Origin: a virus | Strand: one strand, 5' to 3' | DNA: 30,698 bases | IMG/VR virus record: IMGVR_UViG_3300018017_000011 | Span: 1 to 30,698 of that record | Part shown: positions 1 to 30,698 of the stretch, piece after piece | Layout of the letters: every line of letters starts with the position of its first letter | Numbering within the stretch: the first letter of the stretch is position 1 | Made by a program: the position numbers and the translations under genes | The notes under the pieces: generated by a model | Database searches by the model: none | The model's input: the letters and a program-made list of their open reading frames with translations, nothing else | What the model was told of the DNA's origin: nothing

Positions 1-2
1 GT

Positions 3-1550
3 GGCTATGCGAGCACGACCGCAGCGACAAACTTGGCGAATGGGGCGAACGCACAGTTGGAGCCTTACACCCACAGCTACACGGTTTCTTCCAGTTTGAC
101 GAAGGGCGGTTCGGGTCCCACTGGGGACAACATTGGCTATCTCGATCAGACTTACGAGGACCTCGCAACAGGGTTCCGCGTCACGATTGTCAACCCCTCC
201 GATCACGCTTCTTACGGTGTACCGAGCATCGCAGCGGGCTACAGCTTTACGCCGTTTGATACTCTCACCTTCACGGTAGCGGCTGATAGCGCCACAGGCG
301 CACATCCCGCCGTCCGTGCTTGTGGTACGTCAACCAACGGCGCTTTCGCTGAGCCAACGAACACGGCAGTGGCTAACAACCAGATCGCGATACAGGGTCT
401 CTACACCACGGTCACCTCGAATTTCGGTTCGACCTCTGGCGACACGGTTCTTGTCAGCACGTTCCGTGGAAGCGGCAACAACCCGAATATCGGTGAGTTC
501 TACTATGTCTCGTACACGACCGCGAAAACGGCGGCGGACTACGCGATCCATTTGTACACCGACCCGAAGGTTGCTTACGCAGTCTACGGTCCTCCAACCA
601 GTCTGAACAACCGCGTTTCCGTGGCTATCCAGTTGATGGCGGCGAACGGCGTGCAAACTTTCGGCGTCGTCCAAGTCCCAGTGGTCCCGGGCACCAATCA
701 GGGAACCTCGCAGGACTTCATGAACGCGATCCAATCCCTCACGGTCAATCTGCCGGGTCTCAACCAGAAGGCAAACATCATTTGCCCACTGAGCACTGAC
801 CCAGTTGTTCACCAGTTCTTGAGCCGCCAGTTGACGACTCAGGCGAACGTCCGTCAAAAAGGCGAGGCTATCGGTTTCGTCGGCTACGATCAGTTCTCGA
901 CGCCCTCAACGATGTCGGCCAACGCCGAATCGCTGTCGAACGCTCGTATGATCGCAATCGGCACCCCTGTCGCGGGTATCCTCATCACCAACCCGAGCAC
1001 GGGCGTGGCGGTGGAATACGCGGTAAGCGGCGAATTCATGGCAGCCGCCATGATGGGCTTGGAAGCAAACCCCTCGAACGACGTGGCGACTTCGCTCACG
1101 TTCCAGAATTTGGTCGGCTTCAGCCGTCTGCTCATCACCTACGACGATCCGACGATGGACAACATGGCTTCGAACGGTTTGACCTGCCTGTTGAACAACA
1201 ACGGCGCACTGCTCATTCGCCACTACAAGTCTACCGATCCGTCGAACCCGCTCACCAGTGAGCCGACGTGCACCACGATCACAGACTACGTGTCGCAGCA
1301 GTTCCGCGTCACCCTCAAGCAGTTCATCGGTCGCAAGCTGCTCGACTCGCTTGTCACCGACATTCAGGTGGTTTGCAATGCATTGCTGACATCCTTGGTC
1401 AACCAACAGATTATCGCTGGATACCAGAGCTTGTCGGTCGTGCAGGACCCAACCGACCCAACACAGGCCGATGTCACCGTCACATTCAAGCCGATCTTCA
1501 GCTTGCTGTATGTGAGCGTAGTGTTCACGGTGCAGACGCAGTTGAGCTAA
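3..1550 (+). CDS. Tail sheath protein, 5' end beyond the window
   Basis: The reading frame is already open at the left edge (first whole codon at base 3) and continues into a TTG at 33 with no convincing ribosome binding site, so the true start lies outside the window. At least 515 residues are present. The C-terminal third has the layout of myovirus sheath proteins: a stretch on opening the array (about residues 390-420 of the visible part, with LLIRHYKSTDP), a helix-rich part carrying QFIGRKLLDSLVTDI, then a beta strand ending TFKPIFSLLYVSVVFTV. In this family the C-terminal strands interlock neighbouring sheath subunits, and the sheath contracts around the inner tube to drive DNA injection. 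It is the first gene of the visible tail cluster, 19 bases ahead of the next gene. Family assignment is from sequence character only; the N-terminal domain was not recognised. Confidence 0.72.
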   Translation, partial: GYASTTAATNLANGANAQLEPYTHSYTVSSSLTKGGSGPTGDNIGYLDQTYEDLATGFRVTIVNPSDHASYGVPSIAAGYSFTPFDTLTFTVAADSATGAHPAVRACGTSTNGAFAEPTNTAVANNQIAIQGLYTTVTSNFGSTSGDTVLVSTFRGSGNNPNIGEFYYVSYTTAKTAADYAIHLYTDPKVAYAVYGPPTSLNNRVSVAIQLMAANGVQTFGVVQVPVVPGTNQGTSQDFMNAIQSLTVNLPGLNQKANIICPLSTDPVVHQFLSRQLTTQANVRQKGEAIGFVGYDQFSTPSTMSANAESLSNARMIAIGTPVAGILITNPSTGVAVEYAVSGEFMAAAMMGLEANPSNDVATSLTFQNLVGFSRLLITYDDPTMDNMASNGLTCLLNNNGALLIRHYKSTDPSNPLTSEPTCTTITDYVSQQFRVTLKQFIGRKLLDSLVTDIQVVCNALLTSLVNQQIIAGYQSLSVVQDPTDPTQADVTVTFKPIFSLLYVSVVFTVQTQLS

Positions 1551-1569
1551 CTTGAAACGGAGCTAAGGA

Positions 1570-2004
1570 ATGAAGGTATCACCACAGGTCACACAGGCAA
1601 ATGGCATCATTACCTTGAAGCTCTACGCTACGTTTGTCGGTGACCCAACTGATGCGAACGACAAGGCGCTTATCGCGGCTTTTGGCGATCCTACTGTTAA
1701 CATGGCTGGATCGTTTCAGGACCCGAACAACCTTGCGTTCACGTTTTTGTTCCCTGCTACCGATGTGATAGTGGGGATCACGACGCAGATGAGTTCGCAT
1801 CCTGTTCGTTTTATGTTGGCTTTGCCGAATGCACAGAATCCAAATCGGCCCGCTCCGATTCAGGGCGAGTTGGATTGCATCACAACGAACCCAAGTGAGG
1901 CGTGTGAGGCGTATTTCACCGTTATGTGTCAGCGCATTACGCAGGCGATGATGATACTCCGACAGAAGATGTTGGTGCCAACACTTACACCTGAAACGAT
2001 TTAA
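1570..2004 (+). CDS. Unidentified small virion-type protein after the sheath gene
   Basis: A 144-residue protein, not recognised. ATG is preceded by GGAG with 7-base spacing. The first two thirds are rich in beta-prone stretches (GIITLKLYATF, LAFTFLFPATDVIVGITT, HPVRFMLALP). The C-terminal third is helical (CEAYFTVMCQRITQAMMILRQKM). No signal peptide is visible, and the hydrophobic strands look like a beta sandwich rather than membrane spans. Its place between the sheath gene and a long Ala/Pro/Lys-rich gene, with gaps of 19 and 10 bases, indicates cotranscription with tail genes. A tail-terminator, baseplate or tail-completion role is possible but is only inferred from location. Confidence 0.6.
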   Translation: MKVSPQVTQANGIITLKLYATFVGDPTDANDKALIAAFGDPTVNMAGSFQDPNNLAFTFLFPATDVIVGITTQMSSHPVRFMLALPNAQNPNRPAPIQGELDCITTNPSEACEAYFTVMCQRITQAMMILRQKMLVPTLTPETI

Positions 2005-2014
2005 GAGGACCACG

Positions 2015-3490
2015 ATGAGCAAGTTGATGGAGCAACGCAAAGCAGCAAAGACAAAAAAGTCAACGATCATCCTGTCCCTTGAAACGGTACGGGATGCAAT
2101 CACCATCGGTAAGTCGCTGTTGCAGAAATACGAAGCCGAGGGCACTAACGATCCACAAGTGGAGCAAGCCGTCCAGCACTTGGAAGGGCTGCTTACTAGC
2201 CAGCCAGACCAGATGCAATCAGAGGGTGCAGTGAACGTCGAAGATTATTTCGACGATGCTATTTTGCCTGAGGTAGCACGTCAGGCTAAAAATGAGGTAG
2301 ACATGATCGCACAAAAGCGTCGGGAAGCACGTCCCGTACAAGCAGCAACGCAATCGACACAGCCCGTAGCCCAGCCCCAGAAGACCTCTGCCGTTGGCAA
2401 CGATCAGTTTGTGTCTGATCGCGACGAAAAAGGCAACCCTAAGGCCCCTGAAAAGGCTGAAGTTCCCCGTCTCGCCGCGAAGAAGAAAGAAGCGGTTCCC
2501 GTACCCGTTCCCGCCGCTCCCCCAGCCGCCGCCCCCAAACCTGCTGTTGGTGGTGGAGCATTCGACTCCCTCCTCGACAAACTGCCGTCCGATGTCCTCG
2601 CCAAGTGGGTCAAAGACTTGACTGGCAATGAAGCTTTCGAGCAGGACAAGGACGTACAGGCTGCCGTTGAGAGCTTGGCTGGAAAGCTTCAGGCTCGTCC
2701 AGTTGAGGCGGCTCCTGCCGCCCCCGGTGCCGCACCGATGGCTCAGGCCGCTTCTGCAAAGAAGGCGGAAGCATTCGGTGGTAAGCAAGCTCCTCCATTC
2801 GGCAAGAAAGACGAAAAGAAAGACGAGAAGAAGGATGACAAGAAGGCGTCCATCTCTGGTTTGAATTTCGTCGCAGCCGAGCAGGAAAAGGTTGCCGTCG
2901 CACCTCCGGGCAGCGAGAACGTTGTTCACGCCCTCAAAAAGGAAGACGTTGACAACCCATTCGCCGTGGCATGGTCGATGTACAACAAGGGCGACAAGAT
3001 GTCCGCTGTCAAGGCCGCAGCCGAGGTACTGTCAAAGATGGCAAGCGGTGCGGCTGGTGGGGCATGGTCAACCGATCAAGACAAGGGCAACATTACCGAA
3101 GATGGTGGACGTACACCAGAAGTCGGCGAAGCCCACAGCAAGATTGATGAAGCTCCCGCCCGTCTGGACCGTCCTGCAACGACGCTCCCGATCAAATTAG
3201 CTGGCGAGATGACGGCTCAAAAAGCTGTAAAGGAGGCGGAAAGGCTAGGCAAAGAGCTTAAACAAACCTACCTTGACGCCAAAGCGATCTGCACGGTGAA
3301 CGATAGCCGTCCAGTTCGTGAGTTCGTAGAAAGTATCTTCCGTGCAGGTTCCATGGCTGATGAGGCGGTCAAGACCCTCAACAAGCTGGTCATGCAGGAA
3401 GAGTCCGAGGAAGCGGCTGCAAAAATCCGTGAGAAGAGCAACAAGAAGTCTTCTTTCAAGGGTTTGGCGCTGGTAACTTCGGCAGAATAA
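2015..3490 (+). CDS. Unidentified Ala/Pro/Lys-rich virion-type protein, 491 aa
   Basis: Not recognised by family. ATG follows AGAGGA with good spacing. Residues 1-65 are helical (TVRDAITIGKSLLQKYEAEG, then PQVEQAVQHLEGLL). A second copy of a similar helix pair may lie near residues 185-225 (FDSLLDKLPSDVLAKWVKDL, then VQAAVESLAGKLQ). Between them are flexible linkers: a proline/alanine run (VPVPVPAAPPAAAPKP) and a lysine/aspartate run (KKDEKKDEKKDDKK, about residues 266-280). The C-terminus is again helical and charged. The linkers hold K-x-A type motifs (KKKEAVP, SAKKAEA, QEKVAVA) also seen in the other large proteins here. It lies in the tail operon, directly ahead of a GIY-YIG insert. A structural or internal virion protein is most likely; an assembly chaperone is an alternative. 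Confidence 0.6.
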   Translation: MSKLMEQRKAAKTKKSTIILSLETVRDAITIGKSLLQKYEAEGTNDPQVEQAVQHLEGLLTSQPDQMQSEGAVNVEDYFDDAILPEVARQAKNEVDMIAQKRREARPVQAATQSTQPVAQPQKTSAVGNDQFVSDRDEKGNPKAPEKAEVPRLAAKKKEAVPVPVPAAPPAAAPKPAVGGGAFDSLLDKLPSDVLAKWVKDLTGNEAFEQDKDVQAAVESLAGKLQARPVEAAPAAPGAAPMAQAASAKKAEAFGGKQAPPFGKKDEKKDEKKDDKKASISGLNFVAAEQEKVAVAPPGSENVVHALKKEDVDNPFAVAWSMYNKGDKMSAVKAAAEVLSKMASGAAGGAWSTDQDKGNITEDGGRTPEVGEAHSKIDEAPARLDRPATTLPIKLAGEMTAQKAVKEAERLGKELKQTYLDAKAICTVNDSRPVREFVESIFRAGSMADEAVKTLNKLVMQEESEEAAAKIREKSNKKSSFKGLALVTSAE

Positions 3491-3493
3491 GGT

Positions 3494-3597
3494 TCGGGGA
3501 ACGTAAAAACGCCGGGTCATCGTGCTTGGAATTTCACTGCCTTAGGGCCGTATCGTTACGTGCGATGAATTGGAACGAAGGTAGTCACGTTCCCCGA
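3494..3597 (+). other. Potential structured RNA: 11-bp stem closing an 82-base loop upstream of the GIY-YIG gene
   Basis: TCGGGGAACGT at 3494-3504 is the exact reverse complement of ACGTTCCCCGA at 3587-3597. Inside the loop are two smaller hairpins: GCC-TTAG-GGC near 3539-3548 and ATCG-TTACGTG-CGAT near 3552-3566. The segment lies between the stop of the 491-residue gene and the GIY-YIG start at 3639, which has no clear ribosome binding site. It could be a leader limiting endonuclease translation, an mRNA-end structure, or a remnant of a self-splicing element. No group I intron core was recognised. Confidence 0.45.
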
Positions 3598-3638
3598 GCA
3601 GTGATTTTAGTTTTCTGGATTTCGCAACTACTAATTGA

Positions 3639-4325
3639 ATGGGATTTTTTGATTGCGGTGTGTATCGTTGGTTGAACACGGTGAACGGCAAATCGTACAT
3701 CGGCAGTGCAGCAGACATGAAAGATCGGCGGAAGCGACACCTGTGGGAGTTTAGCGCAGGACGCCATGTCAACAGAAAACTGTCAAATGCCTTCAAGAAG
3801 TATGGTGAAAAAGCGTTTGAATTCGAGATTTTGGCTTACTGTCCTGAGGAAGATTTACTGTGGCAGGAACAAATAGCCATCGATGCTTTTGATGCATACC
3901 GAACTGGATATAACATGTGTCCAGTTGCAGGTAGGCCGATGGCGGGACGAAAACATTCGGACAAGACCAAACAGCTAATGTCGGGTCCCCGAGGAAAACA
4001 GTCTGCCGAGTGGGTGGAGAAAAGAACGGCACCTAAAAGAGGGAGGCCGTTAACGCCCGATCAGCTTAAAGCTCAGATGGTGGGATGGGAAACCAGAAAG
4101 AAAAATAACTGGCATCCTTCCGCTGACGCAAGAAAAATTCAGACCGAAGCTTTGATTCGCAGTAATAAAAGTGAATCAAAGAGAGAAACTTCGGCAGAGA
4201 GTATTCGGAAGTTGAACAAGTCTAGGACTCCCGAATTCGTAGCATGGTGTATAGCCAAGGCTACGGCAACACGGTTAGGCCGTGAGTTCAACCAATCTAG
4301 ACCCGCCGTAAGATATACGGCTTAG
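3639..4325 (+). CDS. GIY-YIG homing endonuclease (free-standing), insert 1
   Basis: A 228-residue protein with the GIY-YIG nuclease fold: GVY at residues 7-9, YIG at 20-22, then an arginine/lysine-rich helix (DRRKRH), a KYGEKAFEFEIL segment and the glutamate-bearing helix LLWQEQIAIDAF. Next comes a NUMOD3-like DNA-binding segment (GRKHSDKTKQLMSG, about residues 107-120) and a basic C-terminal tail. Such enzymes make a site-specific break in DNA lacking the gene, so that repair copies the gene in. The gene is visibly more AT-rich than its neighbours, in keeping with separate origin. It separates the 491-residue gene from the tail-tube-like gene; the latter keeps its own ribosome binding site (GGAGA) 11 bases after this gene ends. 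No good ribosome binding site precedes the ATG, and a stem-loop lies upstream. Confidence 0.88.
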   Translation: MGFFDCGVYRWLNTVNGKSYIGSAADMKDRRKRHLWEFSAGRHVNRKLSNAFKKYGEKAFEFEILAYCPEEDLLWQEQIAIDAFDAYRTGYNMCPVAGRPMAGRKHSDKTKQLMSGPRGKQSAEWVEKRTAPKRGRPLTPDQLKAQMVGWETRKKNNWHPSADARKIQTEALIRSNKSESKRETSAESIRKLNKSRTPEFVAWCIAKATATRLGREFNQSRPAVRYTA

Positions 4326-4335
4326 GAGAAACATC

Positions 4336-4968
4336 ATGTCAGAAGGCGGATATGTTTATCGGCAAGGAACCTCGCCGAATACCGAAACCGTTATCTCGTC
4401 TAGATTCAAGATTTTCACAGACGCGGTAGACGTAGGCAAGTTCGTAAAGTTGGGTGTAACCTCGTCCTTCACTTACTCAGAATCAAAGACTATCGATGCC
4501 GTTCGCGGCCTCGGTTACGGCGACCAGATCGCAGAACTCGTTCCGGGCGTGACTCAGCCGCTCAGCATCAGCATCACCCGTACTTGCCTGTATCTCGCGA
4601 ACCTTCAACAGGTCCTCGGCTACAAGGCTGGCGTGAGCGGTGCTGTTCGTTCGTTGAAGCATCACCGTTGGCCCTTCGATATCAAGCAGGAGATTGTGTT
4701 CTCCCAGCTTGCTACGGAAGACCCGGGTGCAACAACTCCCGAAGCTACGCTTGCTGACATCCCGAATGAGGGCGGTTTGAACAACCTCGGTAACCCGGGC
4801 TTGGTCGCTGTCGCAACCATTTACGAAGGGTGCTGGATGGAGTCTTATAACACGGCGTTCACGATTGATACCGCCGCTGTCACGGAAGATTGCACCATTA
4901 CCGTCACCGATATTTTTGACGTGATCGGGTCGGTCTACGGCGAGTTCCTTGACTCTGGTCTTAACTAG
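4336..4968 (+). CDS. Tail tube-like virion protein
   Basis: A 210-residue protein. ATG is preceded by GGAGA with proper spacing. It opens with a strand and loop region followed by VKLGVTSSFTYSESKTIDAVRGLGYGDQIAELVPGV (about residues 36-72), a pattern known from tail-tube or related inner-tail proteins of large myoviruses: a strand, then an acidic-basic 'relation to G-Y/F-GDQIAE-VPG' stretch, then a beta strand and TCLYLANLQQVLGYK. The C-terminus returns to beta strands (AVATIYEGCWMESYNTAF, then DCTITVTDIFDVIGSVYGEF). The tube is a stack of hexameric rings inside the sheath through which DNA passes. Location three genes after the sheath supports this. An alternative is a tail-associated structural homologue of the tube; no enzyme motif is seen. 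Confidence 0.62.
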   Translation: MSEGGYVYRQGTSPNTETVISSRFKIFTDAVDVGKFVKLGVTSSFTYSESKTIDAVRGLGYGDQIAELVPGVTQPLSISITRTCLYLANLQQVLGYKAGVSGAVRSLKHHRWPFDIKQEIVFSQLATEDPGATTPEATLADIPNEGGLNNLGNPGLVAVATIYEGCWMESYNTAFTIDTAAVTEDCTITVTDIFDVIGSVYGEFLDSGLN

Positions 4969-5043
4969 GGTGATGCTACGGGTCGTTCGTTGCTCTTCGC
5001 TGGCACCAGCACAGGTCCCGTCTCCGTATAATCTAACTAGGCC

Positions 5044-5065
5044 GAGGCGGATACTCATCCGCCTC
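5044..5065 (+). other. Perfect 9-bp hairpin between tail-tube-like gene and next gene
   Basis: GAGGCGGAT (5044-5052), loop ACTC, ATCCGCCTC (5057-5065). There is no T-run after it, so a simple intrinsic terminator is unlikely. It sits just ahead of GAAGG, the ribosome binding site of the gene at 5085. TATAAT occurs at 5027-5032, but no matching -35 box was found, so a promoter here is doubtful. RNA processing or 5'-end protection are possible roles. Confidence 0.5.
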
Positions 5066-5084
5066 ATCCTTCTGAAGGTAATGA

Positions 5085-7055
5085 ATGAAGCCTAGAAATC
5101 CACTCCTACAAAAACAAGCACTCGACGAAACGATGGTCATGTGGAATGACCCCGAGTATGCCGAGCATCAGCACCATTCTGATCCTGATTTCACCACTCA
5201 GAACGGCAAGGATTACGCGGGGCGTAACTCCACCGAAGTCGAGGGCGGTGCGCTTCAAGACGGTATTCCCGCCGATCTCCTATCGGTTGAGTTAGGCAAG
5301 TCCGCAGACAAGGTACCAACCGAACCCGACCCCGAAACGGCGACGTTCTTCAAAGAGAGCGAGCCAAGTTCACCATTTTCCACCGCTGAAGAAGAGATTA
5401 ACGGCATCGTCAATAGTCGGGGGTTTCAATATGGAGCCCGTGTCGATGATGGGACTACGCTGTGGGTTAGGGGGAAGGGTGAACGGCTTTCTTTCAACCC
5501 CAAGGATGGGATGGTCACGTACTCTAAGGATGGTAAGGCGGTAATGGCGTGTCCCATTGACCAACTCACTGTGAATCTCGGCAGGATGGCCAAGTCCGCC
5601 GCTCGTGCTTTTCAGGCCGCCATTCGCCCGTCGCCGACCAAGGTGTTTGAAGATAAAGTCGATCAAGCTATTGGGAAACAGCCCATCGCACCAACAGAAC
5701 CTTCCGACGATGAAGTGATGAAAGCCCAGAAGACTCTCGAAAACGCTGGCGTGGGCGATCAGATTGGCGTCAACGCTGCGGGCGTGCCGACTAAGAGCAT
5801 TAACCCCACGGGCGATACGCTTACTCATACCGATGACTACAAAAATTGCGCGGAATGTGGTGAACAGTTTCAAGTTGATCCTCGCTGGGGCGGAGATTAT
5901 TGCTCAGCTTGTCGTCGCAAAATGCGGGAAGGCTCTGCGGAAGAAAGTCCTCAGCTTGAAGTGCTCGGCACCAAGATGAGCGGCTACGCTGGAGGCGGCC
6001 CGTTCACCTGCATGAACTGTGTGCACCGCACTCCGCACTCGAAGAACGCGGAGGGTAAGGAAGTGGATTCATGCAAGCACCCGAAGGTGATGGCGGACCC
6101 CGAGCTTGCGGATCGCCTGCTTCCTGACGGAACAATCGAAGTGGACTACGATGATTGCTGCACGTATGTGAGGCCACCTGAAAAGGGAGAAGAGAAAGAG
6201 GCGGCTGTCACCAAGACCTACGGTACGGGCACCCCTCCGGGTGGCACGCCTAACGATCCGAGCGTCGATGTTGAAGAAGAAGAGGGGGATAAAACCGCGA
6301 GTGCGAAAACAGCGGAGATCGGCATCCATGAGACGCCGAGATTTCTTCCTCCACGTGACGATATCCGTAGACACCTCGATACGCAGGTGCAGGATGAAGT
6401 GATGGAAGGCGTAATGGATGAGGACAAAACCGCCGATGCAGTTGAAGGTGAAGTCGTACCTCGTCGAGAAGGAAACTTCAAGCTGTACGCATTCCCGCCC
6501 GATACCCCGCTAGGTCAATATGGGGAAATTAAGCGCCCAGCCCCGAAGCACGAAGTTTGGTATGTGGGCGATAGAATCAAGGCCCTCCCAATCGTGCAGG
6601 AGAACTGGGGGCCAATAACTCACGAACAAGAAAACCAACTGCTGGATCGCGGGTATCTTGATCTACCAGATGTCAAGCTTCGTGTGACCTGCGTGGATTA
6701 CACCAAGCCCACCATTCTACCAAAGAAAAAGCTTCAAGCCTCGGAGGAGAACGAATACTACTTGGATAAAGTCCGAGACATGAAGGACGAAGCCAAGCAA
6801 GTTTTCATGGTGGATGAGACCATGTTGCAAGAAGCTCAGGACGCGGGTATGACCATGGAAGACCTCTGGAAGGAAGTCGGTGAAGATTTCATCCAGAACT
6901 ATTACGAATCCGCCTACTCGAAGTGGGCATCGATTGAGGTTGAAGAGGGGTTTAAGTGCCCTAACTGCAAGAGCACTAAGGGGAAAGCGGTGAAGGATGG
7001 CGTGGACGACGACCAAGGTCTACGGGAGTGCCTCGCCTGTAGGTGTTTTTACTAA
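5085..7055 (+). CDS. Cys-rich multi-zinc-finger virion-type protein, 656 aa
   Basis: Function not recognised. The start at 5085 is 6 bases after GAAGG; an ATG at 5081 leads to a stop within five codons and is rejected. Residues 1-220 have acidic, disordered and small beta segments (FQYGARVDDGTTLWVRGKG, then MVTYSKDGKAVMACPIDQL). Three Cys clusters look zinc-binding: CAECGEQ...DYCSAC (about 255-276), CMNC...SCKHPK then DDCCTYV (about 309-357), and CPNC...CLACRC at the extreme C-terminus (about 631-655). Acidic linkers between them carry K-x-A motifs (EEKEAAV, GDKTASAKTAE, EDKTADA). The C-terminal half includes a compact alpha/beta segment (HEVWYVGDRIKAL to LRVTCVDYTKP) and helices. It lies between tail-tube-like and head-protease genes, so a head or neck component is inferred. 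Confidence 0.6.
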   Translation: MKPRNPLLQKQALDETMVMWNDPEYAEHQHHSDPDFTTQNGKDYAGRNSTEVEGGALQDGIPADLLSVELGKSADKVPTEPDPETATFFKESEPSSPFSTAEEEINGIVNSRGFQYGARVDDGTTLWVRGKGERLSFNPKDGMVTYSKDGKAVMACPIDQLTVNLGRMAKSAARAFQAAIRPSPTKVFEDKVDQAIGKQPIAPTEPSDDEVMKAQKTLENAGVGDQIGVNAAGVPTKSINPTGDTLTHTDDYKNCAECGEQFQVDPRWGGDYCSACRRKMREGSAEESPQLEVLGTKMSGYAGGGPFTCMNCVHRTPHSKNAEGKEVDSCKHPKVMADPELADRLLPDGTIEVDYDDCCTYVRPPEKGEEKEAAVTKTYGTGTPPGGTPNDPSVDVEEEEGDKTASAKTAEIGIHETPRFLPPRDDIRRHLDTQVQDEVMEGVMDEDKTADAVEGEVVPRREGNFKLYAFPPDTPLGQYGEIKRPAPKHEVWYVGDRIKALPIVQENWGPITHEQENQLLDRGYLDLPDVKLRVTCVDYTKPTILPKKKLQASEENEYYLDKVRDMKDEAKQVFMVDETMLQEAQDAGMTMEDLWKEVGEDFIQNYYESAYSKWASIEVEEGFKCPNCKSTKGKAVKDGVDDDQGLRECLACRCFY

Positions 7056-7082
7056 CTACCGCCTTCATAAATAGGGAACTCT

Positions 7083-7994
7083 ATGCCATTCACGAAGATA
7101 GCCAATGCCGCCTTGCAGGAACCTGTCATCACACCTGATGATTGGGTAAAGTTGCATGGAAAGCACGTGTTTGGGCACAAGTCTGCCTCAGGCGGAGTCG
7201 CATCAGCGATGGCACGCTTCAAGACGGCAGCGGATACATCAAAGTATTTGCTTAGCCATTGCACCATCATGGCCTCGGTGATGACCGAAGCTGATCCATA
7301 CGATTATCTCATCAAGCCAGAGTGTTCACACCTCGTCAACAACAACGATGATGCATGGACGAATGAGGTGTTGAAGCTGTCCCATAGTTCGTTCGTTGGG
7401 GCTTTTAATTTCGTGGAGCACTTCCAGAATTCGAAGTACGCGAAGGGGCACATCCTCGACGCGATCCTCCGTAAGATCAAATTGAGCGGCGATGGCTCCG
7501 TGTGGGTTTACTTTTGCGACATCCTCGTCGCCACGGACCTCGGGCACGAGAAGCTGATTAACGACATCCGCAGCGAGAAGGTCAAGTATCTGAGCATGGG
7601 CTGCGTGACCGACCTCGTTATTTGCAGCTATTGTGGCGCTCGCGTCACCGACCAAAACACTTATTGCAACCACCTGTCATATCAGAAGGGCATGTTCCTT
7701 GCGGATGACGATGGTATTTCACGCCGCATAGCGGAACTTTGCGGCCACAAGACCATGCCGAACGGTGGGGTCAAATTTGTCGAGGCGAGCTGGGTTGCTA
7801 CCCCCGCATTTCCCGGGGCTGCAAAACGCAATACCGTGGCTGAGGAATGGGTTGGGCCGCGTACCAAATACACCAAATCATCGGATGAGTCAGGCAAGAT
7901 GGCAAAAATTGCCAGTGTAAATGATGAATTCGAAACCGTTGATTTAGGGGATGCTTTAATGAACGCGGACCTGCGTGGGAGGCTTTTACACTAA
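7083..7994 (+). CDS. Putative prohead (head maturation) protease with a Cys/His site
   Basis: A 303-residue protein. ATG follows AGGGAA with 6-base spacing. The middle has the pattern of phage serine head proteases: a strand then VGAFNFVEHF with H113 as candidate catalytic histidine, a variable segment (YFCDILVATDLGHEKLINDI), and VKYLSMGCVTD with S171 as candidate nucleophile. A third catalytic residue could not be fixed. Directly after comes a likely zinc site, CSYCGA (C181, C184) with CNHL about a dozen residues on, then AELCGHKTMPNGGVKF and ASWVATPAFPGA, a conserved-looking ending for this protease group. Such enzymes trim scaffold and capsid proteins before DNA packaging. Its stop shares one base with the ATG of the next gene (TAATG), the usual protease-scaffold-capsid gene order. 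It holds FKTAADT and AKIASVN, similar to the linker motif found in neighbours. Confidence 0.7.
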   Translation: MPFTKIANAALQEPVITPDDWVKLHGKHVFGHKSASGGVASAMARFKTAADTSKYLLSHCTIMASVMTEADPYDYLIKPECSHLVNNNDDAWTNEVLKLSHSSFVGAFNFVEHFQNSKYAKGHILDAILRKIKLSGDGSVWVYFCDILVATDLGHEKLINDIRSEKVKYLSMGCVTDLVICSYCGARVTDQNTYCNHLSYQKGMFLADDDGISRRIAELCGHKTMPNGGVKFVEASWVATPAFPGAAKRNTVAEEWVGPRTKYTKSSDESGKMAKIASVNDEFETVDLGDALMNADLRGRLLH

Positions 7995-10228
7995 TGGCAA
8001 ACAAAACGAACTCAAAACTGGCAGCCGCGAAAGCGGCACTTGACCGCAAACAGGCGGATTTGGACATGATTGATGACCAGATCATGGGTCTGGACTCGGG
8101 TATCCCGATGGACGCCCCCGCTACCCCCGAATTTGACCTCCTGACCGCGAAGCGCGAAGAACTTGAAGAAGAGATTCGCACGATGCGGGAAGGCGTTCAG
8201 TTCATCTCCGAGTGGGAGAAACTGAAGGGCGGACAGTGGTCGGAAGGTATCCGATCCCAGTTGGATGGCCTCGACTCCGAGATCGCCAACATCGCTGGCG
8301 GCGAAGCCGTTGCTCCGATGGGTGATCTGGGTCTCGGTGGAGCCCCCGCTGGCATAGGCGCTCCCCCAGTTGACCCGCTTGGGGTTGAATTACCCCCCGC
8401 ACCAGAGGCCCCAATTGCTCCCGAACCCGCTGTGCTGCCGAATCCATCACCCGATGCGGCTACCCCCACCCCTGACCAGATTGACGCGGTGGATGAAGTT
8501 CCTGCACCAGAAGCAGAAGCCCCGCCTTTGGAACCCCCGATGGCGAGTGCGAAATCCGCAGTAAGCAAGAAAAATAACTATCAAACCTCTCAAAAGAGGG
8601 GCAATACTGCCCGTCCCGAGATGAAAAAGGAAGGCTCCAACATGGCAAATCCCACAAAGCCCTCGAATTTGAAAGAGAAGCTTGCAGAACTGAAAACGAA
8701 GCGCGAGACGATCAAGAAGGAAGCGCAGGTCCGTACCGCAGCGGCATATACCATCGCGAATACGATGCTCCCCGGCGCACCTGTCGAGAAGCGTCAGGCT
8801 TTCGCGGCCTCGCTACTTCAGGGAAACGACACCAAGTCCCTCGTTGCCGCCCTCCGTCAAACCGCGATCAACGCCCACTACTCCAAGGTCGCCGAGCAAT
8901 TCAAAGAAGTCCACAAAGTCGAACTCAATGACCTCCTTGAAGACCCGTCCGTTTTGACTTCAGAGCGCAAGGCCGTCAAGTCCGAGATCACGGGTGACGC
9001 CAAGGCTGCCGCTACGAAGACCGCTGACGACCGCAAGGAAAACGGCCCACAAACCGAGACCTACAATGACGGTCGTGGTTGTGGTGGTGGTACTCACTCC
9101 GAGCCGAAGGAAATCGATGCGGGCAAGGCCGCTGAACGTCCCGACGCTGGCGAGAAACCGGGTCAGACCGTTAACCTCAGTGATGGCAAGTCCGCCGCTA
9201 AGAAGGTCGCGAAGTGCACTTGTGAAGGTCCATGCAAGTGCGATAACAAGGAAGCTGCCGTTGTCGATACAAAGGCTGCTGCTGAAAAGTGCGCCGACTG
9301 CGAAAAAATGGGCGCTGGCAAGATGTGCTCTAAGCACGCCTCGGCCAAGGCTGCCGCTACTTCGAAGAAGGCCGACGAACCACCGATGGATGCTCCATTG
9401 GACGCACCCGCTGGCGATGCACCCGCAATGGATGCCCCAGTCGATGCTCCGGTAGACGCCCCGATGGACGCGCCTGCGATGGAAGGTGACGCCGCTCCCG
9501 CCGATGACGCTGGCGCGATCCTCACCGATGAGAAGAAGATGGTCGTTCAGGAAGAGATCGACACCGTTAAGGATGCCGTTCGCGCTCTTGAGACCGAGCT
9601 TCTCGAAGAGAACGAGGAAGCCGAAGGCGTTCCTCTTGCTCTTGAAGAAGGCGAACCCTCCGAAGAAGAGCTTGACCTTTCGTCCGTGTTCGATCAGGAC
9701 GAGATGGAAGACAAGGCTGCTTCGCTTGCCAATGAAGGCGACACCGAGCACATGGCTGCCGAAGACTTCTTCGCTCCCACTTCTGCCGCAGGCATGGAAT
9801 CCGTGCTTGACGACAGCGGTATGCAGGTAGCCAGTATTGAAAGCTATTTCGATATGCAGGGCTCTGACGCCGACCCACTGTACAGCTTGATCGCTTCGGA
9901 CGAGAAGATTGCAACCTCTGTCGAAGGCTTCGACGTGCTTGAGTCATTTACTGGCGAAGTTGCCAACAAGATGAAGCAGCAGGAAGCTGGAGCCGAGGGT
10001 CGCGACAACGAGTCGGATCACGACGAAGACCTCTTCGTCGAAGCAATGAAGGACATCAAGCCAGAAGAGCAGGGTGCAAAGCGCACTCCGCAGGACGCGG
10101 TTCCTCAGTTGCAAGCTCCGAAGTCCTCAGCCGACAAGAAGGGCAGCATCAAGCGTGTCCGTCCTGTCGTAGCATCACCGAAGCCCGTCGATATCGCCAC
10201 CGCACTGTTCGGTAACGACGACGAGTAA
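7994..10228 (+). CDS. Head-core/scaffold-like protein, 744 aa, with Cys cluster and DAP repeats
   Basis: ATG overlaps the protease stop by one base, so translation is probably coupled. Residues 1-90 form a coiled coil (AKAALDRKQADLDMIDDQI, later KREELEEEIRTMRE). A Pro/Ala-rich linker follows to about 200. Residues 217-300 are helical and basic, beginning at an in-frame ATG with its own strong ribosome binding site. Then comes a Cys cluster (CTCEGPCKC, CADCEKM, MCSKH, about 405-455), a run of four-residue MDAP/VDAP repeats (about 465-495), an acidic helix (EEIDTVKDAVRALETELLEENEE) and a largely acidic C-terminus. Coiled-coil, charged, low-complexity content directly after a head protease and ahead of the capsid gene is what scaffold/core proteins show. 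The Cys cluster is unusual for a scaffold. K-x-A motifs: DNKEAAV, EDKAASL, DEKIATS. Role is inferred. Confidence 0.62.
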   Translation: MANKTNSKLAAAKAALDRKQADLDMIDDQIMGLDSGIPMDAPATPEFDLLTAKREELEEEIRTMREGVQFISEWEKLKGGQWSEGIRSQLDGLDSEIANIAGGEAVAPMGDLGLGGAPAGIGAPPVDPLGVELPPAPEAPIAPEPAVLPNPSPDAATPTPDQIDAVDEVPAPEAEAPPLEPPMASAKSAVSKKNNYQTSQKRGNTARPEMKKEGSNMANPTKPSNLKEKLAELKTKRETIKKEAQVRTAAAYTIANTMLPGAPVEKRQAFAASLLQGNDTKSLVAALRQTAINAHYSKVAEQFKEVHKVELNDLLEDPSVLTSERKAVKSEITGDAKAAATKTADDRKENGPQTETYNDGRGCGGGTHSEPKEIDAGKAAERPDAGEKPGQTVNLSDGKSAAKKVAKCTCEGPCKCDNKEAAVVDTKAAAEKCADCEKMGAGKMCSKHASAKAAATSKKADEPPMDAPLDAPAGDAPAMDAPVDAPVDAPMDAPAMEGDAAPADDAGAILTDEKKMVVQEEIDTVKDAVRALETELLEENEEAEGVPLALEEGEPSEEELDLSSVFDQDEMEDKAASLANEGDTEHMAAEDFFAPTSAAGMESVLDDSGMQVASIESYFDMQGSDADPLYSLIASDEKIATSVEGFDVLESFTGEVANKMKQQEAGAEGRDNESDHDEDLFVEAMKDIKPEEQGAKRTPQDAVPQLQAPKSSADKKGSIKRVRPVVASPKPVDIATALFGNDDE
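8627..8644 (+). promoter_or_regulatory. Internal ribosome binding site and in-frame ATG within the head-core gene
   Basis: AAGGAAGG (8627-8634) lies 7 bases before ATG 8642, in frame with the 744-residue protein at its residue 217. Use would give a second product of 528 residues starting MANPTKPSNLKEK, without the N-terminal coiled coil. The nested scaffold of lambda (Nu3 inside the protease gene) is a known parallel. Confidence 0.55.
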
Positions 10229-10253
10229 TTCAACGTCATCGGTAGTGACGCTA

Positions 10254-10283
10254 GGGGCCGCTAACCAGCGGCCCCTTACTTTT
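10254..10283. terminator. Intrinsic terminator after the head-core gene, placed between convergent genes
   Basis: GGGGCCGCT, loop AACC, AGCGGCCCC (10254-10275): a perfect 9-bp GC-rich stem, followed on the plus strand by TTACTTTT. On the minus strand the same stem follows directly after the stop codon of the small gene ending at 10276, so it may serve both strands, though the minus-strand T-run is poor. Confidence 0.8.
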
Positions 10284-10488
10284 GCGGAAAGTAATGCCAG
10301 TCGGAGTCCCAGAACCACGGAGCGGCGAAGGTGTGCCGCTGTTTGGGGTTGAAGGCGTGCAGGTACATGTCTCCACAATGAACGGGATTGCACGAGCAGG
10401 TATGACTGGGAGCGTGCCCCGTCTCGGGCTCGCCCTCGTCATTCTTAGCCCACATGAAGTTGTGGATCACCGCTTTTTCCCGCGCCAA
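10276..10488 (-). CDS. Small Cys/His-containing protein downstream of the HNH gene
   Basis: A 70-residue protein, not recognised. Its ATG lies inside the 3' end of the HNH gene on the same strand (22-base overlap), which suggests translational coupling. It ends at the bidirectional hairpin. It carries a short His/Cys cluster (HTCSCNPVHCGDMYLH, about residues 28-43) that could bind a metal, and an aromatic C-terminus (APWFWDSDWHYFPQK). No membrane segment or signal peptide. The Cys/His spacing is unlike a shadow frame, and the overlap with the HNH gene gives an operon of two genes set against the direction of the surrounding head genes. It may be cargo of the HNH insertion. Confidence 0.5.
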   Translation of the reverse strand: MAREKAVIHNFMWAKNDEGEPETGHAPSHTCSCNPVHCGDMYLHAFNPKQRHTFAAPWFWDSDWHYFPQK

Positions 10489-10925
10489 ACTCCGAATTTG
10501 TGGGCGATGGTTTGCACCGTTCTCTTACTTACCCTAAATTTCTGTCCGATTTCTTTCTGCGTCAATTCGGGGTGCTCAATTAAAGTGTCACGGACTTGCC
10601 GTTGTCGTTCTTGTGATTCCTCGGTTCCCCCGTAATTCCATTCTCGGTTTTCGTGCCTTTTGATCCAATTGCAATTCGCACACAGCAATTGGTAGTGTTC
10701 GTGGACATCGGGGGTTCGTAAAATTTCCTTGAGGTGGTTGAAGTTGCCCCCAGCCTTGCGGTTTGCCCGATAGCCTCCCCCGTGTTTGTGGTCAATTTGA
10801 AGGCATCGGGGATCGGTACACCCTCTAGTGCCGTCTTTGTTTGTCCACGCACAATCGGGGTTTGCACAACGGTTGCCCAACAGGGCGAAGACTTCCGCCC
10901 GTAGTCGTTGTCGGTCAACCTTCAT
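10467..10925 (-). CDS. HNH endonuclease with C-terminal helix-turn-helix
   Basis: About 152 residues from ATG 10925, chosen because GGGG lies 6 bases ahead; an ATG at 10931 and a TTG at 10937 are also in frame but too close to the promoter. The HNH domain has CANPDC near the N-terminus, then CLQIDHKHGGG (DH pair) and YQLLCANCNWIKRHEN, the zinc-held beta-beta-alpha-metal nuclease site. The C-terminal part, RQRQVRDTLIEHPELTQKEIGQKFRVSKRTVQTIAHKFGVW, is a clear helix-turn-helix for target DNA recognition. It is a free-standing homing-type nuclease, transcribed against the head operon from its own promoter just upstream, with a small gene after it. It sits between the head-core and decoration-like genes. 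Confidence 0.86.
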   Translation of the reverse strand: MKVDRQRLRAEVFALLGNRCANPDCAWTNKDGTRGCTDPRCLQIDHKHGGGYRANRKAGGNFNHLKEILRTPDVHEHYQLLCANCNWIKRHENREWNYGGTEESQERQRQVRDTLIEHPELTQKEIGQKFRVSKRTVQTIAHKFGVWRGKKR

Positions 10926-10937
10926 GCTCATCCCCAA

Positions 10938-10948
10938 ATTATACCATA
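10938..10948 (-). promoter_or_regulatory. Promoter of the minus-strand HNH gene (extended -10)
   Basis: On the minus strand the sequence reads ATGGTATAAT, a perfect -10 hexamer (10943 to 10938) with the TGG extension ahead of it. No good -35 box is present, as is usual for extended -10 promoters. Expected transcription start is only a few bases ahead of the in-frame ATGs of the HNH gene, so the leader would be very short or absent. Confidence 0.65.
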
Positions 10949-11093
10949 AAAATCGTCAGTGAACGAAGTTTTCCGTCTACCAGACTCATATACGAACGTG
11001 CTTTTCTATAGTCCTTAAGCCCCCAAAAGGCCGGATTGGAACTGCACAATCTGTTTCAAATTTGCTTCACAACTCCAAAGGGAGAACACTAGG
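10949..11093 (+). other. Intergenic leader of the decoration/capsid genes
   Basis: About 145 bases with no gene found on either strand. It separates the minus-strand HNH gene from the plus-strand decoration-like gene. The last part carries AAAGGGAGAAC ahead of ATG 11094. A phage promoter for the capsid genes would be expected here because the preceding gene ends in a terminator, but no sigma-70-like pair was recognised; a phage-specific late promoter cannot be excluded. Confidence 0.4.
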
Positions 11094-11669
11094 ATGAGTA
11101 TCAAGATCACCTATCTGGGACAGAACGATTCCGCGAACTGCACCCCAGCCGTACCTCTCACTGGCGATCCGGGAACTGACCAACAGACGTTGGCGGCAGC
11201 TAACTACACAGGCGGCGTAATCGTTGCTCTTCTGTCCACGTTGAGTGGATACACGGGCAGCGGCTATGCTGGCTATGCGATTCAGCCTGCTAACCAACCC
11301 GCATTCGGTCTCATCGGGAACATCGTTCCCTGCGACACCGATGCAACTGCTGGAAACGTCCCCTTCGCTGTATTGCTCAATAACGGCGGCGAATTCGCTG
11401 GCGCTATCGGGCCGTCTGGCTCCAAGAAAGCACCTGTTGTCCGCGCAATGTGGCAGGCAATGGTTGACTATCAGGGCTATGACGCAGCCGCGACCTTCGT
11501 GATTGGACAGTATGTCTATTGCGGTGGCCACTCACACACAAACACTGGGCTGTATACCGATGCTACGCACACCCACGGCGGTTCCGCCACGGGTAACACT
11601 GCTGTCGGCATCTGCACCCACGTTCCATCCGGCCCTGAAGCTTGGCTCGGCGTAGCATCGTTACTGTAA
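11094..11669 (+). CDS. Putative head decoration / capsid-associated protein
   Basis: A 191-residue protein, not recognised by family with certainty. It is rich in Gly, Ala, Thr and small hydrophobic residues, poor in charge, with many short beta-prone stretches (GGVIVALLSTLSGYTG, VPFAVLLNNGGEFAGAIGPSGS). Near the C-terminus is a His-rich stretch (CGGHSHTNTGLYTDATHTHGG, about residues 143-163) that might bind metal or receptor. It lies 19 bases ahead of the major capsid gene and both are bounded by terminators, so the pair forms a short, probably highly expressed unit. Decoration proteins commonly sit directly before the capsid gene in large phages. A minor capsid or vertex protein is an alternative. 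Confidence 0.5.
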   Translation: MSIKITYLGQNDSANCTPAVPLTGDPGTDQQTLAAANYTGGVIVALLSTLSGYTGSGYAGYAIQPANQPAFGLIGNIVPCDTDATAGNVPFAVLLNNGGEFAGAIGPSGSKKAPVVRAMWQAMVDYQGYDAAATFVIGQYVYCGGHSHTNTGLYTDATHTHGGSATGNTAVGICTHVPSGPEAWLGVASLL

Positions 11670-11688
11670 AGGGGAGAAAAAGAACAAA

Positions 11689-12648
11689 ATGGCAAACCTT
11701 TCTCGTACACAACAGCAGACGGCTATGTTAGGTCAGTTACTCAAGACCGCAGGTGGTCGTCAGAAATTAGCGGCGTCGTTGGGACCATCCCTCCGTCGTC
11801 GTCGTGACTATATGAGCATCGCTCGTAAGGCTCTTATGGTTGAAACATTACCCGATGGCGCACTTCCAATTTATGATAAAGAATTTGACGTTTCGGCGAT
11901 GACTGTGGGCTCGACCCCCGGCTCGTCATTCGTTGAAGCCTTTGTGGTAGGTGAAGAAGGCGGCGACATCGTTCGTGTTACCAAGCCGAAACGTGTCACG
12001 GTTCCGACGTTTGAAATCGTGTCCAACCCGATGATTCCCATCACGCAGATTAAGGAACGTCGTTTCGATCTCGTTGCTCGTAGCTTGAATTTGGCGAAAG
12101 CCGAAGTCGGCGCAGCAGAAGATGGTTACGTGTTCAATCTGTTTGACGGCGTAGCAGCGGCGGCAGTGGGACACCTCGTAAACGATCCGGTTTACAACCC
12201 CGACATCGCCATCAACGCTCCCATCGACATCAACTCGTTGGCAGACGGCTTTGGTCAGGTTGCACGCCACGATCTCAGCGTTGCTTTCATCTTCTTCAAT
12301 CCGCGTGACTATACGGACCTGTTGAAATGGACGCAGCAAAACATCGACCGCGAAACGCAGCGCAAGCTGTTGAAGACCGGCGTGATGGGCTACCTCTGGG
12401 GCGCAACGCTTCTCCAGTCTCGTAAAGTCGGCTACGGCTGCATTTACATTCTGGCGGACGCCGAGTTCTTGGGTGTGGTCCCAGAACGTATTCCGTTGAC
12501 CGTTATGTCTGCCGACCGTCCTGACCTCCGTCAGATCGGTTTCAGCATCTTCGAGAACCTTGGCTTCTTGGTGTTCAACCCATCAGGCGTCCAGCGTTTG
12601 CTCGTCAACGGTCGCTTCAACGCGGCTCAGAACTACGGCGAGAACTAA
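11689..12648 (+). CDS. Putative major capsid protein
   Basis: A 319-residue protein. ATG follows GGGGAGA. Residues 1-48 are helical and basic (RTQQQTAMLGQLLKTAGGRQKLAASL, then RRRRDY), suited to an N-terminal part that could be removed on maturation. Residues 60-110 look like the extended arm and strand region of HK97-fold proteins (YDKEFDVSAMTVGSTPG, VPTFEIVSNPMIPITQI). Next is a long helical stretch (LVARSLNLAKAEVGAAEDGYVFNLFDGVAAAA), then DLSVAFIFFNPRDYTDLLKW, and YLWGATLLQSRKVGYGCIYILAD, the peripheral and axial domain style. It ends FLVFNPSGVQRLLVNGR. Position after protease and core genes, with a strong terminator directly downstream, supports the call. KTAG at residues 19-22 matches the motif in other virion proteins. 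The fold is inferred, not proven. Confidence 0.72.
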   Translation: MANLSRTQQQTAMLGQLLKTAGGRQKLAASLGPSLRRRRDYMSIARKALMVETLPDGALPIYDKEFDVSAMTVGSTPGSSFVEAFVVGEEGGDIVRVTKPKRVTVPTFEIVSNPMIPITQIKERRFDLVARSLNLAKAEVGAAEDGYVFNLFDGVAAAAVGHLVNDPVYNPDIAINAPIDINSLADGFGQVARHDLSVAFIFFNPRDYTDLLKWTQQNIDRETQRKLLKTGVMGYLWGATLLQSRKVGYGCIYILADAEFLGVVPERIPLTVMSADRPDLRQIGFSIFENLGFLVFNPSGVQRLLVNGRFNAAQNYGEN

Positions 12649-12671
12649 CCTTCTCGTTTGGTTCAAACTCA

Positions 12672-12704
12672 GGGCTCGGAGAAATCCGAGCCCTTTTCCT
12701 TTTT
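12672..12704 (+). terminator. Strong intrinsic terminator after the capsid gene
   Basis: GGGCTCGGA, loop GAAA, TCCGAGCCC (12672-12693): a perfect 9-bp stem with a stable GNRA tetraloop, followed by TTTTCCTTTTT. It starts 23 bases after the capsid stop codon and would isolate capsid transcription from the next gene. Confidence 0.92.
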
Positions 12705-12751
12705 CCCTACTATTCGTCTCATTTTTGGGTATTACACCATAGGAGATTACC

Positions 12752-13129
12752 TTGCAAAAGTCGTATGTGGCCAAAAGCCCTATCAATTTTGTACAGTTCA
12801 ACTTCAGAGTCAATGCGGGGGACATCCTTGTTCACGACACCACCAACCAACGGTTGACGGTGTACCGTAATGGGGAGATCGTTAAGACCATGAAGCAATC
12901 TTCGCTGGGTATGAGTGCTCTCCTCAAGGACCACTTTGCCGAGGAGGTGGTCGAGCACGCGCCTAAGTCGGTTGCTAAGCCAGTGCCACAACCTATCGAC
13001 CCCGAAGAGTGTCAGCGAATGCTCAAGAACGTGCCGAAGCTCAAGCCTGACCTACCAAAAACTCCATCAACAGTGCAAAAAAAGAAGCATCCTCCGATCA
13101 AGATAGAGCTTAAAGACGAGATCATCTAG
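12752..13129 (+). CDS. Small unidentified protein after the capsid terminator
   Basis: A 125-residue protein, not recognised. The start is TTG, preceded by AGGAG with suitable spacing; no in-frame ATG fits the N-terminus as well. Residues 1-55 form beta strands (INFVQFNFRVNAGDILVHDTTNQRLTVYRNGEIVKTM). The C-terminal half is Pro/Lys-rich and probably flexible (SVAKPVPQPIDP, then KLKPDLPKTPSTVQKKKHPP). Its stop (TAG) shares a base with the GTG start of the HNH gene. The beta-rich front with a disordered basic tail is reminiscent of small head-completion proteins, but that is only a guess from place. Confidence 0.6.
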   Translation: MQKSYVAKSPINFVQFNFRVNAGDILVHDTTNQRLTVYRNGEIVKTMKQSSLGMSALLKDHFAEEVVEHAPKSVAKPVPQPIDPEECQRMLKNVPKLKPDLPKTPSTVQKKKHPPIKIELKDEII

Positions 13130-13458
13130 TGCCACGCAAAATCCAATGGTGGAAGACTGTCAGGAAGTGCGAAGGCCACTGTTGGTACTGCGGGTTCAAA
13201 CCTGAAGAGCTTACCGACCTCACCGTTGACCACGCGGTGCCCGTCAGCCGAGGCGGGGAAAACGCCGATTGGAACCTCCTGCCCGCCTGCGAATACTGCA
13301 ACCGCCTGAAGGACTCCCAGACAATCTCTGAATTCCGAAAGTGGGTCAAGGCGCGGGTCGTCCGTAACCTCATAACGCTGGGCTACATCGGGGACGGGCT
13401 AAGTCGTTTGAAAATAGTGTTTTACGGAGAAGGGTACGGTAGCGTGCTGGGTTGGTGA
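13129..13458 (+). CDS. HNH endonuclease, 109 aa
   Basis: The start is GTG, overlapping the previous stop by one base, so it depends on translational coupling; no separate ribosome binding site is visible. The small HNH domain is complete: CWYCG (about residues 19-23), then TVDHAVPVSRGGENADWNLLPACEYCNRLKD with the catalytic His in DHAVP, the Asn in ADWN and the second Cys pair. This is the compact 5-methylcytosine-restriction-type HNH core used by many phage mobile nucleases. Some HNH proteins next to terminases help DNA packaging, but no terminase is nearby. It lies directly ahead of a GIY-YIG gene, so two nuclease genes of different families are adjacent, between the capsid region and the SWIM gene. 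Confidence 0.85.
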   Translation: MPRKIQWWKTVRKCEGHCWYCGFKPEELTDLTVDHAVPVSRGGENADWNLLPACEYCNRLKDSQTISEFRKWVKARVVRNLITLGYIGDGLSRLKIVFYGEGYGSVLGW

Positions 13459-13492
13459 CTTTCAATTTCTCGTATGAGGGCTTCTGTCTAAA

Positions 13493-14152
13493 ATGGGCAC
13501 TATTTATCTGATTCGCAACCTAATCAACGGGAAGTGCTACGTTGGTCAAACCACGCTAACGCTTCGCGAGCGGTGGAATTGCCATTTAAGCGCGTCCAGA
13601 AATACGCCTAAACCCTCCTATTTTCAAAGAGCAATCCAGAAGTATGGTGCCGATAACTTTTCCATAGAGGTTCTGGTTGAAACAGAAGATCGGGAGGTTG
13701 TCGATCAACTGGAGATTTTTTATATACAACAATTTGATTCTACCAATCACGAGAAGGGGTATAACTTGCAAATTGGGGGAAGAGACGGGGGAGGAGGTAG
13801 GCCCATCGGCATCCTAGTCTCAGATGAAACTCGAAAAAAGTTGCGTCAGTCGCATCTAGGAAAGAAGCACAGCGCCGAGCATAATCAGCATGTCAGTGAA
13901 TCCCTGATGGGAGACAAAAACCCGCGATTTGGGTCAAACTGGATGCATAGGGGCAACGAAGAAAAATTAGTTTCAAAAGATGCTCAAACGACCTTCATTC
14001 AGAGTGGTTGGAAATTAGGAAGACCTTCCGCCATAGATCAAGCTAATGAGATGAGGAAGAAGCTCGTTTGGACTCCTGAATTACAGGCCGAAACCGCTCA
14101 GAGGGCGAGAAAGCAAAATCGGGGGGAGAGCGGGAGGTTTCAATGTTCGTAA
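13493..14152 (+). CDS. GIY-YIG homing endonuclease (free-standing), insert 2
   Basis: A 219-residue protein with the GIY-YIG domain at its N-terminus: GTIYLIRN (2-9), CYVGQT (15-20), LRERW with candidate catalytic arginine, FQRAIQKYGADNFSIEVL, and the glutamate helix VVDQLEIFYIQQF. A NUMOD3-like segment (SDETRKKLRQSHLGKKHS, about 109-126) and the DNA-binding ending GNEEKLVSKDAQTTFIQSGWKLGR (about 154-178) follow; both are usual in phage homing enzymes. The gene is AT-richer than its neighbours. Its last 10 bases overlap the start of the SWIM gene and also carry that gene's ribosome binding site (GGGAGG, 14132-14137), so the insertion has become part of the downstream gene's expression. No ribosome binding site is clear before its own ATG. 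Confidence 0.9.
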   Translation: MGTIYLIRNLINGKCYVGQTTLTLRERWNCHLSASRNTPKPSYFQRAIQKYGADNFSIEVLVETEDREVVDQLEIFYIQQFDSTNHEKGYNLQIGGRDGGGGRPIGILVSDETRKKLRQSHLGKKHSAEHNQHVSESLMGDKNPRFGSNWMHRGNEEKLVSKDAQTTFIQSGWKLGRPSAIDQANEMRKKLVWTPELQAETAQRARKQNRGESGRFQCS

Positions 14153-16452
14153 CAATCCCCCTTTCCAAGTTGTATCAAAAGTTTGGGGTAAAGACAGCTA
14201 TTTCCCTCCCAGACATCGTAAGACAAACCAACGCATTTTCGAAAAAGTACCGCCCGGGCTGCTCGCCCACGTTGCTCGATTCGAATCCGAAAGCCCTATT
14301 TCTGCACTATAACGTGAAGTGCAACAAAGAAGATTCCGACCCTGCGGGGCACGATGTGCGCGTGCAATTCGACGTGACGAAGGTACAGGAGTCGAGCCAA
14401 GCGAAGGACCTCGATGTGCAGATTAGCTGCTCTTGTGTCGCTCCCGGCACGATGGTAAAAATGGCCGATGGTACAGAAAAACCTATAGAACAGATACAAG
14501 TTGGGGATTGGGTTATTACGCACAAAGGCAGGGCACGAAGAGTCACGGCGGTAACAAGTCGTTCAGCAAAGGAGAATGAACAGGCTTGGGAGACTAAAGC
14601 CGAAGGTTACCGAGACTCGTTGATTCTTTCCGACGACCATCCGTTGGGTGTCGTGCGAGGGCACGAACTATGTGCATGTGGGTGTGGTGAGCCCCTGTAC
14701 CCCATGCACTATCGCAATGTGACTATCAGACAGCGATGGGCTCGTAGGTTTGTTAAAGGACATTATCGTCGTGGAGAAGCTAATCCAGATAATTTTTCTG
14801 GTGGATGTTTTGGGTGGAAACCCCCGTTTGAATTGGTAGAAAGGGAGCAGCTATATTTTCCTAAAATTACATGGGCTGGGACCGAAGAAGTCGATCCCAA
14901 TTTCGCAAGTTTGGTCGGATATTATCTCGCCGAAGGTCATGTTCCCGTCTATTTGAAAAAACTCGGGAGATGGGGCAATGAAATTGTATGCGTGAAGTCC
15001 GCCGTGGTTTCCCTTGAAGGCGGCGAACATCGAGTGTATGGTGTCACATTCACGCTAAACCAGAACGAGCGTTACACGCTCGCCGCCGATATTGAAACCA
15101 AGGCTAAACTGTTTTGCGGGGAAGGCGTTGAAATTTCGGTTCAAGACCATCAGCACAAAACCCACAAGTGGCTCACCGTCACTGTTAAAGACAAAAATCT
15201 AGCCGCTGCTATGGTTCGTGCGGTTGGTCGGGGGAGCTTGGACAAAAAATTGTCCGATTGGGTGCTGGGGTGGTCGTTAGAGGCAATGACGGCTTTGGTC
15301 AGTTCCTATGCCTTAGGAGATGGCTATGTGGGAAATGGTAAGCAATGCGTGTTTTCTGTTTCTCGGGACTTGATCTCGCAGGTTTCAATGTTCCTTTTTT
15401 CTATTGGCGTTTGGCACGGCTGGACTTATCACCGCAAGAATGGTACCAAAAATACTAGCTATCGTCTGAATTGGAATTATCGCGAATATCCGCAGCTTTT
15501 AGATGTCATGATGGATAGGATGCGTGAGGAAGATAGAACAAGAGCGGAAGCACGATTGAATAAAGAAAGCTGCTGGGGAGATTGTCGCGACCGCGAATGG
15601 GGAACAGGGTTTATTCGATCTTTGCGATCCAAGAAAAGAATTAAAGCTCCGAGTGTTTTTCATGACCTTACCGTTGATGAGGATGAATCGTTTATCGCCA
15701 ATGGAATCGTTGTTCATAATTGTCCCGCGTTCTTATATTGGGGTGCCCAGTGGAACCTCCACCAGCGTGACGGCCTGCTAGGGACGCCCAGACCGCTCCT
15801 ACAGGCACCCACAGAGCGGCTTGACCTGCGGGGGAACTTCGTTATCTGCAAGCACATCCATGCGGTGTTCGAGCGCATCCTGCCAAGTGTCCAGCACAAC
15901 GTCGTGAAGATATTGCGCGAGCGTGAGATACAGCGCAAAAAGGACGAAGTGGACATGACACCCGAACGCCTCCAAGAAAAACAGGAGGAGATGAAGAAAA
16001 AGAAGGAACTGGAGAAAATCAGGAAGGTCAAGGACAAGGAAGTCCAGAATAAGCTGATGGAGGCTTTGCAGAACCAAGAGGAAGCCCGCATGTTGCACCA
16101 GAAAGAACTGGAGGAGCAAGCGGAGCCCGTGGTGGAGCGTGACCGCCCAGCGACGGAGCCCGTCGAGGAAGCCCCGAAGCTAGGGCCAAAGCCAAAGGCA
16201 CCCGCACCTGCCCCGATGCCCGAGCCAAAGGGCGAGGAAGAAGCGATTCAGAATCTCTACCAGCAAGAACAAAAGAGTATTGAAGAAAAGCACCAAAAGG
16301 GAGAGCCGCACCTGCATAAGGGCTTGCCCTACGAAGAGGAGAAACCCGTGAAGGAAAAGAAATCACCTGAGTATATGGAAAAACTCCGTAAGGTCTGGCA
16401 GTACATCAAAGATAGGGCCAAGGAGCTTGCTCTTAGCGAAGAAGGGAAATAA
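14143..16452 (+). CDS. SWIM zinc-finger protein precursor interrupted by an intein
   Basis: The 769-residue precursor would splice to 340 residues. Extein N-terminal part: residues 1-97, helical then beta (PKALFLHYNVKC, then DVRVQFDVTKVQE). The junction reads ISCS / intein / CPAFLYWG. After splicing this gives CSCPAFLYWG followed about 40 residues later by ICKHIHAVF, the CxC...CxH pattern of a SWIM finger, which binds zinc and usually nucleic acid or protein. The C-terminal half is a long charged coiled coil (LQEKQEEMKKKKELEKIRK, then NQEEARMLHQKELEEQ), a Pro-rich linker (PKAPAPAPMPEP) and a helical end. Start ATG follows GGGAGG by 5 bases, both inside the 3' end of the GIY-YIG gene. SWIM proteins of this style occur in other large tailed phages; their role is not known to me with certainty. 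It lies close to the head genes. Confidence 0.8.
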   Translation: MFVTIPLSKLYQKFGVKTAISLPDIVRQTNAFSKKYRPGCSPTLLDSNPKALFLHYNVKCNKEDSDPAGHDVRVQFDVTKVQESSQAKDLDVQISCSCVAPGTMVKMADGTEKPIEQIQVGDWVITHKGRARRVTAVTSRSAKENEQAWETKAEGYRDSLILSDDHPLGVVRGHELCACGCGEPLYPMHYRNVTIRQRWARRFVKGHYRRGEANPDNFSGGCFGWKPPFELVEREQLYFPKITWAGTEEVDPNFASLVGYYLAEGHVPVYLKKLGRWGNEIVCVKSAVVSLEGGEHRVYGVTFTLNQNERYTLAADIETKAKLFCGEGVEISVQDHQHKTHKWLTVTVKDKNLAAAMVRAVGRGSLDKKLSDWVLGWSLEAMTALVSSYALGDGYVGNGKQCVFSVSRDLISQVSMFLFSIGVWHGWTYHRKNGTKNTSYRLNWNYREYPQLLDVMMDRMREEDRTRAEARLNKESCWGDCRDREWGTGFIRSLRSKKRIKAPSVFHDLTVDEDESFIANGIVVHNCPAFLYWGAQWNLHQRDGLLGTPRPLLQAPTERLDLRGNFVICKHIHAVFERILPSVQHNVVKILREREIQRKKDEVDMTPERLQEKQEEMKKKKELEKIRKVKDKEVQNKLMEALQNQEEARMLHQKELEEQAEPVVERDRPATEPVEEAPKLGPKPKAPAPAPMPEPKGEEEAIQNLYQQEQKSIEEKHQKGEPHLHKGLPYEEEKPVKEKKSPEYMEKLRKVWQYIKDRAKELALSEEGK
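14434..15720 (+). mobile_element. Intein with LAGLIDADG homing endonuclease, 429 aa
   Basis: Begins at Cys98 (CVAPGTMVKMADGTEKPI, block A) and ends VVHN before Cys527 (block G), with the penultimate His and terminal Asn needed for splicing. Block B is LSDDHPL (His166), with Ser in place of the more common Thr. Block F is FHDLTVDEDESFIANG. Between are two LAGLIDADG motifs, LVGYYLAEGH (257-266) and LVSSYALGDGYV (385-396), each with the acidic catalytic residue. An extra Cys/His-rich insert, CACGCGEPLYP...RFVKGH, sits directly after block B (about 176-205) and may bind zinc. All splicing residues are present, so it is predicted to be active. The whole unit is 1,287 bases, in frame and AT-richer than the extein. 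Confidence 0.93.
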
Positions 16453-16453
16453 C

Positions 16454-16615
16454 ATGTCTCTCGGACCTTGGAATCGTGGCGACATCATCGATTTACACAT
16501 CTTCATCCTGTTGCTGATCTGGTTCACACTAGATCGTTGCAACATTTACCTTTCGGATTGGATCGTCAAGGATCGGCTCAACAGACTGGTTGACTGGCTA
16601 TTTAAGAGGTCGTAA
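16454..16615 (+). CDS. Small single-span membrane protein
   Basis: A 53-residue protein from ATG 16454, which lies 4 bases after GAAGGGAAAT; its start directly follows the SWIM stop. One hydrophobic segment (IDLHIFILLLIWFTLD, about residues 11-27) is flanked by polar and charged ends, with a basic C-terminus (WIVKDRLNRLVDWLFKRS). Its stop overlaps the ATG of the next gene (TAATG), so it is translated in the operon. Function is unknown; a small inner-membrane or lysis-linked peptide is possible. An upstream in-frame start at 16427 lies inside the SWIM gene and has no better ribosome binding site. Confidence 0.6.
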   Translation: MSLGPWNRGDIIDLHIFILLLIWFTLDRCNIYLSDWIVKDRLNRLVDWLFKRS

Positions 16616-17328
16616 TGCTACAGGCGTTCACAAATGGGGCGTATCCGAACCGAATCCAGCTTACGCTGGGATCGTATATCGGCCCTTTTGTGCAAAATGG
16701 ACCTTTGGGCGCGTTTAACCCCATTCGTGATCTGAGCATCTGGGTGGACGGCTCGCTCCAGACCATACAATCATGGTCGTTCGACACGACCAACAATCGA
16801 TACCTGATGTATTTGAACCAAGCCGTCAACGCTCAGGGCTTCGTTCAAGTTGTCCACCATGTGCCAAATCCGCCATTCGCGGATATGCTCCCCACCGAGT
16901 TGCTTGGTTTCGCATTGGTCGCAGGTTATATACCGGGCGGCGACACCTACGTTCCCGCGATGAGTTTGACCGCCGTGCCAGCAATTGTTCAACTCGGCAC
17001 CGCATCCGTATTTTTGTTGTGGCTCACCACTGGCGTGGCGCAGGTCAAAATAGAGTTCTTGTTTGGGTCGCCGCCGTTCATTACGGGATTCTTGGGAGCC
17101 AACGGCATTTACGTATTGCCGCTGACTGGAGTACCAATTGGCGTTTACACGCTGATAATGACGGGGTATGATTCTCTGGGAAACCCCGTTTTGGTTGGTT
17201 CTCCCCCCGCCCCATTAACGGCTACTGCGACCCTGACTATAACAAACATTGGCTATCTCGTGCAAGACGACGGGGTTTCGAGATTCCTCCTCGACGACCC
17301 CCCTGGGTATATCCTGTTGGATACATAA
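16615..17328 (+). CDS. Beta-rich virion surface protein
   Basis: A 237-residue protein. The ATG overlaps the previous stop. It consists almost wholly of strands and turns: GSYIGPFVQNGPLG, DLSIWVDGSLQTIQSWSFDTTNNRYLMYLNQAVNAQGFVQVVHHVPNPPF, and a C-terminal half with an immunoglobulin-like rhythm (VQLGTASVFLLWLTTGVAQVKIEFLFGSP to GVPIGVYTLIMTGYDSLGN), where PIGVYTLIMTGYDS resembles the last strands of an Ig-like or fibronectin-type domain. The last 20 residues (VSRFLLDDPPGYILLD) form a short separate end. The mix suggests a tail-fibre, baseplate or head-surface protein. No enzyme motif is visible. Gap to the next gene is 30 bases, containing AGGAGA. Confidence 0.6.
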   Translation: MLQAFTNGAYPNRIQLTLGSYIGPFVQNGPLGAFNPIRDLSIWVDGSLQTIQSWSFDTTNNRYLMYLNQAVNAQGFVQVVHHVPNPPFADMLPTELLGFALVAGYIPGGDTYVPAMSLTAVPAIVQLGTASVFLLWLTTGVAQVKIEFLFGSPPFITGFLGANGIYVLPLTGVPIGVYTLIMTGYDSLGNPVLVGSPPAPLTATATLTITNIGYLVQDDGVSRFLLDDPPGYILLDT

Positions 17329-17358
17329 CGGCTTTCATTTCCCTTTTTAGGAGAAACT

Positions 17359-18204
17359 ATGTCTGACAAAACAATTGAAGCACTGACTGGCGTCCTCGCC
17401 GTGGGCACGGACCTGATCCCCATCTCGCGCTCACCATACGTCACCAATTACAAAGTGACCGCGCAGAGCATCGCGAACTTGGCTCCTATCACGACCTCTT
17501 TGCCCTTCAGCGCCATTACCGCAGCCGTGAATACGGTCGCATTGGTCACGAGCGGTTCTATTATGGTCAGCGGTTCGGGTATCATTCAGGCAACCCAAAT
17601 TTGGAGTGTGGTTGTTAGTAGCACACCTCCGAGCGGAGGGCAAGTATTGACAGCGGCTACACCGACAACCGCTAATTGGCAAACACCCGCCAGCAGCGTG
17701 ATCATAGCGCCTCGCAACATCTGGTCTTCAGGATTTTCAATGACGCCAGTCAGTGCTTCAGCAAACACAGGACCGGGTGGTACGAATAATGAAGTCTGGA
17801 CATATCCATTTTTCCTCGATTTAGGCACTACTGTTGGGCACATCTCTCAGCAAGTATCCGTTATGACCCCACAATCATTTTCATGTGGGATATACTCACT
17901 AGATGGAACGATCTTGTATCTGCAAGCAATGTTTGCAGGGAACACTAACGCGTATCAAACTATTGCCATCACACCAGTTACGCTTCAACCGGGGGCATAC
18001 CGTTTCGCGTTTGGTCTGGGGGGTTCAACGCTCACCTTTTCTTTTGGTGTAAGTATTAATCCTAACGTGTACAACCTCGGTCCCGTGCCTTATGTCGCTT
18101 TATGTGGCAACCCGTTGAATGGTGATTATACGATGCCTTCTTCCCTTGGATCATTCACTGCGTATGGCCTCACAGGTTGGCCTAGTTTCTTGCTGCAACC
18201 ATAA
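17359..18204 (+). CDS. Putative tail fibre / receptor-binding protein
   Basis: A 281-residue protein from ATG 17359 with AGGAGA ahead. The N-terminus, TIEALTGVLAVGTDLIPISRSPYVTNYKVTAQSIANL (about 5-42), has the 'LTG...GTDLIPISR...YKVTAQ' pattern common at the front of phage fibre and spike proteins. The middle is low-charge and Ser/Thr-rich. The C-terminal domain (about 130-281) is a beta sandwich in style: TYPFFLDLGTTVGHISQQVSVM, CGIYSLDGTILYLQAMF, IAITPVTLQPGAYRFAFG. This could bind a host surface. There is no intramolecular chaperone domain or carbohydrate-cleaving motif. After the TAA stop a 6-bp hairpin follows and the same frame stays open for 49 more codons, described separately. Confidence 0.62.
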   Translation: MSDKTIEALTGVLAVGTDLIPISRSPYVTNYKVTAQSIANLAPITTSLPFSAITAAVNTVALVTSGSIMVSGSGIIQATQIWSVVVSSTPPSGGQVLTAATPTTANWQTPASSVIIAPRNIWSSGFSMTPVSASANTGPGGTNNEVWTYPFFLDLGTTVGHISQQVSVMTPQSFSCGIYSLDGTILYLQAMFAGNTNAYQTIAITPVTLQPGAYRFAFGLGGSTLTFSFGVSINPNVYNLGPVPYVALCGNPLNGDYTMPSSLGSFTAYGLTGWPSFLLQP

Positions 18205-18453
18205 AATGCCGAGGGCGGCATCACGAACAACAACGGGTCTGTGGAGGACGAGTGTGATGAGCTAACCATATTGGTGGGAATGGGTGATCATGCTGATTTA
18301 AGTACATTAGTATCAATATTTTACGGCGCTACCAAGAACGGCGTCATTGAGTGATAGTTTGTAAAGGCTAGTCATCAGCGAGTGGGGAATCACACTACCG
18401 AAACCTCAATATGAGCGCACTTTAGCACTATCCCTAGCTAGGAGCAAACGAAC
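18205..18453 (+). other. 249-base intergenic region with hairpin and palindrome
   Basis: No convincing gene. ATGCCG, loop AGGG, CGGCAT (18206-18221) forms a perfect 6-bp hairpin directly after the fibre stop, without a T-run. The fibre frame is open to TGA at 18352-18354. Near the right end CCTAGCTAGG (18433-18442) is a perfect palindrome that overlaps the ribosome binding site AGGAG of the next gene. No tRNA-like T-arm was found. Confidence 0.5.
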
Positions 18454-18687
18454 ATGGCAAAGAAAATCGCAGCACAAGACGCAACGGCAATGAATTCGCT
18501 CTACAAAGGCGAACTCGGTCGCCTCGGCCTCAAGGTCGCCCAGAAGGACGGCAAAGAGGGCGTGATGGGCATCTCTCACGATCCACAGGCTTTCGCAGAC
18601 CACAGCGAGTATATGTCCGTCCTCGAATCAGTATTAAAAGAGGATGAAAAAACCGCTGGAGACCCCAACGATCCGGTCGTTGATTGA
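18454..18687 (+). CDS. Small unidentified protein, 77 aa
   Basis: Not recognised. ATG follows AGGAG (18440-18444) with 9-base spacing. The first 25 residues are helix-prone and basic (MAKKIAAQDATAMNSLYKG); the rest contains short turns and an acidic C-terminal helix (SEYMSVLESVLKEDEKTAGD). DEKTAG at residues 65-70 is the same linker motif that recurs in the large head-region proteins, which suggests that this small protein belongs to the same virion set. The GIY-YIG gene starts 11 bases after its stop, and GGTGA in that gap serves the GIY-YIG start. No membrane segment or metal site is seen. Confidence 0.6.
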   Translation: MAKKIAAQDATAMNSLYKGELGRLGLKVAQKDGKEGVMGISHDPQAFADHSEYMSVLESVLKEDEKTAGDPNDPVVD

Positions 18688-18697
18688 TCGGTGAAAA

Positions 18698-19408
18698 ATG
18701 CTCATTTACCGTGTGACAAATACGGTCAATGGCAAGGTATACATCGGCAAGTGGTCTCATCCCACCTCCGACCTTCGCTGGCGACTACACAAATCAGCCG
18801 CTAAAAACGGGAGCCCGTACTATTTCCATCGGGCGATCCGCAAGTACGGCCCTGACGCCTTCAAGGTCGAAGTAATTCACCGCGCTCAGACTCTTGACGA
18901 GCTTTCTAAAATGGAAACGTTTTTCATCATTCTTCACCAGAGCCACAAACCTGAGAATGGGTACAATATGACCATGGGCGGGGAAGGCAGACTTGGACCC
19001 ATGCCCGAAGAGTGGAAGAAGTGGAAATCGGGACACTCCAAGCAGTGGTGGGATGACGTTGAATACCGCACGTTACAGACTCAAAGTCATAAGGACTGGT
19101 GGACCCCCGAACGTCGTATAGAGAATGCTCGGCGTCTGCAACTACGTCGTGAGTCGGGGCAAGACCCGAGACTCGGCACTGGAAAGGGTCCGGGAACAGG
19201 ACACAAGCACACCCCTGAAACCTGCGCCAAACTCAGTGCAATGAAAAATAAGCCTGTACGTTGTATTGATACGAATGAAATCTTTCCGTCTCTCACTGCG
19301 GTGACACAACAGTTCGGTGATTGCACGACCAACCTGTCACGAGCCATTAAACAGGGCTACTTCTTTGCTGGAAAGCGGTGGGAATATGCCCAACAGCCTG
19401 CCGCCTAA
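18698..19408 (+). CDS. GIY-YIG homing endonuclease (free-standing), insert 3
   Basis: A 236-residue protein: LIYRVTN (2-8) and VYIGKW (14-19) give the GIY-YIG motifs, followed by LRWRLHKS with the candidate catalytic arginine, FHRAIRKYGPDAFKVEVI, and the glutamate helix ELSKMETFFIIL. The middle is Trp- and Lys-rich (PEEWKKWKSGHSKQWWDD). A HKHTPETCAKLSAMKN segment is NUMOD3-like, and the end (VRCIDTNEIFPSLTAVTQQFGDCTTNLSRAIKQGYFFAGKRWEY, about 188-231) is a NUMOD1-type DNA-binding unit. It lies between the small 77-residue gene and the giant gene. Its last 23 bases overlap the giant gene's start, so the ribosome binding site of the latter lies inside the endonuclease gene. Confidence 0.92.
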   Translation: MLIYRVTNTVNGKVYIGKWSHPTSDLRWRLHKSAAKNGSPYYFHRAIRKYGPDAFKVEVIHRAQTLDELSKMETFFIILHQSHKPENGYNMTMGGEGRLGPMPEEWKKWKSGHSKQWWDDVEYRTLQTQSHKDWWTPERRIENARRLQLRRESGQDPRLGTGKGPGTGHKHTPETCAKLSAMKNKPVRCIDTNEIFPSLTAVTQQFGDCTTNLSRAIKQGYFFAGKRWEYAQQPAA

Positions 19409-22400
19409 ACTCGTCCACTCGATCCGTGCAGGACAAATCGTATACGGTGTCGATGGGAAAGCCTACCGTGTTTCATCTACATTAAAAGTGGCGGGAGAAC
19501 TCGCTTTCAAGTTGGCCGATCTCCAAGGGCGACCATGCCCAACCCCCGCAGACTTTTTCCCGATTGACGGGACTCGGATGCATTTCGCGTCCATCCTGAA
19601 GTTTGCCTTCAACAAAGACCTGACCGCGATTGTTAACGAGATGATCGAACAGGCGGGTCTGCCGACTGACCCCAAAATGGATTGGTCGAAGTACCTCACC
19701 AAGGTCTATTCGGCAATCCTCAACTCCGTAACCACCGACCCCGACATTCAGGATGAAGTGATTTATCGGACGGTAGTCGCCCTCCTGTTCGAACGAAAGC
19801 AGAAGAACGGTAAAAAGATTCTGGAGAATTTCGCCGAGAAGGTCAAGGGTTTCGCACCCGAGACCCAGAAGAAGCCGCTCGAAGAGCAGGTCAGTGATTA
19901 CCTCAAGAGCACTTTCATCTACTATGCCAAGGCTCATGCCAAGGCCGATGCCGTCGAGCTTATGCGCCCCGAAGAGATGAGCATGGAGCAACCCGGAGAA
20001 GAGGGTGAGACCTACAACATTCTCGACACCGAAGAACACGCCACAGCCCCGAGCGTCGGACAATACGAGGGCGACCGCGATATCACGATGTTTATCTCTC
20101 ATTTTTTGAATTGGGTAGCGACCAAAGAGACCCCGAAGTCCGCCCCCAACTACGCCGCACTGCTCAAGATTTATTGGGATCAAGCTCAGCAGTCCGAGCG
20201 CGGGGATGTTAAGATCAGCGATCTGACTCAAGAGTGGATTCGCCGCACAGGATTGAGCTTTGACTCCCTGAAGCAGTATCGGGACAAGCTCGGCAGCCTG
20301 ATTCGGGACTTCGTTTACGAGAACAAAGCTCAACTGGGTAACTCCTACAAGCTCGTGGATTTACTACAACACATGTTCCCACCGCCTCCGAAGGCGAAAG
20401 CACGTCCAGCCAAGGCGTCATCCGCAAAGCCCAAGTGCCCGCACTGCGGCTCAGGTGACTACGGTTTGATGCCTACGGATTTCGAGACCGCCAAGTGCAA
20501 CAAGTGTGGCAAGAACTGGAACCATGGCATTGTTGAGGGCATCAATGACCCGAAGACTGCCGCCCCGCAGACGAGTATGGATATCCACCCACCTGCGAGC
20601 GAGCGTGCGGATTATTGTGACGGTTGCGACCGTGTAAAAGCGAATTGCGTATGTGACGACAAGACGGCGGCACTAGACCCAGATGATGAATACTACGGTT
20701 ACAAGTGTGCGGTTTGTGGTGATGAGAATTTTGCCCGTACTCCGGGCGGATCGCTAGTTTGCATGACCTGCCACCCACCGAAACGGTCGGCACTCGGGCA
20801 GTGCTCCTGTGAATGGCCTGAATGCCCACTAGGTCACCCCGCTGCTGGTTGTATGAATCCCGCTGCTCACAAGGTTGAAATTTATGGCACCAAGACCCGC
20901 CTGTGCCAACCATGCCTTAGCGCAACCATCGAGTACATTAGCCTTGAGCAGGGCGGCGGCGACCCGGGTGATGAGGTGAAAGTTCTGTCATCCGAAGATG
21001 ACAACCCACCCGCGCCCGATTCTCCAACTAAGTGTTCCACGTGCGGCAAGGAGTGCGGAAGTAAAATTTGTGATGAATGTCGTGCTCATTATACGAAGAC
21101 TTCAGCGTTAGTTCAGCCTTCCGTTGCTTTTATGAACGAGCACGGCATTGTTACGGACTTTGGACAGGCACAAGACATGATTCAGGATGGGAAAGTTGCG
21201 GGCTCCATTCCGCGCTACGGCGTGTGGCAGAGCAAGCCCGGAGTTAAGGGCGGGCGTCCACAGGTTGTCAAAACCACGAACGATCTGGAAGAGGCCAAAC
21301 AATTCCTTGGCGAGAAAACGGCAAGTAAGTACGGCGACAAGATCAAAAAGATGGAAGCCCGTCGCGGGGAAACTATCGAGAAAACCCTCAAGAGGGCGGA
21401 CGGAGAAGTAACCGAGAAATCTGTCGAGAAGCCCACCCTTCAAAAAATTCCTAACGATGGCGGCTTCACGCCCATCGCGGGCATTGAGAAAGAAGGAATG
21501 CTCGGTCATGATTTCTATGATGAGCGCACGGGCGAGACTGGGATTCGTCCTCAAATCACACCCGGTGACACTGGACGCTTACCTCATGGACGCACGCAGG
21601 GCAGTGAAAAGCCAAGTTGTAATTGTGGGATCACTCCGTGGGACTCTGGAATACACAAGCCGTGGTGCAATGTCAATCAACATCCCCGAGAAGAACACGA
21701 TTTGACTGCTGCGGATATCGAACGTGATCCCCAGCTTGAGACCAACGAAAACTTTGATGTTAAACCTGATCCCCTATTAGAGACTGGTCCAACCTACCAA
21801 AACTACGGATATGCCCCCGCTAAGGGCAGCGAGCGGGGCAGGGGTGAGACCGACCACTACGACAGCAACGTCGAGGTTTTGAAGAAGTATGAGTACGCCC
21901 CCTTCAGCGGCAAGGCAGGGAAGAAGCAGTATTGGAAGAGCCCTATTGGGACTGTGGTCACCCTGTCCCCTGATGGGCGGTGGAAGCACTCGGACGGCAC
22001 CGAGGGAACGCTCAGCGGAGACTTAGATAACCACCTCTTGAAGTATCATCACAAAGTTGTTCCAAGGATGGGATCGGAACTTTCAGGTCGCAGCGGCGGT
22101 CCAGATGACGTGCGCGGAGCGGGCGATCTCTGGCGTGAAGAGTTCTATCAAGAGGGAGGTTCGGCGATGGCTCCAAGGATTGCAACATCGGTAAAGGTAC
22201 TACCATGCTGTGGGTCGATTACAAATCACCACAAGCCTGATTGCAAAGTGTATAATCAGAACTTCACCGATACTCTCAAGAAGTTGTACCCCGAGAAGTT
22301 CAAGAAGGGTGACACCATTGTGTCCACGACAAAGACTGCTAGCGATCAATGGAAAGTCACTATTCGTGACCCCAAGGGTAAGGAACGATATGAACAAGTC

Positions 22401-25112
22401 AAAGGTCCAAACTACAATTCCGTCGAGCGTGCGGTGACCAAGAGGATGAAGGATAATGAACAGGTCGTCAGTGTGACGGTTGCCCACAAGAAGGATGCAG
22501 CGGCAGCAGCACCAGCAACCCCCGCAGCAGCACCAGCGGCTCCCGCTCCAGCCGCGCCACAACCCATGGCGATCACCCAGCCACCCGGAACGGCTATCGC
22601 TCTCCCGAGTCAACAAGACGATAAAAGACCAATGCGAAAGACGGTTGTACCCGAACTTCCCGGAAAGAAGTGGCACATGACAAGCGGGCTAACGCCCGAG
22701 GAACTTGATCGCAAGCTTGTCCACGTTGTAACGGAATACGATAGGAAACAACAGGGCAAGCGGGGATACAACCCTTATGCATTGCCGCAGTATCTCGCCC
22801 GCGTGCAAGAGGTTCTTGAGGACATTAAGAACGGTGCCAATGTGCGCGAAGCAATTGTAGCGGGGTTTTTGGGCAGGTTGCAGGATGTCTGTTTGAAGGC
22901 TGTGGGCGAAGCTAAGGGGACGGATGACGAAGCTCGGGGTAGCGGGGCATGGTCATATTCGCCCACGAAACAGGGGGCTGAAATGAAAACAGCAAGCATC
23001 CTTGAAGATGCCTTCGAATATTTCATGGAAGGCAAGAAGGACAAGCACTCGGGACTTGGCGCGGTGTTCAACGAGACGTACACCCGCACGGGGCAGGGCG
23101 AATCCAAATACATGGCCGTCAGCAAGCTCATGATGGATTATGAGTATGCCTTCCAGCGTCAAGAAGACGGTTCGTTGAGCGACGAGGACAATCTCCGCGA
23201 GGATGCAGAGAATGCTCTACGTGAGATTATCCAAGATGAAGGTGTTGACGACCCGAACTACAGCGAGAGTGACACACCCGCAAAAGAGATGCTCAAGACT
23301 GAACAGAACACACAAGACATGGAAATGGCGGTTCAGGAGTTGGCGAACACCCACCCATCGACTGAGATTCACGAACGTTGCGAACCCGTGTTCGAGCATG
23401 GTCAGTGGCGGGTTATTTGCGGCCCGTGCGGAGCCATTTGGTCGGTTGTTGATGTTGAGGGAGCACAGGGTAATCAGGGCCTCGACTTGGAAGAGGTGGA
23501 AGTGGGCGACGAGTCGTGCCAAGAAAATTTCCATAAGGGTTCGACCGAGAAGAAGGCATTTGAGCCCGATGCCCAATCGGGCATCCGTGGCTCCAACGAC
23601 GGCGAGTACATTTTTCAGGCGGACATATATTGTGGCAAGTGTGCACAGGAAATCGCGGCGGACATCACTGCCGCTGGGCAGGCTCCAGAAAACCCGCAGG
23701 ATGAAACTTCCTACGACTCCGACGATTTCCCCAAGGGACCGGGCTTCGACGAGGAAAGCGATTCTCCTCAACATTGTGCTGGTTGCCACATTTTCCTTGA
23801 GAACCCACTGACGACGCATGGTCAGGAGTACATGCAGTCGATGGTTGATGAGGCTCTGGCAAAGGGTCGCGGCGAAGAGCCGCACATTAAGGAATGGATG
23901 GACTTCTACGGTTACCATCCCGAGGAGAAGGACATGCAAGAACACGAATCATCCGACGCATCAGACAAGATCAACGCGCTACCACAGCGCGGTAAGCCGA
24001 AGACCCCCGTACAATTGGGGTTGGTTGAAAAATCTGATACGGACCTTCGTCTTGAGGGAATCCCCCTAAGAAGCAGTGAGGAAAAGGAAGCAGCCATGGA
24101 CAACAAGAAAGCAGCGGAACCAACAGGCAAGGTTGACGGAGGCAAGTACGTCACTGTCACCTATGTCAATAACGGCATCGAGTTGAGCCCCACCGAGCAA
24201 CTGAAGCAAGAGCTTGCTCAGGGCGGGCCGCAGGATGCACAGACTTACGCCGACATTTGGGAACTGATGGAGGACTTTTTCACCAACGGCTGGGAGACTA
24301 TTGCTCCCGAGGACATTGGTGCGCTGACTGATGGCGAGATTTTCCAAGACCCTGACGGCAACGTCTATTGGCACGAGCGGTATCAGATCGAGAGTATGCT
24401 CGACGAACTGAAAGCGGGCAACAAGGTGTTCATGGAATACGGCGGCAACATGCATGAAGACGAGGGCGAGATCGCCCCGCCTGCCGAGCATCAGTCTTCC
24501 GTGGAGAAGGAAGCCACGGGCGAGATGAGCCAGTCCGAAGCCGATGATGTCGAGGCATGGCCGATGCACCACGCCATCGCGAAAGCGTTGGGCGGTACGG
24601 TCAAGGCTTTCGACCAGTATCAGGGTCCGTATGTTCTTGTGGGCTCCGAGATTCGTGGGCAGGGCGTCTATGCCCCAGCCATCCCGATGAAGGGCACTGT
24701 CCGTCTGTGGATTCAGTCGGCTGAAGGCGCAGACGGAGCGGAGCTTCAGGTCTACAACGAAGACAATGAGAAGCTCAGCGAGCCGTTCTGGTGGGAAGAC
24801 ACCAACGCAGCGGTCGATGCCGCTATGAGCGTGCTCGATCAGCCTGCCCAACCCGCAGCGAAGGGCAAGAAACAGCCCGCAAAGCGTAAGGGCAGCGAAG
24901 AGAAGCAAGCGGCACCCGGCGACGGTGGGCTCCAACGCGACGTACAGAACCAGTACGAGAACCATCCCGTGGTCGAGATGCTGTGGGACTACATCAAGCG
25001 TGATCCGTCGAACAAGGAGCGCGTACAGACGGCGTGGGGCACCAAGACGAAGCAGGGCTTGGTCTTGAGTGTCGCCCGTGCTCTGAAGGACGCCCCAGTT
25101 TCGGGAGAATAG
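19386..25112 (+). CDS. Giant Cys-rich modular protein, about 1,908 aa
   Basis: Start ATG 19386 (MPNSLPPK) is chosen over a GTG at 19317 because GGTGGG lies just ahead. Residues 10-50 are a small beta domain. Residues about 95-320 are helical with a layout resembling divergent sigma-70-type regions 2 and 4 (IQDEVIYRTVVALL, YLKSTFIYYAKAHAKADAVELM, KISDLTQEWIRRTGLSFDSL). At least nine Cys/His clusters follow: CPHCG...CNKCG, CDGCDRVKANCVC, CAVCG...CMTC, CSTCGKECGSKICDEC, CNCGIT...HKPWC, CCGSIT...HKPDC, CGPCG, YCGKC, HCAGC. Between lie a KTTN/basic segment, an Ala/Pro linker (AAAAPATPAAAPAAPAPAAP) and acidic helices. K-x-A linker motifs occur at about nine places. Three in-frame ATGs have strong ribosome binding sites. 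Function is unrecognised; a virion or injected protein is likely. It may be a fusion of formerly separate genes. Confidence 0.72.
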   Translation: MPNSLPPKLVHSIRAGQIVYGVDGKAYRVSSTLKVAGELAFKLADLQGRPCPTPADFFPIDGTRMHFASILKFAFNKDLTAIVNEMIEQAGLPTDPKMDWSKYLTKVYSAILNSVTTDPDIQDEVIYRTVVALLFERKQKNGKKILENFAEKVKGFAPETQKKPLEEQVSDYLKSTFIYYAKAHAKADAVELMRPEEMSMEQPGEEGETYNILDTEEHATAPSVGQYEGDRDITMFISHFLNWVATKETPKSAPNYAALLKIYWDQAQQSERGDVKISDLTQEWIRRTGLSFDSLKQYRDKLGSLIRDFVYENKAQLGNSYKLVDLLQHMFPPPPKAKARPAKASSAKPKCPHCGSGDYGLMPTDFETAKCNKCGKNWNHGIVEGINDPKTAAPQTSMDIHPPASERADYCDGCDRVKANCVCDDKTAALDPDDEYYGYKCAVCGDENFARTPGGSLVCMTCHPPKRSALGQCSCEWPECPLGHPAAGCMNPAAHKVEIYGTKTRLCQPCLSATIEYISLEQGGGDPGDEVKVLSSEDDNPPAPDSPTKCSTCGKECGSKICDECRAHYTKTSALVQPSVAFMNEHGIVTDFGQAQDMIQDGKVAGSIPRYGVWQSKPGVKGGRPQVVKTTNDLEEAKQFLGEKTASKYGDKIKKMEARRGETIEKTLKRADGEVTEKSVEKPTLQKIPNDGGFTPIAGIEKEGMLGHDFYDERTGETGIRPQITPGDTGRLPHGRTQGSEKPSCNCGITPWDSGIHKPWCNVNQHPREEHDLTAADIERDPQLETNENFDVKPDPLLETGPTYQNYGYAPAKGSERGRGETDHYDSNVEVLKKYEYAPFSGKAGKKQYWKSPIGTVVTLSPDGRWKHSDGTEGTLSGDLDNHLLKYHHKVVPRMGSELSGRSGGPDDVRGAGDLWREEFYQEGGSAMAPRIATSVKVLPCCGSITNHHKPDCKVYNQNFTDTLKKLYPEKFKKGDTIVSTTKTASDQWKVTIRDPKGKERYEQVKGPNYNSVERAVTKRMKDNEQVVSVTVAHKKDAAAAAPATPAAAPAAPAPAAPQPMAITQPPGTAIALPSQQDDKRPMRKTVVPELPGKKWHMTSGLTPEELDRKLVHVVTEYDRKQQGKRGYNPYALPQYLARVQEVLEDIKNGANVREAIVAGFLGRLQDVCLKAVGEAKGTDDEARGSGAWSYSPTKQGAEMKTASILEDAFEYFMEGKKDKHSGLGAVFNETYTRTGQGESKYMAVSKLMMDYEYAFQRQEDGSLSDEDNLREDAENALREIIQDEGVDDPNYSESDTPAKEMLKTEQNTQDMEMAVQELANTHPSTEIHERCEPVFEHGQWRVICGPCGAIWSVVDVEGAQGNQGLDLEEVEVGDESCQENFHKGSTEKKAFEPDAQSGIRGSNDGEYIFQADIYCGKCAQEIAADITAAGQAPENPQDETSYDSDDFPKGPGFDEESDSPQHCAGCHIFLENPLTTHGQEYMQSMVDEALAKGRGEEPHIKEWMDFYGYHPEEKDMQEHESSDASDKINALPQRGKPKTPVQLGLVEKSDTDLRLEGIPLRSSEEKEAAMDNKKAAEPTGKVDGGKYVTVTYVNNGIELSPTEQLKQELAQGGPQDAQTYADIWELMEDFFTNGWETIAPEDIGALTDGEIFQDPDGNVYWHERYQIESMLDELKAGNKVFMEYGGNMHEDEGEIAPPAEHQSSVEKEATGEMSQSEADDVEAWPMHHAIAKALGGTVKAFDQYQGPYVLVGSEIRGQGVYAPAIPMKGTVRLWIQSAEGADGAELQVYNEDNEKLSEPFWWEDTNAAVDAAMSVLDQPAQPAAKGKKQPAKRKGSEEKQAAPGDGGLQRDVQNQYENHPVVEMLWDYIKRDPSNKERVQTAWGTKTKQGLVLSVARALKDAPVSGE
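22153..22169 (+). promoter_or_regulatory. Internal ribosome binding site and in-frame ATG 22167 in the giant gene
   Basis: AGGGAGG (22153-22159) lies 7 bases before ATG 22167, in frame. Product from here would begin MAPRIATSVKVLPCC, close to a Cys cluster. This is the best internal initiation site in the gene. Confidence 0.5.
22972..22985 (+). promoter_or_regulatory. Internal ribosome binding site and in-frame ATG 22983 in the giant gene
   Basis: GGGGG about 6 bases before ATG 22983, in frame; the product would begin MKTASILEDAFEYF. The KTAS motif stands directly at the new N-terminus. Confidence 0.4.
24084..24098 (+). promoter_or_regulatory. Internal ribosome binding site and in-frame ATG 24096 in the giant gene
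   Basis: AAGGAAG (24084-24090) lies 5 bases before ATG 24096, in frame; the product would begin MDNKKAAEPTG. The preceding residues are EEKEAA, so a K-x-A motif ends exactly where the new start begins. Confidence 0.45.
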
Positions 25113-25114
25113 TC

Positions 25115-25576
25115 ATGGAATTGAAGGAGAAACCGTGTCTCCAATGCGGAGAAGCGGACAAAAGCAAATTTAACAAAAGAACCTCAGGCTCCGAGGGGTT
25201 GCAATCATATTGCAAAGCTTGTCAAGCCCTTCAGAGAGTGACGGACCCGACTAAACTGAGGATGTACCACCAGACGTACATAGCAAAATTCGGAACCACC
25301 AAACGAGCACGACTTGGCGTTACGACAGAAGATTTTGCTCGAATGATTGAAGAACAACATGGGCTTTGCGCCCTGTGTTTTAAGCCGCTGATTTTTGTTA
25401 AAGGCCCCGCTGGGCCTGCTTTAGATCACGATCATGAGACTCAAAAGGTTCGTGGAGTAGTACATGCGTCGTGTAACAAGGCGATTGGATTTCTCGGGGA
25501 CGATCCCGTGATGGCTCGATTAGCCGCAGAATACTTGGAAAAACACGCCTACCAAACATCTATTGTAGGGGTATAA
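25115..25576 (+). CDS. Endonuclease VII-like HNH nuclease
   Basis: A 153-residue protein from ATG 25115, 2 bases after the giant gene's stop, with GGGAGA overlapping that stop. It has an N-terminal zinc site, CLQCGEADKSKF...QSYCKACQ (about 8-36), and the recombination endonuclease VII core: CALCFKPLIF, then ALDHDHETQKVRGVVHASCNKAIGFLGDDP (about 85-135), in which DHDHE and the C-N pair are the HNH active residues. The family includes T4 gp49, which resolves branched DNA before packaging; many other members are mobile. Its position, free-standing between two virion-type genes in a region with many homing genes, leaves both roles open. The gene is AT-richer than its neighbours, which favours later insertion. 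Confidence 0.85.
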   Translation: MELKEKPCLQCGEADKSKFNKRTSGSEGLQSYCKACQALQRVTDPTKLRMYHQTYIAKFGTTKRARLGVTTEDFARMIEEQHGLCALCFKPLIFVKGPAGPALDHDHETQKVRGVVHASCNKAIGFLGDDPVMARLAAEYLEKHAYQTSIVGV

Positions 25577-25590
25577 GAGAGGGAAACACC

Positions 25591-26589
25591 ATGGCAAACG
25601 TGAAGAAAGCAAACCGTGAGGAAGTTCGCAAGGCTATCTTAGCCCGCCGCGAAGCCCGCAAGCAGGAAAAGACCGCCAAATACGCGAAAATGCGTGAGAC
25701 CGCGAAGGCCCCAGCGAAGTTCGCCAAGGTCCTCGATGACCTCGTAGCGAAGACCGCACGCCAAGCCTATAGCATGGAAGCCCTCCGCGAGAACCTCGGA
25801 CTGGTCAGAATTGCCAAGGAAGCTCCCACCAAGGCCCGCATCGCCGCCGCCAAGAACTACGGCAAGGGATTCATCCGTGTCGCCGAAGAGCAGCCCGATG
25901 TGCTGGCAGACGCCCTCAAAGAAGCCTACAAGGGCTTGGATGAGCAGGCAGCCGCCATGGAAATCGCCGCTGAAGCTTTGGGCATCGACCTCGGGGCAAC
26001 CCCAGTCGAGAAGGCATTCTCCGAAGAAGGCAAGCACGAAATTGAAGACGGTGAAGCAAAGGGCGAGGAAGAGTTGGTTGTGGTAGACGCCGACAAGGAC
26101 GCTCCGAAGGAAGGTCCGTTTGCCGAGGCAAAGGAAGAAGCCGAAGGCAAGGAAGAGCCCGACTTTGAGTCAGAAGAAGAGCCCGAGGGAGAGAAGGAAG
26201 CTGCTTCTGGTTCCGACGCTTTCAGTACCGACCGTGGCAAAGACGGGGCACCGAAGCCTCCGCAGAAGACTCAGGCTCCGCAAGCTCAGGGTCAGTCCGA
26301 TGGCAACAAGATAGGCGCACAGGGGAAGTCCGCCGCGATGAGCAAGAAAGACTTCATCGCCTTGGCTGACGCGATCAAGAACATGAGCGTTGGACCCGAA
26401 GAGAAACGCAACATCGCCGAGGGCCTGTGCAGCACGCTCCGCGCATCCAACCCACGTTTCATGAAGGATCGTTTCATGGGATACGTGATGGGCGAGAATG
26501 GTCCGGGCGGCGGTGCAGTAAAGCCGATTGGACAGCCACGCAAGCCACGTCCTGCCCCAGTGACGACTGCCCCCGCCGAAGGCATCTAA
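25591..26589 (+). CDS. Charged helical virion-type protein, 332 aa
   Basis: Not recognised. ATG is preceded by GAGAGGGAAAC. Residues 1-140 are helical and basic, with repeated Ala/Lys/Arg helices (RREARKQEKTAKYAKMRETAK, ARQAYSMEALRENL, KNYGKGFIRVAEEQPDVLADALKE). Residues 145-245 are acidic, repetitive and probably disordered (EEGKHEIEDGEAKGEEELVVV, KEEPDFESEEEPEGEKEAASG). The C-terminal part has a short helical domain (SKKDFIALADAIKNMSVGPEEKRNIAEGL) and a Pro/Arg tail. K-x-A motifs are at QEKTAK and GEKEAAS. Its character is like an internal head or core protein; such proteins in other phages are trimmed by the head protease. No catalytic motif is present. The next gene starts directly after its stop. 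Confidence 0.6.
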   Translation: MANVKKANREEVRKAILARREARKQEKTAKYAKMRETAKAPAKFAKVLDDLVAKTARQAYSMEALRENLGLVRIAKEAPTKARIAAAKNYGKGFIRVAEEQPDVLADALKEAYKGLDEQAAAMEIAAEALGIDLGATPVEKAFSEEGKHEIEDGEAKGEEELVVVDADKDAPKEGPFAEAKEEAEGKEEPDFESEEEPEGEKEAASGSDAFSTDRGKDGAPKPPQKTQAPQAQGQSDGNKIGAQGKSAAMSKKDFIALADAIKNMSVGPEEKRNIAEGLCSTLRASNPRFMKDRFMGYVMGENGPGGGAVKPIGQPRKPRPAPVTTAPAEGI

Positions 26590-26829
26590 ATGTTCTTCGT
26601 CTTCACAGGTGAAGAATATTACCCGGGAGGCGGCTGGGAGGATTTCCAAGGCACTGCCGCTACCATCGAGGAAGCTCGTGGCGTGGTAGAGTCTGTGATG
26701 GGCAACGACGAGTGGTATCAGATCGTGGATGCCGACTCCCTGAAGATGGTCGAACAGGGCTCCATCAAGGATGTAACCACGTATGACCCATACGAAGAGA
26801 AGCGCCAATCCGTCCCCCGTACCCTCTGA
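26590..26829 (+). CDS. Small unidentified acidic protein, 79 aa
   Basis: ATG starts directly after the previous stop (TAA ATG) with GAAGG just ahead. The protein is compact and acidic, with a beta-alpha-beta feel: MFFVFTGEEYYPGGGWEDF, AATIEEARGVVESVMGNDEW, YQIVDADSLKMVEQG. No Cys, metal site or membrane span is present. The last part overlaps the start of the next gene if that starts at 26783. I do not recognise a family; a small accessory or regulatory protein is possible. Confidence 0.6.
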   Translation: MFFVFTGEEYYPGGGWEDFQGTAATIEEARGVVESVMGNDEWYQIVDADSLKMVEQGSIKDVTTYDPYEEKRQSVPRTL

Positions 26830-27172
26830 GCCGCTGCCTGTGCCCACTCCCGCCGCTCCCGTGGTAGAGGAAAAGATTGGATTCTTGCACAAAGTCGTCA
26901 GATTCATTGCACGCGCATTCTCCGAAAATGGAGAACCCAGCAGCGCCCGTATCCTATCAGGATGGCTGAGTGTAAGCAGCATGGCCTTGATTTGGTTCAT
27001 AGTGCGGCACGCCTTCTACACTGATAATCAAGAAAAACTTATGACGTGGGTCGGTGGGCTTCCCGCCATCATCTATGCGCTGGCGGCGTTCGCTATCAGT
27101 CCGTTTGGTCTGGCGAAGATCAGCAGCATTTGGAACAAGGATAAGGACAAGGACGGCGAAGGTAAGGGATGA
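26783..27172 (+). CDS. Two-span membrane protein, possible holin
   Basis: A 129-residue frame from ATG 26783, overlapping the previous gene by 47 bases; an in-frame GTG at 26840 would give a shorter protein that removes most of the overlap, and the true start is uncertain. A Pro-rich front (PSPVPSEPLPVPTPAAPVV) is followed by an amphipathic helix (FLHKVVRFIARAF), two hydrophobic segments (WLSVSSMALIWFIVRHAFY, about 60-78, and WVGGLPAIIYALAAFAISPFGL, about 89-110), and a charged Lys/Asp/Glu tail (KDKDKDGEGK). Two spans plus a charged C-terminal tail is a common holin form, but no endolysin gene is in view, so the lysis role is inferred. It overlaps the next gene by ATGA. Confidence 0.6.
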   Translation: MTHTKRSANPSPVPSEPLPVPTPAAPVVEEKIGFLHKVVRFIARAFSENGEPSSARILSGWLSVSSMALIWFIVRHAFYTDNQEKLMTWVGGLPAIIYALAAFAISPFGLAKISSIWNKDKDKDGEGKG

Positions 27173-27513
27173 AGAAGTATTTCAGCAGCGTGGTCTTCTG
27201 GTGCTGGGCGTGGTACATACTAGCGCACGTCGCCGACATGCTCACATCACTCAGGCGTTGGGGTTGCTTCGAGTTGAACCCCTATTTTCGTGACGCTTCT
27301 CACCGTTTTGTCGCACTGCATGGGCTAATCGGCAAGTCAACACTCACCCTTGCGCTGGCAGGCGTGAGCTACCTTGCCTACCGCCTCGTTGCTCCACTGG
27401 ATAAACGATGGGCCACTCTCCTAGCCAGCGTCCTCCCGCTCTGGTACGGATGGCTTATTTGGCGAGTCGTGGACAGCAACCTGTTCGTCATCCTCCGCTG
27501 GGTTAATCCGTAG
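27169..27513 (+). CDS. Membrane protein with about three spans
   Basis: A 114-residue protein whose ATG overlaps the previous TGA (ATGA), with AAGGTAAGG ahead, so the two are coupled. Hydrophobic segments: VVFWCWAWYILAHVADML (about 8-25), a weaker TLTLALAGVSYLAYRLVA (about 58-75), and WATLLASVLPLWYGWLIW (about 81-98). Loops are Arg/Lys-containing. A lysis accessory or membrane-remodelling role beside the possible holin is conceivable. The -10 box of the next promoter starts directly after this gene's stop, so it is the last gene of the long rightward operon. Confidence 0.6.
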   Translation: MKKYFSSVVFWCWAWYILAHVADMLTSLRRWGCFELNPYFRDASHRFVALHGLIGKSTLTLALAGVSYLAYRLVAPLDKRWATLLASVLPLWYGWLIWRVVDSNLFVILRWVNP

Positions 27514-27537
27514 TATAATAGTCTTTCAGACTCTTTT
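27514..27537 (+). promoter_or_regulatory. TATAAT promoter with short downstream hairpin
   Basis: TATAAT at 27514-27519 directly follows the TAG stop of the membrane protein gene. No clear -35 box. Downstream AGTCT-TTC-AGACT with CTTTT forms a weak hairpin and T-run (about 27519-27537) that may act as an attenuator or terminator. It opens the segment of small promoter-separated genes. Confidence 0.5.
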
Positions 27538-27553
27538 ATAGGGGATGATGCTT

Positions 27554-28303
27554 ATGCATGGGACTGGCGATGTTCTCGACGATCTGCTTAAAGTTGCCGG
27601 GACAGTAAAGAAGGTAGCCGTCAGTGTAGGCGATGAAGTCCGTGGCCGCTTACCCGGCGGTTCCATGGTTCGCGGAATCCTCAAAGAAATTCAAGGCGAC
27701 AAAGCAGTCATTCAACCGGAACGCGGCAATCCACGAACAGTAGACTTCAGCACTGTACAATCCACCGACGAGCTTGCAAACGCTCAAGTCGTAAACCAAA
27801 GACAACTCCGCGAAGACATGGCCCGCCCACAATACAATGCGGAAGAAACAGCCATCCACCAAGAGCTTATCCAGCGTGGCGTACAAGGCGCGACCGTCTC
27901 CGAGATCGCTACGGCTACCGGGGTACGTGCTAACGAAGCGACCATTACGCGGGCGATCAGGCAGTTAAGGGAGGACCCCGCTTATGAATTGCTGCCAGTA
28001 GGTACGGATGCCGATGGTAGCTCACGTTATTTTGTGTTCCCCGCAGGACAGGTGCCAGCGGGATTCGCGCCTCCGCGACTAGGGAGAGGGATCAATGAAG
28101 TAAGTGAGTCGCTTTTGATGAACTGGTTGTCGCAGAATCCCGGTCAATGGACGGTAGACGAAGCGTCGGCTGGGTTGGGACTACCGAATAAAGGGGAATC
28201 GATCAGTGCTCTTGTGCGTGCCAAACTCGGGCCCGAAGGCAAGGTCAACGTCCACAAGAATGAGCGCGGACGCGATTTGAAGATCAGCTTCAACCATCTC
28301 TAA
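27554..28303 (+). CDS. Winged-helix-like DNA-binding protein, tandem paralogue A
   Basis: About 249 residues from ATG 27554; ATGs at 27545 and 27548 are in frame, but 27554 gives good spacing from GGGG and aligns with paralogue B (MHGTGDVL against MLETGNVL). Domain 1 (about 20-65) is a small beta barrel of KOW/SH3 type: VGDEVRGRLPGGSMVRGILKEIQGDKAVI. A linker (NQRQLREDMARP) is nearly identical in B. Domain 2 (about 95-160) is winged-helix-like: GATVSEIATATGVRANEATITRAIRQLRED, then RYFVF as the wing. Domain 3 (about 185-249) is a second such unit: LLMNWLSQNPGQWTVDEASAGLGL ... ISALVRAKL. Two DNA-binding units with a beta barrel suggest a transcription regulator; the family is not recognised. 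It has its own TATAAT promoter. Confidence 0.62.
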   Translation: MHGTGDVLDDLLKVAGTVKKVAVSVGDEVRGRLPGGSMVRGILKEIQGDKAVIQPERGNPRTVDFSTVQSTDELANAQVVNQRQLREDMARPQYNAEETAIHQELIQRGVQGATVSEIATATGVRANEATITRAIRQLREDPAYELLPVGTDADGSSRYFVFPAGQVPAGFAPPRLGRGINEVSESLLMNWLSQNPGQWTVDEASAGLGLPNKGESISALVRAKLGPEGKVNVHKNERGRDLKISFNHL

Positions 28304-28319
28304 AATATTCCTCAAAAAA

Positions 28320-28351
28320 CCTACCCAAAATGGTTAAAACAAAGGTATAAT
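28320..28351 (+). promoter_or_regulatory. Promoter of paralogue B with upstream CCTACCC box
   Basis: CCTACCC (28320-28326), 19-base spacer, TATAAT (28346-28351), then AGCCTTCAGGGGGC before ATG 28371. The same box-spacer-hexamer layout occurs at 29897 and 30402. No standard -35 TTGACA is present. Confidence 0.65.
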
Positions 28352-28370
28352 AGCCTTCAGGGGGCGCTTA

Positions 28371-29048
28371 ATGCTTGAAACAGGCAATGTCCTTGTAGGC
28401 GAAGAGGTTCGTGGCCGACTTCCTAATAGTGGTTCGATGGTTCATGGGGACCTCGAAGAAATTCAGGGTGATAAAGCAATCATCAGGGACAAGCGTGGCA
28501 AACTATGGACGGTGGACCTCAACACCGTACACCCCACCGACGAACTTGCGGAAGCCAAAGCAGTAAATCAAAGACAATTACGGGAAGACATGGCTCGCCC
28601 GCCCTACCATTTGACCCCAGAGCAAGAAAACATCCAGCAAACGCTTCTGTTGTTGGGAAACGCCACGATTGAAGAATTGATGGATGTAACCGACACCAAA
28701 TACACCGAAGAGACTGTTGCGGTCGTCGTGAGAAAGATGCGGGAAGACGGTCATGTCGTCGATCAACGGAGAGATGAGAGTGGGAGTTCCCGTTACTACG
28801 TTGACCAGCCACTCGGCACCATACCCGACGACGCAGGTCAAGGCATCAACGTGGCCCGCAGGGATGAAATCGTTGCATGGCTGAGAGCGAACCCCGATTG
28901 GCACAACGATGCGGAAATCGCCGCTGGGTTGGGGTTGAATCGAAACGCCTCTACATCTATCGCTAGGACGACACGGACCCTCGCGATAGAGGGTATACTG
29001 GAAAAACGCCTACTCGAAAATCGGCGTCAGGTGCGAATCCGCCGTTAG
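28371..29048 (+). CDS. Winged-helix-like DNA-binding protein, tandem paralogue B
   Basis: A 225-residue protein from ATG 28371, 7 bases after GGGGG. Same order as paralogue A: the beta-barrel domain (VGEEVRGRLPNSGSMVHGDLEEIQGDKAIIRD, about 9-40), the shared linker (NQRQLREDMARP), a winged-helix-like unit (NATIEELMDVTDTKYTEETVAVVVRKMREDGHV, with SSRYYV as wing), and a second unit (RRDEIVAWLRANPDWHNDAEIAAGLGL, then TTRTLAIEGILEKRLLENRRQVRIRR). The N-terminal domain and linker are far more alike between A and B than the C-terminal units, which fits duplication with divergence of DNA recognition. Its stop codon overlaps that of the convergent methyltransferase gene. Confidence 0.62.
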   Translation: MLETGNVLVGEEVRGRLPNSGSMVHGDLEEIQGDKAIIRDKRGKLWTVDLNTVHPTDELAEAKAVNQRQLREDMARPPYHLTPEQENIQQTLLLLGNATIEELMDVTDTKYTEETVAVVVRKMREDGHVVDQRRDESGSSRYYVDQPLGTIPDDAGQGINVARRDEIVAWLRANPDWHNDAEIAAGLGLNRNASTSIARTTRTLAIEGILEKRLLENRRQVRIRR

Positions 29049-29839
29049 TCTTCGTAATTCCGCCACATGCATTCTACCTTGGTGGTGGGTATGTGTTTCG
29101 CTCCCGCCTTGCCGTTCTCGTCGAAGGTGTTCTGACCATGGTAAATCCCCTTAGTCCAGAATGGCGGACCCAACTTGCTTGAATAAAACTGATCGTGATC
29201 GTACTCACTCAGCAACCACTTGAACTTCGCTCCAAGCAAAAACCGCACGAGTTCGTCGTGATCCAAATCCTGCTTTTTGTAGCCGTGTACCTGCGATTTG
29301 CGGTACGGCGGATCGAGGTAGGCGATGTCGTCAGGCCCCAGATCGGCACATGCGACTTGGTAGTCGAGGGCTGTGATAATCACGTTATGCTTAATCAGGA
29401 TGTCCTGTGTGTTCCGCAAGGATGCACGGTAATACTTTTCGTTCAAACCACGATTTAGCGGACGCGGCCCAGCCGACCACCCCCCACCACTGAACGTCAC
29501 CCACGGCTCTATGGCCTCATAGTACGGATCACCATCAAGCTCCCCTCGCCGTCCGCGCAGGATAATGTCACGGAATTCTGTAGTAGGCGGCAGTCGTAGG
29601 TTGTCCCCCAGCATCCTGACCGCTTCGAAAAACGGGGCTGTCCGTAGGTCATTGAATATGACTTTTACGTACTCTTTGGTCTGGGATGCGAGAACGTTAA
29701 GCCCCACGTTACCCTTTCCTGCAAAGGCGTCGAGGAACACGGGGGCTTTACTTGGGAGAGCGGCGGTGATATATTTGACCCAGCGAGATTTCGCACCGGG
29801 GTACTGGTACGAGATTTTGACGGGCTTCGGCTTGTCCAT
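29045..29839 (-). CDS. D12-class DNA adenine N6-methyltransferase
   Basis: A 264-residue protein from ATG 29839 on the minus strand (MDKPKPVKI), chosen because TAGGGGAT precedes it; the longer frame from a TTG at 29905 lacks this. Motifs in order: YPGAKSRWVKYI (about 14-25, substrate-proximal motif X), FLDAFAGKGNVGLNVL (about 37-52, FxGxG S-adenosylmethionine loop), FNDLRTAPFF (acidic residue after it), and YLDPPYRKSQ (about 180-189, catalytic DPPY). This order is the alpha class, as in Dam and DpnM. It transfers a methyl group to N6 of adenine in duplex DNA, probably to shield phage DNA from host restriction or to mark it. The recognition site cannot be read from the sequence. It converges with paralogue B, with overlapping stops. 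Confidence 0.9.
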   Translation of the reverse strand: MDKPKPVKISYQYPGAKSRWVKYITAALPSKAPVFLDAFAGKGNVGLNVLASQTKEYVKVIFNDLRTAPFFEAVRMLGDNLRLPPTTEFRDIILRGRRGELDGDPYYEAIEPWVTFSGGGWSAGPRPLNRGLNEKYYRASLRNTQDILIKHNVIITALDYQVACADLGPDDIAYLDPPYRKSQVHGYKKQDLDHDELVRFLLGAKFKWLLSEYDHDQFYSSKLGPPFWTKGIYHGQNTFDENGKAGAKHIPTTKVECMWRNYED

Positions 29840-29896
29840 ATCCCCTAATACTGTCTTTTGGGTCTCCCCTGACCGCCGTAAATAAATTGCGATTTT

Positions 29897-29928
29897 CCTA
29901 GCCAAAATCCCAATCTTTCTGGTAAAAT
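29897..29928 (+). promoter_or_regulatory. Promoter with CCTAGCC box and TAAAAT hexamer
   Basis: CCTAGCC (29897-29903), 19-base spacer, TAAAAT (29923-29928), preceded by TGG as an extended -10. It directs the gene starting at 29953 and has the same layout as the promoters at 28320 and 30402. Confidence 0.65.
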
Positions 29929-29952
29929 GGTTGATAACATGGGAGAAACGGC

Positions 29953-30330
29953 TTGAAAAAGCTTGGCTTTACATCAGCGCAGATTTATGACGCCGAAGAG
30001 AAGCAAGAAGCTCGGGAAGAGCTTCACAGCATTCTGGCGCGAGAATCTGGCGGCACCCTGCTGATTTTGCCCGGTCCTCGGGACCATGAAACACGTACCG
30101 CTATGAGGAACGGTTGGGCTCTCGACCGCATCATCCTCGTCGATAAAAGTGCAGCGGTTCTCGCTCTCCACACACGAAATTTTACGGAGGCTTTATGTGT
30201 GGCTGTACCCAACCACGTTACTACCGCTCTAAAACCACATCGAAAAAAGCGAGCCAGCTTTCCGACACCGAAAAGCGCAGCATGGTCCAGAGCCATGAAG
30301 ACGGAAGCACGATCTATGAACTTGCCATAG
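29953..30330 (+). CDS. Small protein with a Rossmann-like front, probably truncated
   Basis: A 125-residue frame from TTG 29953, preceded by GGGAGA; an ATG at 29940 meets a stop within six codons. Residues 1-30 are helical. Residues about 36-80 (GTLLILPGPRDHETRTAMRNGWALDRIILVDKSAAVLALHTRNF) read as strand, G-rich loop, helix, strand ending in acidic VDKS, helix: the first half of a class I methyltransferase or related nucleotide-binding fold. Nothing corresponding to the second half follows. From about residue 82 the sequence is basic and looks non-coding, because the frame overlaps the HTH gene at 30195. So the real protein is either a short fragment or the remnant of a longer gene cut by deletion. 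Confidence 0.5.
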   Translation: MKKLGFTSAQIYDAEEKQEAREELHSILARESGGTLLILPGPRDHETRTAMRNGWALDRIILVDKSAAVLALHTRNFTEALCVAVPNHVTTALKPHRKKRASFPTPKSAAWSRAMKTEARSMNLP

Positions 30331-30386
30331 TGTACGGCGTAACTCCGCGATCCGTAGCGGCATTCGTGGCGAATGCTCATAGGTAA
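30195..30386 (+). CDS. Small helix-turn-helix protein, 63 aa
   Basis: ATG 30195 is preceded by ACGGAGG with 4-base spacing, a better initiation site than that of the gene it overlaps by 136 bases. The C-terminal two thirds form a helix-turn-helix: LSDTEKRSMVQSHEDGSTIYELAIVYGVTPRSVAAFVANAHR (about residues 22-63), with the 'GSTIYELA-YGV-RSVAAFV' recognition pattern found in resolvase and small regulator HTHs. The N-terminus is Cys-containing and basic (CGCTQPRYYRSKTTSKK). A small DNA-binding regulator is likely; its target is unknown. Confidence 0.65.
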   Translation: MCGCTQPRYYRSKTTSKKASQLSDTEKRSMVQSHEDGSTIYELAIVYGVTPRSVAAFVANAHR

Positions 30387-30401
30387 ATAATTTGGAAATT
30401 T

Positions 30402-30433
30402 CCTAGCCCTTTAACCCCCTTTCTTGGTATAAT
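30402..30433 (+). promoter_or_regulatory. Promoter with CCTAGCC box and TATAAT hexamer
   Basis: CCTAGCC (30402-30408), 19-base spacer, TATAAT (30428-30433) with TGG ahead as extended -10. The stretch TTTCCTAGCC also precedes the promoter at 29897. It drives the gene at 30450. Confidence 0.7.
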
Positions 30434-30449
30434 AGGGGTGAGGTGAATC

Positions 30450-30680
30450 ATGCATGACACGGAGAAGTACGGCGAAGTGACGTTGCTGGAAACATTGCCC
30501 ACACGCAACAACGGGTCCTCGTTTGACGGCACGGCTGGCCGAAGCGATTTTGGTTGGCATCACGGCTCCATGAACGGTGGCAAAGACATTGGCGGCCTGT
30601 GCCGTATCCGCATGGGAACCGGACTTGAATGCTGGGTGCGAGCCATTGATGTCCTTGGGGAACATGTTTTCCCCATGTAG
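30450..30680 (+). CDS. Small unidentified protein, 76 aa
   Basis: Not recognised. ATG 30450 is preceded by GAGGTGA with suitable spacing, and a strong promoter stands 17 bases ahead of the start. The protein is Gly-rich (DGTAGRSDFGWHHGSMNGGKDIGGL, about residues 26-50) with a C-terminal beta-prone part (CRIRMGTGLECWVRAIDVLGEHVF). No domain, membrane span or complete metal site can be made out (two Cys, two adjacent His). As a separately promoted short gene it fits the pattern of early phage genes acting on the host, but no function is supported. Confidence 0.62.
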   Translation: MHDTEKYGEVTLLETLPTRNNGSSFDGTAGRSDFGWHHGSMNGGKDIGGLCRIRMGTGLECWVRAIDVLGEHVFPM

Positions 30681-30698
30681 TTGAAAACAAAGACAAAA

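Follow-up and report, generated by a model that had tools for sequence, protein, structure and literature searches.

Inhibition of inteins by metal or redox state is already known, and there is also a precedent for a metal enzyme that harbors an intein with this type of cysteine partner. Zinc on the initiating cysteine blocks splicing of the mycobacterial DnaBi1 intein (PMC7360933) and of the Cryptococcus Prp8 intein (PMC6805012), and in the Pyrococcus abyssi MoaA intein splicing is blocked by a native disulfide that links Cys-3 to Cys1 (PMC10663303, PMC3922620).

Here we analyze a 30,698-nucleotide stretch of viral DNA (positions 1 to 30,698 of IMG/VR record IMGVR_UViG_3300018017_000011, hereafter the window) from a soil virus of the jumbo-phage type, in which a gene located near that for the major capsid protein encodes a predicted intein precursor. 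We interpret the element, with a probability of roughly 0.93, as a class 1 intein that carries an intact-looking LAGLIDADG endonuclease, occupies the codon of an invariant cysteine in a putative zinc site and would restore that host cysteine by splicing. This reading draws on direct observation of how the element is built, of the precise site as it stands empty in relatives, of motif conservation and of three alleles at the same site, one of them with a decayed endonuclease. The host family appears to be new for inteins as far as the open-access literature shows, and we found no pairing of inteins with a SWIM zinc finger in that literature; the novelty lies in the host family, the multi-allele series, a second insertion site and the CxC geometry, and not in a new mechanism.

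The MoaA intein lies in the radical-SAM Fe-S cysteine motif of its host. Like it, the window element is an intein of a putatively metal-related protein with an N-extein cysteine close upstream of Cys1; unlike MoaA, with its Cys-3 and Fe-S site, the window motif is a CxC (Cys-2 plus Cys1) of predicted zinc-binding type in a phage protein. With PI-SceI, the yeast VMA intein, it shares a Hint domain combined with a two-motif LAGLIDADG endonuclease, Cys1 and a +1 Cys, and PI-SceI provides its best Foldseek and profile matches, whereas the host gene is a different one, identity over the model alignments is ~12-17% and the window intein contains a CxCGC...GH insert. The AlphaFold model of the intein alone has a mean pLDDT of 46 (three sequences); searched with this low-confidence model, Foldseek returned the PI-SceI precursor 1ef0 first (E 8.5e-7) with I-DmoI among the top matches, and PI-SceI entries were also matched in a profile search against solved structures. 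The N-terminal splicing region, from one residue before the junction, matches the Rv2578c-family radical SAM intein protein model (NF038136, 3e-7), but the host protein is unrelated and this partial match falls far under the curated cut-off; no match to NF038136 above cut-off was found in control genomes. The inteins of Eggerthella phage LE2-3 gp71 and of locus L122 are of the same type (~22-26% identity) and are inserted at a Cys beside a C..C...C..H cluster, but at another site in another phage host protein.

Translation of the window yields a single ORF, open from end to end, that encodes a precursor of 769 aa. The features of this region are the following:

13493..14152, + strand: free-standing GIY-YIG/NUMOD3 homing endonuclease, directly upstream and overlapping the precursor start; a separate insertion.
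14143..16452, + strand: precursor gene (N-extein, predicted intein and C-extein, 769 aa); open frame, both exteins collinear with intein-free homologues.
14143..14433, + strand: N-extein, aa 1-97, terminating in ...LDVQISCS; aligned with about 60 distinct homologues.
14428..14436, + strand: C96-S97-C98, the CSC of the precursor, where C98 is intein Cys1; direct translation.
14434..15720, + strand: predicted intein, 429 aa (aa 98-526), Cys1 to His428-Asn429; Pfam/NCBIfam matches, precise insertion relative to intein-free relatives, Foldseek match to 1ef0.
14629..14640, + strand: intein block B, S66-D-D-H69, with Ser where TxxH usually has Thr; Ser66, Asp68 and His69 invariant in 4/4 alleles.
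14671..14763, + strand: C80-x-C82-G-C84 ... G-H110 inside the intein; C80, C82, C84 and H110 invariant in 4/4 alleles.
14902..14937, + strand: LAGLIDADG motif 1, FASLVGYYLAEG; E167 kept in the window, L007 and L121, Lys in L138.
15295..15324, + strand: LAGLIDADG motif 2, LVSSYALGDG, matched by Pfam LAGLIDADG_3; D296 replaced by Gly in L138.
15664..15720, + strand: intein blocks F and G, D411 ... VVHN; NCBIfam TIGR01443 intein_Cterm over cut-off.
15721..15723, + strand: Cys+1 (aa 527), second Cys of the invariant CxC once spliced, from homologue alignments.
15721..16449, + strand: C-extein, +1 Cys527 followed by PAFLYWG...CKH...; translation and homologue alignment.
15847..15855, + strand: C569-K-H571, distal half of the CxC...CxH motif; invariant among homologues.

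The insert begins with CVAPGTMV and ends with GIVVHN, immediately followed by Cys527 at +1. It is in frame, precisely absent from homologues, and combines Cys1, blocks A and B (SDDH for TxxH) and VVHN with a +1 Cys, as in class 1 inteins, with two LAGLIDADG motifs whose catalytic-acid segments, GYYLAEG and SYALGDG, both retain the acidic residue of a putative homing endonuclease. The initial annotation, which listed blocks A, B, F and G and both LAGLIDADG motifs, is borne out, with the qualification that block B has Ser for Thr; block F contains the Asp and lacks the usual His. Pfam matches in the precursor comprise Hom_end_hint (7e-8), Hint_2 (1e-6), Intein_splicing (7e-6) and LAGLIDADG_3 (2e-4), and intein_Cterm scores 32.5 bits against a cut-off of 15.6. 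We therefore classify 14434-15720 as a class 1 intein with a two-motif LAGLIDADG endonuclease, predicted to splice and to cleave. The Ser in block B and the missing block-F His count against this prediction and may bear on the rate of splicing, and the CxCGC...GH element suggests a second metal-binding insert with a putative role in DNA recognition. Some phage Hint proteins, such as that of L126, lack the C-terminal Asn and the +1 nucleophile, and a Hint domain of the bacterial-intein-like or hedgehog type would cleave without splicing; for the window element such a reading is highly improbable, since it has both HN and the +1 Cys, and the conserved half of the host domain sits in the C-extein.

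Excision of the intein would leave joined exteins of 340 aa, and this spliced protein was aligned with intein-free homologues. Fourteen loci at ~83% identity (L010-L022 and L036) cover essentially all of it and run uninterrupted over the junction (…QISCS|CPAFLYWGAQ…). Continuity also holds at the DNA level in the displayed intein-free loci, the closest relatives reading ...TGCTCC|TGCCC... over the insertion point; the observation as a whole is not due to chance. The placement of the intein between CS and C of the invariant CxC, proposed initially together with a smooth continuation over the ISCS/CPAF junction, thus stands in both protein and DNA, and so does the proposal that the +1 nucleophile is the second Cys of the CxC, since Cys527 matches the invariant Cys of the homologues. 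The same gene, free of the intein, lies a short distance downstream of the gene for the major head protein in IMG/VR contigs and in Tunturiibacter phage Tunturi_5, an isolate described as a 309-kb jumbo myovirus (PMC11924767). In a tree of the exteins, every gene with an intein is accompanied by a closely related one that lacks it (the window with L010 and L014, L007 with L005, L138 with L200 and L121 with L106), a patchy presence that is expected from the homing cycle.

The motif was surveyed in 114 loci comprising 63 distinct ORFs, 54 of which have a spacer of 40 residues between CxC and CKH. Both elements are present in all 59 distinct motifs (59/59), a count to be read with the fact that the search pattern itself demanded both; independently of that pattern, both Cys of the CxC and the CKH are invariant in a 50-sequence alignment, and the residue between the two Cys varies among the 59 motifs (S, T, G, D or K). 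The initial description of this site as a SWIM zinc finger holds for the ligands, as the family conforms to the SWIM (PF04434) pattern CxCx(n)CxH, but not for the model score. All six homologues remained below the curated PF04434 cut-off of 19.6 bits (11.5-18.2 bits, E 0.002-0.23), with alignments mostly confined to the CxC half, and the SWIM spacer is generally shorter than 40 residues. The model of the host domain (mean pLDDT 65.6) places a strand at 92-96 ahead of the CSC and a long helix from CKH onward; no credible fold match to it was found in the PDB, nor a solved relative of the host protein by sequence profile. A SWIM-like putative zinc site, with formal SWIM identity below the Pfam cut-off, is a plausible description of the host motif.

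It had been claimed that only splicing creates the CSC and that zinc binding depends wholly on the intein. Translation rules out a CSC that exists solely after splicing, because intein residue 1 is itself a Cys and the precursor already reads C96-S97-C98 (ISCS-CVAP), as do the other alleles at this site (VNCS-CVAL in L006/L007, LSCS-CVAP in L138). Nor does the claimed dependence follow, since CSC, Cys+1 and CKH all occur in the unspliced precursor. As judged from these residues, splicing would swap Cys1 for Cys+1, two potential zinc ligands, at one position of the motif; it would also return CKH to its usual distance of 40 residues, so a normal finger would still need splicing.

The unspliced precursor, with CSC, Cys+1 and CKH, could also bind metal in a manner that blocks splicing. 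Under this alternative C96, Cys1, Cys+1, C569 and H571 would bind zinc or become oxidized, a disulfide between Cys96 and Cys1 being optional, and would keep splicing in check until conditions shift; the site would act as a metal or redox switch, so that a capsid-neighbor phage protein would be made conditionally. The presence of Cys1 in the precursor CSC of all three alleles at the site and the zinc and disulfide precedents of DnaBi1, Prp8 and MoaA speak for such gating, but the same appearance is expected for any intein with a +1 Cys in a metal motif, most relatives are intein-free and evidently manage without a switch, and ~430 residues break the ligand spacing in the precursor, so that we consider it unlikely. 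Slightly less probable still is the proposal that finger and intein share ligands, that zinc or a disulfide in the precursor gates splicing and that the finger was hit twice for that property.

Scans with intein alignments located related inteins that bear on the reading of the window element as an intein with a homing endonuclease. Those of L006/L007 (46% identity to the window intein) and L138 (about 45%) occupy the same site (site a), and that of L121 (about 41-48%, depending on the alignment) lies in the same gene family at a second one (site b), directly after the distal His ligand (…FVICKH|CKAVFERILP…). The sequences represent three divergent alleles at site a (window, L006/L007, L138) and one at site b. 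The Cys after CKH is found in some relatives only, and the window gene has Ile at that position, so site b does not exist there; no clear DNA similarity was found between the surroundings of site a and those of site b. Pairwise identity among the window, L007, L138 and L121 inteins is 41-48% and drops to 21-27% when the next phage inteins are compared, and Cys1, SxxH, Asp411, the terminal His-Asn and the +1 Cys are invariant in 4/4 alleles. In the L138 intein (3001-4257) the motif 1 Glu is replaced by Lys (LAKG) and the motif 2 Asp by Gly (LGGG), yet Cys1, SxxH, HN and the +1 Cys are intact despite the loss of both catalytic acids. A homing cycle is expected to pass through sporadic presence and through endonuclease decay in which the splicing residues are retained.

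A purely selfish element, which targets the most conserved stretch of DNA and meets the Cys through its need for a +1 Cys/Ser/Thr and its preference for invariant motifs, is a probable account: no block of the host protein family is more conserved than CPAFLYWGAQWN, the L121 intein uses a non-invariant Cys next to CKH, and the distribution is patchy. It conflicts solely with a regulatory role and is compatible with our preferred reading; the retention of splicing residues in L138 after endonuclease decay tells against it, though the need for the host protein would also force that retention.

For the window element we infer the following course of splicing and homing at a putative zinc site. 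An intein very probably invaded the gene near the major capsid gene, at an invariant Cys codon of CxC...CKH. After translation, Cys1 would attack the Ser97-Cys98 bond, the N-extein would be transferred to Cys527 (+1), Asn429 would cyclize and the exteins would ligate as ...ISCS-CPAFLYWG.... Cys1 would thereby give way to the CxC Cys of the host protein itself, and the usual short distance to CKH would be re-established. The element would spread as its endonuclease cuts intein-free alleles. Its persistence at the site would follow from the invariance of the target, which conserves the DNA and makes imprecise loss harmful. This would be a clean case of Cys1 and then Cys+1 filling a single ligand position in a conserved metal motif, and the natural allele series, with three members at site a, a fourth at site b and a decayed endonuclease in one of them, together with many intein-free controls, makes it testable whether inteins in metal sites regulate or just exploit conserved cysteines.

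A cellular origin of the intein was also considered and rejected, as a genome scan of 84,980 species gave no comparably close relative; matches were mostly limited to the N-terminal splicing block, with one full-length match (L293, 22% identity). The L006/L007 comparison was uninformative for dN/dS, the two being near-identical with zero intein differences. The L121 intein (2022-3431) contains an additional insertion of ~50 residues that weakly matches a helix-turn-helix.

Other mobile elements and repeats were noted in these genomes. The GIY-YIG/NUMOD3 gene upstream of the precursor (13493-14152) sits between an HNH gene and the precursor gene; this insertion is absent from several close relatives (L014, L019, L021), and L010 carries a distantly related GIY-YIG (34%) at the corresponding position. 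The region near the capsid gene resembles a hot spot for homing endonucleases; elsewhere in the window, 3639-4325 encodes a second GIY-YIG-type homing endonuclease (phrog_314). In L026 (2735-5125) and L033 (3395-7279) the SWIM-like domain occurs among many small repeats (GxRV...VxW), each followed by a QxxLF-like motif, which may form an array of KOW/SH3-like domains. In a different phage protein, inteins lie at or beside the first Cys of a (S)MG-C...C..C...C..H cluster in Eggerthella phage LE2-3 gp71 (L038, 4626-7739), whose 'tRNA synthetase' label looks wrong, and in L122, L143 and L144. Similar proteins in L139, L140 and L142 carry inteins elsewhere, L139 apparently more than one.
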